Assembly (NCBI RefSeq): GCF_006715765.1
Contig: NZ_VFNV01000001.1
Span: 1,550,001-1,614,000, forward strand
Direction: 5' to 3'
Length of the DNA stretch: 64,000 nt
DNA from: Rarobacter incanus
Lineage (GTDB): Bacteria > Actinomycetota > Actinomycetes > Actinomycetales > Cellulomonadaceae
This document shows positions 1 through 64,000 of the stretch, in pieces (the first letter of the stretch is position 1; every line of letters starts with the position of its first letter). Both the position numbers and the translations under genes were made by a program. The notes under the pieces were generated by a model that did no database searches, was not told the DNA's origin, and saw only the letters and a list, made by a program, of their open reading frames with translations.

Positions 1-907
1 ACGCGTCGGCCGCACCGTCCCCGGCACGCTCGGGATCGCCGCTGCCGGAAACGGCCGCCGCCAACGAAGCGGCACGAGCCGCCGGCCCGTCAACCGCAGC
101 CGAGGGTTCGTCCCGATTGACGGCAGCGGCGCCGACCACAATCACGTCAGGCTGGGGAACCGAACCATCGGGGGCCTCGTCCAAATCAATGATGTCGGCA
201 ACGATGCAAGTGATGTTGTCCGGTCCGCCTGCCCGCAGCGCCAGCTGAATCAGCTTTTCGGCGGCCTCATCTGGGGTCGCAGACTCGCTGAGGGTCCGCT
301 GCAACGTCTCGAAGGTGACGTAACCGCTCAAGCCATCGGAGCAGATCAGCCACCGATCGCCGACCTCCGCCTCGCGCATGGACACATCGGGCGTGAGCTC
401 GACCTCGAAATCGCCCAGGACGCGCATGACCACGGATCGTTGGGGATGATGCTCCGCCTCTTCGGGCGTAATCTTGCCGGTGTCGACCAGGTGCTGCACC
501 AGCGTGTGGTCGACGGTGACCTGGGATAGCTCGCCATCGTGCAACAGGTATGCGCGCGAATCACCCATGTGCGCCATGGCGATCTTGTTTCCCGATCGCA
601 GCAACGCCGTCACGGTCGTCCCCATGCCCGCAAGCTTCGGATGGGAACGCGCATATCGGACAAGTTCGACCCGCGCATCCTCGATCGTGTCCCGCAGCTT
701 CTTCACGATTTCCCCGGACCCCAGGGCTTCATCGTCCAGGGGGGCAAGCTTCGCGATTGCGATCGAGCTGGCCGTGTCGCCGCCCGCGTGTCCGCCCATG
801 CCGTCGGCCACCGCCAGCAGGTGCGGGCCCGCGTACGCGGAGTCCTGGTTATTGGCGCGTACCAGCCCCACATCGGAGGCGGCCGCGTAGCGCAGGGCAA
901 TCGACAT
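1..907 (-). CDS. pstP: PP2C-type Ser/Thr protein phosphatase PstP (3' part cut by window edge)
   Basis: This metal-dependent phosphatase reverses PknA/PknB-type phosphorylation of cell-division and cell-wall proteins. I translated it by hand because the gene runs off position 1. It starts MSIALRYAAASDVG at 907 and shows the PP2C motifs in order: NNQD (D22), ADGMGGH (D35), MGTTVTAL, MGDSRAY, CSDGL and GGPDN. These cover the Mn/Mg-binding aspartates. After the catalytic domain the frame enters an Ala/Gly/Asp-rich linker, which in the family precedes a membrane helix and an extracellular part that lie outside the window. The fhaB stop is only 8 bases upstream, so the order fhaA-fhaB-pstP on one transcript matches the known actinobacterial operon, normally followed by rodA, pbpA and pknAB. 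Confidence 0.93.
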   Translation of the reverse strand, partial: MSIALRYAAASDVGLVRANNQDSAYAGPHLLAVADGMGGHAGGDTASSIAIAKLAPLDDEALGSGEIVKKLRDTIEDARVELVRYARSHPKLAGMGTTVTALLRSGNKIAMAHMGDSRAYLLHDGELSQVTVDHTLVQHLVDTGKITPEEAEHHPQRSVVMRVLGDFEVELTPDVSMREAEVGDRWLICSDGLSGYVTFETLQRTLSESATPDEAAEKLIQLALRAGGPDNITCIVADIIDLDEAPDGSVPQPDVIVVGAAAVNRDEPSAAVDGPAARAASLAAAVSGSGDPERAGDGAADA

Positions 908-915
908 TCGGGGTG

Positions 916-1386
916 CTACTTTCTCAGTTCGATAACGCTCTGCCCGATCTGCAGAGGCGTGTCGAGCGGTAGTTCTTCCGGTCGCTCCAGGGGGTGCCCG
1001 CCCACCTTGGTGCCGTTCGTTGATCCCAGGTCCTCCACGAACCACGTGCCATCGTGCGGATAGATGCGGGCGTGTCGGGATGAAGCGTAGTCGTCGTTGA
1101 CGACAAGTGTGCAATCCGGAGCGCGGCCGATCATCACAGACACGTTCCCCAACGGCAGGGTCGTGCCCTCCAGCGGACCAGCCGTGACAACCAGATGCCG
1201 CGAATCCGGGTGGGGCTGGCGGCGAGGCGCCGCATCGACGGGGCCGGGCACCGGATGCCCCTGACGCCGCGGACTGATCCGCGTGCCGTACAGGTCCCTT
1301 CGCAGCACGGATATGACGGCGAGCACAAAGAGCCACATTGCCACCAGGTAGGCAATGCGCAGGATGGTCATCGTCAATTCGTTCAT
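916..1386 (-). CDS. fhaB: FHA-domain protein FhaB (FipA)
   Basis: A 156-residue membrane-anchored FHA protein. Residues 8-28 form one hydrophobic helix, and residues 66-150 a forkhead-associated domain with the phosphothreonine-binding signature: IGR near 87, SSRHAR, and GSTNGTKVGG. Its mycobacterial counterpart (FipA) binds phosphorylated partners such as FtsZ and helps septum formation under stress. It lies 3 bases after fhaA and 8 bases before pstP on the same strand, so co-transcription is near certain. The start at 1386 places the hydrophobic segment at the N terminus as expected; no better start is visible. Confidence 0.92.
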   Translation of the reverse strand: MNELTMTILRIAYLVAMWLFVLAVISVLRRDLYGTRISPRRQGHPVPGPVDAAPRRQPHPDSRHLVVTAGPLEGTTLPLGNVSVMIGRAPDCTLVVNDDYASSRHARIYPHDGTWFVEDLGSTNGTKVGGHPLERPEELPLDTPLQIGQSVIELRK

Positions 1387-1389
1387 GCG

Positions 1390-2082
1390 TTAGGCATCTG
1401 TTTCCGGGTCGGCATCCCAAAACAGGATGCGCGTGCGGCCAATTGTCAACGTATTTCCGTCCACCAGGGTGGCGGCTGGCACCTGGTGGCCCTCAACGAA
1501 AAGCCCGTTGGTTGAACCCAGGTCGGTTGCGACCACTCCGTGGGGTGTCAGCTTCAATTCGAGGTGGCGCCTGGATATCCCGGGGTCATCGACGACAATA
1601 TCCGCCTCCGATCCGCGACCTATGACGGTCGTGGCACCGGTCAGCAGGTAGCGCTGGCCGTCGATGTCGATCATCGGGTGCCGCGTCGAGGCGGTGGTGG
1701 GTGCGGCGCCCGCCGCCCGCACGGTTTCGGAGGCGATCTGGAACTGGCCGGCGGGAAGGTCGGCCTCTTCAAAGGCGACCGACACGGGGCCAACCATGGC
1801 ATAGCCTTGGCGTGTGGCGTGCTGCACCAGCGCCTCCGCCAGTTCGGCGGCCAGCGCGTCCTCGCCCCAGGACTGAATCCGCGCAAGGTCGCTCGCCGAT
1901 ACGTCGAACCGGTACACGTTGGGGACGACGGTGCGTTCCTGATCGATGGCGGCGGCGCGGTAGTCCGCCTCCTTCTTAAGCGCGGCGACCAACTCGACTT
2001 CCTTGAGTTCGCCACGGAATTTCTTAAAGACGCGACCCACCGCCCGCTCAGTGCCCTGCTCGATTCGGTCGAGGAATCCCAT
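1390..2082 (-). CDS. fhaA: FHA-domain protein FhaA with N-terminal DUF3662 domain
   Basis: A 230-residue cytosolic adaptor. Residues 1-115 form the DUF3662 domain (begins MGFLDRIEQGTER), and residues 145-228 an FHA domain with IGRGSEAD, ISRRHLEL and GSTNGLF, the phospho-Thr recognition set. In mycobacteria FhaA is a PknB target that binds the phosphorylated pseudokinase domain of MviN/MurJ. A candidate partner of that kind is encoded at 51340-53070. The frame is open 33 bases further upstream, but I place the start at 2082 because AGGAGG (2087-2092 on this strand) sits five bases before ATG and the family begins MGFLDR. The gene is divergent from ung. Confidence 0.93.
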   Translation of the reverse strand: MGFLDRIEQGTERAVGRVFKKFRGELKEVELVAALKKEADYRAAAIDQERTVVPNVYRFDVSASDLARIQSWGEDALAAELAEALVQHATRQGYAMVGPVSVAFEEADLPAGQFQIASETVRAAGAAPTTASTRHPMIDIDGQRYLLTGATTVIGRGSEADIVVDDPGISRRHLELKLTPHGVVATDLGSTNGLFVEGHQVPAATLVDGNTLTIGRTRILFWDADPETDA

Positions 2083-2254
2083 TCCACCTCCTGGGGGCGT
2101 GCCGCGATTGCGCACGCGGTCGCGTCGAAATTAATAGTGCTGCAAACAATGATCGTATCCGCAGCGCGCCACAATATGCGGCAATGATCCGTGTCGGAGT
2201 GCCATTCCACCCTAGCGCGCTTAAATGAATGCCCCCACGCGGTACGGTTCGACT

Positions 2255-2941
2255 GTGAGTCATCCACCACTCGAATCCATCATCGACCCCGGTTGGGCGC
2301 GGGCGCTTGCGCCGGTCGAGCCGCAAATTCACCTCATGGGTGGCTTTTTAAGGGACGAGGTCGCCGCAGGTCGCCCGTATCTACCCGCGCCTGGCGACGT
2401 GCTGCGCGCCTTCACATACCCGCTCGCGGATGTTCGCGTGCTCATCGTCGGACAGGATCCGTATCCGACCCCCGGCAACCCCGTGGGGTTGTCGTTCGCG
2501 GTAGCGCCCGGGGTGGCCGTGCCGGCGTCCCTAGACAACATCTTCAAGGAATTGGTAAGTGATGTGGGGTGCGAGCGCCCCTCCTCGGGCGATCTCACGG
2601 CGTGGGCCGAGCGCGGAGTCATGCTGCTGAACAGGGTTCTGACCGTGCAGGCGGGACAGGCCCGCTCGCATCGCCGCCGGGGCTGGGAGCAGGTCACGGA
2701 TTGCGCCATCGACGCCCTGGTGGCGCGCGGCGGCCCCTTGGTTGCGATCCTGTGGGGCAACGACGCGCAGTCCCTGCGGCCGCGGTTGGGCACCGTGCCG
2801 GTCATCGCATCGGCGCACCCGTCACCGCTCTCGGCCTACCGGGGCTTCTTCGGGTCGCGCCCGTTTTCCACGGCCAACCGGCTGCTCGTCGAGCAGGGGG
2901 CATCGCCGATCGACTGGACGCTCCCGTCATCCACCCGCTGA
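2255..2941 (+). CDS. ung: Uracil-DNA glycosylase (family 1)
   Basis: Removes uracil from DNA as the first step of base-excision repair. The family-1 motifs are intact: GQDPYPTPG with the catalytic Asp (about residues 66-74), VLLNRVLTV, and [14 protein letters not shown] with the catalytic His near the C terminus. Length 228 residues is normal. I prefer GTG at 2255 to the in-frame ATG at 2225. Neither has a Shine-Dalgarno, but a TACGGT -10 element (2243-2248) ends six bases before the GTG, the arrangement of a leaderless mRNA. The final codons and TGA (2939-2941) lie inside the first unit of the downstream repeat array, so the array has replaced or abuts the gene's original end. Confidence 0.93.
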
Positions 2942-3580
2942 CCGAGTAGCACACCCACCCGCTGATCGAGTAGCACACCCACCCGCTGATCGAGTGCGCC
3001 GAAGGCGCGTATCGAGATCAATGCGGCGTAGTCTCGATACGCCCGCTACGCGGGCTACTCGACCAACGAATCCGCGCGCCACCCGCTGATCGAGTAGCAC
3101 ACCCACCCGCTGACCGAGTAGCACACCCACCCGCTGACCGAGTAGCACACCCACCCGCTGACCGAGTAGCACATCCACCCGCTGATCGAGTGCGCCGAAG
3201 GCGCGTATCGAGATCAATGCGGCGTAGTCTCGATACGCCCGCTACGCGGGCTACTCGACCAACGAATCCGCGCGCCACCCGCTGACCGAGTAGCACATCC
3301 ACCCGCTGATCGAGTAGCACACCCACCCGCTGATCGAGTGCGCCGAAGGCGCGTATCGAGATCAATGCGGCATAGTCTCGATACGCCCGCTACGCGGGCT
3401 ACTCGACCAACGAATCCGCGCGCCACCCGCTGACCGAGTAGCACACCCACCCGCTGATCGAGTAGCACACCCACCCGCTGACCGAGTAGCACACCCACCC
3501 GCTGACCGAGTAGCACACCCACCCGCTGATCGAGTAGCACACCCACCCGCTGATCGAGTAGCACACCCACCCGCTGATCG
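2934..3580. repeat. Composite array: 24-bp tandem units with three 100-bp palindromic modules
   Basis: Fourteen full 24-bp units (consensus begins CCCGCTGAYCGAGTAGCA) are interrupted by three nearly identical 100-bp modules at 2982-3081, 3178-3277 and 3326-3425. The unit order is 2, module, 4, module, 2, module, 6, plus a partial unit at 3570. Each module starts like a unit, then carries two small hairpins (GCGCC-gaa-GGCGC and CCCGC-tac-GCGGG). These sit inside a longer inverted repeat (TATCGAGA...TCTCGATA and outer GATCGAGT...ACTCGACC), giving a branched, cloverleaf-like fold. The modules resemble the REP-like palindromes common between genes of high-GC actinobacteria. The reverse strand stays open in 8-codon periods only because the unit is a multiple of three. 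No gene is supported here. Confidence 0.95.
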
Positions 3581-3605
3581 CGACCGGGCTACCAGTGCAA
3601 CCTGG

Positions 3606-3611
3606 TACTTT
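3606..3611 (+). promoter_or_regulatory. Predicted -10 element of a leaderless promoter
   Basis: TACTTT ends six bases before the GTG at 3618, and no Shine-Dalgarno precedes that GTG. The same TANNNT-N6/7-start spacing occurs before three other genes in this window. The element lies just outside the repeat array, so the array would be immediately upstream of the promoter. Confidence 0.45.
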
Positions 3612-3617
3612 CGCAGT

Positions 3618-6614
3618 GTGCCCAATCACATCAGTCCCGAACAATGGGCGCAGGTAGTCCTGCGCCGATACGCGGCGGCAACCAACCTGCTGATCGCCTC
3701 CCGCCACTTCGCGATCGCGGACCCCCGCGACGCCAACCTTGAGTCGCTGGCCGCCGCCATGCGGGCAATTGGGGCGAGAGTGACCTGGGTGGACCCCTCG
3801 GAGCCGTGCGAGGAACGCTCGTTCCACGCCCTATTCGGCTACGACCTGCCGGCAACGGGATGCCCGGGCGTTGACGTCACCGTCAGCGTCGCCCCCGCCG
3901 CGGCCGGCAGCCCGATCCCCGCGGGTGAATCAAAAACCGTCGATGTGACCGTGCGCGACGAGGCCGGCGCCGTCTTGACCAGACCAACGGGGGCGGACGG
4001 CACGGCACGCATCGCCTGGGCCCGCAGGCACATGCCCGTGACTGCCGCGATCGAGAACCGCCTAACCGAAAGCCGCGCCCTGCGGGGGTGGCGGATCGGA
4101 ATGTCGCTGGTGCTTGAACCAAAGACGGCCGTGCTGGCCCTTGCGCTCGCCCGCGCCGGCGCGCTGGTATCGGTGTTTGGCCACCCCGCCGAAACGCGCG
4201 ACGACGTTGCCGATGCGCTGCGCAAGCAGGGGCTGGCCGTCTTCGCCGACTCCCGGGCAACGCCCGCGCAGGCGGCACAGCTCGCGGACCAATACCTGCG
4301 GCGCGGTCACGACCTGCTGATCGATGACGGTTCGCATCTGATCCGCCGCGCACACGAATTGCCGGACGTTTTGGACCAGTTGCGCGGGGCGGCCGAAGAA
4401 ACGACCAGCGGCCTGCGGCCGCTGCGAGCGTGGGCTGAGCAAGACCGCCTGGGCATCCCGGTCATCGCCGTCAACGACGCTCGCTCAAAGACACTTTTCG
4501 ACAACGCCTACGGAACCGGCCAGTCGTGCCTGCTGACCATCATGGACCTGGTCGACCCGGACCATCGCGGCATCGACATGAGCCAGACCACCATCACCGT
4601 CATCGGCTACGGCGACGTGGGCCGCGGCTTCGCCCACCACGCGCGGGCGCTTGGCGCGACCGTCCATGTTTCCGAAATCGATCCGGTTCGCGCCCTGCAG
4701 GCACGGTTCGATGGCTACGAGGTCGGTGACACCGCCGAACTGGCAACCCGCACCGATTGGATCGTGTCGGCCACGGGAGTGCGCGACACGATCAACGTAG
4801 CTGTTCTACAGGCCGCAAAGGATGGAGCCGTGCTGGCGGTCGCCGGCGGCGTAGACCAAGAAATCTCGATCGAGGACGCGCGAACCGCGGGCTTTACGAA
4901 CCGCCAAGTGCGGCCGCGCGTCAAGCAATGGTCGCGGCCGGCAGGGGGGGAACTCGTTCTTCTTGATGACGGCGAATGCATCAACGTCACCGCCGGTGAG
5001 GGCAACCCCATCGAAATCATGGACCTGTCCTTTGCGGTGCAATTGCGCGCCATCGAAGCCCTGGTTTCCACGGATGCGCCCACGGCACCCGGCGTGTACC
5101 CCCTCAGCGCGCAGGCTGACAACGACGTCGCGGCCGCGGCGCTCATCACCGGCGAGTCCGGATCGTGGACCGGGGCCGCGCGCGCGACGCCCGGCGATGA
5201 GACGCAAAGCGCCCCGCCCTCGCCCGCGCCGCTGCACGTCGCCGAACGCAAGTCGGCCATCGCCCGCGAATACGGGGTGGCATTGGGTACTGAGCGGTCC
5301 AACCCGTCGCTGGTCAACGTGTATTCGGCGGCGCTAGTGATCCCGGTGACCGCACCCGCCGTGATCGGCGGCGCCGTGGCGGTTCGCGGCGGGCGCATCA
5401 TGCACGTTGGCGAACGCGACTGGGTCGTCAAGACACTGCGGGAAACCGGGCAGGCGTTCACCGAACGCCACTGGCCGGGTGTCCTGCTGCCCGGGCTGGT
5501 CAACGCCCACACGCACTTGCAGTACACCTCGATGGTCGAGGTCGCATCGCGCACCTACGCGGGTTTTGACGATTGGGCGCAGGCCTTCAACGTCGTGTAC
5601 GACAACGGCGTGCACGATTGGGGCGCGCACGCCGCCGACGGCGCGCGCCAGGCGATTCGGTTCGGCACCACGGCCGCGGCCGACGTCGTGACCGACCCGG
5701 AGGCCGCCCCCGCGCTGCACGATGCGGGCCTGCACGGCGTCGCGTACTGGGAGGTCATGGGCTGGACCAACGAGGAGTGGGCCAAGTACGGAGAAACGCA
5801 AACCCTCGCCGCTCTTGACAGCATGCCGACCCCGCCGATGGTCGGGCTTTCCCCGCATGCCCCGTACTCCCTTGACACCGCCCCTCTCCTGGAGATACCC
5901 GACCTGGTGCGCCGGCGCGGCCTGCGTCTGCACATCCACCTGGCCGAATCCCAACTCGAGGCGCAGTGGGCGCAGCAATCGAGCGGATCGCTTGCCGACC
6001 TGTGGCGGTCCGGGCAGTCGCAGAGCTTTAGGGTTCTGCGGGACAACGGTTTTGGAATGAGCGCCACCGAGTTTGTCGACCAGCTCGGGGTGCTTGGCCC
6101 GGACTGCCACGTGGCGCACGGCGTGTACATGACGGCCTGGGACCGGTCGCTGCTGCGGGCGCGCGCGACGTCGGTGGCACTGTGCCCGCGGTCGAACCAG
6201 ATCATCGGGCTCGATGCGCCGCCGGTTGCCGCCTACCTGAACGAGGGGAACCCGATAGCGGTCGGAACCGACTCCCTATCGTCGTCGCCGTCGCTGGATC
6301 TGCTCGCGGACGTTGCGCTGTTGTACGAATTGGCGCGCGCGCAGGGGTACGAGCGCGACGACCTCGGCCGGCGCCTGCTGTACGCGGCGACGTTGGGGGG
6401 CGCCACGGCCCTGGGACTGAGCGCGGGCCCGGACCGCATCGGGCAGTTGCAGACCGGCGCGGTTGCCGACATGGTTTTCTTGGACATACCCGTTTCGGAC
6501 ATTTTCGGAACGATCGAGGACGTTGTGCGCCACGGTGCCGGATCGCAGGTCGCGACCATGATTTCCGGCGAACTGCGATACATGGACGCCGTATTCAATC
6601 AGGCAAGTCGGTAA
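3618..6614 (+). CDS. Fused adenosylhomocysteinase-like / amidohydrolase (SAH deaminase-like) protein
   Basis: A 998-residue two-enzyme fusion. Residues 1-125 are an unassigned N-terminal region. Residues 130-480 match S-adenosylhomocysteine hydrolase: IAWARRHMP, IDDGSH (235-240), EETTSG (260-265), K291 and D295-N296 in the KTLFDN segment, and a Rossmann NAD site GYGDVGRG (330-337). Residues 560-998 are a TRZ/ATZ/SAH-deaminase-type amidohydrolase with metal ligands HTH (631-633), H774 in LHIHLAE, H834 in AHGVYM, and D885 in GTDSL. The catalytic Asp, Glu, Lys and Asp of the hydrolase are kept. The substrate-pocket segment that reads LHMTVETAVL in human SAHH is LVLEPKTAVL here, so the adenosine-side His is missing. 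That suggests a changed purine, such as the inosine form. The activity is inferred, not proven. The start is the leaderless GTG at 3618; a cupin gene follows after 7 bases. Confidence 0.85.
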   Translation: MPNHISPEQWAQVVLRRYAAATNLLIASRHFAIADPRDANLESLAAAMRAIGARVTWVDPSEPCEERSFHALFGYDLPATGCPGVDVTVSVAPAAAGSPIPAGESKTVDVTVRDEAGAVLTRPTGADGTARIAWARRHMPVTAAIENRLTESRALRGWRIGMSLVLEPKTAVLALALARAGALVSVFGHPAETRDDVADALRKQGLAVFADSRATPAQAAQLADQYLRRGHDLLIDDGSHLIRRAHELPDVLDQLRGAAEETTSGLRPLRAWAEQDRLGIPVIAVNDARSKTLFDNAYGTGQSCLLTIMDLVDPDHRGIDMSQTTITVIGYGDVGRGFAHHARALGATVHVSEIDPVRALQARFDGYEVGDTAELATRTDWIVSATGVRDTINVAVLQAAKDGAVLAVAGGVDQEISIEDARTAGFTNRQVRPRVKQWSRPAGGELVLLDDGECINVTAGEGNPIEIMDLSFAVQLRAIEALVSTDAPTAPGVYPLSAQADNDVAAAALITGESGSWTGAARATPGDETQSAPPSPAPLHVAERKSAIAREYGVALGTERSNPSLVNVYSAALVIPVTAPAVIGGAVAVRGGRIMHVGERDWVVKTLRETGQAFTERHWPGVLLPGLVNAHTHLQYTSMVEVASRTYAGFDDWAQAFNVVYDNGVHDWGAHAADGARQAIRFGTTAAADVVTDPEAAPALHDAGLHGVAYWEVMGWTNEEWAKYGETQTLAALDSMPTPPMVGLSPHAPYSLDTAPLLEIPDLVRRRGLRLHIHLAESQLEAQWAQQSSGSLADLWRSGQSQSFRVLRDNGFGMSATEFVDQLGVLGPDCHVAHGVYMTAWDRSLLRARATSVALCPRSNQIIGLDAPPVAAYLNEGNPIAVGTDSLSSSPSLDLLADVALLYELARAQGYERDDLGRRLLYAATLGGATALGLSAGPDRIGQLQTGAVADMVFLDIPVSDIFGTIEDVVRHGAGSQVATMISGELRYMDAVFNQASR

Positions 6615-6621
6615 AAGGATC

Positions 6622-7104
6622 ATGATGGACGAGTTCCCCGCCCCACCCGCTCCCGCATCGACCGATGAGGGGGCGGCCGCCGTGCGGCCCGCCCTGGCGG
6701 TCGCCCTGGGGCTTGCGCCCCACCCAGAGGGCGGGTGGTTCCGCCGCACGTGGACGGCGCCGGTCAGCGTGCAGACGGCGCGCGGCGAGCGCGCAACGGC
6801 GTCCGCGATCCAGTTCTTCCTGGCGGCGGGGGAATCCGCGGCGTGGCATGTGGTGCGATCGGACGAGCTGTGGCTGTGGCACGGACCGGGCGCCCTGCGC
6901 CTCCAGTTCGGCGGGACGGGGGCGGCGCCCGATGAGACCGGCGAAACCGTGACGCTGGACTCGTCCTTGGATATCCCCCGTGTCCAACTGCTGATACCCG
7001 CCGGGGTGTGGCAACGCGCCCTGCCCGTCGCAAGCGACGTGCTGGCGACCTGCGTCGTATCGCCCGAATTCTGGTACGAAGATTGGCGCCTGGCCGACGA
7101 TTAG
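6622..7104 (+). CDS. Cupin_5 (DUF985) family protein
   Basis: A 160-residue protein with the cupin_5 (DUF985) pattern: LGLAPHPEGGWFRRTW near residues 30-45, a sugar-isomerase-like beta barrel segment FFLAAGESAAWHVVRSDELW, and the C-terminal VVSPEFWYEDW. Members of this family are small cytosolic beta-barrel proteins of unproven function. The acidic and histidine residues of the barrel are kept (E35, the WH and DE pairs). It begins 7 bases after the SAHH-amidohydrolase fusion with a purine-rich stretch before ATG, so the two are probably one operon. A role connected with the fusion is possible but is guilt by position only. Confidence 0.85.
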   Translation: MMDEFPAPPAPASTDEGAAAVRPALAVALGLAPHPEGGWFRRTWTAPVSVQTARGERATASAIQFFLAAGESAAWHVVRSDELWLWHGPGALRLQFGGTGAAPDETGETVTLDSSLDIPRVQLLIPAGVWQRALPVASDVLATCVVSPEFWYEDWRLADD

Positions 7105-7131
7105 CGCGCCAAACCCGCGCCCCCGACACCG

Positions 7132-7150
7132 TTGTCCACATTGTGGACCA
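7132..7150. promoter_or_regulatory. Palindrome containing DnaA-box-like half sites
   Basis: TTGTCCACATTGTGGACCA is an almost perfect inverted repeat. Its left arm is the actinobacterial DnaA box TTGTCCACA (7132-7140), and its right arm a one-mismatch box on the other strand. It lies between the cupin stop (7104) and the ABC binding-protein start (7335), about 35 kb from dnaA. It may be a DnaA site, another regulator's operator, or a weak terminator without a T tract. The rest of 7105-7334 shows no gene. Confidence 0.4.
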
Positions 7151-7334
7151 CCGCCTGACGCCAATTGAGATGGCTTGTAGGTTTAGTCGTGGAGCCACAA
7201 CGCCGCGGCCGAGCATTCTCGATGCGAGCGCGCGGCCGACTCAAGCAGTCACTGCCACTGCCCGGGGCGCGGGGCCCCACCGACCATCTAGCGGGCCACA
7301 CCACGGCCCGCAGTCGCACCACCTGGAGGAACAT

Positions 7335-8228
7335 ATGCGCATCTCCCGTCCCACACTTCGTCGCGGCGCCGCCGCCCTAGCGGCAGCGGCCACCGTCTTG
7401 GCGCTGAGCGCATGCGGTTCGTCCTCCACGTCCTCGCCCACGGCCACCACCCCCAGCGCGGGCGCATCGACCACCACCGCCGCGGCCGACCTGCCCACCG
7501 TCGAAAAGGGCAAGCTCACCATCGCGACGGGCGAACCGGCTTACAGCCCGTGGGTCGAAAACGATGACCCCGAATCCGGCGAGGGATTCGAAGCCGCCGT
7601 GGCCTACGCGGTCGCCGAACAGCTCGGATTCAGCAAGGACCAGGTCGTGTGGAAGCGGTCCACGTTCGACTCCGCGATCGCGCCGGGCCCCAAGGACTGG
7701 GACTTCAACCTGCAGCAGTTCTCGATCACCGATGAGCGTAAACAGGCCGTTGATTTCTCGTCCCCGTACTACGTGACCGCGCAGGCCGTCCTGACCATCA
7801 AGGGAAGCGCCGCCGAATCGGCAACGACTATTGCGGACCTGAAGAAGATCAAGTTCGGCGTGCAGGCCGGATCGACCTCGGCGACAGCGCTCGAGAAGTT
7901 CGTCGACCCCGATTCCGACCCGTTGCAGTTCAATAGCTCGCAGGACACCGTGCAGGCGCTCAAGGGCGGTCAGGTTGAGGCCATCGTCGTCGACCTGCCG
8001 CAGGCACTGTACCTGGCGGGTGTCGAGCTGTCCGACCTGGGAGGCAAAGTCATCGGCCAGTTCGAAGACACCACGGGCGGAGATGAGTACGGCTTGGTCC
8101 TGCCCAAGGGTTCCGAGCTGACCACGCCCGTCACCGCGGCCGTTGACGCGCTGCGCGAAGACGGCACGCTCGCGGAATTGCAAGAAAAGTGGCTGTCAAG
8201 CAACATTTCCGTCCCGGTCCTGAAGTAG
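7335..8228 (+). CDS. Amino-acid ABC transporter substrate-binding lipoprotein
   Basis: A 297-residue family-3 (SBP_bac_3) periplasmic-type binding protein. A lipoprotein signal peptide ends in LSAC (Cys27), followed by a Ser/Thr/Ala linker and the two-lobed binding domain from about residue 60 (KGKLTIATGEPAYSPW... to KWLSSNISVPVLK). The family captures polar amino acids or opines outside the cell; the ligand cannot be read from the sequence. The open frame extends upstream to 7008, but the true start is ATG 7335. It follows GGAGGA by six bases and places the signal peptide at the N terminus. It is the first gene of a binding protein-permease-ATPase operon. Confidence 0.92.
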   Translation: MRISRPTLRRGAAALAAAATVLALSACGSSSTSSPTATTPSAGASTTTAAADLPTVEKGKLTIATGEPAYSPWVENDDPESGEGFEAAVAYAVAEQLGFSKDQVVWKRSTFDSAIAPGPKDWDFNLQQFSITDERKQAVDFSSPYYVTAQAVLTIKGSAAESATTIADLKKIKFGVQAGSTSATALEKFVDPDSDPLQFNSSQDTVQALKGGQVEAIVVDLPQALYLAGVELSDLGGKVIGQFEDTTGGDEYGLVLPKGSELTTPVTAAVDALREDGTLAELQEKWLSSNISVPVLK

Positions 8229-8238
8229 ATTTCACGTC

Positions 8239-9144
8239 ATGACTACAAGCGGCGCTTCGCGCACCAGTGACCGCGACGCCGCGGGCGCGCCGGTCGGCCT
8301 CGATATCGTCAGCGACATCGAGATCGGTCGGCGCGCCTACCGCCGCCAACAGACCACCAAATCCATCATCATCTCGCTGGTCAGCACCGTCGTCTTCGCC
8401 GCGATCATCGTGGTGGTGCTATCCAACTCGCCCGGCTGGCAAGTAACGAGGGAAACGTTCTTCAGCCCGGAGCACTTCGTCAAGGCACTTCCCAAGGTCG
8501 CCGTCGGCCTGTGGCTCAACATCAAGGTCCTGTTCTTCGCGGTCATCGGCGTCGCCGTGCTTGGCACGCTCCTGGCGGTGCTGCGCTCTTTGCGCGGCGC
8601 GGTGTTCTTCCCGCTGCGATTCCTGGCCGCGGCCTACACCGACCTGTTCCGCGGCGTCCCGTTCCTGATCGTCCTGTACCTGGTCGGATTCGGTATCCCG
8701 GCACTGGGCCTGACCGACAAGGTCATCCCGTACGCGATCTTGGGAACGATCGCCCTGGTCTTGACGTATTCGTCCTATGTCGCGGAGGTTCTGCGCGCCG
8801 GCCTGGAGGCCGTGCATCCTTCGCAGCGCTACGCCGCCCGCTCACTGGGGCTGAGCCACGCACAGACCCTTCGCCTGATCGTGCTGCCACAGGCGATCCG
8901 CAAGGTCACTCCCGCCCTCATGAACGACTTCGTGTCGATGCAAAAGGACGTCGGGCTCATTTCGGTGCTGGGAGCGGTTGACGCGATCCGCGCCGCCCAG
9001 ATTTACCAGGCGACCACGTACAACTTCACTTCCTACGTCGTCGCTGGCCTGCTCTTCGTGTGCCTCTCGTGGCCATTCATCCGGCTCACGGACTGGTACA
9101 CCGCCCGCCAACAACGCCGCGAACAGATGGGAGGGGTGGTCTGA
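8239..9144 (+). CDS. Amino-acid ABC transporter permease (HisM/GlnP type)
   Basis: A 301-residue inner-membrane permease. After a cytosolic N terminus (about 40 residues) come a first helix, a non-membrane insert (WQVTRETFFSPEHFVKAL), and the typical four to five helices. The EAA-type ATPase-contact loop reads AARSLGLSHAQTLRLIVLPQAIRKVTPAL around residues 190-220. It starts 10 bases after the binding-protein stop and its TGA overlaps the next ATG, so translation is coupled. A single permease gene suggests a homodimer. Confidence 0.92.
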   Translation: MTTSGASRTSDRDAAGAPVGLDIVSDIEIGRRAYRRQQTTKSIIISLVSTVVFAAIIVVVLSNSPGWQVTRETFFSPEHFVKALPKVAVGLWLNIKVLFFAVIGVAVLGTLLAVLRSLRGAVFFPLRFLAAAYTDLFRGVPFLIVLYLVGFGIPALGLTDKVIPYAILGTIALVLTYSSYVAEVLRAGLEAVHPSQRYAARSLGLSHAQTLRLIVLPQAIRKVTPALMNDFVSMQKDVGLISVLGAVDAIRAAQIYQATTYNFTSYVVAGLLFVCLSWPFIRLTDWYTARQQRREQMGGVV

Positions 9145-9887
9145 TGACTGCGACAACACCCGTACTCGACGTCCGCGGGGTCGTCAAGAAGTTCGGCGAC
9201 AATTACGTGCTTCGCCGCCTGGATTTGGCCGTCCACAAGGATGAGGTCGTGGTGCTGCTCGGGGCGTCCGGTTCCGGCAAATCCACGCTGCTGCGCACCG
9301 CGAATCTGCTTGAGCGCGTCGACGACGGCCAGATTTTCCTGTCCGGCGAGGACATCACCGACCCGCGGGTCAAGGTCGACGCCGTCCGCGCCCGCATCGG
9401 GGTCGTCTTTCAGCACTTCAACCTCTTCCCACACCTGCGCGTGCTGGACAACGTGACGCTCGCGGCGCGCAAGGTCCACGGCTGGGATGCGGCGCGCGCC
9501 GAACAACGCGGCATGGAATTGCTGGCCCGCATTGGCCTGGCCGATAAGGCGCGCGACTACCCCGACAGGCTCTCTGGCGGCCAGCAGCAGCGCGTGGCGA
9601 TCGTGCGTGCGGTTGCGACGAACCCCGAGTTGCTTTTATTGGACGAGATCACCTCCGCCCTTGACCCCGTCCTTGTGGGCGAGGTGCTTGATCTGGTGGG
9701 TGAGCTCAAGGAACTTGGTTCCACGGTGCTGATGGCGACGCACGAGATCGGGTTCGCGCGCCGCGTCGCTGACCGCGTCGTGTTCTTGCAGCACGGCGTG
9801 ATCGTCGAGCAGGGGCCGCCCGCCCAGGTCATCGACAATCCGCGGGAGAAAGCCACCCAGGACTTCCTGGCGCGCGTTCTTCACTGA
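9144..9887 (+). CDS. Amino-acid ABC transporter ATP-binding protein
   Basis: A 247-residue ABC ATPase of the GlnQ/HisP class: Walker A GASGSGKST, Q-loop (VFQHFNLFPHL), signature LSGGQQQR, Walker B LLLLDE with an unusual I for P in DEITSALDP, and the H-loop MATHEIGF. It powers the permease encoded directly upstream. The start is the ATG at 9144 inside the permease stop (ATGA overlap). The frame is open further 5' only because it passes through the permease gene in another phase. Confidence 0.93.
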   Translation: MTATTPVLDVRGVVKKFGDNYVLRRLDLAVHKDEVVVLLGASGSGKSTLLRTANLLERVDDGQIFLSGEDITDPRVKVDAVRARIGVVFQHFNLFPHLRVLDNVTLAARKVHGWDAARAEQRGMELLARIGLADKARDYPDRLSGGQQQRVAIVRAVATNPELLLLDEITSALDPVLVGEVLDLVGELKELGSTVLMATHEIGFARRVADRVVFLQHGVIVEQGPPAQVIDNPREKATQDFLARVLH

Positions 9888-9902
9888 GAAAGGTTCCCGG
9901 CT

Positions 9903-9930
9903 GCAGCTCGCGGGCCGGCCCGCGAGCTGC
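9903..9930 (+). terminator. Palindromic terminator of the ABC operon
   Basis: A perfect 28-base inverted repeat (arms GCAGCTCGCGGGCC) starts 16 bases after the ATPase stop. It lacks a clear T tract, so termination strength is uncertain. Confidence 0.6.
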
Positions 9931-9980
9931 ACGGTTGCACAAACAGGCAGGCCAGTTAGTTCGACGCGATGGCAACGTGC

Positions 9981-9986
9981 TATAGT
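9981..9986 (+). promoter_or_regulatory. -10 element of the tRNA-Leu promoter
   Basis: TATAGT, close to the sigma-70 consensus TATAAT, ends ten bases before the tRNA 5' end. A weak -35 (TTCGAC, 9960-9965) lies 15 bases upstream. Confidence 0.55.
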
Positions 9987-9996
9987 TTCCAGGCAC

Positions 9997-10079
9997 GCGT
10001 GAGTGGCGGAATGGCAGACGCGCTGGCTTCAGGTGCCAGTGCCCGCAAGGGCGTGGGGGTTCAAGTCCCCCCTCACGCA
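9997..10079 (+). tRNA. tRNA-Leu (anticodon CAG)
   Basis: An 83-nt class II tRNA. The acceptor stem is GCGTGAG/CTCACGC with discriminator A at 10079. The anticodon stem CTGGC/GCCAG holds loop TTCAGGT (anticodon CAG). There is a long variable arm (TGCCCGCAAGGGCG) and T arm GGGGGTTCAAGTCCCCC. The CCA end is not encoded. Confidence 0.96.
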
Positions 10080-10089
10080 CGCGAATGAG

Positions 10090-10135
10090 ATGGCCCCTGA
10101 CCTGGGATTTGCTTCCCTTGGTCAGGGGCCATTTT
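10090..10135 (+). terminator. Rho-independent terminator after tRNA-Leu
   Basis: A 13-bp stem (ATGGCCCCTGACC / GGTCAGGGGCCAT) with a 17-base loop is followed by TTTT. It begins eleven bases after the tRNA. Confidence 0.85.
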
Positions 10136-10298
10136 CGTCGAGCGGGCTGGAATAGTGCTAGGGATTTGGCCCATAACCCAGAAGTTCCTCGCCTCGTTCG
10201 CCGACGGCCCTGCTGCCGACGGGCTAACAGGGGCTCGATGCCTGCTATTTCTCGTCTAGTACATCTAAAGTAGTAATAGCGACAGCGAAGGGGAGGCT

Positions 10299-10604
10299 GC
10301 AATCACCGCGCTGGCCGACCATACGCGCACCATCGAGACCTCCTACATCGTGGAACTCCAGCACGTCATCGAGCCGAGGCTGGAACGCGGGCTGCGACAG
10401 GAGCAGAATTGGGTCGGCGGGCCGGGCTGGTCGCCGCTGCGAGCCGCCTTCATCCCCCCGCCGGAGGCCGAGGTGCCCCGTCTAGTGGCGGACCTCGCGC
10501 GGTTCGTAACCGACACGAGCGGTAACCCGGTGGTGCGGGCGGCGATCGCGCACGCGCAGTTCGAGTCGATCCACCCGTTCATCGACGGCAACGGCCGCAC
10601 CGGG
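10299..10604 (+). pseudogene. Fic/DOC-family protein remnant
   Basis: The frame encodes the middle of a Fic protein. It starts with a helical stretch (VELQHVIEPRLERGLR), then QNWVGGPG, FIPPPEAEVPRLVADL, FESIHPFIDGNGRTG. The last is the AMP-transferase active-site loop with its His. There is no start codon or N-terminal inhibitory region, and homology stops right after NGRTG at 10604, four bases before the stop codon of the convergent ABC ATPase (10609). The second half of the Fic fold is missing, so this is a truncated fragment with no expected activity. Its position behind tRNA-Leu suggests debris of an insertion or deletion event. Nothing else is recognisable in 10136-10298. Confidence 0.8.
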
Positions 10605-10608
10605 ACGA

Positions 10609-11385
10609 CTACAGGACCTTCGACAGGAAGTCCTGGGTGCGTTGCTCTTGCGGGTTGTCGATGACCTCGGTAGGCGTCCCGTGCTCAACGATGACGCCGT
10701 CGGCCATGAACACGACCTGGTCGGCAACCTCCCGGGCAAAGCCAATTTCGTGCGTCACCACGATCATCGTCATGCCGTCGGCGGCCAAATCCTTCATGAC
10801 CGCCAACACCTCACCTACCAGTTCCGGGTCAAGCGCGGAGGTGGGCTCGTCAAAAAGCATCAGGTCGGGATCCATCGCCAGCGCGCGTGCGATCGCAACG
10901 CGCTGCTGCTGGCCGCCCGACAGCTGCGCGGGATAGTGATCCATGCGGTCGGCAAGGCCAACGCGATCGAGTAGCTGCTTGGCGCGCGCGGTCGCATCCG
11001 CCTTGGACCGACCCAGCACCTGCACCTGCCCCTCGATGACGTTCTGCAACGCCGTGAAGTGCGGGAACAGGTTGAAACGTTGAAACACCATCCCGATGTG
11101 GGCGCGCTGCTTGGCAACCAACTTCGGGTGCAGCTTTTGCAGGCGGTCGTGGCCGCCCTTCGTGACCTCCTTGTACCCCATCAGCTCGCCCTCGACGTAG
11201 ATACGCCCGGCGGTTATTTCCTCAAGCTGATTGATGCACCTGAGCGCGGTCGACTTACCAGACCCGGACGGCCCCAGCATGACGCATACGGACCCCGCCT
11301 GCACGGTGAGATCGATGCCCTTGAGAACGTGGTTGTGCCCGAATTCCTTGTGGACGTCGCGCATTTCGACCATGGGAGTTGTCAT
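10609..11385 (-). CDS. Amino-acid ABC transporter ATP-binding protein
   Basis: A 258-residue GlnQ-type ATPase: Walker [11 protein letters not shown]-loop [11 protein letters not shown], signature LSGGQQQR, Walker [14 protein letters not shown], and H-loop VVTHEIGF. It also has the small insert after Walker A ([27 protein letters not shown]) seen in some members. It is the last gene of a four-gene operon (two binding proteins, permease, ATPase), starting 9 bases after the permease stop. It faces the other ABC cassette across tRNA-Leu. Its stop codon abuts the Fic remnant, so its own downstream terminator has probably been lost. Confidence 0.93.
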
Positions 11386-11394
11386 TGTCGTGCC

Positions 11395-12390
11395 TCACGT
11401 TCCTGATTCGTCAAGAGGGCCGGGATCCGGCGTCGTCTTCGCCGCGTTGATCGCGCCCTGGCGGGCTCCTCGCTTGCCGGCCCGCTCCTTCAGCTTTGCC
11501 CCGACGCCGGAGGCCGCGGCAATGTTCCGACCATCGAAACCGCGCCCGTAGTACCGCTCCAGGTAGTACTGGCCCACCATCAGGATCGACGTGATTACCA
11601 GGTACCAGATTGCGGCCACGAGCAGAAGCGGCACGGGGGCGAATGTGCGCGAACCGATCGCGGAAGACTGATAGGTCAAGTCGAGCGTGAACGGCACCGC
11701 CAGGACCAGGGACGTTGTCTTCAGCATCGAGATAGTCTCGTTGCCCGTCGGGGGGACGATCACTCGCATCGCCTGCGGGATCACGATGCGGCGCATGATC
11801 GACCAGTTCTTCATTCCCAGCGCGCGAGCCGCCTCGTGCTGGCCCGGGTCAACAGACTGCAACCCCGCCCGGATGATCTCTGCCAGATAGGCGGCCTCGT
11901 TGAAGGCCAAACCCAAAATCGCGGGGATCGCGGCCAGCGTGCCAACCGTCAGCGGCTTGGTTTCGAAGGAGAAGAACTCCGGGCCGAAGGGGATTCCCAG
12001 CGACAGCATCGGGTACAACACCGACAGCAGGCCCCAAAAGACCAGCTGCGTGTACACCGGGGTGCCGCGGAAGAACCAGATATAGAACCACGCCACCGAG
12101 CGCATGACCGGGTTTTCCGACGACCGCATGATGGCGAGCGTCAGGGCCATGACTACGGCCAAAACCATCGACGCGACGGTCAGGATCAGCGTCCACCCGA
12201 TTGCTCGCAGGATGTTCTCGTGGAAGAGGTACTTAGCAACCAGGTCCCACTGCAACACCTCATTGGTCACCAACCCATGAATGAACATCGCAGCGATGAC
12301 CGCCACGATGATCGCCGAAACGACGCGCCACGGGTACCGAACCGGAATCGCATGAATCCGGTCGGGGATATCGTCGGGTGCTGCACTCAT
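11395..12390 (-). CDS. Amino-acid ABC transporter permease
   Basis: A 331-residue HisM/GlnP-type permease with an N-terminal helix (about 22-42), a 60-residue linker, a core of four helices, and the EAA loop ARALGMKNWSIMRRIVIPQAMRVIVPP. The C-terminal tail, about 40 residues, is basic and cytosolic (KLKERAGKRGARQG). It begins 6 bases after the stop of the adjacent binding protein. The long soluble tail is more than the family needs; its role is unknown. Confidence 0.92.
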   Translation of the reverse strand: MSAAPDDIPDRIHAIPVRYPWRVVSAIIVAVIAAMFIHGLVTNEVLQWDLVAKYLFHENILRAIGWTLILTVASMVLAVVMALTLAIMRSSENPVMRSVAWFYIWFFRGTPVYTQLVFWGLLSVLYPMLSLGIPFGPEFFSFETKPLTVGTLAAIPAILGLAFNEAAYLAEIIRAGLQSVDPGQHEAARALGMKNWSIMRRIVIPQAMRVIVPPTGNETISMLKTTSLVLAVPFTLDLTYQSSAIGSRTFAPVPLLLVAAIWYLVITSILMVGQYYLERYYGRGFDGRNIAAASGVGAKLKERAGKRGARQGAINAAKTTPDPGPLDESGT

Positions 12391-12396
12391 ATGCGT

Positions 12397-13278
12397 TTAA
12401 CCTGCCGGGTTGAGTTCTGCGGTCGTAACAGCGCCGGTCTCGACGTGCCACGTGGTCAGGATCTTTGTGTAGGTGCCGTCGTCAATGAGCTTTTGCACAG
12501 CCTTTTGAATCGCCTCGGTCAGCGCCGTGTCATCCTTGGCCACGACGATTCCCTGCTGAGCTGAATCGAAAATCCCACCGAGCTGTTCAAGTTTGCCACC
12601 GGTTTGCTCGATTGCATAGGCGACGATGGGCGAGTCCGCGTACATCACGTCAGCCTTGCCGCCCAGCAGCGCGGTTGTCGCTTCCGATTGCTGATCGAAC
12701 TGCAGCGGTGTTGGCGCCGCCTTCCCCGCCTTCTCGCACGCCGGCGCGAGCGTCTCGGTGAGCGACTTGTCCTGCGCGGTTCCAGTTTGTACGGCGACGG
12801 TCAGGCCGCACACGTCGTCAGCGCTGGCGCCCTGCGGATTGCCCGCTGCAACCGCGAACGCCGACCCCGCCTGGAAGTACGACACCATATTGACCTGCTC
12901 GATCCGTTCGGGCGAGATGGTGAAGGACGAGATTCCCACGTCGTACTTGGACCCGATCGCCGGGATGATCGCGTCAAAGGCAGAGGATTGGACCTCGGCC
13001 TGCAGGCCCAGCACCTGGCCGATAGCCTTTGCCAGGTCTACGTCGTAGCCGGTCGGCGTCTTACCGTCCTCCCCCAGGAATTCGGCGGGCGCGTACGTCA
13101 GTTCCGCGCCGACCACGAGTTTGCCGGTCTTCGCTATGGACTCCGGGACAAGCTTGGCGATGGCCTCGTCCTTGAGGTTCGTCGGCGCAGATGACGAAGA
13201 TTCCGTATCCGAACTGGAGCAACCCGCCAAGGTCAGCGCCAGCGCGGCCGTTATCCCCAGGACTGTGATTTTTCGCAT
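12397..13278 (-). CDS. Amino-acid ABC transporter substrate-binding lipoprotein (copy 1)
   Basis: A 293-residue SBP_bac_3 lipoprotein. The signal peptide ends in LAGC (Cys20), followed by a Ser-rich linker and a mature domain from TGKLVVGAELTYAPAEFLGEDGKTPTGYDVDL. That segment is nearly identical in pattern to the neighbouring copy at 13375-14271, so the two arose by tandem duplication. Both keep a paired cysteine arrangement (DVCGL ... APACEKAGK) that could form a disulphide in the mature protein. The ligand is unknown; the duplicates may give the one permease two specificities. Confidence 0.92.
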   Translation of the reverse strand: MRKITVLGITAALALTLAGCSSSDTESSSSAPTNLKDEAIAKLVPESIAKTGKLVVGAELTYAPAEFLGEDGKTPTGYDVDLAKAIGQVLGLQAEVQSSAFDAIIPAIGSKYDVGISSFTISPERIEQVNMVSYFQAGSAFAVAAGNPQGASADDVCGLTVAVQTGTAQDKSLTETLAPACEKAGKAAPTPLQFDQQSEATTALLGGKADVMYADSPIVAYAIEQTGGKLEQLGGIFDSAQQGIVVAKDDTALTEAIQKAVQKLIDDGTYTKILTTWHVETGAVTTAELNPAG

Positions 13279-13327
13279 GAACTCTCTCCACGGTGCGGTC
13301 GATGTGCCGCGTGTGCAAAAACAAATA

Positions 13328-13368
13328 GTGCGGCGCTCCCATGCTAGTCAGCATTCGGAGCGCCGCAC
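13328..13368 (-). terminator. Rho-independent terminator or attenuator after the first binding-protein gene
   Basis: A 12-bp stem (GTGCGGCGCTCC / GGAGCGCCGCAC) lies just after the stop codon at 13375 and is followed on the minus strand by TATTTGTTTTTG. It would reduce read-through into the second binding protein and permease, making the first binding protein the most abundant product. Confidence 0.75.
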
Positions 13369-13374
13369 CGGGAC

Positions 13375-14271
13375 TTAGCTAGCGGGGTTGATCTCCGCCG
13401 TAGCGACCGCACTCTCGGACATCCCCCACTTGTCGAGGATCTTGCCGTAGGTGCCGTTATCGATGATCTTCTGCAGCGCGGCCTGGACCGCCTCGGTGAG
13501 CTTTTCGTCGCTCTTGGAAACCACGACCGCCTGCGGCGCGGTGTCGAAGATGTCGCCCAACTGCTCGAGCTTGTCACCGGTCTGCGCGACTGCGTACGCG
13601 ATGACCGGTGAATCGGCGGCCATGACGTCGGCCTTACCGCCCAACAGTGCGGTGGTCACATCGGTTTGCAGGTCGTACTGCAGCGGGGTGGGCGCTGTCT
13701 TGCCGGCCTTCTCGCAGGCGGGAATGACGGTGTCTTTCACGTAGTCATCCTGCGTGGTTCCCGTCTGCACGCCGATCACCAGGCCGCACAGATCGTCGGT
13801 CGTGAGCCCCTTCGGGTTGCCCTTGGCGACCGCGAAAGCGGAGCCGGCCGACAGGTACGACACCATATTCACCTGCTGCATACGTTCGGGATTGACGGTG
13901 AAGGACGAGATCCCGATGTCGTATTTGGATCCGACCGCGGGAATGATCGCGTCGAAGGATGAAGACTGCACGTCGGCCTTGAGCCCCATGACCGCGGCGA
14001 TCGCGTCCGCGATCTCTACGTCGTAGCCGATGGGTGTCTTACCGTCTTCATCCAGGAACTCGGCGGGGGCGTAACTGGTGTCGGATCCGACAACCAGCTT
14101 CCCGGTCGCGGAAATTGTCTCGGGGACCAGCGCCGCGATCGTGTCGTCCTTGGCGCTGGCGGTGGCGGAGGCCGTCGATGTGGCGGTCGTCGTCGCCTCA
14201 CCGCCACCGCCACAAGCCGTCAGGGTGAGCAGGGCGCCCAGCGCCACCGCTGTAAGAATTATCTTGCGCAT
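13375..14271 (-). CDS. Amino-acid ABC transporter substrate-binding lipoprotein (copy 2)
   Basis: A 298-residue paralogue of the neighbouring binding protein, with lipobox LTAC (Cys20), a Thr/Ala/Ser linker, and mature domain from TGKLVVGSDTSYAPAEFLDEDGKTPIGYDVEIADAI. It shares the DLCGL and IPACEKAGK cysteines with copy 1. The frame is open to 14355, but ATG 14271 is the start because it gives the lipoprotein signal MRKIILTAVALGALLTLTAC, matching the first residues of copy 1 (MRKI). It is the promoter-proximal gene of the operon and is separated from copy 1 by a terminator-like hairpin. Confidence 0.92.
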   Translation of the reverse strand: MRKIILTAVALGALLTLTACGGGGEATTTATSTASATASAKDDTIAALVPETISATGKLVVGSDTSYAPAEFLDEDGKTPIGYDVEIADAIAAVMGLKADVQSSSFDAIIPAVGSKYDIGISSFTVNPERMQQVNMVSYLSAGSAFAVAKGNPKGLTTDDLCGLVIGVQTGTTQDDYVKDTVIPACEKAGKTAPTPLQYDLQTDVTTALLGGKADVMAADSPVIAYAVAQTGDKLEQLGDIFDTAPQAVVVSKSDEKLTEAVQAALQKIIDNGTYGKILDKWGMSESAVATAEINPAS

Positions 14272-14450
14272 GATGGTCTCCGTGTGTGAATTTTTTACGA
14301 ATATCGTCGGGGGATCGGCCCGGCTGACGGAATAGTTCCAACCGTAGACCCGCAATGTTACCGGTATGTATCGAATCGGGACCCACGTTCTCGTGCCGGC
14401 GGGCCGTTAGCAGTCCACGTGTCGCCGACGTTGTCCGCCTCCCCTACGAT

Positions 14451-15782
14451 ATGACGGTGCCCGGGGCCCTTCTCACCGCGATCAGTTTGGGAGCGCTCTT
14501 TGGAACGCTTGCGTTCGCCGTCGTGCGGCCGCGGCAGCTGCCCGAGGCCACCGCTTCGATCCCGGCCGCGCTACTCCTGGTCGCAATCGGCGGCGTATCG
14601 CTTTCGGCCGCCTGGGCTCACATCGTCACACTCGGCCCGACGCTCGCCTTTCTGGCTGGCGCATTGCTGCTCGCCGACCTGTGCGAAAACGAGGGCCTTT
14701 TCGCCGCGGCCGGCTCGTTCATGGCGCACGCTTCGCGGGGTAACCCCAAGCGACTCTTCGTGCTCGTCTTCGCCGTCGCGTCCGTCACGACCGCCGTTCT
14801 GAACCTCGACGCAACGGTGGTGCTGCTGACGCCGGTGATCCTTTCGACCGCGACCAGCATCGGCGCCCGCCCCAAGCCGCACCTGTACGCAACCGCACAT
14901 CTTGCGAACTCCGCTTCCCTGCTGCTGCCCGTTTCCAACTTGACGAACCTGCTGGCGCTCAGCGCATCGGGACTCACGTTCGGGCGCTTCGCTGGACTGA
15001 TGTTCGCGCCCTGGCTGCTGGCCATCGCCACGGAGTACGTTCTTTTGCGCCGCTACTTCCGCGCGGATCTGTCGGTGTCGCGCGCCCCGAACAAGCGCGC
15101 GACTCGCAAACCAATACCCCGCTTTGCGCTCACGATCCTGGCGGCGACCTTCGCCGGTTTTGTGGTCTCGTCCCCCCTGCACTTCGAGCCGTTTTGGGTC
15201 GCCTGGGCCGGCGCGCTGGCGCTATTGGTCCGGCGGCTGGTCGTGGCGGGGATTGACGCAAGGCGAAGCGCGACGGCGTCACGAAAAGAACTCACAGGCG
15301 GGGCGACCGCCGGCAGGGTATTCGCCGACGCCGTGCGCGCGATCAATGTGCCGTTCCTCGCCTTCGTGGCCACCCTGTCGATCGTGGTCGCCGCCGTCAT
15401 TGATCACGGCGCCGGGTCGCTCACGAAGATGGTGGTTCCGCACGACGGTTCGCTCTGGGCATTGCTGGCGATCGCGTTCCTTGCAGCTATCGCAGCGAAC
15501 CTCGTCAACAACCTTCCGGCGACGCTCATGCTGCTGCCTTTCGTTGCGCCGCTCGGCCCCATCGCGGTGTTGGCGGCGTTGATCGGCGTGAACGCGGGGT
15601 CGAACCTCACCTATGTCGGTTCGCTGGCGACGTTGCTGTGGCGCCGAATAGTGGCGCGCGGCGCCGATCCACCACAGCTGGGTGAATACAGGCGCGTCGG
15701 CTTGCTCACGACGCCCGCCGTTCTAATTCTCAGTACGCTCGGGTTATGGGCGGCATCAATGCTGATGGGAGACGTGAGTTGA
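14451..15782 (+). CDS. ArsB/NhaD-type (ion transporter superfamily) membrane permease
   Basis: A 443-residue polytopic membrane protein with about eleven hydrophobic helices and the arsenite-pump/citrate-transporter superfamily signatures: DATVVLLTPVILSTA, ATAHLANSASLLLPVSNLTNLLAL (first re-entrant motif), and AIAANLVNNLPATLMLLPF plus GVNAGSNLTYVGSLATLLW (second repeat). These fit an arsenite or Na+/H+ antiporter-like carrier; the substrate cannot be assigned and no ars regulator or reductase lies nearby. The start is ATG 14451, or GTG 14457, which lies six bases after the -10-like TACGAT and would be a leaderless start. Its TGA overlaps the start of the UspA-like gene. Confidence 0.85.
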   Translation: MTVPGALLTAISLGALFGTLAFAVVRPRQLPEATASIPAALLLVAIGGVSLSAAWAHIVTLGPTLAFLAGALLLADLCENEGLFAAAGSFMAHASRGNPKRLFVLVFAVASVTTAVLNLDATVVLLTPVILSTATSIGARPKPHLYATAHLANSASLLLPVSNLTNLLALSASGLTFGRFAGLMFAPWLLAIATEYVLLRRYFRADLSVSRAPNKRATRKPIPRFALTILAATFAGFVVSSPLHFEPFWVAWAGALALLVRRLVVAGIDARRSATASRKELTGGATAGRVFADAVRAINVPFLAFVATLSIVVAAVIDHGAGSLTKMVVPHDGSLWALLAIAFLAAIAANLVNNLPATLMLLPFVAPLGPIAVLAALIGVNAGSNLTYVGSLATLLWRRIVARGADPPQLGEYRRVGLLTTPAVLILSTLGLWAASMLMGDVS

Positions 15783-16258
15783 AAACAGTGGCCTTTGTTG
15801 CACCGGGAACATGGCAAGCAGTTATAGACGAGGTCCGCGTCCTCCCCGAATCCGCCTCCGTGACGCTTATCGCCGCGGCCGACGAGGAGTCGGTGGGTCC
15901 CCTGGGAGGCTCGTTGTTCGGGCGCGGCGGCCGCAGGCGCGGTGTCGAGCGCGAGGCAGCACTCTCGCTGGCGCAAGATCTGGTGGACGAGGCCCGCGAT
16001 GCGTGCCCGCGCGATGCCGCGGCGCTTGTGGTCACGGGCGCGGTGGGCCACGCCGTCGTGCGCGAGCTCGGCGACGCCGACTTGTTGATCTTGGCGCGCG
16101 ACGGGGATCTGAGCAACCTGGGGCCACGTAGCCTGGGGCGCCACACGCGGTTCATCGTCGATCACGCGCCGTGCAGGGTTCTACTGGTGTGGCCGGTCCT
16201 GGCTCCTGACACCGACACGCTCCCTCCCCCGCCCCCGGCGCCGCCCACCCATCCGTGA
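15779..16258 (+). CDS. UspA-like universal stress family protein
   Basis: A 159-residue protein with an alpha/beta UspA-like pattern: an N-terminal strand KTVAFVAPGTWQAV, a middle ALVVTGAVGHAVVRELGDADLLILARDG, and C-terminal GRHTRFIVDHAPCRVLLVWP, equivalent to the STSxxVxxHAxCPVLVV end of the family. I place the start at TTG 15779 in a TTGA overlap with the permease stop. Starting at ATG 15746 would give an unusual 37-base overlap. The Pro-rich tail ends in the first copy of the downstream 54-bp repeat, where a CGTGA sequence supplies the stop codon; later copies read CGCGA. It is probably co-regulated with the permease. Confidence 0.7.
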   Translation: MKTVAFVAPGTWQAVIDEVRVLPESASVTLIAAADEESVGPLGGSLFGRGGRRRGVEREAALSLAQDLVDEARDACPRDAAALVVTGAVGHAVVRELGDADLLILARDGDLSNLGPRSLGRHTRFIVDHAPCRVLLVWPVLAPDTDTLPPPPPAPPTHP

Positions 16259-16482
16259 AACGCCCCGCCAGGAACGCGACCAGCATCCCCCGCGCCACCC
16301 ACCCATCCGCGAAACGCCCCGCCAGGAACGCGACCAGCATCCCCGGCGCCACCCACCCATCCGCGAAACGCCCCGCCAGGAACGCAACCAGCATCCCCGG
16401 CGCCACCCACCCATCCGCGAAACGCCCCGCCAGGAACGCAACCAGCATCCCCGGCGCCACCTACCCACGCGCATCCGTGAGA
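16245..16482. repeat. 54-bp tandem repeat, four copies plus partial
   Basis: Period 54 is exact, measured from GAAACGCCCCGCCAGG at 16257, 16311, 16365 and 16419; a fifth partial copy carries ATCCGTGAGAC. The unit length is a multiple of three and has no stop in the UspA frame except the TGA in copy 1. The minus strand reads as a hydrophobic 18-residue repeat (GMLVAFLAGRFADGWVAP), but no start signal or homology supports a gene. The remaining sequence to 16644 is the DEAD-box 5' leader, with a small hairpin CCCACCCATGTGGGTG (16547-16562). Confidence 0.93.
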
Positions 16483-16644
16483 CACTGGTGTAGTGGCCGA
16501 CCGCTTCTGGTCCGCCCTGCGTCGTAGAGTTCTGGTCTGACAAGCCCCCACCCATGTGGGTGTTCTCGTGCGGCGAACTCCGACTCCATCTCCCATCCCG
16601 CCTCATCACGTCATGCGTGCGCGCGGGACCCGAAAGGTTTCACC

Positions 16645-18357
16645 GTGGCATCATTTGCCGATTTTGCGCTGCCCAGCGCCATCGTTTCTGAGCTCAATCG
16701 CCAGGGCCTGACAAGCCCGTTCCCCATCCAGTCCGCGTCCCTTCCCGACACGCTCGCCGGGCAAGATGTGCTGGGGCGCGGGCGCACCGGATCCGGCAAG
16801 ACGCTGGCTTTCGCCCTCCCGACCGTCACGCGCCTGGCCGGGCCGGCCGCCAACGGGCCGCAGACCAGCCGCGACACCACCGCGCCGGCGGCACCCCGCG
16901 CCCAGCAGTCGCACCCACGCTCGGGCGCGCAAGCCCGCGCGCCGCGCAGTTCCGCCGGGGGTCACCCGCGCGCGCTGGTACTGTGCCCAACCCGCGAACT
17001 TGCGAACCAGATCAACGCAACCATCGAGCCACTGGCGAAGTCCGTCGGGCTGCGCACGACGACTATCTTCGGCGGAGTTGCACAGAGCAGGCAGGTCGAA
17101 GCGCTGCGCGCCGGCGCCGACATCGTCATCGCTTGCCCGGGCCGCTTAGAGGACCTGCTTTCGCAGCGTGCCCTCACCCTGGACGGCATCGAAATCACGG
17201 TCCTCGATGAGGCAGACCACATGGCCGACCTCGGCTTCCTGCCGGGCGTAAAGCGCATCATGGATCGCACCCCGCAGCGCGGTCAACGGCTGCTGTTTTC
17301 GGCGACTTTGGATAACGGAGTGGATCAACTCGTCCGCCGCTATTTGCATGATCCAGTCACCCATTCGGTCGATAGCGCCTCCTCCCCGGTGGATGCGATG
17401 ACCCACCACTTCCTTGTGGTCGATGATGCCGCGGCGAAAAAGGATCTGGTGCGCGAACTCGCATCCGGCACCGCCCGACGCATCCTGTTCACCCGCACTA
17501 AGTACGGTGCGAAGAAGCTCGCCAAGCAGCTCACGCAGGCGGGCATACCCGCCGTCGATCTGCACGGGAATCTGAGCCAGGGAGCCCGCGAACGCAACCT
17601 CGAAGCCTTTTCCTCCGGCACCGCCAAGGTACTAGTAGCCACCGACATCGCCGCCCGCGGCATCCACGTCGACGACGTCGATCTGGTGATTCACGTTGAC
17701 CCGCCGGCCGAACACAAGGCGTACCTGCACCGTTCTGGGCGCACCGCACGGGCCGGGCACGACGGCACCGTTGTGACCATCGCCCAGCGCGATCAGGTCG
17801 ATGACGTCAAGGCGCTCATGCGCAAGGCGAAGATCTCGGCCGCGCCGCGGGCCGTAACTCCGGTGCATCCGCTAGTGACATCGCTTATCGGAGAACGAGC
17901 CGCCCTCATCCGCCCGACCGCGGCCGCGAGCAGCGGGTCTGCCGCCAACAGCGCCGGGCGCTCGGGTGCCAAGAATGGCGCGCCGCGGCGCGGGAACGCG
18001 GTAAAAGGGCGAGCCCGCGGCGCAGCCGACCGGACCGACAAAGACTCGGTGGGGTCAGACACTAAGGCTTCCGGGGCCAGGTCCGGTGGCGCGCGTTCGC
18101 AGGGCGGTGGCGCGCGTTCGCAGGGCGGTGGCGCACGTTCGCAGGGCGGCGGCGCGCGGTCGCAGGGCGGCGGCGCGCGTTCGCAGGGTGGTGGCGCGCG
18201 GTCGCAGAGCGGTGGCGCGCGGTCGCAGGGCGGCGGCAATGCCGGGCGTCGCGAGGCCGCAACCCAGGGGGCCTCGCGGCGCTCCACCGCTCGTGCCTCG
18301 CGCAGCGGGCACAGCGCGGCGCGGTATTCAGCTGGCGGCGGGCGCGGGGGGCGCTAA
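16645..18357 (+). CDS. DEAD-box RNA helicase with Gly-Arg-Ser-Gln repeat tail
   Basis: A 570-residue ATP-dependent RNA helicase. It shows the Q motif (FADFALP...FPIQSASLP), Walker A GRTGSGKT (46-53), PTRELA (115-120), GG, CPGR, DEAD (188-191), SAT, ARGIHVDDVD and HRSGRTARAG. Residues 67-108, between motifs I and Ia, are a Pro/Ala/Arg/Ser-rich insert that the RhlE-like core does not need. The tail after 420 is basic and disordered and includes seven GGARSQ heptads encoded by a 21-bp tandem repeat (18085-18231). Such RGG-like tails usually add RNA binding. The start is GTG 16645, 8 bases after GAAAGG. The leader is long, as in cold-induced helicase genes, though regulation is not shown. Confidence 0.93.
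   Translation: MASFADFALPSAIVSELNRQGLTSPFPIQSASLPDTLAGQDVLGRGRTGSGKTLAFALPTVTRLAGPAANGPQTSRDTTAPAAPRAQQSHPRSGAQARAPRSSAGGHPRALVLCPTRELANQINATIEPLAKSVGLRTTTIFGGVAQSRQVEALRAGADIVIACPGRLEDLLSQRALTLDGIEITVLDEADHMADLGFLPGVKRIMDRTPQRGQRLLFSATLDNGVDQLVRRYLHDPVTHSVDSASSPVDAMTHHFLVVDDAAAKKDLVRELASGTARRILFTRTKYGAKKLAKQLTQAGIPAVDLHGNLSQGARERNLEAFSSGTAKVLVATDIAARGIHVDDVDLVIHVDPPAEHKAYLHRSGRTARAGHDGTVVTIAQRDQVDDVKALMRKAKISAAPRAVTPVHPLVTSLIGERAALIRPTAAASSGSAANSAGRSGAKNGAPRRGNAVKGRARGAADRTDKDSVGSDTKASGARSGGARSQGGGARSQGGGARSQGGGARSQGGGARSQGGGARSQSGGARSQGGGNAGRREAATQGASRRSTARASRSGHSAARYSAGGGRGGR
18085..18231 (+). repeat. 21-bp in-frame tandem repeat in the helicase gene
   Basis: Seven copies of a 21-bp unit starting GGTGGCGCGCGTTCGCAG encode GGARSQ-G/S heptads. 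Copies differ at one to three bases, mostly silent. The copy number is likely to vary between strains by slippage. Confidence 0.9.
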
Positions 18358-18488
18358 AGCGAGACCGCGTTGCGAACTGTCACGCAGCTGACACGCAATT
18401 GACCCGCATTCGGGCTGCGGGCGCGATAGATCCGGCCTAGCGTCGAAAGGGACAACGCACAGGTCGATTTGTTCGGAAGTGGTTTTCG

Positions 18489-19880
18489 GTGCGGTTTGGG
18501 ATTTCCCGCAGGCCTATAAGCGCCGCATTGGCGGCAACCCTCGTGGTTGCGTCCCTGGCGGGGTGCACCACCAGCCCCGCCGAGGGCGGCAGCGGGACGG
18601 ATCGCGCCGCGCGATCCTCCGACGCTCCGGCGCGCCAGCCGTCGCCTGGGACCCCTGGCGCGGGCGCATCGGGCGGCGCACCGGAATCGGGCTCGGACCG
18701 CCACGAGCAGGGCACCCGCGGTCACGCCACCTCAGAAGGTGATTCGGCAGCTCCGGGCGGAAAGGGCGCGCCGCAGGCGCAAGGGGATGGATCGCCCACG
18801 GCTGCGGGGAACTCGTCCGCAAAAGTCGTTCCCACCGACACGTTCCGACCCTCCAAGCCCGCGGGCAAGACCTACGTGTGGGAGGACAACGCCGAGGTTT
18901 CCCACCTCTTCTTCCACTCGCTCATCGTCAATCCCCGCGTGGCATTCAACGATCCGCAATCGGGCAACGGCTACCTCGATTACATGATCACCATCGACGA
19001 GTTCCGCCGCATCCTCGACCAGGTCTACCAAAAGGGATACGTCCTGGTCAGCCCGCATCAGTTGGCGCGAGTCACCGCAAGCGGGGCCGTCAAGCCCCGC
19101 AAACTGCGGGTTCCACGCGGGAAAAAGCCTCTTGTACTTTCCGTGGATGATGTTTCGTACTATCAGTACATGAAGGGCGATGGCTTCGCCTCGAAGCTGA
19201 TTGTTGGGCCGGACGGGGGCGTGGAGAACGAGTACACGGATCCCATCACCAAGGCCAAATCGACCGGCGCCTACGACGTTATGCCGATAGTCGATGAATT
19301 TGTCGCCAAGCACCCCGACTTTGCCCCCTACGGGTACAAGGGAGTGATCGCGCTGACCGGGTACAACGGGGTTCTGGGCTATCGCTCTTCCCCGAGCGTG
19401 TACAAGAAGGGGCGGCGACTCAATGCTGCGATCGACAATGCCACCCGCGTCGCCAATGCCCTGAAGTCCGAGGGCTGGCAGTTCGCCTCCCATTCGTGGG
19501 GCCACATCAATTTCACGACATCATCGCTGACCAGGATCAAGACGGACACCCAACGATGGAAGGATGACGTCGAGCCGATCATCGGGCCGACCGACCTGCT
19601 TATCTACCCGTTCGGAGCCGACATTGCCGGAATCGAGCACTATTCGGGTGCGAAGTACGACTACCTGAAGGCGCAGGGCTTCAACTTCTATTTCAATGTC
19701 GACGGCTCAACGACGCACTGGGGACAATTCGGCAAGGGGTACTTGCGCGAGGCTCGCATCAACGTCGACGGCATCTCGCTTCACGCAGCGGTGAACGGCC
19801 GCAAGGTCCTAGGCGCGTTTTTCGACGCGGCGAAGGTGATTGACCCGCTCCGGCCGAAGGCCATCGAGGGCAAGAAGTAG
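18489..19880 (+). CDS. Polysaccharide deacetylase-like (NodB-fold) lipoprotein
   Basis: A 463-residue secreted lipoprotein. The signal peptide ends in LAGC (Cys26), residues 27-120 are a low-complexity Gly/Ser/Ala/Pro linker, and the catalytic domain follows from about 125. The family's metal triad is visible: VDD (D220-D221) in VLSVDDVSYY, and HSWGH (H335, H339) in QFASHSWGHINF, followed by the LIYPFGAD motif. It probably removes acetyl groups from a cell-wall or surface glycan; the exact substrate is unknown. The start is GTG 18489, since no ATG precedes the signal peptide. It stands alone, convergent with the DHA2 exporter. Confidence 0.85.
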   Translation: MRFGISRRPISAALAATLVVASLAGCTTSPAEGGSGTDRAARSSDAPARQPSPGTPGAGASGGAPESGSDRHEQGTRGHATSEGDSAAPGGKGAPQAQGDGSPTAAGNSSAKVVPTDTFRPSKPAGKTYVWEDNAEVSHLFFHSLIVNPRVAFNDPQSGNGYLDYMITIDEFRRILDQVYQKGYVLVSPHQLARVTASGAVKPRKLRVPRGKKPLVLSVDDVSYYQYMKGDGFASKLIVGPDGGVENEYTDPITKAKSTGAYDVMPIVDEFVAKHPDFAPYGYKGVIALTGYNGVLGYRSSPSVYKKGRRLNAAIDNATRVANALKSEGWQFASHSWGHINFTTSSLTRIKTDTQRWKDDVEPIIGPTDLLIYPFGADIAGIEHYSGAKYDYLKAQGFNFYFNVDGSTTHWGQFGKGYLREARINVDGISLHAAVNGRKVLGAFFDAAKVIDPLRPKAIEGKK

Positions 19881-19935
19881 CCAAAGAGGCCGGCGGAATC
19901 GCGCGGGCGCCTGTAGTTCCCTGGCACGCGGTCCA

Positions 19936-21564
19936 TTACCGCGGGCGGTTGGACGCTGCGCGCACCTTGAGCGCCCCCGCGAATCCCGCGAGCAAGAACA
20001 CGCCCGCCACCAGCAAGGACCAACGGGTTGCGGTGGCGAAGCCAGCGGCCAATGCGTCCACTGTGGCGGACGGACTAGCGCCAAGAGCAGCCGCACCCGG
20101 TCCCTGTTCGCGCAGTGCCGTGATCAAGGTGCCCGCACTTTCGCGGGTGTGTTGGGCGAGGGAGGCGGAGGCCTCGTCGGAAAGATTGAGCGGCGCCAGC
20201 GAATCAGGGAGCGTCAGGCGCAAAGCGGTGCTAAGTGCGGCACCCGCGACCGCGGTGCCGAGCGCGGTGCCGATCTGGCGTACGGTGCTCTGCGTCGCGG
20301 AGGCTTGGCCGGAAACGTCAACGGGGATGTCCCGCAGGACCGTGCCGGTCAGTTGCGCCGAGGCAAGCCCCAATCCCAGCCCGTAGACAACCAGCGGTAA
20401 GGCGACGACGAACCCACTGGTCGCGGGTCCCAGGACTGCGGCAAGCGCCACCACGCCCGCAACCTCGAGTCCCAGTCCTATCAAGACGGTCGTGGGCGCG
20501 CCGAAGCGGCCTGCCACGTGGCGAGCCGCGGCCCCCGAACCGAATGCTCCCATGGCCATCGCCGCGAGCACCAGCCCGGCACCCATGACGCTCATCGCCA
20601 GGGCGCTGGTCAGATACAGGGGCAGAATGAAAATGATCGCAAACTCGCCGATGGCGACCATCGCCGCGGTCAGGTTGCCCCACGTGAAGGTCCGGAACCT
20701 AAACAGGTCCAGATCCAACAGAGCATCGCGGCCCACCCGTTCGCGGTGCCTCTCCCACCTCACGAAGAGGGCTATCGCCACAATTGCGACGGTCATCGCC
20801 AAGGGAACGACCGAGAGCGGTGCGTCGGCGGGCCACGCGTGCCCAAAGACCTGGAAGGTACCGGTCGGGCGCCACCATCCCAGATCGGGGCCCTCCACGA
20901 TCGCGAAGACCAGGGCGCCGAAGCCGATCGCGCTCAGCTGTGCACCGTCGACGTCAATGCCCTTCTTGGGCTTGCGGCCGCGCGTCTCGGGAACCGTCAC
21001 CGCGGCTGCCGCGGCAATGACAATGACGGCGGGGACATTGACCAGGAAGATCCAGTGCCAGGACGCCCACTGCGTCAGCGCTCCACCAAGGAGTGGGCCG
21101 ATCGCGGCGGCACCCGATATGACCGCTCCCCACACACCGAAGGCCATCGCCCGGTACTTCCCGCGGAAGACTGCATTCACGGTCGAAAGGGTCGACGGCA
21201 TGATCAGCGCCGCCCCCACCGCCTGCACCGCGCGCGAACCGATAAGGGCCCCCGCCGAACCCGCCTGCGCGGCCAACACGCTGCCGACGCCAAACACGAT
21301 AAGTCCCGCGATGAACAGCCGCCTTCGACCCCACCGATCCGCCAGATTTCCGGTCGAGAGGAGCAAGGCCGCGAGAAGCACCGCGTAGAGGCTACTGACC
21401 CACTGGGCATCGGTCAGGTCGAGGCTCAGATCCGCGATTATCGTCGGCAGCGCGACGCCAACGATCGTGCCATCGAGCACAATAACGCCGAGCCCGAGGG
21501 ACAGGACCGCGAGACCCACCCACTGGCGTTTTGTCGGTGCGGCACCCATCGCTTCGTCGGACAT
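19936..21564 (-). CDS. DHA2-family (EmrB/QacA) MFS drug exporter
   Basis: A 542-residue, 14-helix proton-coupled exporter. Motif D1 (LDGTIVGVALPTI) lies in helix 1, motif A (LADRWGRRRLF) in the loop after helix 2, and motif C-like AAIGPLLGGALTQWASWHWIFLVNVP in helix 5. These define the DHA2 multidrug branch. A cytosolic loop RGRKPKKGIDVDGAQ separates the halves. The substrate is not predictable and no TetR or MarR regulator is adjacent. A DnaA-box-like TGTGGATAA lies upstream at 21645-21653. It marks the left edge of the conserved region; accessory DNA begins to its right. Confidence 0.92.
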   Translation of the reverse strand: MSDEAMGAAPTKRQWVGLAVLSLGLGVIVLDGTIVGVALPTIIADLSLDLTDAQWVSSLYAVLLAALLLSTGNLADRWGRRRLFIAGLIVFGVGSVLAAQAGSAGALIGSRAVQAVGAALIMPSTLSTVNAVFRGKYRAMAFGVWGAVISGAAAIGPLLGGALTQWASWHWIFLVNVPAVIVIAAAAAVTVPETRGRKPKKGIDVDGAQLSAIGFGALVFAIVEGPDLGWWRPTGTFQVFGHAWPADAPLSVVPLAMTVAIVAIALFVRWERHRERVGRDALLDLDLFRFRTFTWGNLTAAMVAIGEFAIIFILPLYLTSALAMSVMGAGLVLAAMAMGAFGSGAAARHVAGRFGAPTTVLIGLGLEVAGVVALAAVLGPATSGFVVALPLVVYGLGLGLASAQLTGTVLRDIPVDVSGQASATQSTVRQIGTALGTAVAGAALSTALRLTLPDSLAPLNLSDEASASLAQHTRESAGTLITALREQGPGAAALGASPSATVDALAAGFATATRWSLLVAGVFLLAGFAGALKVRAASNRPR

Positions 21565-21689
21565 TCCTTACCCCGTTCGCCCGGTCGGTCCATTGGTTCC
21601 ACACTAGGCGGCCTGCGGGATCGACACGTGGGATTGCGGCGTTTTGTGGATAACTTCGCGCGAAAGGATCTGACGATAGTGTCAGAAAC

Positions 21690-21953
21690 CTAGTCAATCA
21701 AGAGCCGCGCGGCCTCCCAAAACAATCGCGCGCGGGTCCTAGCGGCGTACAGTTCGCAACGCGGCAGCGCTTCAAGTTCGTTTACCGGTTCGCCGAAAAT
21801 GCACTGACTTCGTTCCGCCCGGTGATCCATGCAAGTTTCGATCTGAAATGTGCGCGGCGGGCTCGGACCGCCATAGATTTCACGGCCGTTTGCTAGCACG
21901 GCAGGAACTCGCGATCCAGCTAACACATACGAATAGAGATCGCGGCCGAGCAT
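21690..21953 (-). CDS. Small hypothetical protein at the island edge
   Basis: An 87-codon frame (MLGRDLYSYVLAGSRVP ... CELYAARTRARLFWEAARLLID) with a composition that is not obviously shadow-like. It is near-neutral with a helical C terminus and has two cysteines. I do not recognise the family and see no Shine-Dalgarno close to the start, so it may be a fragment or a chance frame. No other coding signal is visible in 21565-22162. Codon use is less GC-biased at third positions than in the neighbouring exporter, consistent with foreign DNA. Confidence 0.3.
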   Translation of the reverse strand: MLGRDLYSYVLAGSRVPAVLANGREIYGGPSPPRTFQIETCMDHRAERSQCIFGEPVNELEALPRCELYAARTRARLFWEAARLLID

Positions 21954-22162
21954 GGCCGCTAGCCGGGGTGTGTCAGCGTGAGCGGCCTGGGCGCGCCCTC
22001 GAAAGACCCTTACCGAGTGCCCTGCGGCACTCCACTAAGACCTCAAAAGACTTCGCTGTGCTGTTTGTTGTCCATGATTCCGAGATTGCTGAAATAGGAC
22101 CATCCAGTTTGCTTGCGCAACCAATACCCTTACCGACGGCCGCGATTTCGAGATAGCAACCT

Positions 22163-23701
22163 TCAAAGACCTTGGGCGGGATTCAAAGGCGACGGAATAC
22201 TAAATCGATCAACTAGCTCGTCAAACCGCTTGTCGGCTTTGGTCACAGTACTCTTGTCGAGGTAACGAACCAAGTCTGAGAGCCTCATTCCTCGCGTGCT
22301 TGCCAACAAGAGAATACCTGTGGATAACTGGGCCACTGCGCCCTCCGTTGCGCTCATCCATCTCACGAGATCCGCGACATCCCTTGGATTGTCAGGTATC
22401 GAGATTGCGAGCATCTCTCTACCGACCTCCCATGCACCCTCCACCGGATCGGCATGCGTGAATTCACGTACGACTGTCTCAGCCGTCATATCCGTCGTCG
22501 CAACGAAATGTAAGTGGTAAGTTCCGAGATCCAACGCGCCCTTTTCGGAGGACCAGAGTCGTCCTAATCCTATTGCGTGGATACGCTCAGGTCCCAGATC
22601 AATCCCAGTCTCCTCTCGTATTTCTCGTCTAGCAGCTTCGACAGGAGATGGAAGGCCCAACGCGTCGACATCCAGATTGAGATGACGCCTTGTCTTGAGG
22701 TCCAGGTTGCCGGTCGCAAAACTACTCAGCCGGCCTGCGGCATACATGAGTCCGGGGCCGCGGCGAACAGCCAACAGCCTTCCCGAATTGTCTAGTGCAA
22801 TCACTGACAACGACAGGAGACCGTCAACGGGCCACTCAGCTTCCGGGTCCATACCAAGGCGAATCGAATTGTATTCCTTATACCTGCTGTAGGTAGCGGT
22901 CTCAAAGGAAAAATGAAGTCGCGGACGCCCATTGCTCTGGTCGGTTTCAGCGCGGAATGACGTGAGCCAAGGGAGGTGGCCGTCATACTCACGAATCTGA
23001 TGGCTCTGGACCCTGGGTGTTTTCGTGTCGCGGACAGGCATCGGCCGGTACGTAACAGCAATGTCGCGTGGAACGTTGCCGGAAATCGTGATGCCCGACT
23101 CTGTGCTATCGAGATCGAAGACTTTCGCCAAACACTTCGGCGAAAACCGATATGTAAGTTCCGTCGTTCGTTGCCCTACACTGCCGTCAATGTAGCTGTT
23201 GAGTATCTCCACAACAGCCCGCATTGACACAACTGCATTGCTAATAGCAGGTGTCGCTGCAGTCGCGAACAACACCCGCGATTCTAGTCTGGAGACACTC
23301 TTCTTGTATGCCGCAACGAGTTCCCTTGCCGTCGCTGCGTCTAACGCCCCTTGGCCATCGATCTTTAACAGAAACGGCTCGACAGTCGCCGTGCTATCGC
23401 GACGCGGGAGGACGTCTAGAAGAATGCTGATCTCATCGATAGGGCTGGAAACCGAACTTGCCTCAGCTATCCAGCGACTTCGCTCCTTTCGAGAAACGCC
23501 AGCACTCGCGAGAGTCCTTCCAACCGTGATCCTTCGAGCCCGCTTCAACTGGAATTCGGTATACCAGCGGGCGACGTTGGAGATACTCAACAATGCAACC
23601 CAGATCGCCAAAAGTGTGGTTATGATCGCGGAGATCGGCTCGACATTCCGCCCCAACCAAACACCTAGTGTCGCCAATTGCTCCATAACAGCCTGTTTCA
23701 C
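22163..23701 (-). CDS. Membrane-anchored Nudix-domain protein
   Basis: 512 residues. One transmembrane helix (about 22-42) is followed by a charged, mainly helical region of about 250 residues that I do not recognise. A C-terminal Nudix domain (about 295-440) carries the catalytic box half REIREETGI (359-367), and a further alpha-helical tail follows. The first half of the Nudix box is degenerate (GLPSPVEAA, lacking the canonical GX5E spacing), but the metal-binding REXXEE is intact. It therefore could hydrolyse a nucleoside diphosphate derivative, or bind one, facing the cytosol. The start is GTG 23701; ATG 23686 is a close alternative and keeps the helix. Codon use is lower in GC than the core genome. 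It sits in the accessory island alone on its strand. Confidence 0.7.
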   Translation of the reverse strand: MKQAVMEQLATLGVWLGRNVEPISAIITTLLAIWVALLSISNVARWYTEFQLKRARRITVGRTLASAGVSRKERSRWIAEASSVSSPIDEISILLDVLPRRDSTATVEPFLLKIDGQGALDAATARELVAAYKKSVSRLESRVLFATAATPAISNAVVSMRAVVEILNSYIDGSVGQRTTELTYRFSPKCLAKVFDLDSTESGITISGNVPRDIAVTYRPMPVRDTKTPRVQSHQIREYDGHLPWLTSFRAETDQSNGRPRLHFSFETATYSRYKEYNSIRLGMDPEAEWPVDGLLSLSVIALDNSGRLLAVRRGPGLMYAAGRLSSFATGNLDLKTRRHLNLDVDALGLPSPVEAARREIREETGIDLGPERIHAIGLGRLWSSEKGALDLGTYHLHFVATTDMTAETVVREFTHADPVEGAWEVGREMLAISIPDNPRDVADLVRWMSATEGAVAQLSTGILLLASTRGMRLSDLVRYLDKSTVTKADKRFDELVDRFSIPSPLNPAQGL

Positions 23702-24184
23702 CCCGCCCCTGTCGCTCGCCCCGTGCTACACAGACAACCTTAGCTGCCCATTCCCCTGAGGATTCTCGGCCGTGCCATCTTCTTCAGTATGTATTCAATC
23801 TAGAAGCCCCCATCCGCGTGTGGACTTCTATCTCCAACCCGCGTGACTGGACTTATATGTGTTGTGATCCTCTGCGAGACGCGCAATGTGGCTCGCATTG
23901 TAGAAACCGCATCCTGCAGCAAGGGAATGAACTGCAACACACAGAACCTGCGCTTGCAGGTGATGCCTGCGCTCATACTCTTCGCCTGGACATACCGAGG
24001 GTACAGGCACCGCATCATTGCGGCGCCAACACATCCACAAAACACAAAAGCAGGCGAACCGTCGGTGCTTCGACGATTCACCCGCCACTGTGGACTCCAT
24101 CGACCGCTACGGGAACAGGCGACAGCGGGTTGAGCGGCTGGTTTCCGCGTGGAGTCAAGGGTACGACGGCGTGGCCGAACCTGA
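23702..24184. other. Intergenic island DNA without a supported gene
   Basis: No frame here has a start signal, convincing composition or recognisable motif. The sequence is less GC-rich than the flanks. It may hold decayed coding material, since the next feature is a recombinase fragment. Confidence 0.5.
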
Positions 24185-24364
24185 TGCGAGCCTGGTGACC
24201 CACTGATCGAGGCCGCTGCAGAGCCAAGGAGACGCGCTCGAACACAGCTGACCGACGAGGAAGTGGACGCTATGAGAACAACCCGCGGGCAGGGCGTGAG
24301 CGTGAACGCGCTGACGCATCGGTTCGGAGTTCACCGGGGCACGGTCTGGGCAAAGACCCGATGA
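24185..24364 (+). pseudogene. Helix-turn-helix remnant of a serine recombinase
   Basis: A 59-residue open stretch with no start codon ends RTQLTDEEVDAM...GVSVNALTHRFGVHRGTVWAKTR. This matches the C-terminal Hin/resolvase-type HTH pattern (L-T/S-D/E-E-V ... ALA-x-x-FGVHR-TV). The catalytic domain is absent, and a TGA lies directly upstream in frame. It is a fragment of an old recombinase or regulator, consistent with a mobile-element history for this region. 24365-24602 holds no further gene but must contain the promoter of the ParB-like gene. Confidence 0.55.
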
Positions 24365-24602
24365 CAGCACGAGCGTACAACTGACCGCGACTTCCTTACT
24401 CTGGAAATCAGCAAAGCATGTTTGGACTTGGAGATCCGGAGGGCCCCTCGGTTCGGAGCGGAAAGATGATGTGCGAATTCGGAACGCTGGAGGGTCGCAC
24501 TCCACCCCTCCTCAGACCGTCGCACCATGCTGGGCCCCCGGTCACGAGAGGCCCTCAATGATAACCTCTGAGGGTTAGGTGAGTACCGAGTAGGGGGCGC
24601 AA

Positions 24603-26114
24603 GTGGTCATAAATGAGGCTGTGTCTGGGCTGCTCTTAGACGAACGAAACCCTCGGTTCCGAGAGCAAGTTAACGGACAAGATGAAGCCGTCACCGCGCT
24701 CCTGCTGGACGCTGCTGACAAACTCGTGAGCCTAGCGCAGGACATCGCGACGGAGGGCTCGCTCAACCCAACAGAACTCCCAGTCGTCGTTGACGAAGAT
24801 GGCGATTTGGTCATTATCGAGGGGAACCGGCGGCTCGCCGCGCTGAAACTGCTTCGTAATCCCGACCTTGCAGCGACGGCGGCAGCGGAATTGGGTACGC
24901 CCCTTGTCAAGAGGTTCAAGACACTTCAGCAGATTGGCATCGGTCCGGACTCGATTGACGTTTTCCAGGCTGAGAATCGTGAGGCTGCCCGACACTGGAT
25001 CGAACTGCGCCACACCGGCGAGAACGACGGTGTGGGTGTCATTGGGTGGAAGGCGTGGCAGACCAACAACTATCGTCGCAGAAGAGGGAGCCAAGCCGAC
25101 CGTGCCACGCTGTTCTGTGAAGCTGTGGAGGCCGATTTCTCGGGCGAGACCGACCTTCTGTCTGATGTGGCGGCCGTGCGCCGCACGCGCTTGACGACCC
25201 TGGGGCGTTTGGTCGCAGACCCGGATGTGCGTCGTGACTTCGGGTTCCAGTTCGGCGAGGACGAGGTGCTCTTTGACTATGAGACCGACGACCTTCGCGC
25301 TGGTGTCAGCCGAATCTTCAGCGACCTTGCGGCGAGAATCGGTGGCGTAAGCGTCACTGACATCAAGTCGAAAGACCAACGTCTGAAGTACGTCGTTGAT
25401 CGCTCTGATGCGCTCCCCAACCGGGCAAATCGGTTGTCCGTTCCTAGACGCCCTGGCGAGCATCCAAGACCAGATACCTCAGGTGGGGATAATGGCGACG
25501 GCGCCGCTGGCGGCACGTCCAGGGCTGGAACAGGTACCAGCAACGGCTCCAATGGTGGAAATGGCGCAGAAACGGGCGGAAATGGAAACGGAACATCGGG
25601 GGGTGGGGAGCCGAACAACGGGGGCGGAACCTCGGGAAATGGTGGAGGCGGCAAGTCCGCTCCACCCGAGAACGTAATCTTCAAATCTCTGAGGTTGCCT
25701 CACCTAAGCCCACGTATTCGAGAGCTTCTTAGCATGTCCCAGAAGATCAACATTGTTGATGCCGCGCCGGTTAGCGGGATACTGGTACGTGTCCTCCTGG
25801 AACTCACGGTCACGGAAGCTATTGCTCGCGGAGTCGTGACGGGCGCAACGGAGGATGACTCGCTCAAGAAGAAGGTTCGCCACGCGCTGTTGGCGCTTGA
25901 CCCTGAATGTCACAACTCGTTCAAACGAGACAAATCGCTGGAGATGGCCTGGACGAGAACCCAGGATGGAGACGCACTGGCCGTCCAATCCTTGAACGCG
26001 TTCGTTCACAACATCCACGGCAACGCGGCCCCTTCGGAAGTACGAGTTCTGAGCCTGACATTCCGACCGGTGTTGGAGCGTTTGAACCTACTCATTGGCA
26101 GCAGCGCGAAGTGA
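24603..26114 (+). CDS. ParB/Srx-like N-terminal domain protein with Gly-rich linker
   Basis: 503 residues in three parts. Residues 1-90 are a ParB/Srx-type fold: LLLDERNPRFR, then DLVIIEGNRRLAALKLL (69-85), the GNRRLAA equivalent of ParB's GERRxRA box. Residues 91-285 are a helical region including RHTGENDGVGVIGW. Residues 293-352 are a Gly/Asn/Ser/Thr linker. Residues 355-503 form a helical domain with LNAFVHNIHGNAAP (464-477), a pattern seen in HEPN-like or DUF C-terminal domains. It lacks a partition HTH, so it is not a chromosome-segregation ParB. Its GTGA overlap with the D12 methylase indicates a functional pair. A defence or DNA-modification role is inferred. The start is GTG 24603 after TAGGGGGCG. 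Confidence 0.75.
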   Translation: MVINEAVSGLLLDERNPRFREQVNGQDEAVTALLLDAADKLVSLAQDIATEGSLNPTELPVVVDEDGDLVIIEGNRRLAALKLLRNPDLAATAAAELGTPLVKRFKTLQQIGIGPDSIDVFQAENREAARHWIELRHTGENDGVGVIGWKAWQTNNYRRRRGSQADRATLFCEAVEADFSGETDLLSDVAAVRRTRLTTLGRLVADPDVRRDFGFQFGEDEVLFDYETDDLRAGVSRIFSDLAARIGGVSVTDIKSKDQRLKYVVDRSDALPNRANRLSVPRRPGEHPRPDTSGGDNGDGAAGGTSRAGTGTSNGSNGGNGAETGGNGNGTSGGGEPNNGGGTSGNGGGGKSAPPENVIFKSLRLPHLSPRIRELLSMSQKINIVDAAPVSGILVRVLLELTVTEAIARGVVTGATEDDSLKKKVRHALLALDPECHNSFKRDKSLEMAWTRTQDGDALAVQSLNAFVHNIHGNAAPSEVRVLSLTFRPVLERLNLLIGSSAK

Positions 26115-26989
26115 GTCATCCATTCCTCAGCCCACTTCGGTACCCGGGCGGCAAAGCCCGCGTCGCGCCCTACCTTGCATCGCTGATGCGCGCACAGGCC
26201 ACTCGACCCACGATCTACGCAGAACCCTTCGCTGGTGGAGCAGGTGCGGCCCTTCGTCTACTCGTTGATGAGCAGGTGCGTGCGGTACGCATCAACGATC
26301 TCTCGCCGGGAATTGCCGCGTTCTGGCGTTGTGTCTTCTATGACACTGAGCGGTTCTCCCGGCAGATAGAAACGGCTGTGGTTGACCTTGAGCACTGGGA
26401 GCAGGCCCGACAGATATTTCAAAGCCCTTCTGAGCAAGAGGATCTCGAACTCGGGTTTGCGACGTTCTTCCTAAACAGATGCAATCGCTCCGGCATCCTC
26501 ACGGCACGTCCAATTGGGGGACTGAACCAGACCGGCAGGTGGAAGATTGACGCACGGTTCAACCGTGTGGATCTTGCGGAACGAGTGCGTCGCTTGGGGC
26601 AATACCGCAGGCGGGTGGAAGTCTCGCAACTAGACGGGCGAGAGTTCATGAAGACGCTCGAACCACTAGGTCAAGACGTGTTCGCCTACGTTGATCCGCC
26701 CTACATCGTGCAGGGCGAAGATCTGTACCTCGATTCGCTTTCATACGACGATCACCGACTCCTCGCAGAGCAACTACGCGACTCCTCCACTCCCTGGATG
26801 CTGACCTACGATGTCAGCGAGCGCGTGACTGAAGAACTCTATTCCGGGCTGCGTATGGCTCGATTTGACATTGCTCACACCGCGCAACGCCAACACATCG
26901 GCTCGGAAATTGTCGTGTTCAGTGAGCACATCAATGTCGATAGCATCCAACTTCTCAGAGGTGCCAATGCCTCGTGGGTCTCGGCGTAG
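26111..26989 (+). CDS. D12-class DNA adenine N6-methyltransferase (Dam-like)
   Basis: A 292-residue methylase: PLRYPGGK (8-15), SAM-binding AEPFAGGAG (37-45), FFLNRCNRSGI, and catalytic DPPY (195-198), all D12-class landmarks in the alpha order. It transfers methyl from SAM to the N6 of adenine; the target sequence cannot be read, though GATC is common in the class. The frame is open upstream to 25907 but the start is GTG 26111, overlapping the ParB-like gene's stop by four bases (GTGA). No restriction partner with matching specificity adjoins it: the XhoI-type nuclease beyond is convergent and has its own methylase. 26990-27245 holds no supported gene. Confidence 0.9.
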   Translation: MSHPFLSPLRYPGGKARVAPYLASLMRAQATRPTIYAEPFAGGAGAALRLLVDEQVRAVRINDLSPGIAAFWRCVFYDTERFSRQIETAVVDLEHWEQARQIFQSPSEQEDLELGFATFFLNRCNRSGILTARPIGGLNQTGRWKIDARFNRVDLAERVRRLGQYRRRVEVSQLDGREFMKTLEPLGQDVFAYVDPPYIVQGEDLYLDSLSYDDHRLLAEQLRDSSTPWMLTYDVSERVTEELYSGLRMARFDIAHTAQRQHIGSEIVVFSEHINVDSIQLLRGANASWVSA

Positions 26990-27245
26990 CGCCCCCGACT
27001 CGTTTGCGACGCGCACAGTTGCGGTGCCAACCTCATCCGGAGAACAGTGTATTTTTGTGAGCCGGAACCGGGCGAAGGGCTTTGGCGATAGTGACGCGAG
27101 TGACTGCGCGCCGCGTCGGCGAACCCGACCTCCGAGCCCTCACAGCCCGCCGCCAACACGAAGGATCACACGATCACCGCCATACCATGTCCCAGGACTT
27201 TCCCATCGACTCCGCGATTTCATTTGGTGTCTGGGCTTGTCCGTC

Positions 27246-27995
27246 CTACCGAACGATCCGATCGAAGACCTCGTCAGGTAGCGCCTTCACGTAGGTGATT
27301 CGCGCGCGGATCGCCGCTTCCAGATTCGCCAGCGACAAGGCCGGGGACGGCTCCGAATAGTCTCCGGCGCCGGCCTGAGAGGTAACGAGTCCCACGGCGT
27401 CGTAGTTGCCCTCGGCCACCATGCGCTCGAAGAAGATTCGATACCGCTCTATGTATGAAGCGCCATGAAACACGGAATCGGCAGGAAACGGCATCCCCAG
27501 CGGCACCTTCACGGGCCGCGTTGATCCCACCGCACTTTCAACGAGCATCACGAAGCCGAACCATGGCTTGAAATGCCCGAAGAGACCACGCTCTATCGCC
27601 ATCTGCGAGTCTGCGGCAAGTCCAAGTGCTTCTTCAGTTCGATTGTTGAAGTTATTACCGAAGGATGGGCCGCGCTGAGACTTGAACTCCATAGCCGCCA
27701 CGAGAGCATCCCGATAGAGCACGAGAAGGTCCCAGTTCTTTGAGGCTCGGAAGTATGCGGGAAGATTCGTTTGGCCGGAAGACCGCACTTCGAACTTCAC
27801 GTCGGGATCGCTTTGCCAGATGCTGGCAACTACCGCTTGCAGCGCATTCATCTGCTTGCCACCGGTCACTGCGGCGCGATTCCCCGTGTCCTTGACACCT
27901 GAGGCCTCACCTTGTTTGAGGGCCTGGGTGTCGAGGGATAGCCAGTACGACTGGACGGCGGATGCCCAAGTTTCTATCGATGTCAGTAGCGTCAC
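27246..27995 (-). CDS. Type II restriction endonuclease, XhoI/PaeR7I family
   Basis: 249 residues with the family's most conserved block: YFRASKNWDLLVLYRDALVAAMEFKS then QRGPSFGNNFNNRTEEALG. Putative PD-(D/E)XK residues are D89, E103 and K105. XhoI and PaeR7I cut CTCGAG; that specificity is inferred from family membership. Length is close to the known enzymes. It starts 9 bases after the cognate methylase stop, so methylase is translated first, a common safety order. The sequence shows no truncation. Confidence 0.88.
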   Translation of the reverse strand: MTLLTSIETWASAVQSYWLSLDTQALKQGEASGVKDTGNRAAVTGGKQMNALQAVVASIWQSDPDVKFEVRSSGQTNLPAYFRASKNWDLLVLYRDALVAAMEFKSQRGPSFGNNFNNRTEEALGLAADSQMAIERGLFGHFKPWFGFVMLVESAVGSTRPVKVPLGMPFPADSVFHGASYIERYRIFFERMVAEGNYDAVGLVTSQAGAGDYSEPSPALSLANLEAAIRARITYVKALPDEVFDRIVR

Positions 27996-28004
27996 TGTTG
28001 CCTT

Positions 28005-29633
28005 TCAAATTGTTCCGCAGGGCAGCCCGTAGGCCTCCTCTGCCGCCGTAGTCGCTGCGTCGCGATCCTTCTCGCGGAAGGCAGTCTTGAACCTCTCAGC
28101 GAGTTCGACAGTAAGTGATTCTGGCGACGGCACAGCTATCTTTCTGAGGTACTGCGCCTGGAATCGAAGTGTCCCGCCTCGCATTTTTACGCCGTACGAA
28201 CTGATGAACGCTTCAGCCACTCGGGAGAGCAGAAGCCCTCCCAGAACCTCTAGATCCCATCGATCAGAAACGATGTAGTAGAGATTGTGGTGGGGGTAGT
28301 ACCCTCCGGGTTCCAAGACAGGCGTGATCTGAGCTTTCATGTCCTGAAGAAGCAACTTTGGTCGTTCAGCGAGACCAGGCAGAACCTTGTCTATTGTCCT
28401 GTGCCAAGTTGCAGGGTTCTTCCTAGCGACGAAGCGACTCATCACGGCTTCATGGGAACTCAGTGTCGCGGTGAACCTAGGGTAATCCTCGGCATCAACA
28501 AGACGACCATGCTCATCCCACGGGTTCAGCATCACCTTCGCCGGAGGCCTCAAGTATCCTTGGCGAATGTCGTCAGCCATGACGATGGGGAGTAGTCGGG
28601 CAGGCTCGACATCCACATCCGTTGTTGAGTGGATGTAGGCCTTGTCGGCACCCGTGGCGACGCCGATTCCGATGCGAGTGTTGCCATCGGCTTCGAGCGT
28701 CGGGAAACGCTCGGCCAGATCTTCCAAAATCTTGATTGTGTGCGGTGACCCGGCAGGCCAGAAGTCAGCGGTCTCAAACCAGCTACTGAGCCGTGCTCCC
28801 GTCCATCCGTTACCTGAGGCCTCGGCCTCTGTACCCAACGCGAAGCGGACAGCGCGATCAGCTTCCTCAGCGCCAAAGTCCGCTGTTGTATCGACTATCG
28901 TGGCCGCGCCTTGCCGGGAATTGCGTAGAACAGTGATTGCGGGGTATGCCGATACCTCAGATTCGAAAGCGTCCACGTCGTGGAGTTGCCAAACGGTCTC
29001 GACTGCGTAGCCTGACACGACTAGGCCGCGGAGACGTTTCCCGTAAGCATTCCTCATCCAGCGGTCTGCGCATATGAAGGCGAGACGTCCGTCTTGTTTC
29101 AGTAGTCCCAACGAACGTTCGTAGAACCCAACGTAAATGTCGGCCCGGCCGCGCATGGTCTTCCATCGCGACCTGTACTCAGCTTCGACTTCATTGTCTA
29201 GGTCATCGCTCCGAATATACGGCGGGTTCCCGATCACGACATCGGCTTGCCCTCGGATGTCAGCAAGTAAGAAATCGCCGGATTGCACCCAGAGAGCCGC
29301 AAGTTCAACTGCCTCGACGGATGTTGCGCCCGCACTACTCAGCATGTCAGCAATTGCAATCCTGCAGTGCTCTGCGTGCTGTGGTTGCAAATCGATGCCC
29401 AGAATGCAGTTCGAGAGCTCACGGAATGGGACCCCACGCGTCTTCGCGCTTCGAAGAAGTCGCTCAACTGCAGGAAGCAGAAAAGCTCCCGATCCGATTG
29501 AGGGCTCGATCAAGCGCATGGTCGTTAGATTCCGTTCAGCGGAGTAGCCAACGAGGTCGAGCATCGTCTCGACCACCCACCGCCGAGTAAAGACCTCGCC
29601 ATACTCGACGGCCTCAAGAACTGCCGAACTCAT
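28005..29633 (-). CDS. N6-adenine DNA methyltransferase of the XhoI/PaeR7I-type R-M system
   Basis: 543 residues. Motif I EPSIGSGAF (43-51) and catalytic motif IV NPPY (136-139) mark an N6-adenine methylase of the gamma order. The remaining 350 residues are a target-recognition half typical of PaeR7IM-like and Eco57I-like enzymes. It should protect CTCGAG by methylating the adenine. The frame is open to 29822, but I place the start at ATG 29633 (MSSAVLEAVEYGEVFT) because AGGAGGG lies eight bases upstream. The zinc-finger gene ends 82 bases upstream on the same strand. Confidence 0.88.
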   Translation of the reverse strand: MSSAVLEAVEYGEVFTRRWVVETMLDLVGYSAERNLTTMRLIEPSIGSGAFLLPAVERLLRSAKTRGVPFRELSNCILGIDLQPQHAEHCRIAIADMLSSAGATSVEAVELAALWVQSGDFLLADIRGQADVVIGNPPYIRSDDLDNEVEAEYRSRWKTMRGRADIYVGFYERSLGLLKQDGRLAFICADRWMRNAYGKRLRGLVVSGYAVETVWQLHDVDAFESEVSAYPAITVLRNSRQGAATIVDTTADFGAEEADRAVRFALGTEAEASGNGWTGARLSSWFETADFWPAGSPHTIKILEDLAERFPTLEADGNTRIGIGVATGADKAYIHSTTDVDVEPARLLPIVMADDIRQGYLRPPAKVMLNPWDEHGRLVDAEDYPRFTATLSSHEAVMSRFVARKNPATWHRTIDKVLPGLAERPKLLLQDMKAQITPVLEPGGYYPHHNLYYIVSDRWDLEVLGGLLLSRVAEAFISSYGVKMRGGTLRFQAQYLRKIAVPSPESLTVELAERFKTAFREKDRDAATTAAEEAYGLPCGTI

Positions 29634-29715
29634 CCTGCAACCCTCCTCTGCGTCCATCGTGTTCAGGTGACTCAACCTTTCACGCTGAAGCGTACGGCTA
29701 GCCACTGACATTCTC

Positions 29716-30570
29716 TCAGGGCAGGAGAGGAAACCGCTGATCGTGTCCACCTTCGTTGTTCTCGCCGGGCGGCGGCTTGCGGGTGAAGCGTTGCATGTTG
29801 CGGTGGACGTTGGTCGCCACACCGGGCTTCTCGTCAGCTGGCTCTGCAGGTTCTGGTGGCTCGTAGCTTGCGGCGAGTTTGACCAGGGCCTCGTAGAGCA
29901 CTTCGGTGTTGTTGTAGAGATCCCAGAACCGCGACTGGTCGGGGCTGAAGGCGGGATCTTCGCCTCCTCGGACGGCTTCGATAAGTGCCCAGATCACGTT
30001 TACGAGCGCATCGTCGTTGGCGAACACCTCGCGGATGCACTCGGTTCGCGGGTGCGGCACATCGATACGACGTTCCCTGATCTCGGTGACGATGCGCTCC
30101 ACGACTTGCACCTGGACGGCTCCGTCGCGGTGGGCTCGGCAGTCTTCGTACGCAGCCTTCCGGCACGTCGGAAAGCAGTATATCCGGGGCCTGCCTGTCG
30201 GTTTCACATCTTTGAGCTTGCTCCCGCAGCGAGCACACTTCGTCGGCAGTTCAACTGCGCGCGAAACGCGGGTGGTGCGGTCGTGGCGCCGTTGCCTGGC
30301 TTTGTGCAGTTCACTGAGCCGGGCCGCCTCGTGGGGGCGAAGCTCACTGAGAAGGACGATCAAGCGTTGCTCCATCGCCCTCTGTCCGGGCCTGCCAAGC
30401 TCATCGCTGGGCGTGGCGAAGAACCTATCGAGCACCTGACTGTTCAGGGTGGGGATCGCCGCCGTGGCTTCGAGGAGTTCGTCTTCGTCTCCTGCTTCGA
30501 GCGCGGCGAGCCATCGCTGGTAGCGGGCGTCGAACTCCGCCTCGTCGGGGTCGTAGCGTCTGAGTGCCAT
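29716..30570 (-). CDS. Zinc-ribbon protein of unknown function
   Basis: 284 residues. The N-terminal 95 are helical and charged (DPDEAEFDARYQRWLAALEAG...). Residues 109-140 carry a zinc-binding motif CARCGSKL...GRPRIYCFPTCRKAAYE, with four cysteines in a C-x2-C...C-x3-C arrangement. The remainder is helical with a disordered C-terminal tail. The C-x3-C variant of the GRPRxYC-type finger is widespread in actinobacterial plasmid and phage proteins. It is first on the strand that continues into the R-M pair, so it might control or assist it. A transcriptional controller role is speculative because no HTH is visible. A long opposite-strand frame over it is a shadow. Confidence 0.65.
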   Translation of the reverse strand: MALRRYDPDEAEFDARYQRWLAALEAGDEDELLEATAAIPTLNSQVLDRFFATPSDELGRPGQRAMEQRLIVLLSELRPHEAARLSELHKARQRRHDRTTRVSRAVELPTKCARCGSKLKDVKPTGRPRIYCFPTCRKAAYEDCRAHRDGAVQVQVVERIVTEIRERRIDVPHPRTECIREVFANDDALVNVIWALIEAVRGGEDPAFSPDQSRFWDLYNNTEVLYEALVKLAASYEPPEPAEPADEKPGVATNVHRNMQRFTRKPPPGENNEGGHDQRFPLLP

Positions 30571-30704
30571 CTTCTACGTTACGTCGGTTTCATCGCCGAC
30601 GTAAGTGGCGAATCCTCGATCTGCAATACGCGTGTCCTCTCGGTGAGGACCGATCTTGGAGCAGAGTTTCGTTCATCGTGTGGGCGGGTGCGCACCTGTC
30701 CTTC

Positions 30705-30818
30705 ATGGCTGGCGAGGCGGAGAATCTGAGGCTGCGAGTGACGCGGCGGGATGATCCTGACCTGGGCAAGCTCATCGAGTGGGTGCTCGGCATCGCCGAC
30801 GCACGGCACCGCGCCTGA
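30705..30818 (+). CDS. Possible 37-residue protein or gene fragment
   Basis: ATG 30705 opens a short frame, MAGEAENLRLRVTRRDDPD followed by LGKLIEWVLGIADARHRA. It ends 131 bases before the recombinase start and reads like a natural helical peptide, but has no clear Shine-Dalgarno. It could be a small partner of the recombinase or the 3' end of a lost gene. 30571-30949 otherwise contains only the divergent promoter region of the zinc-ribbon gene and the recombinase leader. Confidence 0.3.
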   Translation: MAGEAENLRLRVTRRDDPDLGKLIEWVLGIADARHRA

Positions 30819-30949
30819 ATCGCTGGTGAGCCCGACCCCTACGGCCTCCCGCCGCCTGATGGTTTCGCCAAGTCGTCTCCAGCACTTCGTTCAGTCAGGG
30901 GTGTGCGAGAGGATCGAGGCGAAGCACTACCCCCGACAAGGGGGCCACC

Positions 30950-32596
30950 ATGAGCACCACAGTCACCATCGACGAGGCGGACGCCCCGGTGCTGCTCGCG
31001 GTTGTCCTAGCTCCGTGTCTCCACCCGCGAACAGGCCGAGCGCGGCGGCACAGACGAAGGCTTCTCGATCCCCGCCCAACGCGAGGCCAACGCGCGGAAA
31101 GCTGCCGGCTGGACGCACGGGTCGTGTGTGAGTTCGTCGATGCTGGGGAGTCGGCCAGGTCGGCGGATCGCGACGGGCGGCAGGAGATGCTCGCGTTCAT
31201 CGCCGCGACCAGGGTGACCTTCTGCATCGTGCACAAGCTGGACCGGCTCACACGCAACCGCGCCGACGACGTGAAAATCCACGGAGTCCTCACCGCTGGG
31301 GTGACGCTCGTGTCGGCGACCGAGTCGATCGACCAAACTCCCTCGGGGATGCTGGTACACGGGATCATGTCGTCCATCGCGGAGTTCTACAGCCGCAACT
31401 TCGCCACCGAAGCTACCAAGGGCCTGACGCAAAAGCTCGCGCAGGGCGGCACCCCCATGCGAGCGCCCATCGGGTATCTCAACGTCCGTAAGCGTGATGA
31501 GCAAGGGCGTGAGTATCGGACTGTGGAGGTGGACTCGGAGCGTGCTCCGTTCATCCAGTGGGTGTTCGAGCAATACGCCACCGGCGAGCACACCGTCATC
31601 GACCTCTTCACCGACGCAACCGCCAGGGGCCTCGTCACCGTCGCGACACCGCAACGCCCGTCAGGGCCGGTCGGGCGTTCGACGTTCTTCAAGATTCTGC
31701 GCAACCCGTACTACATCGGGCTCGTGCCCTACAAAGGCGCAACCCACCCCGGCACTCACGAGCCACTGGTCGACATGGAGACCTGGCAGCGCGTCCAAAC
31801 ACTGCTCGATACCGCGAAGGCGGCCCGCGCTCGGAAGCGTACCTACGATCACTATCTGAAAGGGTCCCTGTTCTGCGGGGCCTGTGGGTCGAGGATGCAG
31901 CTCGATCTGCCGAAAAACAAGCAGGGCATCCGCTACGCCTACTTCGCCTGCACCGGCAGACGCAAACGCACCACCGGCTGCACCCGCAGAGCCGTACCCG
32001 TCGCGGTCGCGGAACGCCTCGTCGCCAACTGCTACTCGCATATCTCAATCAGTGAGACCCAATACTCCGACCTCGCCCGAGAGGTTGAGGCCGCATTCGA
32101 TGAGCGGTTCGCCGCCCGCTCCGATGAACTCGCGGAATTGACCGCCAACCGGCACAGGCTCGAAGTCGAGTCCGACAAGATCCTCGCCGCGCACTTCGCC
32201 GACGCCATCGACCTCACGACCTTGAAGCGGCATCAAGACCGCATCCGCACCGGCCTCGCCGACGTGAACCGCCGCCTCGCCGAGCACAGCGAACACCACA
32301 CCGGCGGCCGCGCATTCCTCCACGACTCACTCCGACTGCTGACTGACGCGCACCGCACCTACGTACACTCCGATGACGCGAACCGCAGGCTCGCGAACCA
32401 AGCGTTCTACCCGAGGTTGGAGATCACCGACGACGAGCAACTACGCCCCGCCTCGCAGAGCCGTTCGCCACCATCGTCACCCAAGCGAGCACGCTCACCG
32501 GAGGCAAGGAAGCCAAACGGGAACACTCAACATCTACTGATGTCGCGTGTTCCCGTAAGACACTTTGGGTGGAGCCAAGGGGACTCGAACCCCTAA
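30950..32596 (+). pseudogene. Large serine recombinase, disrupted by frameshifts
   Basis: The main frame (548 codons) carries resolvase-domain remains (EFVDAGESARSADRDGRQEML, KLDRLTRNRADD, ESIDQTPSGMLVHGI). It also has the recombinase domain (residues 165-270), a Cys-rich zinc ribbon (FCGACGSRM ... TTGCTRRA) and a coiled coil. The segment holding the catalytic serine, LRVSTREQAERGGTDEGFSI, is in a different frame from 31011 to about 31100. A stop lies directly before it, and the reading returns by 31130, so two compensating shifts are needed. A third shift near 32440 would give the natural end RLAEPFATIVTQ. As read, the protein lacks its nucleophile. Either it is a dead integrase or the assembly has local errors. 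The 3' end runs into tRNA-Ala. Confidence 0.8.
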
Positions 32597-32642
32597 CCCC
32601 CTGCTTGCAAAGCAGGTGCGCTACCAATTGCGCCATGGCCCC
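32570..32642 (-). tRNA. tRNA-Ala (anticodon TGC)
   Basis: A 73-nt cloverleaf: acceptor GGGGCCA/TGGCTCC with discriminator A, D stem GCGC/GCGC, anticodon arm CCTGC-TTTGCAA-GCAGG, and T arm AGGGGTTCGAGTCCCCT. CCA is not encoded. The 3' end faces the island and the recombinase, the usual side for element integration. Confidence 0.97.
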
Positions 32643-32705
32643 GTATATGCGGCCCACCCCGCAAAAGGTGCATGCCGTCATTCCGCCTTTGAGGCGCCCG
32701 GATCG

Positions 32706-32822
32706 TCAGACCTTGTCGGTCACTTCGGCCCAGAGGTCGCGGGCCTCGTCCTCCTGTGCGACCAAACGCCAGATGACGATTCCTACACCGACGAGCGTCG
32801 CTGCGAATAGCAACTTCTTCAT
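32706..32822 (-). CDS. DLW-39 family small membrane protein
   Basis: A 38-residue protein, MKKLLFAATLVGVGIVIW then RLVAQEDEARDLWAEVTDKV. It has one transmembrane helix and a short acidic tail containing the diagnostic DLW. AGGAGG lies seven bases before ATG 32822. The DLW-39 family is a known actinobacterial family of about 39 residues with no assigned function. Its place between tRNA-Ala and tRNA-Ile beside the DUF3566-gyrA genes matches the family's conserved location. It is too short for most gene callers. Confidence 0.85.
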   Translation of the reverse strand: MKKLLFAATLVGVGIVIWRLVAQEDEARDLWAEVTDKV

Positions 32823-32849
32823 TCTCGTCCTCCTCAAAAAGTCGGATCG

Positions 32850-32923
32850 TGGGCCTTGGAGGACTTGAACCTCCGACCTCTTCGTTATCAGCGAAGCGCT
32901 CTAACCGCCTGAGCTAAAGGCCC
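32850..32923 (-). tRNA. tRNA-Ile (anticodon GAT)
   Basis: A 74-nt cloverleaf: acceptor GGGCCTT/AAGGCCC with discriminator A, D arm TAGCTCAGGCGGTTAGAGC, anticodon arm CTTCG-CTGATAA-CGAAG, and T arm GGAGG-TTCAAGT-CCTCC. CCA is not encoded. Confidence 0.97.
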
Positions 32924-33009
32924 GTTCGTGACACCCGTGGGATCGCCACCGTATCGGTGTCACGGCGATTGACATTACCGTACTTTCCGGTCAGTAACCA
33001 AATCGGCGA

Positions 33010-33711
33010 TCACTCGTCTGTCAGTGTGACCGTGATACCGCCGACCAACATGGCCGTGAGGTTGTACAGGAACGCGAAGATCGTTGACAGCGCGGTCAAG
33101 ACAACGACATCAATTAGCGCAATGATCGTTGCCAACGACAGTGTCCGTTCGAGCGTCACCCACTGCAAAATGTTGAACTTCTCCGGCTCGCCCGCAATTT
33201 CGGCGATCGTGTCGTTGACGGTCGTGAAGACGTGCATACCGTCCAAGACGTACCAAAAGACACCGGACGCGACGATGATCATGATCCCCACCGCGAACGA
33301 AATTAAGAACGAGAACTTCACGACCGACCACGGGTCGACCCGCGACACGGCAAGTCGCACCTTGCGCGGTCCGGGCAGGCCTCCAGCGGCCACGGTGGCT
33401 GCCTTCTTTAGGTTGTGGGGCCGGTTGTCACCGCCTGGACGCGCGCCACCGCTCGCCCCGGCGGGAGTTGCGCCGCCGGTCCCCGCGGATGCGCCCGCGG
33501 CAGCGTAGCCGGCGGGGGGAACGGACGCGGGTGCCTCTGCTGGGGTGGCGGCCCCAGAACCTGCACCATCGGCGCCGCCCGCGGCGGCGGTGGGCCCGCT
33601 GCCGGCCTCGGTCCCCGCTGTCACGACCGGCTTGACCGACTTGCGGGTGGGGCTGGTCGCGTTGCCGTTACCGACGCCCGCGCCGTTGCTCTTCTTCTTC
33701 TGTGCCGCCAC
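33010..33711 (-). CDS. DUF3566 transmembrane protein
   Basis: A 233-residue actinobacterial membrane protein. The first 120 residues are a low-complexity Ala/Gly/Pro cytosolic region. The DUF3566 domain follows: KVRLAVSRVDPWSVVKFSFLISFAVGIMIIVASGVFWYVLD (first helix), a soluble segment, and a second helix LATIIALIDVVVLTALSTIFAFLYNLTAMLVGGI. The gene regularly follows gyrA in this phylum, and a role in cell-envelope or division processes has been proposed for relatives. It sits 117 bases after gyrA on the same strand. Confidence 0.9.
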   Translation of the reverse strand: MAAQKKKSNGAGVGNGNATSPTRKSVKPVVTAGTEAGSGPTAAAGGADGAGSGAATPAEAPASVPPAGYAAAGASAGTGGATPAGASGGARPGGDNRPHNLKKAATVAAGGLPGPRKVRLAVSRVDPWSVVKFSFLISFAVGIMIIVASGVFWYVLDGMHVFTTVNDTIAEIAGEPEKFNILQWVTLERTLSLATIIALIDVVVLTALSTIFAFLYNLTAMLVGGITVTLTDE

Positions 33712-33828
33712 AGTCCCTACTTTCCGTCAGGTTCCCACCGTCGCCACCGCGGCGGCGGTGACGCATCTACCCATTGTTGCCGGTGGCGGGGTCCGCACCC
33801 CGCCACCACACCGTTTCCGGCGTTTCTT

Positions 33829-36474
33829 TTACGATTCGTCTACATTTTCTTCGCCGGACGGCTCCGCGGCGACCGCGGCGGTGTCGTCACCACGATGTGT
33901 CGCTTCGGCGCCCTCGGCGGCGTCCGCCTCACCGTCGCCATCTTCCAGCTCCGACTCGGCGTTGCGCGCAACCGCAATGATGCGGTCGTTCTTGTCCGGC
34001 TTGGCGAAGATGACTCCCTGCGATGTGCGCCCGGTCGGATTGACCTCACGCACCGCTGACCGGACGATCTTGCCCCGCTCCATGATGACAAGCACCTCAT
34101 CGTCCTCGTGGACGACCAGAGCACCGACCAGGTCCCCCCGCGATTCGGGCAGGTTCGCAACCTTGACACCAAGGCCGCCGCGGCCCTGCACCCGATACTG
34201 CTCCACGCTCAGCGCGGTGCGCTTGGCCAGACCGCCCTCGGTGACCGTGAATAGGAACGTGTCATCGGTGATGACATCGCAGGTCAGCAGGTCATCGTCC
34301 CCGCGGAACTTCATGCCCGTCACGCCCGATGTGGCACGCCCCATGGGGCGCAGCGCCTCGTCGGTTGCCGTGAATCGCAGTGACTGCCCCTTGCGCGATA
34401 CCAGAATCAGATCCTCGCCCGCGTTGACGAGCCGCGCCGCGACCAGTTCGTCGGGGTTGCCTTCGTCATCCTCACGCAGGTTGATGGCTATCAACCCACC
34501 GGAACGCGGCGAATCGTATTCTGCCAGCTTCGACTTCTTGACCAAACCGCGCTTGGTGCCGAGTACCAGGTAGTCGGCGGCCTCGTAATCCCTCACCGCC
34601 AGCACCTGCGCGATGCGCTCATCGGGTTGGAAGGCCAGCAGGTTCGCGACGTGCTGCCCCTTGGCGTCGCGCCCGGCCTCCGGAAGCTCGTATCCCTTGG
34701 CGCGGTAGACCCGCCCCAGGTTGGTGAAGAACAGCAACCAGTGGTGGGTGGAGGTAACGAAGAAGTGCTCGACTATGTCGTCCTCGCGCAGCTGCGCCCC
34801 GCGCACTCCCTTGCCACCGCGCCGCTGCGCACGGTACTGGTCGATGCGGGTTCGCTTGACGTACCCGCCGCGCGTGATCGTGACGACCATTTCCTCCTCG
34901 GCGATGAGGTCTTCGATCGAAACCTCCCCGTCGAAGGGCATGATCGACGTGCGCCGATCGTCCCCATATTTATTGACGAGTTCCGCCAGTTCGTCACCCA
35001 CGATGGACCTTTGGCGCTCGGGCCGGGCCAAAATGTCCGTCAGATCCTTGATCTGGCGCTCCAACTCATCGTGGTCATCGATGATCTTCTGGCGCTCCAG
35101 CGCTGCCAAGCGGCGCAGCTGCATCGCCAAAATGGCATTCGCCTGCACCTCATCGATGTCCAGCAACTGGATAAGTCCGCTGCGTGCATCGTCGACGGTA
35201 GCCGACGCGCGGATCAGCGCAATGACCTCGTCGAGCGCATCGAGTGCCTTGAGATAACCGCGCAGGATGTGGATCTTCTCTTCGGCCTCGTTCAGAAGGA
35301 ACCGGGTGCGACGGACAATGACCTCGAGCTGGTGGATCGTCCAGTGCCGCACAAACGCATCGATCGACAGTACCCGCGGCACGCCGTCAACCAGGGCCAG
35401 CATGTTGGCGGAGAAGTTGTTCTGCAGCTGCGTGTGCTTGTAAAGGTTGTTGAGCACAACCTTGGCGACGGCATCGCGTTTGAGCACGACCACCAGCCGC
35501 TGGCCCGTGCGCCCGGAGGTCTCGTCGCGGATGTCCGCGATTCCCTGGATGCGACCGTCCTTGACCAGTTGCGCGATCTTTTCCGCCAGATTATCCGGGT
35601 TGACCTGGTAGGGGAGTTCGGTAACGACCAGGCAAATGCGGCCGTGGATTTCCTCGACGCTGACGACGGCTCGCTGGGTGATTGATCCGCGTCCCGTCCG
35701 GTACGCCTCGTCGATGCCGCGGCGGCCCAGGATCGTTGCCCCGGTGGGGAAGTCGGGGCCCTTGATGCGCTCGATCAGGGCCTCAAGCAGTTCGGCGTTG
35801 GTCGCGTCGGGGTGGTCCAGGTACCACTGAACCCCGGATGCGACCTCCCGCAGGTTGTGCGGCGGGATGTTGGTTGCCATGCCGACCGCGATACCGGCCG
35901 AACCGTTAACCAGCAGGTTCGGGAAGCGCGCGGGCAGCACAACGGGCTCCTGGGTGCGCCCGTCGTAGTTGTCTTGGAAATCGACGGTGTCGCGCTCAAT
36001 ATCGCGCACCATCTCCATGGCGATCGGCGCCATGCGGCATTCGGTGTATCGGGGAGCGGCCGCGGGGTCGTTACCGGGGGACCCAAAGTTGCCCTGCCCG
36101 GCCACCAGCGGGTAGCGAAGCGACCAGTCCTGCACCAGGCGGACCAGCGCATCGTAGATGGCGCTGTCGCCGTGCGGGTGGAACTTACCCATGACGTCGC
36201 CGACAACGCGCGAACACTTCGAAAATGCGCGGTCGGGCCTGTATCCGCCATCGAACATCGCATACAGCACGCGGCGGTGCACTGGTTTGAGGCCGTCGCG
36301 CACGTCCGGCAGCGCCCGCCCGACTATGACACTCATCGCGTAGTCCAGGTATGACCGCTGCATTTCGAGCTGTAGGTCAACCTGTTCGATGCGGTCGTGG
36401 TGCAGGGCAACGGGCGCGTCGTCGTCGGGTTGCAGTGGGTTGGTTGGCGGTACGGGCGGGGTCTGATCGCTCAT
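33829..36474 (-). CDS. gyrA: DNA gyrase subunit A
   Basis: 881 residues. This is the breakage-reunion subunit of the A2B2 topoisomerase that introduces negative supercoils. The catalytic tyrosine is Y143 in APRYTECRM. The quinolone-resistance region reads [12 protein letters not shown], with Ser104 and Asp108 at the two main resistance positions, so wild-type fluoroquinolone susceptibility is expected from this subunit. The C-terminal beta-pinwheel with the GyrA-box (QRRGGKG near 620) is complete, followed by an acidic tail. It lies downstream of gyrB with a 138-base gap. Confidence 0.97.
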
Positions 36475-36612
36475 GACTGTGGTTCCTTCTTAGGCGTGGT
36501 GGCCGGTACTCGCCGCCTCCGCAACGGAGGGCGAGCGCCCGGCACTGGGGCTGTGTGCGTTATTCCTGAGGGCGGGGTGGGCCCAGGGGCCCGACCCCAA
36601 CCAGCGGGCCGA

Positions 36613-38658
36613 CTAGATGTCCAGGAACCGCACATCCTTTGCCTTGCGTTGAATGAAGTCGCGCCGCGAATCGACGTCCTCACCCATCAAGATCGAGAAG
36701 GTTTCATCTGCCGCGGCCGCGTCGGACAGCGTCACCTGCAGCAGGGTGCGTTCAGCCGGATCCATGGTCGTTTCCCACAACTCCGAATAATCCATCTCGC
36801 CTAGACCCTTGTAGCGCTGAATGCCGTTTTCCTTCGGAATTCGCTTTCCTGCGGCGATTCCCGCCTCCAAGAACGCGTCGCGCTCCTTGTCGGAATACAC
36901 GAACTCATGCTCCGAGTTGGTCCACTTGAGCCGGTACAGCGGGGGCTGCGCCAGGTACACGTGCCCGTGCTCGATCAGGGGGCGCATGTACCTAAACAGC
37001 AACGTCAGCAGCAGCGTGCAGATGTGTTGGCCATCAACATCCGCGTCCGCCATCAGCACGATCTTGTGATAACGCAGCTTGGCGAGATCGAAATCCTCGC
37101 CAATTCCGGTACCGAACGCCGTAATTAGCCCCTGGACTTCCTGGTTGGACAGGGCGCGGTCCAAGCGCGCCCTCTCGACGTTCAGGATCTTTCCGCGAAT
37201 CGGCATGATGGCCTGGTTGTGGGGGTTGCGACCGCGCACCGCCGAACCGCCCGCGGAATCCCCTTCGACGATGAAGATCTCGCATTCGACGGGCTTATTC
37301 GATTGGCAGTCTTTGAGCTTGCCGGGCATCGAATTCGACTCAAGCAGGCCCTTGCGCCTAGTCGCCTCGCGCGCCTTGCGTGCGGCCAACCGCGCCTGGG
37401 AAGCCTGGATGGCCTTGCGGATGACATCCTTCGCCTCGTTGGGGTGGGAATCCAACCAATCCCCCAGCTTTTCGTTGACCACGGTTTGCACGAAGGCCTT
37501 CGCCTCGGTGTTGCCCAGTTTGGTCTTGGTCTGCCCCTCAAACTGCGGCTCACCGAGCTTGATCGAGATCACCGCAGTCAGTCCCTCACGAACGTCATCG
37601 CCCGTTAGATTCTCGTCGCGTTCCTTCAGGATCCCCTTGGCGCGCGCGTAGCGGTTGATCAACGAGGTCAGCGCCGCGCGGAACCCCTCCTCATGCGTTC
37701 CGCCTTCGGTCGTGGAGATCGTATTTGCGAACGAGTGCACCGACTCCGAATAGGCGGTCGTCCATTGCATCGCGAGTTCGAGCGAGATGCGCTTGGTGGT
37801 GTCCTCGGCCTCCACGTCGATGATGTCGGGGTGCACAATGTCGAACCGCTTGGTGGCATTCAAGTGGCGCACGTAATCGATGAGGCCACGGTCGTACATG
37901 TAGCTAACAACGTTGGGATCGGTGGTCTGATCCGCGCCCGTAATCTCATCGTCAACGTCGGCATGGGGGCGCTCGTCGGTCAGTGTGATGCGCAACCCCT
38001 TATTGAGGAAGGCCATCTGCTGGAACCTAGCCCGCAGCGTTTCGAAATCGTATTCGGTGGTTTCGAAGATCTCGGGATCGGCCCAGAACGTCTGCTGGGT
38101 TCCGGTTTCCGTCGTGGCCTCACCGCGCACCAATTCGCCCACGGGGTGACCACCGTTGGCAAACTTCTGCGTCCACACGTACCCGTCGCGCTTGACCACG
38201 GTTTCAACGCGAGTTGACAGTGCATTGACCACGGAAATACCGACACCGTGCAATCCACCCGACACGGCGTAGCCGCCGCCACCAAATTTTCCGCCCGCGT
38301 GCAGGATCGTCATAACGACCTCCACCGTTGGGCGCCCCTCGGTGGGGTGAATCGCCACGGGGATTCCGCGCCCGTTGTCCACCACGCGCACGCCGCCGTC
38401 CGCCAGCAGTGTCACCTCGATGTGATCACAGTATCCGGCCAGCGCCTCATCCACAGAGTTATCCACAACCTCGTAGACCAGGTGGTGCAGGCCGCGTTCA
38501 CCCGTGGAACCGATGTACATTCCGGGGCGCTTGCGCACCGCCTCAAGGCCCTCAAGGACGGTGATCGCCGATGCATCGTAGGCAGCTTCAACCCGATCGT
38601 GGTGAATGGGTGACGTCTCAAAATGTTCTGCAGCTTCGTTCTGTTCAGGCTCAGTCAC
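36613..38658 (-). CDS. gyrB: DNA gyrase subunit B
   Basis: 681 residues. The GHKL ATPase domain carries [22 protein letters not shown] and [15 protein letters not shown]. The transducer domain follows, then the TOPRIM domain with EGDSAGGSA and DADVDGQHI, and the C-terminal QRYKGLGEM. The ATP-powered subunit pairs with GyrA encoded next. The start is GTG 38658 ([14 protein letters not shown]). The 292 bases upstream to dciA contain no gene. A DnaA box TTATCCACA lies within the coding region at 38459-38467. Confidence 0.97.
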
Positions 38659-38950
38659 TACGGGTGTCGCTCCTTATGTCATAGGTCGGGCAGGACAACA
38701 ATTCCAACGAATTCCCGACTCTCACTGCCCGCGGTACATTCAACGGCTTGCAGCGGCATCCCCGCGACATCTGGTGTCCCGGCGGGCCACCGCGCTAGGT
38801 TGAACAACTTCCCTAAGTCTACCCGACGGGACCGACATTCAACCGTATTTGGGCGTATTCGGTACGCTTGGCCGATTCTGTACCCGTTTGGCGGGGACCC
38901 CTCATAACGAGGGTGCGCTCGCCTCTGGGGCGATTTTCGGGGCCGTGAAG

Positions 38951-39463
38951 TTATCCCCAGGTGTCGCGGGGCCCTCGCCCGCGGACCGCTTTGGGTCCAC
39001 GCCCGAACGATCGCGTGCTGGGTCCGAGAATCTTCACGGCCGTGACGACACCTTCGCCGACCTCGGAATCGAACTTCGCCAGCAACTGATTCGTAAGCAG
39101 TCGCAGCTGCGTCGCCCAGGTGGTCGAACTGCACCGCACGGTCAAGACCCCGTTAGTGAATTCGGTTGGTTCGGTGTGCTGCGCGACCACATCCCCCACA
39201 ATTTCGGGCCACCTACCCAAAACCGCCCCCACGGACAGCTGGTTTGCCCAACCCCGCTGCTTGACCAACGAGGCCAGCGACTCCCCCAACAACCGCGGAT
39301 CCCGGGAACCCGTGTCCTCGCGGATAGGCGCCACCGCGGATACCGGTGAACGGCGCGGCTTGGCGCCGCGCTTCTTAGCTTCCCCTTTTATGCGGTCCAG
39401 CAGCTCGCGTCCGAACTGGTCGTCGTTGCCGGCCTCGAGCGGCGGCCGCTGATCAGATGACAC
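38951..39463 (-). CDS. dciA: DciA-type (DUF721) helicase-loader-like protein
   Basis: 170 residues with the DUF721/DciA fold: LASLVKQRGWANQLSVGAVLGRWPEIVGDVVAQHTEPTEF then GVLTVRCSSTTWATQLRLL. DciA helps load the DnaB replicative helicase in bacteria without DnaC. The N-terminal 60 residues are basic and probably disordered. The start is GTG 39463, overlapping the recF stop by 11 bases, so translation is coupled to recF. The order dnaA-dnaN-recF-dciA-gyrB is standard in Actinomycetota. Confidence 0.92.
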   Translation of the reverse strand: MSSDQRPPLEAGNDDQFGRELLDRIKGEAKKRGAKPRRSPVSAVAPIREDTGSRDPRLLGESLASLVKQRGWANQLSVGAVLGRWPEIVGDVVAQHTEPTEFTNGVLTVRCSSTTWATQLRLLTNQLLAKFDSEVGEGVVTAVKILGPSTRSFGRGPKAVRGRGPRDTWG

Positions 39464-40652
39464 GGTTCACTTCCGCGGCCATAACATCGAACCGGGCCCC
39501 CTCTAGTTCCCCCGGAATGTCCTGGGCAACGGCAGCCGTGATCAGCACCTGCTTCGCCCGGGCAACGCGCTCGACCAGGCGCGCGCGCCTGCGCGCATCG
39601 AGCTCCGCGAACACGTCATCCAAGATCATGACCGGCTCAGCGTCCTGACCCCACGGGGACCAGGAATGATCGCCGCCGATCGACCCCTGGGTCAAGAGGT
39701 CGTACGACGCAAGCCTCAGCGCCAGTGCCATGGACCACGATTCGCCGTGACTCGCGTGCGTCTTCACGGCCAAATCGTCGATCGTCAACGCCACCTCATC
39801 GCGGTGCGGACCGACCAGGGTGACGCCGCGCTCAAGTTCCTTGGGACGCACGCGCGTCAGCGCATCAAGCATCCTGGCTTCGACCATCGACGCCGAAACT
39901 TCGTTAGCCCTAAACAACTCATCGCCCGCATCCCCGTGCGCGTCCAACCCGGAACGGTATTGCGCGTGAGCGGTTCCCTGGCTCGAACTGACCTGGTCAT
40001 ACGCGGCGACGAGGTAGGGATGTAGGTGCCTGACGATCGCGTGGCGCAATTCCGTTATCTGGCCGCCCAACTGGGCCAGTTTGGCATCCCACACATCGAG
40101 CGTGCGCAGGTCATCCGCACCCTTATCGGGCGACCTCCGGCGCGGTCCGGCACTTTTAAGCAGGGTGTTGCGCTGGCGCAGCACCCTCTCATAGTCACCC
40201 AACACGCCGACAAAGCGAGGCACGAGCTGCACCGAAAGCCTATCCAGGAAGACACGGCGCTCGTTCGGATCGCCCTTCACCAAGGCCAAATCCTCCGGCG
40301 CAAATGTGACGGCGTGCACCAGACCCAAAATGTCCTTCGCGCGCACGACCGAACCACGGTTGATGCGCGCCCGGTTCGACTTCCCGGGCAGTATTTCGAC
40401 CTCCGCCGTGCTTGCCCTGTCGCCCCTGACGATGCGAGACCTGATCACCGCGCGCTCCGCGCCCGCCCTAAGCAGCGGCGCATCGCCGGCCACCCTGTGG
40501 CTCGCGAGCGTCGCAAGGTAGCCAACCGCTTCGACGATGTTCGTTTTGCCCTGTCCGTTGGGCCCTACCAGGGCGTTGACTCCCGGATCAAATTCCAGAT
40601 CGACGTGGTGGTAGTTTCGAAAATCGCTTAAGGAAAGGTGCGAGACGTACAC
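39453..40652 (-). CDS. recF: DNA replication and repair protein RecF
   Basis: A 399-residue SMC-like ATPase that helps RecO/RecR load RecA at gaps. It starts MYVSHLSLSDFRNYHHVDLEFDPGVNALVGPNGQGKTNIVEAVGYL, with Walker A GPNGQGKTN at about 30-38. The signature segment SHGESWSMALALRLASYDLL and Walker B/D-loop MILDDVFAELDARRR are intact. The start is GTG 40652. It lies 18 bases after dnaN and overlaps dciA. Confidence 0.95.
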   Translation of the reverse strand: MYVSHLSLSDFRNYHHVDLEFDPGVNALVGPNGQGKTNIVEAVGYLATLASHRVAGDAPLLRAGAERAVIRSRIVRGDRASTAEVEILPGKSNRARINRGSVVRAKDILGLVHAVTFAPEDLALVKGDPNERRVFLDRLSVQLVPRFVGVLGDYERVLRQRNTLLKSAGPRRRSPDKGADDLRTLDVWDAKLAQLGGQITELRHAIVRHLHPYLVAAYDQVSSSQGTAHAQYRSGLDAHGDAGDELFRANEVSASMVEARMLDALTRVRPKELERGVTLVGPHRDEVALTIDDLAVKTHASHGESWSMALALRLASYDLLTQGSIGGDHSWSPWGQDAEPVMILDDVFAELDARRRARLVERVARAKQVLITAAVAQDIPGELEGARFDVMAAEVNRVI

Positions 40653-40670
40653 GATCCCTACCGCCGCTTT

Positions 40671-41804
40671 CTACGCGGTGAAGCGAATGGGGACCAACAG
40701 GTAGCGATAGTTATCCACAATCTCACCGGCGGGGTCGTTGAGGCCGATGAATTCGACGGGCTTGTTCGGATGAGTGAAGCCCATCCGCACATAATCCGTC
40801 CCCAACGCGCCCAGACCGTCGAGCAGGTAGTGGGGGTTGAACGCGACCGAAATATCGTCGCCTTCGAGCGTGGCTTCCAGAATCTCCGAGGCCTGGGCAT
40901 CGTCACCCTGGCCCGCGTCGAGAACTACCTGGCCCTGCGAGAAAGTCAGGCGGATGGGCGTGTTGCGCTCTGCCACCAAAGCAACGCGCTTAGTCGCTTC
41001 GATCAGGGTTTGCGTCTTGGTGATTGCTTGAATAGGTGTCGACTCGGGGAAGAGGCGGCGCACGTGCGGGTAGTCACCGTCTTCGAGCTGGGAGGTCGTT
41101 ATCCTCCCGCCGGCCAAGAAGCCGATGCGATCCATGCCGCTTCCGGTTTGCAGGCCGATGTCAACGCGTCCAGCAGAACTGAACGACTTTGCCGCCTCGC
41201 TCAGAGTCTTGGCGCGCACCAGCGCCGCCGTTTCAAAGCTGGGGTTCGCGGGTTGCCAACTCACCTCGCGCAGCGCAAGACGGTAGCGGTCGGTCGCTAG
41301 CAACGTGATCTTTTCGCCCTCGATCTCGACCCGCACCGTCGTCAGCAGCGGCAGCGTGTCATCCTTCGATGCAGCCACGGTGACCTGCGCAACGGCGTGA
41401 GTGAACTCGTCCGAATCAATCGAACCAACCAACTCGGGTAGATCAGGCAGTGCCGGATACTCTTCGACGGGCATCGTCAGGAGCGTGAAGCGGCTCGAGC
41501 CGCACACAACGTTCGCCTTCGTACCCTCCGTCGTGATTTCGACGGGCTTATTCGGCAAGGCGCGCGAGATCTCGGCGAGCAAACGCCCGGACACGAGAAT
41601 CGTTCCCTGCTCCGATACCTCCGCCGCGACGGTCGAGCGGGCCGAAACCTCGTAATCGAAGGTCGACAAAGAGATCGATGACGAGTCCTGCGAATGAATC
41701 AGGACGCCGGAAAGCACGGGAGCCGGCGGACGCTGCGGCAATGTGCGCGCCGTCCAGGTCACAGCCTCCGCGAGTACGTCGCGGTCCAAGCGAAACTTCA
41801 TCAT
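40671..41804 (-). CDS. dnaN: DNA polymerase III sliding clamp (beta subunit)
   Basis: A 377-residue three-domain clamp: MMKFRLDRDVLAEAVTWTARTLPQRPPAPVLSG at the N terminus, and the conserved C-terminal NPHYLLDGLGAL and YRYLLVPIRFTA. It forms a ring dimer that tethers polymerase III. GAGGTGA precedes the ATG by about four bases. A DnaA box TTATCCACA overlaps codons near the 3' end (40711-40719). The 392-base gap to dnaA holds the predicted origin. Confidence 0.97.
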   Translation of the reverse strand: MMKFRLDRDVLAEAVTWTARTLPQRPPAPVLSGVLIHSQDSSSISLSTFDYEVSARSTVAAEVSEQGTILVSGRLLAEISRALPNKPVEITTEGTKANVVCGSSRFTLLTMPVEEYPALPDLPELVGSIDSDEFTHAVAQVTVAASKDDTLPLLTTVRVEIEGEKITLLATDRYRLALREVSWQPANPSFETAALVRAKTLSEAAKSFSSAGRVDIGLQTGSGMDRIGFLAGGRITTSQLEDGDYPHVRRLFPESTPIQAITKTQTLIEATKRVALVAERNTPIRLTFSQGQVVLDAGQGDDAQASEILEATLEGDDISVAFNPHYLLDGLGALGTDYVRMGFTHPNKPVEFIGLNDPAGEIVDNYRYLLVPIRFTA

Positions 41805-42196
41805 TCACCTCAGCGAATCAACATTTTTGGCAAGGGTCCACAGTAACAGTACGACAAAAAGGTCCCGGGTGGTTACTAGTGGATGCCCGACTCGCGCGGT
41901 GGGCGCCGACCGCCTCATGGCGGTGTGCACAATGACCCCTTTAGTTAAGTTTCGTAGTAGCCATAGGTGCTGTGGATTGTGTGGAAAATGGCGATTGCTG
42001 TTGAAATCACGCCAATGGCGAATGTGATCCGGCGTGGGGACGGACGGTGCGAAAACTACAAGGTCCTGTGAATTGTTGCCGTCTCGACATTGGCAGTCCA
42101 CCGAAACTTGTCATTTTGTCCACCGGTTTTCGCCGCTTGCTCCACCGTCGTCCACACCCGTATCCACAGCTGGGGATGAAATTGCACGGGCGTAAG
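41805..42196. other. Predicted replication origin region (oriC), dnaN-dnaA gap
   Basis: 392 bases without a gene, holding a cluster of DnaA-box-like 9-mers on both strands. They are TGTGGATTG (41971-41979), TGTGGAAAA (41980-41988), TTGTCCACC (42116-42124), TCGTCCACA (42148-42156) and GTATCCACA (42160-42168). The stretch 41940-42015 is less GC-rich than its surroundings and could be the unwinding part. The gap between dnaA and dnaN is the usual actinobacterial oriC. The dnaA stop and a T-poor hairpin region lie at its right side. Exact initiation sites cannot be fixed by reading. Confidence 0.75.
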
Positions 42197-43657
42197 TTAG
42201 TGCCGGTGCTGCTTGATCCGGGCCGTCAGTTCTTGTACCTGGTTGTAGGTCGAGCGACGTTCCGCCATCAGTGCGGCTATCTTCCGATTCGCGTGCATAA
42301 CCGTCGTGTGGTCGCGGCCGCCGAAGTGTTGCCCGATCTTTGGCAGCGACAGATCTGTGAGCTCGCGGCAAAGGTACATGGCGATCTGGCGCGCGGTGAC
42401 CAGGGTCCGTGAGCGTGACGTGCCGCAGACATCGTCTACCGTCAGGCTGAAGTACGAGGCCGTTTGGGCGATGACGGTGGCGGCGGTGATTTGCTGGACG
42501 CCGTCGTCGGTGATCAGATCCTTGAGGACGATCTCGGCGATAGACAGGTCGACGCTCTGGTTGTTGAGGTTCGCGAATGCGGTGACGCGAATCAGCGCGC
42601 CTTCGAGTTCGCGGATGTTCGACGAGATCCGCGAGGCAATGTAGTCGTGCACTTCGTCCGGAACATCGAGGGCCTCGGCCGCCGCCTTCTTGCGCAGGAT
42701 CGCGATGCGGGTTTCCAGGTCCGGCGGCTGAACGTCGGTGAGCAGGCCGGATTGGAATCGCGACCGCAACCGGTCCTCGAATCCGTCGAGTTGCTTGGGC
42801 GGCAGATCGGATGTCAACACTATGTGTTTGTTGGAGTCGTGCAGCGTGTTGAAAGTGTGGAAAAACTCTTCCATCGTCTGTTCCTTGCCCTGCAGGAACT
42901 GGATGTCATCAATGAGGAGTAGATCGACGTCGCGGTAGCGGCGCTGAAAGGCACCGGCCTTTCCTTCGGAGATGGAGTTGATGAAGTCGTTCGTGAATTC
43001 TTCGGAGTTCACGTAGCGGACCTTCATGTGCGGGAACATGCTGAGGGTCGAGTGACCGATCGCGTGGAGCAGGTGGGTCTTGCCAAGGCCCGAGTCCCCG
43101 TAGATGAAAAGCGGGTTGTATGCCTTGCCCGGTTGTTCGGCGACCGCATAGGCGGCGGCGTAGGCAAAGCGGTTGGACGAGCCGATGACGAACGTCTCGA
43201 AGGTGTACTTGGGGTTCAGACGCGCCTCTTCGAGCGGTAGCGGCGCTCCGGGCTTGAGAGGTCGCGAGGGGATGAAATCCGGCTCGTCGTCATCGATGTC
43301 GGCATCGGGTGCGGCGTTGTTCCCGCCCTGGTCGGCGCCTGGCGAACCAGCGGCATGGAGCGAAGCGGTATCTTGATCCCCAGAGTGCAGGTCTTCCAGC
43401 TCAGGATCGACAGTAAGGACGAGCTTCGTGTCGGCGCCCACAACCTCACTGAGCGCTTGATCGATCGCCTTGCGGACTCGCTGCTCGATGTAATCGCGAG
43501 TTGCGTCGTTCGCCACGGCTCCCACAAGGGTGTTGTTGAAGTACCCCATGGGTTTGATGAACCAGGCGTATCCGATCTGTCGTTGGTTGATCGTCGGATC
43601 TGCGGCTAGCAGGTTCAGCGTTGAGCGCCACAGCTCGTGGGGGTCGATTTCTGGCAT
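42197..43657 (-). CDS. dnaA: Chromosomal replication initiator DnaA
   Basis: 486 residues in four domains. Domain I is PHELWRSTLNLLAADP. Domain II is an acidic, variable linker (about 95-160). Domain III is AAA+ with Walker A GDSGLGKTHLLHAIG, Walker B LLIDDIQFL, and sensor LRSRFQSGLL. Domain IV binds DNA with CGTSRSRTLVTARQIAMYLCREL and the DnaA signature GGRDHTTVMHA. It melts oriC and recruits the helicase. The start is ATG 43657 after GGATGA. It is the first gene of the dnaA-dnaN-recF-dciA-gyrB-gyrA strand. Confidence 0.97.
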   Translation of the reverse strand: MPEIDPHELWRSTLNLLAADPTINQRQIGYAWFIKPMGYFNNTLVGAVANDATRDYIEQRVRKAIDQALSEVVGADTKLVLTVDPELEDLHSGDQDTASLHAAGSPGADQGGNNAAPDADIDDDEPDFIPSRPLKPGAPLPLEEARLNPKYTFETFVIGSSNRFAYAAAYAVAEQPGKAYNPLFIYGDSGLGKTHLLHAIGHSTLSMFPHMKVRYVNSEEFTNDFINSISEGKAGAFQRRYRDVDLLLIDDIQFLQGKEQTMEEFFHTFNTLHDSNKHIVLTSDLPPKQLDGFEDRLRSRFQSGLLTDVQPPDLETRIAILRKKAAAEALDVPDEVHDYIASRISSNIRELEGALIRVTAFANLNNQSVDLSIAEIVLKDLITDDGVQQITAATVIAQTASYFSLTVDDVCGTSRSRTLVTARQIAMYLCRELTDLSLPKIGQHFGGRDHTTVMHANRKIAALMAERRSTYNQVQELTARIKQHRH

Positions 43658-44047
43658 GTCATCCTCATGGTGGGCACAGCGGGCCCGGAAACTTATTCAC
43701 AAAAAACACCTGTAGTTATTCACACGTGGGGATATCATCGTGTCCCTTGAGCGAGAACTACTTAGTGGCCATCGTTGTCGGTTACTGTAATCCAATATAT
43801 CCACAGAGTTTTCCACAGATGTGGGTGACGGGCAAGGTGGATGGCGGTGAATTACCGGATCATTGTTTGACGTATCGCCTTTCAAACCGTATTATTTTGT
43901 AGTTCATGTGGTGTTGCCGTGCCCTTTTGCGGGTGCGACGGGTTCCTTGCCTTTGTCGAGCAACAGTTGGATTTCCCAAAGGTTGCGCGGAGCGCCACGA
44001 CCCGAGGCACGTGGTGTGCCTACCCCTTGAATACGTTGGAGTTTCTC
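43658..44047. promoter_or_regulatory. dnaA-rpmH divergent control region with DnaA boxes
   Basis: 390 bases with four DnaA-box-like sites: TTATTCACA at 43693-43701 and 43716-43724, ATATCCACA at 43797-43805, and TTTTCCACA at 43809-43817. The first pair is within 70 bases of the dnaA start and suits autoregulation. The A/T-rich stretch 43860-43910 (ATTATTTTGTAG) likely holds the rpmH promoter. No gene is supported. Confidence 0.7.
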
Positions 44048-44185
44048 GTGAGCAAGCGCACTTTTCAGCCAAATAACAGGCGTCGCGCCAAGGTCCACGG
44101 CTTCCGCCTGCGGATGCAGACCCGCGCCGGCCGAGCCATCCTTTCCGCACGCCGCCGCAAGGGCCGTTCGGAGCTAGCGGCCTGA
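44048..44185 (+). CDS. rpmH: 50S ribosomal protein L34
   Basis: A 45-residue, highly basic protein: [20 protein letters not shown] followed by [20 protein letters not shown] and SELAA. This is the complete L34 consensus. The frame is open 5' to 43919 but the start is GTG 44048, which gives the conserved first residues. rnpA starts 3 bases after its stop. Confidence 0.97.
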
Positions 44186-44188
44186 GTT

Positions 44189-44551
44189 TTGTTGCCCGCT
44201 GCACAACGTCTGCATCGTTCAGAAGACTTTAAGTTGGCCTTCCGGTCAGGCATTCGTGCTGGCCGCGACGATATAGTCGTGCACATGGCCCGCGCCGTCG
44301 GTGATAATCCGACCCGCGCGGGTCTTGTGGTATCTAAAGCAGTTGGGAACGCCGTCACGCGCAATAAGGTCAAGCGTCGTTTGCGTGCGTCCTTGCGCAC
44401 GGAGTTGGAGCAGGCGCCGCATGGATCGATCGTCGTAGTCAGGGCACTGCCTGGTGCGGCCAGTGTCGATTTCTCGTCGCTTACCTCGCAGCTCAGCAGC
44501 GGAATCAGTGCGTGCGTGCGTAAGGTGCAGCGGATGGACACTGTGCGATAG
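44189..44551 (+). CDS. rnpA: Ribonuclease P protein component
   Basis: A 120-residue basic protein that supports RNase P RNA in 5' tRNA maturation. Family features: MLPAAQRLHRSEDFKLAFRSG and the RNR motif AVTRNKVKRRLRASLR (about 55-70). The start is TTG 44189, three bases after the rpmH stop, so the two genes are coupled. yidD follows after 2 bases. Confidence 0.95.
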   Translation: MLPAAQRLHRSEDFKLAFRSGIRAGRDDIVVHMARAVGDNPTRAGLVVSKAVGNAVTRNKVKRRLRASLRTELEQAPHGSIVVVRALPGAASVDFSSLTSQLSSGISACVRKVQRMDTVR

Positions 44552-44553
44552 GC

Positions 44554-44907
44554 ATGGTTAGCAGTGATTCGCCACGGGGGATGCGTACCGGCGTTCCTGC
44601 TCGTGGCATAGTTGGCGTGATGGACCGGGCGCTCGACTGGTATCAACGGCGCATCTCGCCTCTTTTCGGTGCTAGATGTTGCTACTACCCGACGTGTTCT
44701 TCTTATGCACGCGAGTCACTCGGTCGCTATGGGTTTTTCAAGGGCGTGGTACTAACGATGTGGCGGCTCATGAAGTGTAATCAGTTTTCCCGGGGTGGCA
44801 TCGATGATGTTCCTCCTCGTTTCAGACTTGCCTTGCGACCGTACGACAAGCGTGCCGAGCAGGATACGACACCGGGGTGCACCAGCGATCTCGGCGCTAG
44901 GGAGTAG
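44554..44907 (+). CDS. yidD: Membrane protein insertion efficiency factor YidD
   Basis: 117 residues. The YidD core is YQRRISPLFGARCCYYPTCSSYARESLGRYGFFKG...RLMKCNQFSRGGIDDVP. The three cysteines of the CCYYPTCS block are intact. It is a small peripheral membrane protein that aids YidC insertion. ATG 44554 lies 2 bases after rnpA. An internal ATG 44620 (MDRALDWYQRR) fits the shorter family members. yidC starts 11 bases after its stop. Confidence 0.93.
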   Translation: MVSSDSPRGMRTGVPARGIVGVMDRALDWYQRRISPLFGARCCYYPTCSSYARESLGRYGFFKGVVLTMWRLMKCNQFSRGGIDDVPPRFRLALRPYDKRAEQDTTPGCTSDLGARE

Positions 44908-44918
44908 GTACCAATAAC

Positions 44919-45881
44919 GTGTGGCTCGATAAAATTCTCTTCCCGTTCGAATGGTTCGTGGCATGGGTAATGTTCCTATGTCACTGGGTGTTCGACGCGC
45001 TGTTACCCAATTCAGCGAGCCTGGCCTGGGTGCTTTCGATCGTCGGTTTGGTCGTCTTGCTCCGCGTCGCCATGATTCCGCTCTTCGTCAAGCAGATCAG
45101 GGCATCGCGGATGCAGATGATGCTGCAACCGCAGATTCAGGCGATTCAAAAGAAGTACAAGGGACGAACGGATGCTGCATCGCGGGAGGCCATGAGCCGC
45201 GAGACGATGGATCTGTACAAGCAAAACGGAACCAGCCCATTTGCTTCGTGCATGCCTATCTTGATTCAGAGTCCGTTCTTCTTCTCGCTGTATCGCGTGC
45301 TGAACTCGTTGAGCGCCATTGCGGATCCGTCGAATCCGAAAACTGGCATCGGACCTATTAATGCGGCGGTTGCGGCCTCGGCAGAGTCCTCCACGTTTTT
45401 TGGCGCGCCGCTGTCGTCGTGGTTCCTTCAAGAGGGGGCCACGACTTCTACCAAGGTTGTCTCGATCATTCTCATCGTCGCTATGGCAGCGACACAGTTC
45501 ATTACGCAGCGGCAGCTGACCTTGAAGAATATGCCGCCTTCGGCGCTTGAGGGGCCGATGGCTCAGACCCAGAAGATCATGATGTACACAATGCCGCTGG
45601 TTATGGCGGTGTCGGGTGTGAACTTCCCGCTCGGCGTGCTGATCTACTGGACCACGACAAACCTGTGGAGCACCGGTCAGCAGTTCTACACCATCCGTAA
45701 CATGCCAGCGCCGGGCTCCGAGGCGGAGAAGCGGCTCAACGAACGTCGGGCGCGCAGGGCGGCCGCGAAGGGGATCACCCTCGCTACCGATACCCCGACC
45801 GTGATAGAAGCTCGCGGGCAGCGTGAGCAGCCCGTGAGTAAGAACCGCCAGAAGAAGAAGTCTAAGAAGCGGAAGAACTGA
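44919..45881 (+). CDS. yidC: Membrane protein insertase YidC (Oxa1 family)
   Basis: A 320-residue insertase with an N-terminal helix (FEWFVAWVMFLCHWVFDALL), the first core helix with the hydrophilic-groove Arg (LRVAMIPLFVKQIRASRMQMMLQPQIQAIQKKYKG), and the cytosolic hairpin. Core helices PIFIQSPFFFSLYRVLN-like (PILIQSPFFFSLYRVL) and the C-terminal GVNFPLGVLIYWTTTNLWSTGQQFYTIRNMP follow. The Lys-rich tail (KNRQKKKSKKRKN) can bind ribosomes. The start is GTG 44919. Confidence 0.95.
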   Translation: MWLDKILFPFEWFVAWVMFLCHWVFDALLPNSASLAWVLSIVGLVVLLRVAMIPLFVKQIRASRMQMMLQPQIQAIQKKYKGRTDAASREAMSRETMDLYKQNGTSPFASCMPILIQSPFFFSLYRVLNSLSAIADPSNPKTGIGPINAAVAASAESSTFFGAPLSSWFLQEGATTSTKVVSIILIVAMAATQFITQRQLTLKNMPPSALEGPMAQTQKIMMYTMPLVMAVSGVNFPLGVLIYWTTTNLWSTGQQFYTIRNMPAPGSEAEKRLNERRARRAAAKGITLATDTPTVIEARGQREQPVSKNRQKKKSKKRKN

Positions 45882-45950
45882 TCGGGGCGCGCAAACCCCA
45901 AATGACAGTGTTGTAATTTCCCATACGTAGGCCTGCAAAGGAGTTCGATA

Positions 45951-46460
45951 GTGAGTTCTCAAGACGAAGCAAACGTCGCAGAGGTTGAGGTGTCGAAGAC
46001 GAAGGTTCTAGAGGAAGAGGGCGAGGTCGCCGCCGACTATTTAGAAGAGTTCTTAGACATCGTCGATCTTGACGGTGACATCGACATTGACGTCGAACAC
46101 GACCGGGCTTCCCTGGCAATTGTTGCAGATGACCCCAAGGAATTGCAGGGGCTTGTGGGGCGTGAGGGTGAAGTCTTGGAGGCGTTGCAGGAACTCACCC
46201 GGTTGGCTGTTCAGACCAGGACGGGCGATCGTTCTCGCCTCATGCTCGACGTGGCGGGATTCCGCGCGCATCGCCGCAACGAGTTGCGTGCGTTGGCCGA
46301 GGCCACGGTCAATGACGTCAAGGTGAAGGGGCAGGCTATTGCTCTACCCGCGATGAATGCCTTCGAACGTAAGGTTGTGCACGACGTGATCACCGAAGCC
46401 GGGTTGTCTAGCGAGTCTTTCGGTACCGATCCGAATCGCTACATCAAGGTGTCGTTGTAG
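45951..46460 (+). CDS. khpB: RNA-binding protein KhpB/Jag (KH and R3H domains)
   Basis: A 169-residue acidic N terminus, then a KH domain (about 40-105: LDGDIDIDVEHDRASLAIVADDPKELQGLVGREGEVLEALQELTRL), and an R3H domain (FRAHRRNELRALAEAT ... NAFERKVVHDVITE). KhpB with KhpA controls envelope and division genes in Gram-positives. The actinobacterial form lacks the long Jag_N domain, as seen here. GTG 45951 follows AAAGGAG. It is the last gene of the rpmH-rnpA-yidD-yidC strand; a strong palindromic terminator follows. Confidence 0.93.
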   Translation: MSSQDEANVAEVEVSKTKVLEEEGEVAADYLEEFLDIVDLDGDIDIDVEHDRASLAIVADDPKELQGLVGREGEVLEALQELTRLAVQTRTGDRSRLMLDVAGFRAHRRNELRALAEATVNDVKVKGQAIALPAMNAFERKVVHDVITEAGLSSESFGTDPNRYIKVSL

Positions 46461-46477
46461 GTCCGCTTTGCATGTCG

Positions 46478-46515
46478 CGGTGGCCCGTTTCACGTGAAAC
46501 GGGCCACCGTTTTTT
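46478..46515 (+). terminator. khpB terminator whose stem contains a parS site
   Basis: A perfect 32-base palindrome (46478-46509) with arms CGGTGGCCCGTTTCAC is followed by TTTTTT (46510-46515), making a textbook intrinsic terminator. Its centre, 46486-46501, is CGTTTCACGTGAAACG, the parS core GTTTCACGTGAAAC. The same DNA thus serves transcription end and ParB binding. Confidence 0.9.
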
Positions 46516-46756
46516 CGTTCCCGTACCTCAGTCGCCAGCGATTTCGGTGGTCAATTGGCCCGACATTTCGTTGGAGGAGCAGCTGTCCGCGCGGGTGTGT
46601 TTCGTTGGTCTCGGTGCTTGCGTAGCCCAGGTCTTTCGTCGTTCGACCGCGAACTTGGCTCGTGCATCGAGATCACGAGCGCCCCGCTGTTGATCTCGAT
46701 GCAGGCCTGCGGCGTGCTTGTCGAGCGGGGCGATGCGCTGCGAACCCGCGGGAGCG

Positions 46757-46843
46757 GCGCGCTCTCGGTGAGTGGGGAGCGGTGGCGTCGGTGAGTGGGG
46801 AGCAGCGCGCTCTCGGTGAGTGGGGAGCGGTGGCGTCGGTGAA
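46757..46843. repeat. 48-bp direct repeat (about 1.8 copies) in the khpB-rsmG gap
   Basis: GCGCGCTCTCGGTGAGTG starts at 46757 and again at 46805 with 38 identical following bases; a shorter GGTGAGTGGGGAGC motif recurs inside. 46516-46948 has no supported gene: frames through it lack start signals and recognisable composition. Confidence 0.8.
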
Positions 46844-46948
46844 TAGGGGTGGGGTGGGGTTCGTCATCGGGGTAGGGCCCACAAGTGCAGCGCGGGCCTC
46901 GTTCCTGGTTCTTGGCACATCTCATCGGCACGCAGGAGCAACGCCGAG

Positions 46949-46964
46949 TGTTTCACGTGAAACA
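46949..46964. promoter_or_regulatory. parS centromere site (perfect consensus)
   Basis: TGTTTCACGTGAAACA matches the bacterial parS 16-mer at every base. It lies 96 bases upstream of the rsmG start and about 2 kb from parB. ParB loads here and spreads. Confidence 0.93.
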
Positions 46965-47059
46965 CGGCTGATAAAATCGGGTGGTTTGTTGCGCATCAGC
47001 CGGATCTATCCGTGGGGTCGGTGCGTGTGCCTGTGCGGTTAGGGAAGGAAGTGGAACCC

Positions 47060-47740
47060 GTGTCGACACCCGATGGGTCACGCGACTCCGCGGCATCGCC
47101 GGATCAGGAAGGATCCGAGCCGGCGGGCGCTGACGCGCTCAAGGCATTCCTGGGGGATGCGTACGAACCGATGCAACAGTTTGCTCAATTGCTGATCGCT
47201 CACGGGGAAGAGAGGGGCCTGATCGGTCCGCGGGAGATACCGCGACTGTGGGATAGACACCTCGTCAACTGCTCCCTGCTGGCATCGGTGCTGCCCCAGA
47301 GCGGTCGGATCGCGGATGTGGGTTCCGGCGCCGGGCTTCCGGGAATTGTCATCGCGATCATGCGTCCGAATGCGCGCGTGTTGCTGGTCGAATCCATGGT
47401 GAAGCGTTGCGAGTGGCTAGGCGAGGTGAGTGATCGTCTCGGACTGTCCAATGTCGAGGTACTCAACGGTCGCGCCGAGGAGTATGCCGGGGCGCTCGAA
47501 GCGGACGCCGTGACCGCGCGCGCGGTCGCCGCGCTCGACAAGCTCACCCGCTGGGCCATGCCGCTGGTGCACGTGGGTGGCGAGATGGTTGTTCTCAAGG
47601 GGGCATCCGCGGAACAAGAGATCGAATCCGCGCAGAAGGCGCTTCGGAAGTTCGCTGCGCGCGACGCCGCCGTGCAGGAACTAACCGGGCCGCCGGGCTA
47701 TTCGGATGCACGGATCGTACGCGCCACCCGCGGTAGGTAG
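47060..47740 (+). CDS. rsmG: 16S rRNA 7-methylguanosine methyltransferase RsmG
   Basis: A 226-residue SAM enzyme methylating G527 (E. coli numbering) of 16S rRNA. The family blocks are RLWDRHLVNCSLL, the SAM loop IADVGSGAGLPGIVIAI, VESMVKRCEWL, and VTARAVAALDKLTRWAMPLV. The frame is open to 47012; I choose GTG 47060 because GGAAGGAA lies nine bases upstream. GTG 47051 is closer to that site than usual. Loss of this gene gives low-level streptomycin resistance in other bacteria. It is followed by 213 bases with a parA promoter (TAGTCT near 47845). Confidence 0.93.
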   Translation: MSTPDGSRDSAASPDQEGSEPAGADALKAFLGDAYEPMQQFAQLLIAHGEERGLIGPREIPRLWDRHLVNCSLLASVLPQSGRIADVGSGAGLPGIVIAIMRPNARVLLVESMVKRCEWLGEVSDRLGLSNVEVLNGRAEEYAGALEADAVTARAVAALDKLTRWAMPLVHVGGEMVVLKGASAEQEIESAQKALRKFAARDAAVQELTGPPGYSDARIVRATRGR

Positions 47741-47953
47741 CCAGGGTGGATGCCGAAGGCAGCGGAGTTTCCTACACCCCTCGTTTTCGTTGCCACGGAC
47801 GGTCGCGCTATAGGCGGCGGTCCGCACCTTTGTCAGGCGTGCCGGGTAGTCTGGTAATTAGTCACCGAGCTGGCCCAACGGGCCAGAACTAAAGAAGTTC
47901 GAGCCCCATGCTCCGCGGGGGCGGATCAGTTTGCACAGTATGGAAGTGAGTGT

Positions 47954-48874
47954 GTGGTGCAGGACCATATCGATGCCGATCAGTCCACGCCGTTGGCTGC
48001 CGAGCTTGCGCAGAACGCCCGACGGCGTAGGCGACTGGACAAGTCGGCCCTACCATCGCCACCGCGGACGCGCATAATCACCGTAGCGAATCAGAAGGGT
48101 GGTGTCGGAAAGACCACCTCCACGGTGAACCTGGCCGCAGCGCTCGCCAAGGCGGGGCTGCACGTCCTGGTGATCGATGCTGACCCGCAGGGTAACGCAT
48201 CCACGGCCCTGGGGGCGGATCACCGCAGCGGTACGCCATCGATGTACGACGTTCTGATCGAGGGCGACACCCTTGCGAGCGTGCTGCAAACGTGCCCGCA
48301 ATTCCCGTCCCTCGTCGTTGCTCCCGCGACGCTGGATCTTTCCGGCGCGGAAATCGAACTAGTCAACATGGTTTCACGTGAAACGCGGTTGCGAAGAGCC
48401 ATCGAGGACTACATCATCCACCGCAACGAAGCGGGTCTTACGCGGTTGGACTACATTCTCATCGACTGCCCGCCCTCCCTGGGGCTGCTCACGGTCAACG
48501 CGTTCACGGCCGGCGACGAGGTGCTGATCCCTATTCAGTGCGAGTATTACGCTCTCGAAGGCCTGAGTCAGCTCATCAAGACAGTGGAACTCATCAGGGA
48601 ACATCTCAATCCCCATCTGCAGCTGTCGACCATCCTGCTAACGATGTATGACCAGCGAACCAACCTCGCCCGTCAGGTGGCGGATGAGGTGCGGGAGCAC
48701 TTCCCGCGGCAAACGCTCGCCACGGCTATTCCCCGATCGGTCCGGGTGTCGGAGGCTCCGAGTCACGCCCAAACCGTGATCAGCTACGAGCCATCGTCGA
48801 GCGGGGCCCTCGCATACCGCGAAGCGGCCCAAGAGATCAATCAACGAGCACAGCCGGCGGGAGCAACACGATGA
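47954..48874 (+). CDS. parA: Chromosome partitioning ATPase ParA
   Basis: 306 residues. A 35-residue N-terminal extension precedes the deviant Walker A KGGVGKTT (about 48-55), followed by [10 protein letters not shown], the Walker B region [19 protein letters not shown], and the specificity loop. ParA dimers on the nucleoid move ParB-bound origins. The start is GTG 47954, or the adjacent GTG 47957, after GGAAGTGAG. Its coding region contains a third parS-like site. The stop overlaps the parB start (ATGA). Confidence 0.96.
48370..48385. promoter_or_regulatory. parS-like site inside parA
   Basis: GGTTTCACGTGAAACG has the full 14-base core GTTTCACGTGAAAC with the outer pair off consensus. It encodes VSRET in the ParA frame, so both functions constrain the same bases. 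Confidence 0.85.
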
Positions 48875-50073
48875 GTCAGAAGCGTAGGGGACTGGGGAAG
48901 GGGCTCGGGGCACTCATCCCCACTACCAGCGAAACCAGCCGGCCGGCCGATCTGTTCTTCGAGAAGACTGGCGCGCGCGACGAGCCGCGGCCAGGCGGCG
49001 CGCAAGACGCCACGGGCGAGGCGGGTGAATCTGCACGACAGGCGCCGCTTTCGCCGGCCGAGGCCATGCAGCAGAGCCATCGACGCGGAACCCGCGCTCG
49101 CGCAAAGCAGCCCGCGGCCGCTCCGGCCGCGCAGACCGCAGGTTCCGCCGCTGAAAAGGCAGGTCCGACCGCACAGCAGCCCGCAGTCGAGACCAATGGC
49201 GCCACGGCGACCCAGGCGGAGGAACCCGACCTCATTCCGGTGCCGGGCGCTACATTTGCCGAAATACCGGTGGATCGGATCCGTCCGAACGCCAAGCAAC
49301 CCCGCACCGTGTTCGATGAGGACGATTTGGCGGAGCTGACGCAGTCAATTGCCGAGGTCGGCGTCCTGCAACCGATCGTGGTCCGTCCGGACCCGAGCGA
49401 TGACGGTTCTTTCGAACTAATCATGGGCGAGAGGCGCTGGCGCGCGACGCAGGCCGCCGGGCTGGGGACCGTGCCGGCCATCGTGCGGATGACCGAGGAA
49501 CAGGACCTGCTACGCGATGCGCTCCTAGAAAACCTGCACAGGTCTGCGCTCAATCCGCTGGAAGAGGCGGCCGCGTATCAGCAACTACTCGATGACTTCG
49601 GGTGCACCCAGGAGCAACTGTCTACGCGAATCGCTCGCAGTCGCCCCCAGATCTCAAACACGCTCCGGCTACTGAAATTGCCGCCCCTGGTGCAGCGTCG
49701 CGTGGCGGCCGGGGTGCTGAGCGCCGGTCACGCTCGCGCGCTATTGCGGCTGGAGGATCCTGCGGCAATGGAGCGCCTGGCGCAACGCATCGTCGCCGAG
49801 GGCCTGTCCGTTCGTGCAACCGAGGAGATCGCAGCCCTGGGCGGCGTGCCGGAGCCGTCGCCGAGGCGCGAACCCAGGCCCGGGAAGAGGGTGGAGGCGA
49901 TCGACGAGCTGGCGACACGGCTGGCGGACAGACTCGATACGCGAGTGCGAATCGCGCTGGGGAAGAGAAGGGGCCGATTGACGGTCGAATTCGCTTCCGT
50001 TGACGACCTGAACCGCATTCTGGGCGTGATTGCGCCCGGTGAGCAGGGCCTGTTCGATACCGGCGCAAAGTAA
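48871..50073 (+). CDS. parB: Chromosome partitioning protein ParB (Spo0J-type CTPase)
   Basis: 400 residues. The N terminus, [14 protein letters not shown], carries the ParA-activating GLGKGL. A 120-residue Ala/Gln/Arg-rich linker is longer than in many ParBs. The CTP-binding domain has [29 protein letters not shown] and [13 protein letters not shown]. The HTH follows ([22 protein letters not shown]), then the dimerisation tail ending FDTGAK. It binds the parS sites at 46.5, 46.95 and 48.4 kb. ATG 48871 overlaps the parA stop. Confidence 0.96.
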
Positions 50074-50139
50074 CCCGGCGTGCTTCGGGGGACCGCCACG
50101 GGGCGGCGCGTGGTGCGGGGTTGCCCGGGCCCGGGCGCC

Positions 50140-50285
50140 CCGCGGCGGGTTCACCCGACCGGGCAGGTATGCCAGGACTGGCGGGTGGGCCAGCTTGGCA
50201 GGTATGCCACGACCGGCGGGTCAGCGCCGCCTGGCGGCTGGGCCACGACCGGCGGGTAGGTTCTACCTATCGGCGGGTGGTCCAG
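50140..50285. repeat. Imperfect GC-rich direct repeats between parB and trxB
   Basis: GGCAGGTATGCCA occurs twice (from 50162 and about 50198), and CGACCGGCGGGT twice, with further GGCGGGT echoes up to 50279. The genes on either side converge here. No terminator with a T tract is evident, so these G/C repeats may form the terminating structures. 50074-50296 has no gene. Confidence 0.7.
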
Positions 50286-50296
50286 CGAACGCCGGG

Positions 50297-51268
50297 CTAC
50301 GCGGTGGCCTCGGGGGACGCCTCGCCGACTGCATCCATGTAGGCGTCCAGGTACTGCTGAGCGTCCAGGGCGGAGGCACATCCGGAGCCCGCGGCCGTGA
50401 TCGCCTGCCGATAGGTGTGATCCACGACGTCGCCTGCCGCGAATACACCGGGGATGTTGGTACGGGTGGATGGGCTATCGACGACGATGTAGCCGGACTC
50501 ATCCAGCTCGACCTGTCCGCGAACCAGTTCCGTACGCGGTTCGTGACCGATCGCGACAAACAGACCGGCCACCTCGAGCGACCGCTCTTCACCCGTGACC
50601 GTATCGCGAAGAGTCACCGATTCGACCCCCGATTCGCCGTTGATTGCCACAACCTCGCTGTTCCAGGCGAACGACAATTTCGGGTCGTTGTGCGCCCGCT
50701 GGGCCATGATCTTTGACGCTCGAAGCGTGTCGCGGCGGTGGATCATCGTCACGGACGAACCGAAGCGAGTGAGGAACGTAGCTTCCTCGACGGCGGAGTC
50801 CCCGCCGCCAACCACCGCGATGGGCTTGTCCTTGAAGAAGAACCCGTCGCAGGTGGCACACCACGACACGCCCCGTCCGGACAGGCGCTTCTCGTCGCTG
50901 AGACCGAGTTCCCGGTACGCAGAACCCAGCGCAAGGATAACGGCTGGTGCGGTGAATGTGTCCCCGCCCTCGGTGGTCACCGACTTAGTATCCCCGCCCA
51001 GGTCAACCGCGACAGCGTCATCCCAGACGATGGAGGCGCCGAATTTCTCTGCCTGCGTTTGCATCTGTGTCATCAATTCGGGACCCATGATCCCGTCACT
51101 GAATCCGGGGAAGTTCTCTACTTCGGTCGTATTCATGAGCGCGCCGCCGGCCGTGAGCGCTCCGGCGATAACCAGCGGTTCGAATCCCGCGCGTGCCGCG
51201 TAAATCGCCGCGGTGTAGCCCGCGGGACCAGAACCGACGATGATCAAACGATGGGTCGTAGACGTCAT
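50297..51268 (-). CDS. trxB: Thioredoxin-disulphide reductase
   Basis: A 323-residue flavoprotein that passes electrons from NADPH to thioredoxin. FAD site GSGPAGYTAAIYAARAG (13-28), redox pair C137-A-T-C140 in SWCATCDGFFF, NADPH site GGGDSAVEEA, and the C-terminal FAD block GVFAAGDVVDHTYRQAITAAGSGCASA are present. Typical length. No thioredoxin gene follows within the window (the related actinobacterial order trxB-trxA is broken). It is the last gene of the Nudix-DUF6049-murJ-pseudokinase-trxB strand. Confidence 0.96.
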   Translation of the reverse strand: MTSTTHRLIIVGSGPAGYTAAIYAARAGFEPLVIAGALTAGGALMNTTEVENFPGFSDGIMGPELMTQMQTQAEKFGASIVWDDAVAVDLGGDTKSVTTEGGDTFTAPAVILALGSAYRELGLSDEKRLSGRGVSWCATCDGFFFKDKPIAVVGGGDSAVEEATFLTRFGSSVTMIHRRDTLRASKIMAQRAHNDPKLSFAWNSEVVAINGESGVESVTLRDTVTGEERSLEVAGLFVAIGHEPRTELVRGQVELDESGYIVVDSPSTRTNIPGVFAAGDVVDHTYRQAITAAGSGCASALDAQQYLDAYMDAVGEASPEATA

Positions 51269-51339
51269 GAAAGTCCCCTAAATTAGCAAAGTCGAAACCA
51301 AGTGTATTTCAATGATGCGGAAATCGTAGTGCGATGTTG

Positions 51340-53070
51340 CTACAGCACCTGCACCTCGGCGATCTTGAGCCCATACGATCCGGAACTGAGTTCGGGCAGT
51401 TCCGTCACCCACAAAACCAGTTCGTCGGTCTTGATGGGCTTATTCAGGACAATATCCATATCCTGATCGAAGCTGCCCTTCGCGACCAAATCACCGCCCC
51501 ACGGCTTCGCGTCGCTGGTGGCGCGAAGTTCAAACTTGCCGCCGGTGTTCTCCGTGATCACATACAGCTGCGAGACCGTCGTTGCCTTCTCGAGTTTGAT
51601 CGCGAAACCGATTCCGCGGCGCGAATACCCGCCGAAGTTGGCGGTCTTGTAGGTACGCGAGATCCAGTACGTCGCCTGATCCTCGTCGATCGCGCGGTCG
51701 GCCAACTCCGGGTGCTCGTTGTTGTCACCGTCGGGGTCTAGGGATGCGACCGAATCGATCACCGGCGGAACGGCGGTCGCCGACTTGGTGGCCTTCGGGG
51801 TTGCGTTAGACGACTTTCCACCGGTGGTCGTGCCGCCAGAACCCTGCGAATCACGCAACGACTGCACGACATGAGTGGGTTGCAGGTTGTCGGTCAGCGC
51901 CGCAACCGCCCAAAAGCCGCCGGTAACCAAGATGCCACCGACGAGCAAAAGCACCGCAAGCGTTGAACCGACTTGGAAGCGTCCCTTGGCGGCGGCGGGA
52001 GCGGGCGCTGCCGGGGCGGTGGCCGCGGCGGCAGCGGAAACGGGTTGGAAAACGGGGGCCTCCGCGCTCGCCGCGGCCGGATCGGTGGCGGGGAGCACGG
52101 GGGACAGCAGCGACGACGCGGCAGCCGCGACCGGGACGCCGGTGGACACGCGCGTGGGGTTGCTGCCGGTGCCGTGCGTGCCCGCCCCGGGGGCGGGAGG
52201 CGCAGGCGGCGGGGTGCCGGGGGGATTGAGATCGTCTGAAATGTTAGCCAACTGGGAAAGCGCGGAGCGACGCACCAGGTCGGCGGTTTGGTCGGCAGCG
52301 CTCGGCGCGGATGCGCCGGGGCCCGCGGGATCGGCAAGCTCGGTCAGGGAGGCAAGGTCCCACGGGTCCAACTCGGTGGCGATCCTCGCCGGGCGCACGT
52401 ACACGTGCTCGACGTCGAGGACATCTACCAGCGCGGCATCATCGAACTCATCGGCATGCCCGGCCACCAACCGTCGCCCCACGCTTCGCAACTGATCGCA
52501 GTCGACCAGCGACGCGTCGTCGCCGCTCAACGCCTCCGTGCCGAGGAGCAGGGGCAGGAAACCCAGCCCGTACAGTTGGGGACCGCGCCGCGAAAGATAT
52601 ACGGAATCCTCGGAAATGTGCTGGTGATGGACGCCGTTGCGGGACGCAGCGTCGAGGCCGGATGCCAATTCACCGAGCAGGGCGCGCACGCGCCGCGCAT
52701 CCCACGTCGTGGCGCGCGGCAGCGACGAAACACTGGGCCCGGTGATGTCCTCCGAAACAATGAAGGCGTCCGTGCCCTCGTGGTTGATATCGAGCAGCTT
52801 CACAAAACGACGATCAGAGACGAGGGCCGCCCTGCGGGCGGCATCCAGCACCGCCCCAACCCCCGCCGATGAGCCCGTCGCCTCCAGGGTCGCCGCAACG
52901 TCGACGATCAGAACGCGCCGATCGAGCACGGTGTCGGTGCCGTGCCACGTCACGATCAACTCATTGGCGAGCGCATGCGCTCCCTCTTTCCGGTAACGCC
53001 CACCGATCAAAGTGGGAGTAGATTCATCCACCGGTTGCCCTATCTGTGTACTCTTACCGGTGCGCGTCAC
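51340..53070 (-). CDS. Membrane pseudokinase with C-terminal discoidin-like domain
   Basis: 576 residues. Residues 20-250 follow the protein-kinase fold, but the catalytic elements are degenerate. The HRD loop is replaced by HQHISEDSVYL (149-159), there is no DFG, and no clear ATP lysine, so it is probably inactive. A Pro/Ala-rich linker (280-365), one transmembrane helix (367-392), a Gly/Ser/Thr stalk and an extracellular F5/8-type (discoidin-like) beta domain (430-576: GIGFAIKLEKATTVSQLYVITENTGGKFELRA) follow. In mycobacteria the same module is fused to the C terminus of MviN/MurJ, is phosphorylated by PknB and recruits FhaA. Here it is a separate gene 68 bases after murJ. Start GTG 53070. 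Confidence 0.82.
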   Translation of the reverse strand: MTRTGKSTQIGQPVDESTPTLIGGRYRKEGAHALANELIVTWHGTDTVLDRRVLIVDVAATLEATGSSAGVGAVLDAARRAALVSDRRFVKLLDINHEGTDAFIVSEDITGPSVSSLPRATTWDARRVRALLGELASGLDAASRNGVHHQHISEDSVYLSRRGPQLYGLGFLPLLLGTEALSGDDASLVDCDQLRSVGRRLVAGHADEFDDAALVDVLDVEHVYVRPARIATELDPWDLASLTELADPAGPGASAPSAADQTADLVRRSALSQLANISDDLNPPGTPPPAPPAPGAGTHGTGSNPTRVSTGVPVAAAASSLLSPVLPATDPAAASAEAPVFQPVSAAAAATAPAAPAPAAAKGRFQVGSTLAVLLLVGGILVTGGFWAVAALTDNLQPTHVVQSLRDSQGSGGTTTGGKSSNATPKATKSATAVPPVIDSVASLDPDGDNNEHPELADRAIDEDQATYWISRTYKTANFGGYSRRGIGFAIKLEKATTVSQLYVITENTGGKFELRATSDAKPWGGDLVAKGSFDQDMDIVLNKPIKTDELVLWVTELPELSSGSYGLKIAEVQVL

Positions 53071-53138
53071 CGGTCCCCTTGTATCGTACGGAATCTAGCC
53101 AGCATATCGGTGCTCGACCCCCGGACGGCATGTGACTA

Positions 53139-54827
53139 TCATCGCCGGATTTTGCGCAGAATTGGTGCAAAGAGCTGGTTGACCTCATCCACGCGCATCG
53201 CCCGCAGCAAACCGAAATAGATCGCGACAAGGACAACGGCACCGCCACCGGCGGACGCAATCGCGTGGAACCAGCCGCCGCCGGGCGCGTAGCCGATCAG
53301 GTGCGCGGTGAGCCAGGCGGGCCCCATTGCAACCCCGGCGGCAATCGCCGCGCGAACGTACAGACGGATGACGCGGGCCTCGTCCAAACCATGCAACTTG
53401 CGCCGCAGACCGCCGTAGCGCGCGACAACCACGATCGCATTGGACGCCGCCATGGCGAGCCCAATGCCCATGACCCACCATTGGCCGGGCAGAACCACGG
53501 TGCCGAGCCACGCGAACAGGACCAGCGCGCCCGTGCCGGGAAGCTGCATGAGGAACACGGTGCGGCCGTCCTCGAACGCAAAGAACGCCCACTTCATCAA
53601 GACCATGGCCCCGAGCGCGACCAGCCCCAAAGACATGGCGATCAGCACCGGCGCGGTGACCGCCACCTCGACGGCACGCATCGAGGGAACCAGCGCCTTG
53701 ACCAGCGGCTGCGCAAGGGAAACCATGGCCGCCGACGCCATGATCGTGAACACGCCGACCATCCGCATGCCCTGCGACAGATCCGCGCGGACGCGGTCCA
53801 GCTGACCGGCCGCCGCCGCCTTGCTCATGGACGTGAAAAGGGCGGTCGTGATGGACACCGTCACCAGTGAGTGGGGCAGGAGATAGATCATGAGCGCCTG
53901 CGTGTAGGTGCCGTTCGATGCAATGTCATCGATGCTGGTGTGGCCGGCCAGGTACGCGTGGTGCGGGGCGGCGGTGGCAAGGCGGGTGGTCCACCACACG
54001 CCGACCTGATCGACGATCGTGGCGAGTATGACCCACATGCTTACGGTTCCCGCCGCGCGCAGGCCGATCCCGCGCATCCCGAATCGCAGGCGCCACCGGA
54101 AACCGCCGCGGTGCAGTGGCACCAGCAAGATGAGGGCCTGCGCGACAATGCCGCCCGTCGCGATTCCACCCAACCAGGCCGTCTGGGTGGACGTCCATGA
54201 GGCCAACGGACCGGCCCCGCCGTCGACGACGGCGCGCCCGAAAATCCAGATCAGAATCGCGAAACCGGCAATTGAGATGACGTTGTTGAGGGCCGGGGCC
54301 CACATGTACGGCCCAAACTGCTTGCGGGCGTTGAGCACCTGCCCCAAAATCGCGTAGAGGCCGTAGAAAAACACCTGCGGCGTGCACCAGTAAGCAAGGG
54401 CCGTGGCGAGCGCGAGCTGCCCGTTAGTCCAACTGGAATCGGTGTACATGCGCACCAGGAGCGGCGCCCCGACGGTGAAGAGCAGCGCCGCTGCGGCCAT
54501 CAGTACGCCCGCGATGGTGAGCAGCTTGTCGGTGTATTCGCGCCAGTTGCTGCGCCTGAAGGCCTTGACCAGTTGAGGCACCAGGACCGCGTTGATCAGC
54601 CCGGTTGCCAACAGCGCATACAGGACGTTGGGTAGCTTATTGGCGATATCGAAGGCGTTGGCGATGGGGCCGGTGGCGCCGACGACCGCGACCAGCAGCA
54701 CGTTGCGGATCATGCCTAGAGCGCGCGAAACGAAGGTGCCAGCGGCCATGATGACCGAACCGCGTCCGGTCGACGTTCCGACGCCGTCGTCCTCGGGTTC
54801 GACCTGCCCGGCGGGATCAGCTGTCAC
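53139..54827 (-). CDS. murJ: Lipid II flippase MurJ (MviN)
   Basis: A 562-residue MATE-like membrane protein with about 14 helices that flips lipid II for peptidoglycan synthesis. The family N terminus reads GSVIMAAGTFVSRALGMIRNVLLVAVVGATGPIANAFDIANKLPN, and ARKQFGPYMWAPALNNV lies mid-protein. The frame is open to 54962, but the start is GTG 54827 in a GTGA overlap with the DUF6049 gene. Unlike mycobacterial MviN it ends after the membrane part; the pseudokinase module is the next gene. Confidence 0.94.
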   Translation of the reverse strand: MTADPAGQVEPEDDGVGTSTGRGSVIMAAGTFVSRALGMIRNVLLVAVVGATGPIANAFDIANKLPNVLYALLATGLINAVLVPQLVKAFRRSNWREYTDKLLTIAGVLMAAAALLFTVGAPLLVRMYTDSSWTNGQLALATALAYWCTPQVFFYGLYAILGQVLNARKQFGPYMWAPALNNVISIAGFAILIWIFGRAVVDGGAGPLASWTSTQTAWLGGIATGGIVAQALILLVPLHRGGFRWRLRFGMRGIGLRAAGTVSMWVILATIVDQVGVWWTTRLATAAPHHAYLAGHTSIDDIASNGTYTQALMIYLLPHSLVTVSITTALFTSMSKAAAAGQLDRVRADLSQGMRMVGVFTIMASAAMVSLAQPLVKALVPSMRAVEVAVTAPVLIAMSLGLVALGAMVLMKWAFFAFEDGRTVFLMQLPGTGALVLFAWLGTVVLPGQWWVMGIGLAMAASNAIVVVARYGGLRRKLHGLDEARVIRLYVRAAIAAGVAMGPAWLTAHLIGYAPGGGWFHAIASAGGGAVVLVAIYFGLLRAMRVDEVNQLFAPILRKIRR

Positions 54828-56878
54828 AGCGCGTCTTGCTCCTTGTCGGGTCCGGTCGTGGTACGTGAGCTGGCGCGCCCGCGCTTGATTGTGCGCAAAA
54901 CCCCGGCCACCAGGGTCAGCGCCAAGAGGATCCCGACTACCACCGTTCCGCGCGTTTCCCAATCCGCGCGCACGCGCACGGTGAAGTCCGCAGGGGTGGC
55001 GATCACGGTGGAATCCGCCGCGGTGAGGCGCACCTGGACGTCGACGTCGCCGCTGCCGACGGCGCGCACCGGCACCTGCACCGACAATTCGGAGTTGGCG
55101 GGGACGACCACGTCCTTGACGGCCTGCGCGATCAGGCGCGGGTGATCGGGGGCCAGCTGGACGTTGATGGTGACGTCCTGGTCGAGCGAGTTAGATACCG
55201 TGATTGGCAGCAACCCAGAGGCCGATACCAGATTGACATCCGAACCAATGACAACATCCAGGGACGAGCGCACCGCCTCCGCCGTAGCATCCACCCCGGC
55301 GATGATGCTTGCCGCGGAATCGCTTGAGCCCGCCCACTGGTAGCCGAGCGCCTGCAACAAGGAGTCACCCAGGGGGCCGGTGATCTTCTCCGGGTTCGAG
55401 GTCACCTGTGCGAACTGCTTCGCCTTCCGCACGTTCGATACCGTATCCGCCCATTGCTCGGTGGAGACCTGGACGGGGGCGTCGTCACTGGATCGCTTGG
55501 GAAGGTTGCGTTCGACGCTTTCGGCGGCGAAGGAATCGATGTCGCTGAGCGAGGTGGCCGTCACAAACGCGGCTTCGTCCACCGCTTGAATGATCGCCCG
55601 GACGTGTTCGATGGCGGGGTCCCAGTCGCGCGGCGTGGTGACCAGGAACGCGCGATCATGTCCGGGGTTTTGCCGGGCCAGGACCACCAATTGGGCTAGG
55701 AACTGTTGAGCGGATTGCGCGGGTGATTGCTCCGGGTCGGTGGCCGCGAACAGGTCCGTCAGGGACGAATCGGAGACCAGCACCCGCGAGGTGCCGCGTT
55801 CGTGACTAACTTGGGTGACGCTGCCCGGCGTGTATGTGGGGTTCCCTGCGAGGTCGAAACCGTCTCGGGCGATGACGGTATCGAGGCCGGCGGCCGCGGC
55901 GTCGGATATGACCGAGCTGGTCGGTGCCGCCTGCCACGGAAGGGCGATACCCGTGTTCCAGGAGCCGGAAACGTCGGCGACGGCGTCCGTCAGGGACGTG
56001 GAGGCGCGGGGGGTAGAGCTAGTCGTGCGCAGCGTCGAAAGGTCCGCGTCGAAGAGCGGCAGCGCGTAGGTGTCGTGGTCGCTTGCGGCCTCCTCGATGC
56101 GGCTGGCCCAGATCTTCGATTGGGCGTCCGCGGGAGCGCTGGCGGCGAGCACCGCATCGGTGCTCAACTCGCCCGCCGCCGTGACGACCGTTCCCGGATC
56201 CACCAGCCAGGATACGAGCGGGTCGCTACCCGACGCGGCGACGATGCGGTCCAACCGGCCCTGCGGGTGGGTTGCCGCGATGAGGTCGGCGCGGGAAGAG
56301 ACGATCGGCACTGCCACGGAAAGGTTGACGGAAGGCGTTTCGTCATCCGCGAGGGGCTGCCAGATAAAGAACGAGCGCGCCACCCCCAGCCGACCCGTGA
56401 CCTTCTTGGTGGCGCCGGACACGGAAACCGCGATACCGCGCGGTCCCAGGCCGTCGCCGCTTTGCAGGAGCCACAAATCCGTTGCGGGCAAAGAAAACGT
56501 GGCAACCACGCTTCCGCGGGCGGGGATAGTTACCGCCTGGGTTCGCAGCGATGACCCGATTGCGTCCAGGGGCTTGGCCTGCTGCCATTCGGTGACCTGC
56601 GCCGCGGTTTGCAGGATGATTCGCGACAGGCTGAGCATGGCGGTGCCGGTGAACTTCTTGCCGGTCGGATTGTCGATGCGCGCCGACACAGTGATGTCGG
56701 ATCCGGGGGTCGCCACCGCTGGGGTGACGGAATTGATGGTGACGGGGAACTCGTCCCCGCTCGATGCGTCGGCATGGGCGGGTGGTGCACACAGCAAGGC
56801 CGCCGCTGCGACAAGAATCCCGACGATCGTTGCAAGATACGTGAGCGGTCGGTGGGACCGCTGAGCCGACAAGACCAT
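54824..56878 (-). CDS. DUF6049 family secreted/membrane protein
   Basis: 684 residues. A signal peptide (YLATIVGILVAAAALLCAPPAHADA) precedes a large extracellular part rich in beta and Thr/Ser/Asp (DEFPVTINSVTPAVATPGSDITVSARI, an Ig-like opening). A C-terminal transmembrane helix (GTVVVGILLALTLVAGVLRTI) with a basic cytosolic tail follows. This matches the Rv3909-like family that accompanies murJ in Actinomycetota. The function is unknown; a cell-wall-assembly role is inferred from the fixed neighbourhood. It starts 2 bases after the Nudix stop and its stop overlaps murJ. Confidence 0.85.
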   Translation of the reverse strand: MVLSAQRSHRPLTYLATIVGILVAAAALLCAPPAHADASSGDEFPVTINSVTPAVATPGSDITVSARIDNPTGKKFTGTAMLSLSRIILQTAAQVTEWQQAKPLDAIGSSLRTQAVTIPARGSVVATFSLPATDLWLLQSGDGLGPRGIAVSVSGATKKVTGRLGVARSFFIWQPLADDETPSVNLSVAVPIVSSRADLIAATHPQGRLDRIVAASGSDPLVSWLVDPGTVVTAAGELSTDAVLAASAPADAQSKIWASRIEEAASDHDTYALPLFDADLSTLRTTSSTPRASTSLTDAVADVSGSWNTGIALPWQAAPTSSVISDAAAAGLDTVIARDGFDLAGNPTYTPGSVTQVSHERGTSRVLVSDSSLTDLFAATDPEQSPAQSAQQFLAQLVVLARQNPGHDRAFLVTTPRDWDPAIEHVRAIIQAVDEAAFVTATSLSDIDSFAAESVERNLPKRSSDDAPVQVSTEQWADTVSNVRKAKQFAQVTSNPEKITGPLGDSLLQALGYQWAGSSDSAASIIAGVDATAEAVRSSLDVVIGSDVNLVSASGLLPITVSNSLDQDVTINVQLAPDHPRLIAQAVKDVVVPANSELSVQVPVRAVGSGDVDVQVRLTAADSTVIATPADFTVRVRADWETRGTVVVGILLALTLVAGVLRTIKRGRASSRTTTGPDKEQDAL

Positions 56879-56880
56879 CC

Positions 56881-57486
56881 CTAAGCGTGATCCGCTTCAG
56901 TGCGTTGGTTGATCTTGTGATCGCCGACCCGGGTGGCGGCGATTGCGGCGATGCGGCGCTCATTCGGGTAGCTCAACCGGCGGTCGAGGTCCGCGACGGG
57001 AATCCAAGCGACGTCCTCGGCCTCTGCATCGGGGTCGTTTTCGACGGTGAGGCGACCGGAGACGGCCGACAGCATGAAATGGTGAACGACCTTGTGCACG
57101 CGGCGATCCGTGCCGGTGAACCAGTAGTCGATGACTCCCAGCAGGGCCAGGATTTGCCCGCGAATCCCCGTTTCCTCGCAAATTTCGCGGATTGCGGCTT
57201 GCGGTGGTGTTTCGTCACCCTCGAGGTGGCCCTTGGGCAGGCACCATTCCAGGCGTCCTGCGCGGTTGCGGCGGGCGATCACTGCCGCGTGCGGCACCCC
57301 GTCGAAGAGCGCGAGCACGATTCCCCCGGCAGACGTTTCCTCGACGACGGGCAATTCCAGGAGTTCAGTTACGTGCGCCGGCCGCAGGGGCGAGTGCGCG
57401 CGCGGAGCGCGCAGGCGCAAAGCGTGGCCGCCCGGTGGAATCGGCACACGAGCGCGCCCCTCATCCCGTGCGGCTGGCTCTGACAT
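56881..57486 (-). CDS. Nudix hydrolase (MutT4-like)
   Basis: A 201-residue cytosolic enzyme with a complete Nudix box GHLEGDETPPQAAIREICEETGI (canonical GX5EX7REUXEEXGU). The position and context equal mycobacterial Rv3908 (mutT4) beside pcnA and the MviN genes. The substrate is a nucleoside diphosphate derivative of unknown identity. The frame is open to 57516; ATG 57486 (MSEPAARDEG) is preferred because the upstream residues overlap the divergent cca promoter. First gene of the murJ operon. Confidence 0.88.
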   Translation of the reverse strand: MSEPAARDEGRARVPIPPGGHALRLRAPRAHSPLRPAHVTELLELPVVEETSAGGIVLALFDGVPHAAVIARRNRAGRLEWCLPKGHLEGDETPPQAAIREICEETGIRGQILALLGVIDYWFTGTDRRVHKVVHHFMLSAVSGRLTVENDPDAEAEDVAWIPVADLDRRLSYPNERRIAAIAATRVGDHKINQRTEADHA

Positions 57487-57537
57487 GTAGTCCACTCTAC
57501 CGACTGTTACGGCCACATTGGATTAGGCTTGGTGTTT

Positions 57538-59031
57538 ATGCCTGATTCCGTTCCGTCGCCGGCCGCCCCCGATCAGCCGCATCCAGCGTTGCTGCTGCAC
57601 GCCGCGCTGGAGTCGCTGCCGGCCCAGCACCCCGAGATCATCGAACTGGGCGAACTGTTCCAGGATGCGGGGCACGAACTGGCCCTGGTTGGCGGCCCCG
57701 TGCGCGACGCGCTGCTGAAGCGACCCGTTCACGACCTTGATTTCGCGACCTCCGCCCGACCCGAACAGACCATCGACCTGCTAGCGCAGTGGGGCGACGC
57801 ACACTGGGACATAGGTAGGGAGTTCGGCACCATCGGCGCCCAACGGCACGCTCGCGGCGGACGGCAGGCAATCACGGTCGAGGTCACGACCTACCGCAGC
57901 GACCAATACGACCCGACTTCACGCAAGCCGCAGGTGCAGTTCGGTGACCAACTCGATGGGGATCTGTCGCGCCGCGATTTCACCGTCAACTCGATGGCGC
58001 TGCGCGTTCCCGACCTGACGTTCGTGGACCCTTTCGGGGGGCTCAAGGATCTGGCCGCGCAGGTCCTGCGCACGCCGGTGGCCCCCGAACAGTCATTCGC
58101 TGACGACCCCCTGCGAATGATGCGCGCCGCGCGCTTCGTCTCCCAGCTGGGATTCGCCATTGAGGGATCCACGCGGGCGGCGATGACCGACATGGCGGGG
58201 CGCATATCCATCGTTTCCGCCGAACGCGTGCACGACGAATTCGTCAAGCTGCTGCTGGGCACCCACGTGCGTGAGGGTCTGCGAGCGTTGGTGGATTCGA
58301 CGCTGGCCGACCACATTCTTCCTGAGCTTCCCGCGCTGCGGCTCGAAATCGACGAACACCACCACCACAAGGACGTCTACGAACACACCCTGACGGTGGT
58401 GGACCAAGCGATCGCCCTGGAAACGGACCTAGCGGGCGCCGTTCCGCGGCCCGACCTGGTGCTGCGATTGGCTGCCCTATTGCACGACATAGGCAAGCCG
58501 CCAACCCGCAAGTTCGAGGCCGGCGGCGGCGTGAGCTTCCACCACCACGAACTCGTTGGCGCGCGGATGACCCGCAAGCGGCTGCAGGCAATGCGGTTCG
58601 ATAAGGACACGATCAAGCAGGTTTCCCGACTGGTCGAGCTGCACCTGCGGTTCCACGGTTACGGGTCGGGAGAGTGGACCGATTCGGCCGTGCGACGTTA
58701 CGTCACGGACGCCGGTCCGCTGCTTGAACGCCTCCACCGGCTTACGCGCGCCGACTGCACGACCCGCAACCGGCGGCGAGCGGCCGCGCTCTCCGCGTCC
58801 TACGATCACCTTGAGCGACGCATCGCCCAGATCGCGGCGAAGGAGGAACTGGCCGCAATCCGCCCGGATTTGGACGGCGAGCAGATCATGGAGATCCTGG
58901 GGATTGCGCCGGGTCCCGAGGTCGGAGCGGCGTACAAGTTCCTGCTCAATGTGCGCATGGACGAGGGCCCGCTGGGCGTCGACGAGGCCACCGCGCGGCT
59001 GCGGGCCTGGTGGGACACGCGCGGGGCGTAG
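57538..59031 (+). CDS. cca: CCA tRNA nucleotidyltransferase
   Basis: A 497-residue class II nucleotidyltransferase adding CCA to tRNA 3' ends, needed here because all three tRNAs in the window lack encoded CCA. The N-terminal head is LALVGGPVRDALLKRPVHDLDFATSA (catalytic DLD), followed by RRDFTVNSMAL and the neck DDPLRMMRAARFVSQLGF. An HD domain follows with DEHHHHKDVYEHTL and LAALLHDIGKP (about 305-330). Often annotated pcnA. ATG 57538 is chosen; TAGGCT (57524-57529) eight bases upstream suggests a leaderless or short-leader mRNA. The 117 bases after the stop hold no gene. Confidence 0.94.
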   Translation: MPDSVPSPAAPDQPHPALLLHAALESLPAQHPEIIELGELFQDAGHELALVGGPVRDALLKRPVHDLDFATSARPEQTIDLLAQWGDAHWDIGREFGTIGAQRHARGGRQAITVEVTTYRSDQYDPTSRKPQVQFGDQLDGDLSRRDFTVNSMALRVPDLTFVDPFGGLKDLAAQVLRTPVAPEQSFADDPLRMMRAARFVSQLGFAIEGSTRAAMTDMAGRISIVSAERVHDEFVKLLLGTHVREGLRALVDSTLADHILPELPALRLEIDEHHHHKDVYEHTLTVVDQAIALETDLAGAVPRPDLVLRLAALLHDIGKPPTRKFEAGGGVSFHHHELVGARMTRKRLQAMRFDKDTIKQVSRLVELHLRFHGYGSGEWTDSAVRRYVTDAGPLLERLHRLTRADCTTRNRRRAAALSASYDHLERRIAQIAAKEELAAIRPDLDGEQIMEILGIAPGPEVGAAYKFLLNVRMDEGPLGVDEATARLRAWWDTRGA

Positions 59032-59148
59032 CCGGTTGCGCCGCCCCCGCCGGTCGCGCCGGGGGCGGCCGCCGGTCCCGAAGACCCGGCGCCGGGCCCG
59101 CCACACAGCAGTGGTGCGCTGGGTCGAGTGGCGGCCTGCGAGCCCTCG

Positions 59149-60405
59149 CTAGGGGGCGTCCGCGACCGGGGCCGAAACGCGATCGCCGAGTTGCACCGCT
59201 CGGCGCAAGCCCCACGCCGCGGCAACCAGGGTTGCGGCCCCGCCGATGCACATGAGCGCCTCGACGCTGATGCGGTCCGCGATCGGCCCGATGATGGCCA
59301 TACCAATGGGCAGCGCCAGCGTCATGATGATCATGATCAGCCCGAAGACCCGGCCCTGCATGTCGTGCGGGACTTGCTCCTGGAAGATCGTGAACATCGG
59401 CGTGTTGATGAGCGGCACGGTTGCTCCGCACAGTGCCATCGCAATCAGGTACAGCGGGAAGTTGCCGACAAGACCCAGGGCGACCGTCGTGACCGCAAGA
59501 CCCACGCCGCCCCACGCGGCGAGCATGAGCCGATTGTTGAACCTCTTTGCGGCCACCGCGACCAGCACCCCCGCGGCGGTCATTCCTAAGCCGAAGGCGA
59601 CCTCGTTCGCCATCAGGTACCACGACGTATCGCCGAATTTTCGCGCAACCAGCAACAGCGTTAGGAAGCTGGGGGGAACCGCCAGGAACATGATGAGCGC
59701 AAAGTACCCGACCAAGAAGCGCAGCAGTGGTGTCCTTGCCACGTAGCGCAATCCGGCCCGCAGGTCGGTGAGGTATCCGGTATCGCTCGGTTGCGAGGCG
59801 CGGTCCACAGCCCGCAGCGGGATGGCCGCCAAGAACGCGACCCCGATCACCGCGGTGACCACGTCGAGGTAGAAAGCGGATTGCAGGCCTCCGGCTGCCA
59901 GGACACCGGCCGCGATGACCGGCGCACCGACTTGCGCTATCGATTGGATGGACGAGTTCAGCCCGTTGACGCGTAGCAACTGGTCCGCCGGGGTGATCTG
60001 GGGAATGAGAGCGCTCACGGCCGGTGCCTGGATGCCCGCACCCACCGAGCGGATTGCCAACGCCCCGTAGAACAGCCACAGGTCGGTTCGGCCCAGCATG
60101 AACGCCACGGCTAGCGCAATGGTGGTCGCGGCGATCGAAAGGTCGGCGCCGATGATCAGCCACTTGCGATTGTGGCGATCCGCCCAAACCCCGCCGAAGA
60201 TCGAGACGATGGCCTGCGGCAAGAATCCGAAGAAGGTCGAAAACGCGATCACCCAGCCGGACTTCGTTTCGAGGGTGAGGTGCCAGAAGATCGCGAACTG
60301 CACGACCGACGAACCTATGAGTGAAACCGATTGACCCGCGAGGAAGAGGGCGACGTCGCGGCGCCACCGCGGGCGTGGCGCTGGGGCGGGGTGGGTTTCC
60401 TGCAT
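59149..60405 (-). CDS. MFS transporter (macrolide/tetracycline-type DHA3 exporter)
   Basis: A 418-residue, 12-helix carrier. It starts MQETHPAPAPRPRWRRDVALFLAGQSVSLIGSSVVQFAIFWHLT, shows motif A-like WADRHNRKWLIIGADL and the central GYLTDLRAGLRYVARTPLLRFLVGYF typical of the DHA3 (Mef/TetV-like) branch. The substrate is unknown. The frame is open to 60501, but ATG 60405 is the start: a TAGACT -10 lies seven bases upstream, a leaderless arrangement, and the protein begins with the family's short cytosolic lead. Confidence 0.9.
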   Translation of the reverse strand: MQETHPAPAPRPRWRRDVALFLAGQSVSLIGSSVVQFAIFWHLTLETKSGWVIAFSTFFGFLPQAIVSIFGGVWADRHNRKWLIIGADLSIAATTIALAVAFMLGRTDLWLFYGALAIRSVGAGIQAPAVSALIPQITPADQLLRVNGLNSSIQSIAQVGAPVIAAGVLAAGGLQSAFYLDVVTAVIGVAFLAAIPLRAVDRASQPSDTGYLTDLRAGLRYVARTPLLRFLVGYFALIMFLAVPPSFLTLLLVARKFGDTSWYLMANEVAFGLGMTAAGVLVAVAAKRFNNRLMLAAWGGVGLAVTTVALGLVGNFPLYLIAMALCGATVPLINTPMFTIFQEQVPHDMQGRVFGLIMIIMTLALPIGMAIIGPIADRISVEALMCIGGAATLVAAAWGLRRAVQLGDRVSAPVADAP

Positions 60406-60482
60406 TTGCCCGAGTCTAGGGTGACGTGCCGTCTTGTGCGAGGTATTTTCCGGTGTGCGGTGTGCGGTGTGCGGTGAGAACG

Positions 60483-60521
60483 CGGTAGGGGGCTGGCGCA
60501 CGCGGCGCCAGCCCCCTACCG
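60483..60521. terminator. Strong GC hairpin downstream of ino1
   Basis: A perfect 17-bp stem (CGGTAGGGGGCTGGCGC and its complement) with a five-base loop stands 62 bases after the ino1 stop. There is no T tract on the minus side. It separates ino1 from the MFS gene. Just upstream, 60450-60475, GTGTGCG is repeated three times. Confidence 0.7.
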
Positions 60522-60582
60522 GACTGATTCACTCGGAATGCCCGCCGGGCCCGCTAGACGCGGGCGGCCGGGGCGGACCCGA

Positions 60583-61674
60583 TCAGTGGGCGATTTCGCC
60601 CTTAATGAAGGCCTCGACGCGGGCGCGGCCCTCGGTGTCCTCGATCTGCACGGGCGGGGACTTCATGAGGTAGGAAGATGCACCGATCACGGGGCCGCCG
60701 ATGCCGCGGTCCTTGGCGATCTTCGCGGCGCGGATCGCGTCGATGATGATTCCGGCGGAGTTCGGCGAATCCCACACTTCGAGCTTGTACTCGAGGTTCA
60801 GGGGAACCTCACCGAACGCGCGACCCTCGAGGCGCACGTACGCCCACTTGCGGTCGTCGAGCCAGGCGACATAGTCCGAGGGGCCGATGTGGACGTTGCG
60901 GTCTTCCTTCTTGCCCGCGAGCGGACCGGTGAGGTTCGAGGTGACTGCCTGCGTCTTGGAAACCTTCTTGGACTCCAGGCGGTCGCGTTGCAGCATGTTC
61001 TTGAAGTCCATGTTGCCGCCAACGTTGAGCTGGTATGTGCGGTCCAGGATGACGCCGCGGTCCTCGAAGAGCTTTGCGAGCACGCGGTGGGTAATGGTCG
61101 CACCGACCTGGCTCTTGATGTCGTCGCCGATGATCGGGACGCCGGCGTCCTCGAACTTCTTTGCCCAAACGGGGTCCGAGGCGATGAAGACGGGCAGCGC
61201 GTTGACGAATGCGACGCCCGCGTCGATGGCGGCCTGGGCGTAGAACTTGTCTGCCTGCTCCGAACCAACGGGGAGGTAAGAAACCAGGACGTCGACCTTT
61301 GCATCGCGCAACGCCTGCACAATGTCGACGGGGGCCGCGTCGGATTCCTCGATGGTTGCCTGGTAGTAGTCACCCAGGCCATCGAGGGTCACGCCGCGCT
61401 GGACGGTGATCCCCAGGGGCGGCACGTCGGCGAACTTGATCGTGTTGTTCTCGGATGCGCCGATGGCCTCCGAGAGGTCGAATCCGACCTTCTTTGCGTC
61501 AACGTCGAATGCGGCGACGAATTCGACATCGCTGACGTGGTACGGGCCAAACTGGACGTGCATCAGTCCGGGGACCGTGGTGTTCGGGTCGGCGTCCTTG
61601 TAGAACTGAACACCCTGGATCAGCGACGATGCGCAGTTTCCGACGCCAACAATGGCGACGCGGATGGAACTCAT
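60583..61674 (-). CDS. ino1: Inositol-3-phosphate synthase
   Basis: A 363-residue NAD-dependent enzyme converting glucose 6-phosphate to 1L-myo-inositol 1-phosphate, the entry to phosphatidylinositol, mannosides and mycothiol. The NAD fold reads [22 protein letters not shown]. Actinobacterial-type catalytic blocks are [41 protein letters not shown] and [16 protein letters not shown]. Length is standard for the short actinobacterial form. The frame is open to 61773; ATG 61674 follows GGAGCAAGG and overlaps the padR stop (ATGA). The conserved padR coupling suggests control by that repressor. Confidence 0.95.
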
Positions 61675-62285
61675 CCTTGCTCCTTGACATGATCGCCGGG
61701 ATCTGTGGTCCCGGCATTGATGGGACGAACGCGACGTCTCTCGCGTTCGGTATTGATTAGGCTGTCGAGCCAACGAACCTCACGTTCGACACGCTCGAAA
61801 CTGTGTCGCTGTAATTCCGAGGTGAACTCATCGAGCCGGTTGGTGTGCTCGGCGCCGTTTTCTTTGGCGGATTCGAGCCTTTCGGTGAGCCGCGATCTGC
61901 GGCCCTCCAAGATCTTGATGCGTGTTTCGACGTCGGTCAGGCTGAACAGCGCAAACCGCACGTCGAAGGAGTCGTCTTCCCAACTGGAGGGTCCGGCCGA
62001 GGCCAAAACCGCGCCCAGGGCTTCTTGGCCCGCTGCGGTGATGGTGTAGACGATGCGCGCCCGCTTCGCGGACAGGGCGTGCGGCTTTGCGTCAGAGGCT
62101 TCCGAGCCGACGATCAGGCCCCGTCCCGCCATCGTTTTCAGGCACGGATACAAGGATCCGTAGCTGAAGGCGCGGAAGGAGCCAAGAACCAAATTGAGCC
62201 GTTTACGCAGTTCGTAGCCGTGCAGCGGTGAATCCGCGAGGAGGCCGAGAATCGCAGTCTCGAGTGTCGCTGAGCGACTGCGCAC
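61671..62285 (-). CDS. PadR-family transcriptional regulator
   Basis: 204 residues. The winged HTH is [59 protein letters not shown] (3-60), followed by the PadR wing segment ([16 protein letters not shown]) and a C-terminal coiled-coil dimerisation region ([31 protein letters not shown]). The frame runs far upstream, but GTG 62285 after GGAGG is the start. It is co-transcribed and translationally coupled with ino1, as in mycobacteria (Rv0047c-Rv0046c). Autoregulation of the pair is likely but not shown. 62286-62659 contains the divergent promoters. Confidence 0.9.
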
Positions 62286-62533
62286 GGTTGCCTCCTTCGG
62301 TGAGGTCGGGGAATGGAAACGTTTGGACTCGTCCGACAATACACCACTTGATGTATCGGTTCGATACATCGATTGATTCGGTGTGTTCGATAGGTTGATT
62401 TGTTCGTTCAGCGGGTTGATCGCGGACGAGGCCCCCTGGTGACGCGGGTCACCTCGCACGCACCAGAGCGCGTCAGACCGTGAAGATTTTGCGAAGCCCC
62501 CGCGTGAACCCCGCAAAACCTTTGCCGCCGAGC

Positions 62534-62542
62534 TGTGGATAA
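62534..62542. promoter_or_regulatory. DnaA-box consensus in the padR-PBP intergenic region
   Basis: TGTGGATAA is the reverse complement of TTATCCACA. It lies 118 bases upstream of the PBP start, in the shared control region. A regulatory role for DnaA is only possible; a single 9-mer can occur by chance. Confidence 0.35.
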
Positions 62543-62659
62543 CCTGTCGATCATTGGCGCAACCGCGTAGTGTCAGCATGGTCTTACTTAAGGCTTGCAG
62601 TACGACCTGTGCGCGTCCTGTGGCAGGGGACGGTCAAAGACATGGAAGAAGGCATACCA

Positions 62660-64000
62660 GTGGCAGATGCACCCGGAAACGGGCCGCGCCGCGTGTCGGC
62701 GCGGTCAAAGACGGGCGGCCAACCGTGGCGACCCACGGGGGGTGCGCAGCAGCCCGCCGCCTCCGGTGCTACCGCGCCACGCACGACTACGCGCACTGCC
62801 CCGGCGGCGTTCGCCGCGCAGACCCCCAAGCTCAAGGGTCGCGCCAAGCGGAAATATCTGCGCCAGCAATACGGGCGCTTCAACTATCCGCGCAAGCAAT
62901 ACTCCGGCATCCACCGGTGGCTGCCGAGCTGGCGGTTCATCGTGGGCGTGTGCGTGTTCTTTGGGGTCCTGGGCGTCGCAGGGATCGTGGTCGCCTATCA
63001 GATGGTGAAGATACCCAACGCGGAGCAGTTCGCGACCGCGCAAAAGACCACGGTGTATTACGCCGGCGGCAAGAGCGTCATGGGCGAATTTGCGACGCAG
63101 GACCGCGTTTTGGTCGACGGGTCCACGCTGCCCGAATACGTCGGACACGCATTTGTCGCCGCCGAAGACCGCAGCTTTTACCAGAACAATGGCATCTCGC
63201 TGCCGGGCATGACGCGGGCGTTTGTCAACAATATCCGCGGCGGCGCGCGGCAGGGCGGTTCAACTATCACCCAGCAGTATGCGGAACGGTACTACCTGGG
63301 GGAAACAAAGACGTACACCGGCAAGGTCAAAGAGGCCTTCTTGGCCGTCAAGCTCGCCCAGCACCAGGACAAGGCGGAAATCCTGTCCAACTACATGAAC
63401 ACGATCTACTTGGGCAGGGGAACCTACGGGATTCAAAGCGCAGCGCGGAAGTACTTCGGGGTCGACGCCAAAGATCTATCGATCGCGCAGGCCGCGCTCA
63501 TCGCGGGGATCGTGCCGAGCCCCTCGAATTGGGACCCGCGGGTGAACCCCGACAAGGCCGAACAGCGGTGGAATTACGTGCTGGACGGGATGGAACAGCT
63601 GGGCTTCTTGACGGCCGCGCAGCGGGCGGATCTGACCATGCCCGAGACCATCGAGTACAAGCGATCCGACACCTACGGCGGGACCAAGGGGTACCTGCTG
63701 GAGATGGTACGGTCCGAATTGGTTGCCACAGGTCAATTTACGGAGGATGACCTGGACACCGGCGGATACGTGATCACAACGACCATCGACAAGTCGATGC
63801 AGGCCGACATGGTGGCCACCGTCAAGGCGATGCCGGACGACAAACCGAAGCGTTTGCGGGCAGCCATGGTGACCATCGATCCCGAGACCGGTGGGATCAA
63901 GGCTCTTTACGGCGGGCCGAACTACCTCAAGCAGCAGTTCAACAACTCCACGCAGGGAATGGCGCAGGCGGGCTCCACCTTCAAGCCGTTCGCGTTGCTC
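62660..64000 (+). CDS. Class A penicillin-binding protein (glycosyltransferase/transpeptidase), 5' part
   Basis: Translated by hand; the gene runs off the right edge. About 75 cytosolic residues rich in Ala/Thr/Gly/Arg are followed by a transmembrane helix (FIVGVCVFFGVLGVAGIVVAYQMV). The GT51 domain has catalytic AEDRSFYQNNGI, GGSTITQQYAERYYLG, KVKEAFLAVKLAQ and NTIYLGRGTYGIQSAA. Near the cut, GSTFKPF supplies the SXXK nucleophile (STFK) of the transpeptidase. It polymerises and cross-links peptidoglycan. The position beside ino1-padR equals ponA1 in mycobacteria. GTG 62660 has GAAGAAGG eight bases upstream; ATG 62642 is an in-frame alternative. Confidence 0.93.
   Translation, partial: MADAPGNGPRRVSARSKTGGQPWRPTGGAQQPAASGATAPRTTTRTAPAAFAAQTPKLKGRAKRKYLRQQYGRFNYPRKQYSGIHRWLPSWRFIVGVCVFFGVLGVAGIVVAYQMVKIPNAEQFATAQKTTVYYAGGKSVMGEFATQDRVLVDGSTLPEYVGHAFVAAEDRSFYQNNGISLPGMTRAFVNNIRGGARQGGSTITQQYAERYYLGETKTYTGKVKEAFLAVKLAQHQDKAEILSNYMNTIYLGRGTYGIQSAARKYFGVDAKDLSIAQAALIAGIVPSPSNWDPRVNPDKAEQRWNYVLDGMEQLGFLTAAQRADLTMPETIEYKRSDTYGGTKGYLLEMVRSELVATGQFTEDDLDTGGYVITTTIDKSMQADMVATVKAMPDDKPKRLRAAMVTIDPETGGIKALYGGPNYLKQQFNNSTQGMAQAGSTFKPFALL

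Follow-up and report, generated by a model that had tools for sequence, protein, structure and literature searches.

The window, a 64,000-nucleotide stretch of the Rarobacter incanus genome, encodes a 998-residue protein that joins a domain derived from S-adenosylhomocysteine hydrolase (SAHH) to an amidohydrolase; with slightly less than even confidence, we read this fusion as the enzymatic core of an operon for uptake and breakdown of an alpha-amino-acid-bearing 5'-substituted adenosine, with S-adenosylhomocysteine (SAH) as the leading candidate. The initial annotation had proposed that both domains share one polypeptide, and the open reading frame and its Pfam matches (AdoHcyase_NAD, E 8e-32; AdoHcyase, E 2e-20; Amidohydro_1, E 6.5e-32) bear this out. 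A sequencing or frameshift artefact was rejected, since Rarobacter faecitabidus (locus L024), the closest fetched relative of the window genome, carries the same fusion in an open frame of 1101 codons. The gene and its parts are as follows:

3618..6614, + strand: fusion gene, SAHH-derived domain plus amidohydrolase, 998 aa, putative GTG start (open reading frame, domain matches)
3618..3971, + strand: extension at the N-terminus (residues 1-118), one degenerate half of a Rossmann unit of the kind that binds NAD in SAHH (hhalign, AF2)
3993..5150, + strand: SAHH-derived core, residues 126-511, archaeal type (Pfam, AF2, fold match)
4110..4130, + strand: base-pocket motif V165-LEPKTA, with Glu167 and Lys169 as in SIH-preferring enzymes and the catalytic His replaced by Val (81-sequence count)
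4323..4346, + strand: DDGSHLIR, with catalytic Asp237 and new His240 and Arg243; DDGGDLTN in canonical SAHH (81-sequence count)
4488..4505, + strand: K291-T-L-F-D295-N296, 3'-oxidation machinery kept (K, D and N in 81/81)
4605..4628, + strand: GYGDVGRG, NAD-binding glycine motif (Pfam, alignment)
4845..4853, + strand: G410-G411-V412, replacing the G-His-Phe molecular gate (G411 in 81/81, V412 in 77/81)
4998..5009, + strand: EGNP, replacing xGHP, with canonical His353 becoming Asn463 (81/81)
5481..6572, + strand: amidohydrolase domain, residues 622-985, with a full metal-ligand set (Pfam, alignment, AF2 pLDDT 87)

The core is homologous to SAHH over its whole fold: it passes the NCBIfam model NF004005 'adenosylhomocysteinase' (365 bits against a cut-off of 275) and stays below the cut-off of TIGR00936 (307 bits against 497.6), and its AF2 model (pLDDT 90) has its best fold matches in T. 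maritima 3x2f and P. furiosus 9ifb and 7r37, with a TMt of 0.90. The 40-residue insert found in most bacterial and eukaryotic SAHHs is missing, as it is in the HxExK SAHHs of P. furiosus, M. jannaschii, M. maripaludis and T. maritima, which share with the fusion the fold (TM 0.86-0.90), the NAD motif, the Lys-Asp-Asn triad and the Glu-x-Lys base motif. The preceding residues 1-118 have zero Pfam matches; in a profile comparison they resemble the first half of the SAHH NAD-binding domain (hhalign score of 30.8 against the canonical AhcY NAD domain; no higher than 18.6 across 150 controls with permuted columns), with a TNLLIA.R...GARV stretch from which the glycine motif is gone and an alpha-beta pattern in the AF2 model.

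Few enzymes are as strongly conserved across life as SAH hydrolase, whose His55 and gate residue His301 are described in textbooks. Residue counts were taken over 81 SAHH-like sequences, with canonical residues in human numbering. The NAD site and the catalytic Asp/Glu/Lys/Asp seen initially are indeed present: besides GYGDVGRG, the fusion has Asp237, Glu261, Lys291 and Asp295, plus Asn296, equivalent to human Asp131, Glu156, Lys186, Asp190 and Asn191, and these five residues and the NAD glycines are invariant (81/81). It had also been observed that LVLEPKTAVL stands at the position of human LHMTVETAVL, with loss of the pocket histidine; this reading holds, and the histidine of the HxT(E)xE(K) motif is missing from all 81 sequences, the His55 position being occupied by V in 55, T in 25 and M in one, while the Glu-x-Lys pair (E167, K169) is kept at both positions in 81/81. 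Gate His301 has become Gly411 in every sequence, which leaves no GHF gate, and beside the invariant Asp237 (81/81) stand His240 (79/81) and Arg243 (80/81). The changes of His301 to Gly411 and of His353 to Asn463 had not been raised in the initial annotation, nor had the N-terminal half-Rossmann fold, the operon or the presence of luxS and pfs. Unlike the HxExK SAHHs, the fusion family thus combines Val or Thr in place of the catalytic His, Gly-Val in place of the gate His-Phe, GNP for GHP, His240 for the Asp134 equivalent, a new Arg243 and an N-terminal half-Rossmann fold, and it is linked to a deaminase, by fusion or within an operon, and to an importer.

SIH-preferring (HxExK) hydrolases are marked by the ExK pair, whose Lys contacts hypoxanthine O6; catalytic importance has been ascribed to the His of the HxExK motif, and protection of the 3'-keto intermediate has been proposed as a function of the molecular gate (PMC10978960). 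A precedent is AgmF (angustmycin A dehydratase), an SAHH relative that catalyses a different nucleoside reaction and does not act on SAH, and in which alanine at either corresponding His abolishes activity (PMC8599513); AgmF keeps and needs His56 and His299, whereas the fusion family has neither. Judged from its residues, the base pocket would be compatible with an inosine-type substrate. Since ExK is kept while His55 and His301 are lost, the C5' chemistry either differs from that of known SAHHs or uses other residues, and the case for ordinary SIH hydrolysis by this domain is weakened, because the motif His and gate His are missing in 81/81 and AgmF alanine mutants of both are inactive.

The amidohydrolase domain had been credited with a full set of metal ligands, and the comparison with 31 relatives confirms it: H631, H633, H772/H774, E777, H834 and D885, the metal and proton-shuttle ligands of the HxH...H..E...H...D pattern, are invariant in these 31 sequences. 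The closest folds to its AF2 model are MTA/SAH/adenosine deaminases and aminofutalosine deaminase (the closest PDB folds include 4dzh, 4f0r, 4gbd and 7lkk). With the DadD / Tm0936-type MTA-SAH deaminases and with aminofutalosine deaminase it shares the amidohydrolase fold and the metal ligands; it differs from this group in that identity is about 20-25%, and it has invariant motifs of its own (NAHTHLQYT, YWEV and HGVYM). The MTA/SAH-deaminase model NF012037 is not passed (39.3 bits against a cut-off of 779).

The operon runs from the SAHH-like and amidohydrolase parts through a DUF985 cupin to a polar-amino-acid ABC importer, encoded in the window as follows:

6622..7104, + strand: Cupin_5 (DUF985) protein, operon gene three (PF06172, E 8e-31; conserved in 80 loci)
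7335..8228, + strand: family-3 solute-binding lipoprotein of the importer (PF00497, E 2e-22)
8239..9144, + strand: ABC permease, polar amino-acid type (PF00528; TIGR01726 over cut-off)
9144..9887, + strand: ABC ATPase, GlnQ type (PF00005, E 3e-33; PRK09493-like)

All six genes occur in the same order in 75 of the 82 fetched loci; some of the remaining loci stop at a contig edge, and in Rarobacter faecitabidus and Schaalia canis the cupin is present and the importer does not adjoin. The SBP_bac_3 protein, HisM-type permease and GlnQ-type ATPase together constitute a family-3 importer within one operon. Across 78 sequences its binding lipoprotein conserves an Arg in IT..R..AVDFS.PY and an Asp in DA.v.DLP, residues assigned in this protein family to binding of the alpha-carboxylate and alpha-amino groups of an alpha-amino acid. 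One DUF985 structure contains GDP (PMC11594714), a weak hint that the cupin might bind purines. Riboswitch control by SAH or SAM was rejected, none having been found in the window region or in six relatives. Directly upstream of the operon, in the gap that separates the fusion gene from the gene for uracil-DNA glycosylase, lies an array of tandem repeats of about 24 bp (CCACCCGCTGATCGAGTAGCACAC; window 2931-3580); none is reported in the Rarobacter faecitabidus locus. A second polar-amino-acid ABC transporter is encoded on the minus strand (window 10609-14355), with two neighbouring and similar binding lipoproteins (12397-13278 and 13375-14355).

Relatives were found by peptide patterns of the window protein in one genome-contig scan (147 found, 80 kept), so that distant forms may be missed. 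To judge by their record titles, the 80 kept are all Actinomycetota, from genera that include Schaalia, Actinomyces, Trueperella, Microbacterium, Demequina, Humibacter, Leifsonia, Agromyces and Acidipropionibacterium. Of the fetched relatives, only the two Rarobacter sequences showed the fusion itself; the others have adjacent or overlapping frames. Wide spread across Actinomycetota was rejected by means of an exact DNA pattern for EGNPIEIMD, which matched 11 of the 149 genomes sampled from the order (Rarobacter plus one other genus) and, in the phylum-wide sample of 397, the window's own genome and 0 of the 396 others; its 80/80 sensitivity is circular because the encoded peptide was also used to find the loci. 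Two loci filed under Xylanimonas cellulosilytica 352_XCEL (L048) and Sanguibacter keddieii 250_SKED (L052) are about 92-94% identical to Schaalia odontolytica (L036) over long stretches, and their organism names look wrong. A search of the open literature found no description of the SAHH-like/deaminase pair.

Questions about SAH disposal in the carrier genomes were answered by family searches. The initial annotation had noted the lack of a separate canonical sahH within the window, and in the whole 2.49-Mb Rarobacter genome the searches found no second SAHH; luxS and pfs lie together at C1:911972-913088, the Pfs protein scoring 120 bits against the MTA/SAH nucleosidase cut-off of 73.8, and a member of the same genus without the fusion (G029) also has LuxS and Pfs. 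Of the 33 distinct genomes with the operon, 20 encode LuxS and another 12 encode an AhcY of their own that matches strongly (E 1e-72 or better), with HxTxQ in all ten of those sequences that were read over their full length. Hence 32 of the 33 have LuxS or a canonical AhcY, and almost none of the carriers needs the operon to dispose of SAH as a housekeeping task; the sole exception is Salinibacterium sp. SWN167, which has the operon and neither LuxS, Pfs nor canonical AhcY. The Salinibacterium 'AhcY' was rejected as canonical, since it is another divergent paralogue, so that the complementarity of LuxS and AhcY is not perfect. It belongs to a further SAHH-like family of actinobacteria, divergent and about 395 residues long (L116:966-2151, L019:1476-2673, L006:1527-2706, L014), which keeps HLEPKTA and the gate His, has GNS for GHP and an altered Lys-Asp triad, and in Salinibacterium (L116) adjoins a nucleoside-hydrolase-like gene. 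Pfs-LuxS detoxification of SAH, although its genes share the genome with the fusion and are neighbours of the pair in several Demequina, is of unrelated chemistry; as the canonical SAH route it means that the fusion need not do that job, and the fusion is not housekeeping SAH disposal. The luxS and pfs genes are near the pair in eight fetched loci, and the six Demequina loci in which they lie directly upstream and divergent keep a link between the pair and SAH-related metabolism. MetE is present and no PF02574 (MetH-type) match occurs in eight genomes, which is uninformative for the substrate.

These results divide the earlier suggestion of a bacterial, one-chain version of the methanogen route, from SAH through S-inosylhomocysteine to inosine and homocysteine. 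The coupling of a deaminase with an ExK SAHH relative stands, and the two occur side by side in many genera; the route is decidedly unlikely as the way in which the organism treats its own SAH. The union of both activities in one chain, a genome without other ahcY and the operon-bearing SWN167 genome, in which no further SAH route was recognised, speak for it, but they are set against Pfs-LuxS in the window genome, the coverage of 32/33 operon genomes by LuxS or canonical AhcY, the congener that lacks the fusion, the importer within the operon, and the lost catalytic His and gate. No nucleoside hydrolase was found by family search in the window genome, and its one PNP_UDP_1 protein is Pfs; there is therefore no obvious user of inosine, a hint that in Rarobacter the pathway does not end at inosine, even if cleavage of inosine by enzymes of other families is possible.

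If the SAHH-derived domain no longer cleaved the C5'-X bond, it could form or release a 3'-keto nucleoside, from which the base might be lost; the keto-sugar would be handled by the DUF985 cupin. Loss of His55, His301 and the gate in 81/81 alongside the retained 3'-oxidation residues would suit such a role, as would the cupin as nearly always the next gene and the absence of a recognised inosine-cleaving enzyme from the window genome; we nevertheless regard it as unlikely, for the NADH would need reoxidation, the released keto product and the role of the cupin are both putative, and the new His240 and Arg243 could replace the lost residues. It is likewise rather doubtful that the operon represents an actinobacterial pathway unknown so far, in which amino-acid-bearing nucleosides would be imported and deaminated and then undergo a new SAHH-derived reaction, namely 3'-oxidation without the two C5' histidines, possibly yielding a keto-nucleoside for the cupin. 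That the SAHH-like domain has lost all catalysis and, as an NAD- or nucleoside-binding partner in the manner of AHCYL1/IRBIT, serves only to support or regulate the deaminase is distinctly improbable: three active-site histidines are lost, and identity to the window is lower for the SAHH part (about 40-61%) than for the deaminase (57-87%), yet Asp/Glu/Lys/Asp/Asn and the NAD motif are invariant in 81 sequences, the new residues beside Asp237 are nearly so, and the Lys-Asp-Asn triad, already gone in part from the Salinibacterium paralogue (L116), should have disappeared from a dead domain.

Uptake and breakdown of a substituted adenosine is thus the reading that we tentatively prefer. The Arg and Asp of the binding protein, an adenosine-type deaminase and an SAHH relative that would read hypoxanthine together point to import of an alpha-amino-acid-bearing 5'-substituted adenosine, of which SAH is the best-known. 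The genes, their operon, the conserved motifs, the folds and the independent SAH routes are direct results. In the working scheme built on them, for which we infer the substrate, the order of steps, the leaving group and the roles of the new His and Arg and of the cupin, the ABC system would import a compound with a free alpha-amino-acid head on a 5'-substituted adenosine, and the amidohydrolase would strip the 6-amino group from the adenine to give the inosine form. The SAHH-derived domain, with bound NAD, would then read hypoxanthine through Glu167 and Lys169; Lys291, Asp295 and Asn296 would oxidise the 3'-hydroxyl, Asp237 would abstract H4', and the 5' group (homocysteine or similar) would be expelled, with His240 and/or Arg243 filling the roles of the lost His55 and His301. 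The six-gene order (75/82), the pairing of the two genes side by side elsewhere and their fusion in Rarobacter, the ExK pair (81/81), both folds, the metal site, the Arg and Asp of the binding protein, luxS/pfs near the pair in eight loci and Salinibacterium sp. SWN167 without LuxS, Pfs or canonical AhcY count for this scheme; the loss of His55 and His301, the want of an obvious inosine user and the absence of a detected SAH/SAM riboswitch count against it.

As NF004005 accepts the fusion despite its three lost histidines, annotation and metabolic models may assign it a wrong role, and its relatives are probably misannotated as adenosylhomocysteinase in public genomes. An SAHH-like family in which the redox half of the active site persists while His55 and His301 are always missing offers a natural test of the roles of these residues. 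The operon would give the DUF985 cupin a first functional setting, and it may point to salvage of SAH or related compounds by oral and animal-associated Actinomyces, Schaalia and Trueperella.
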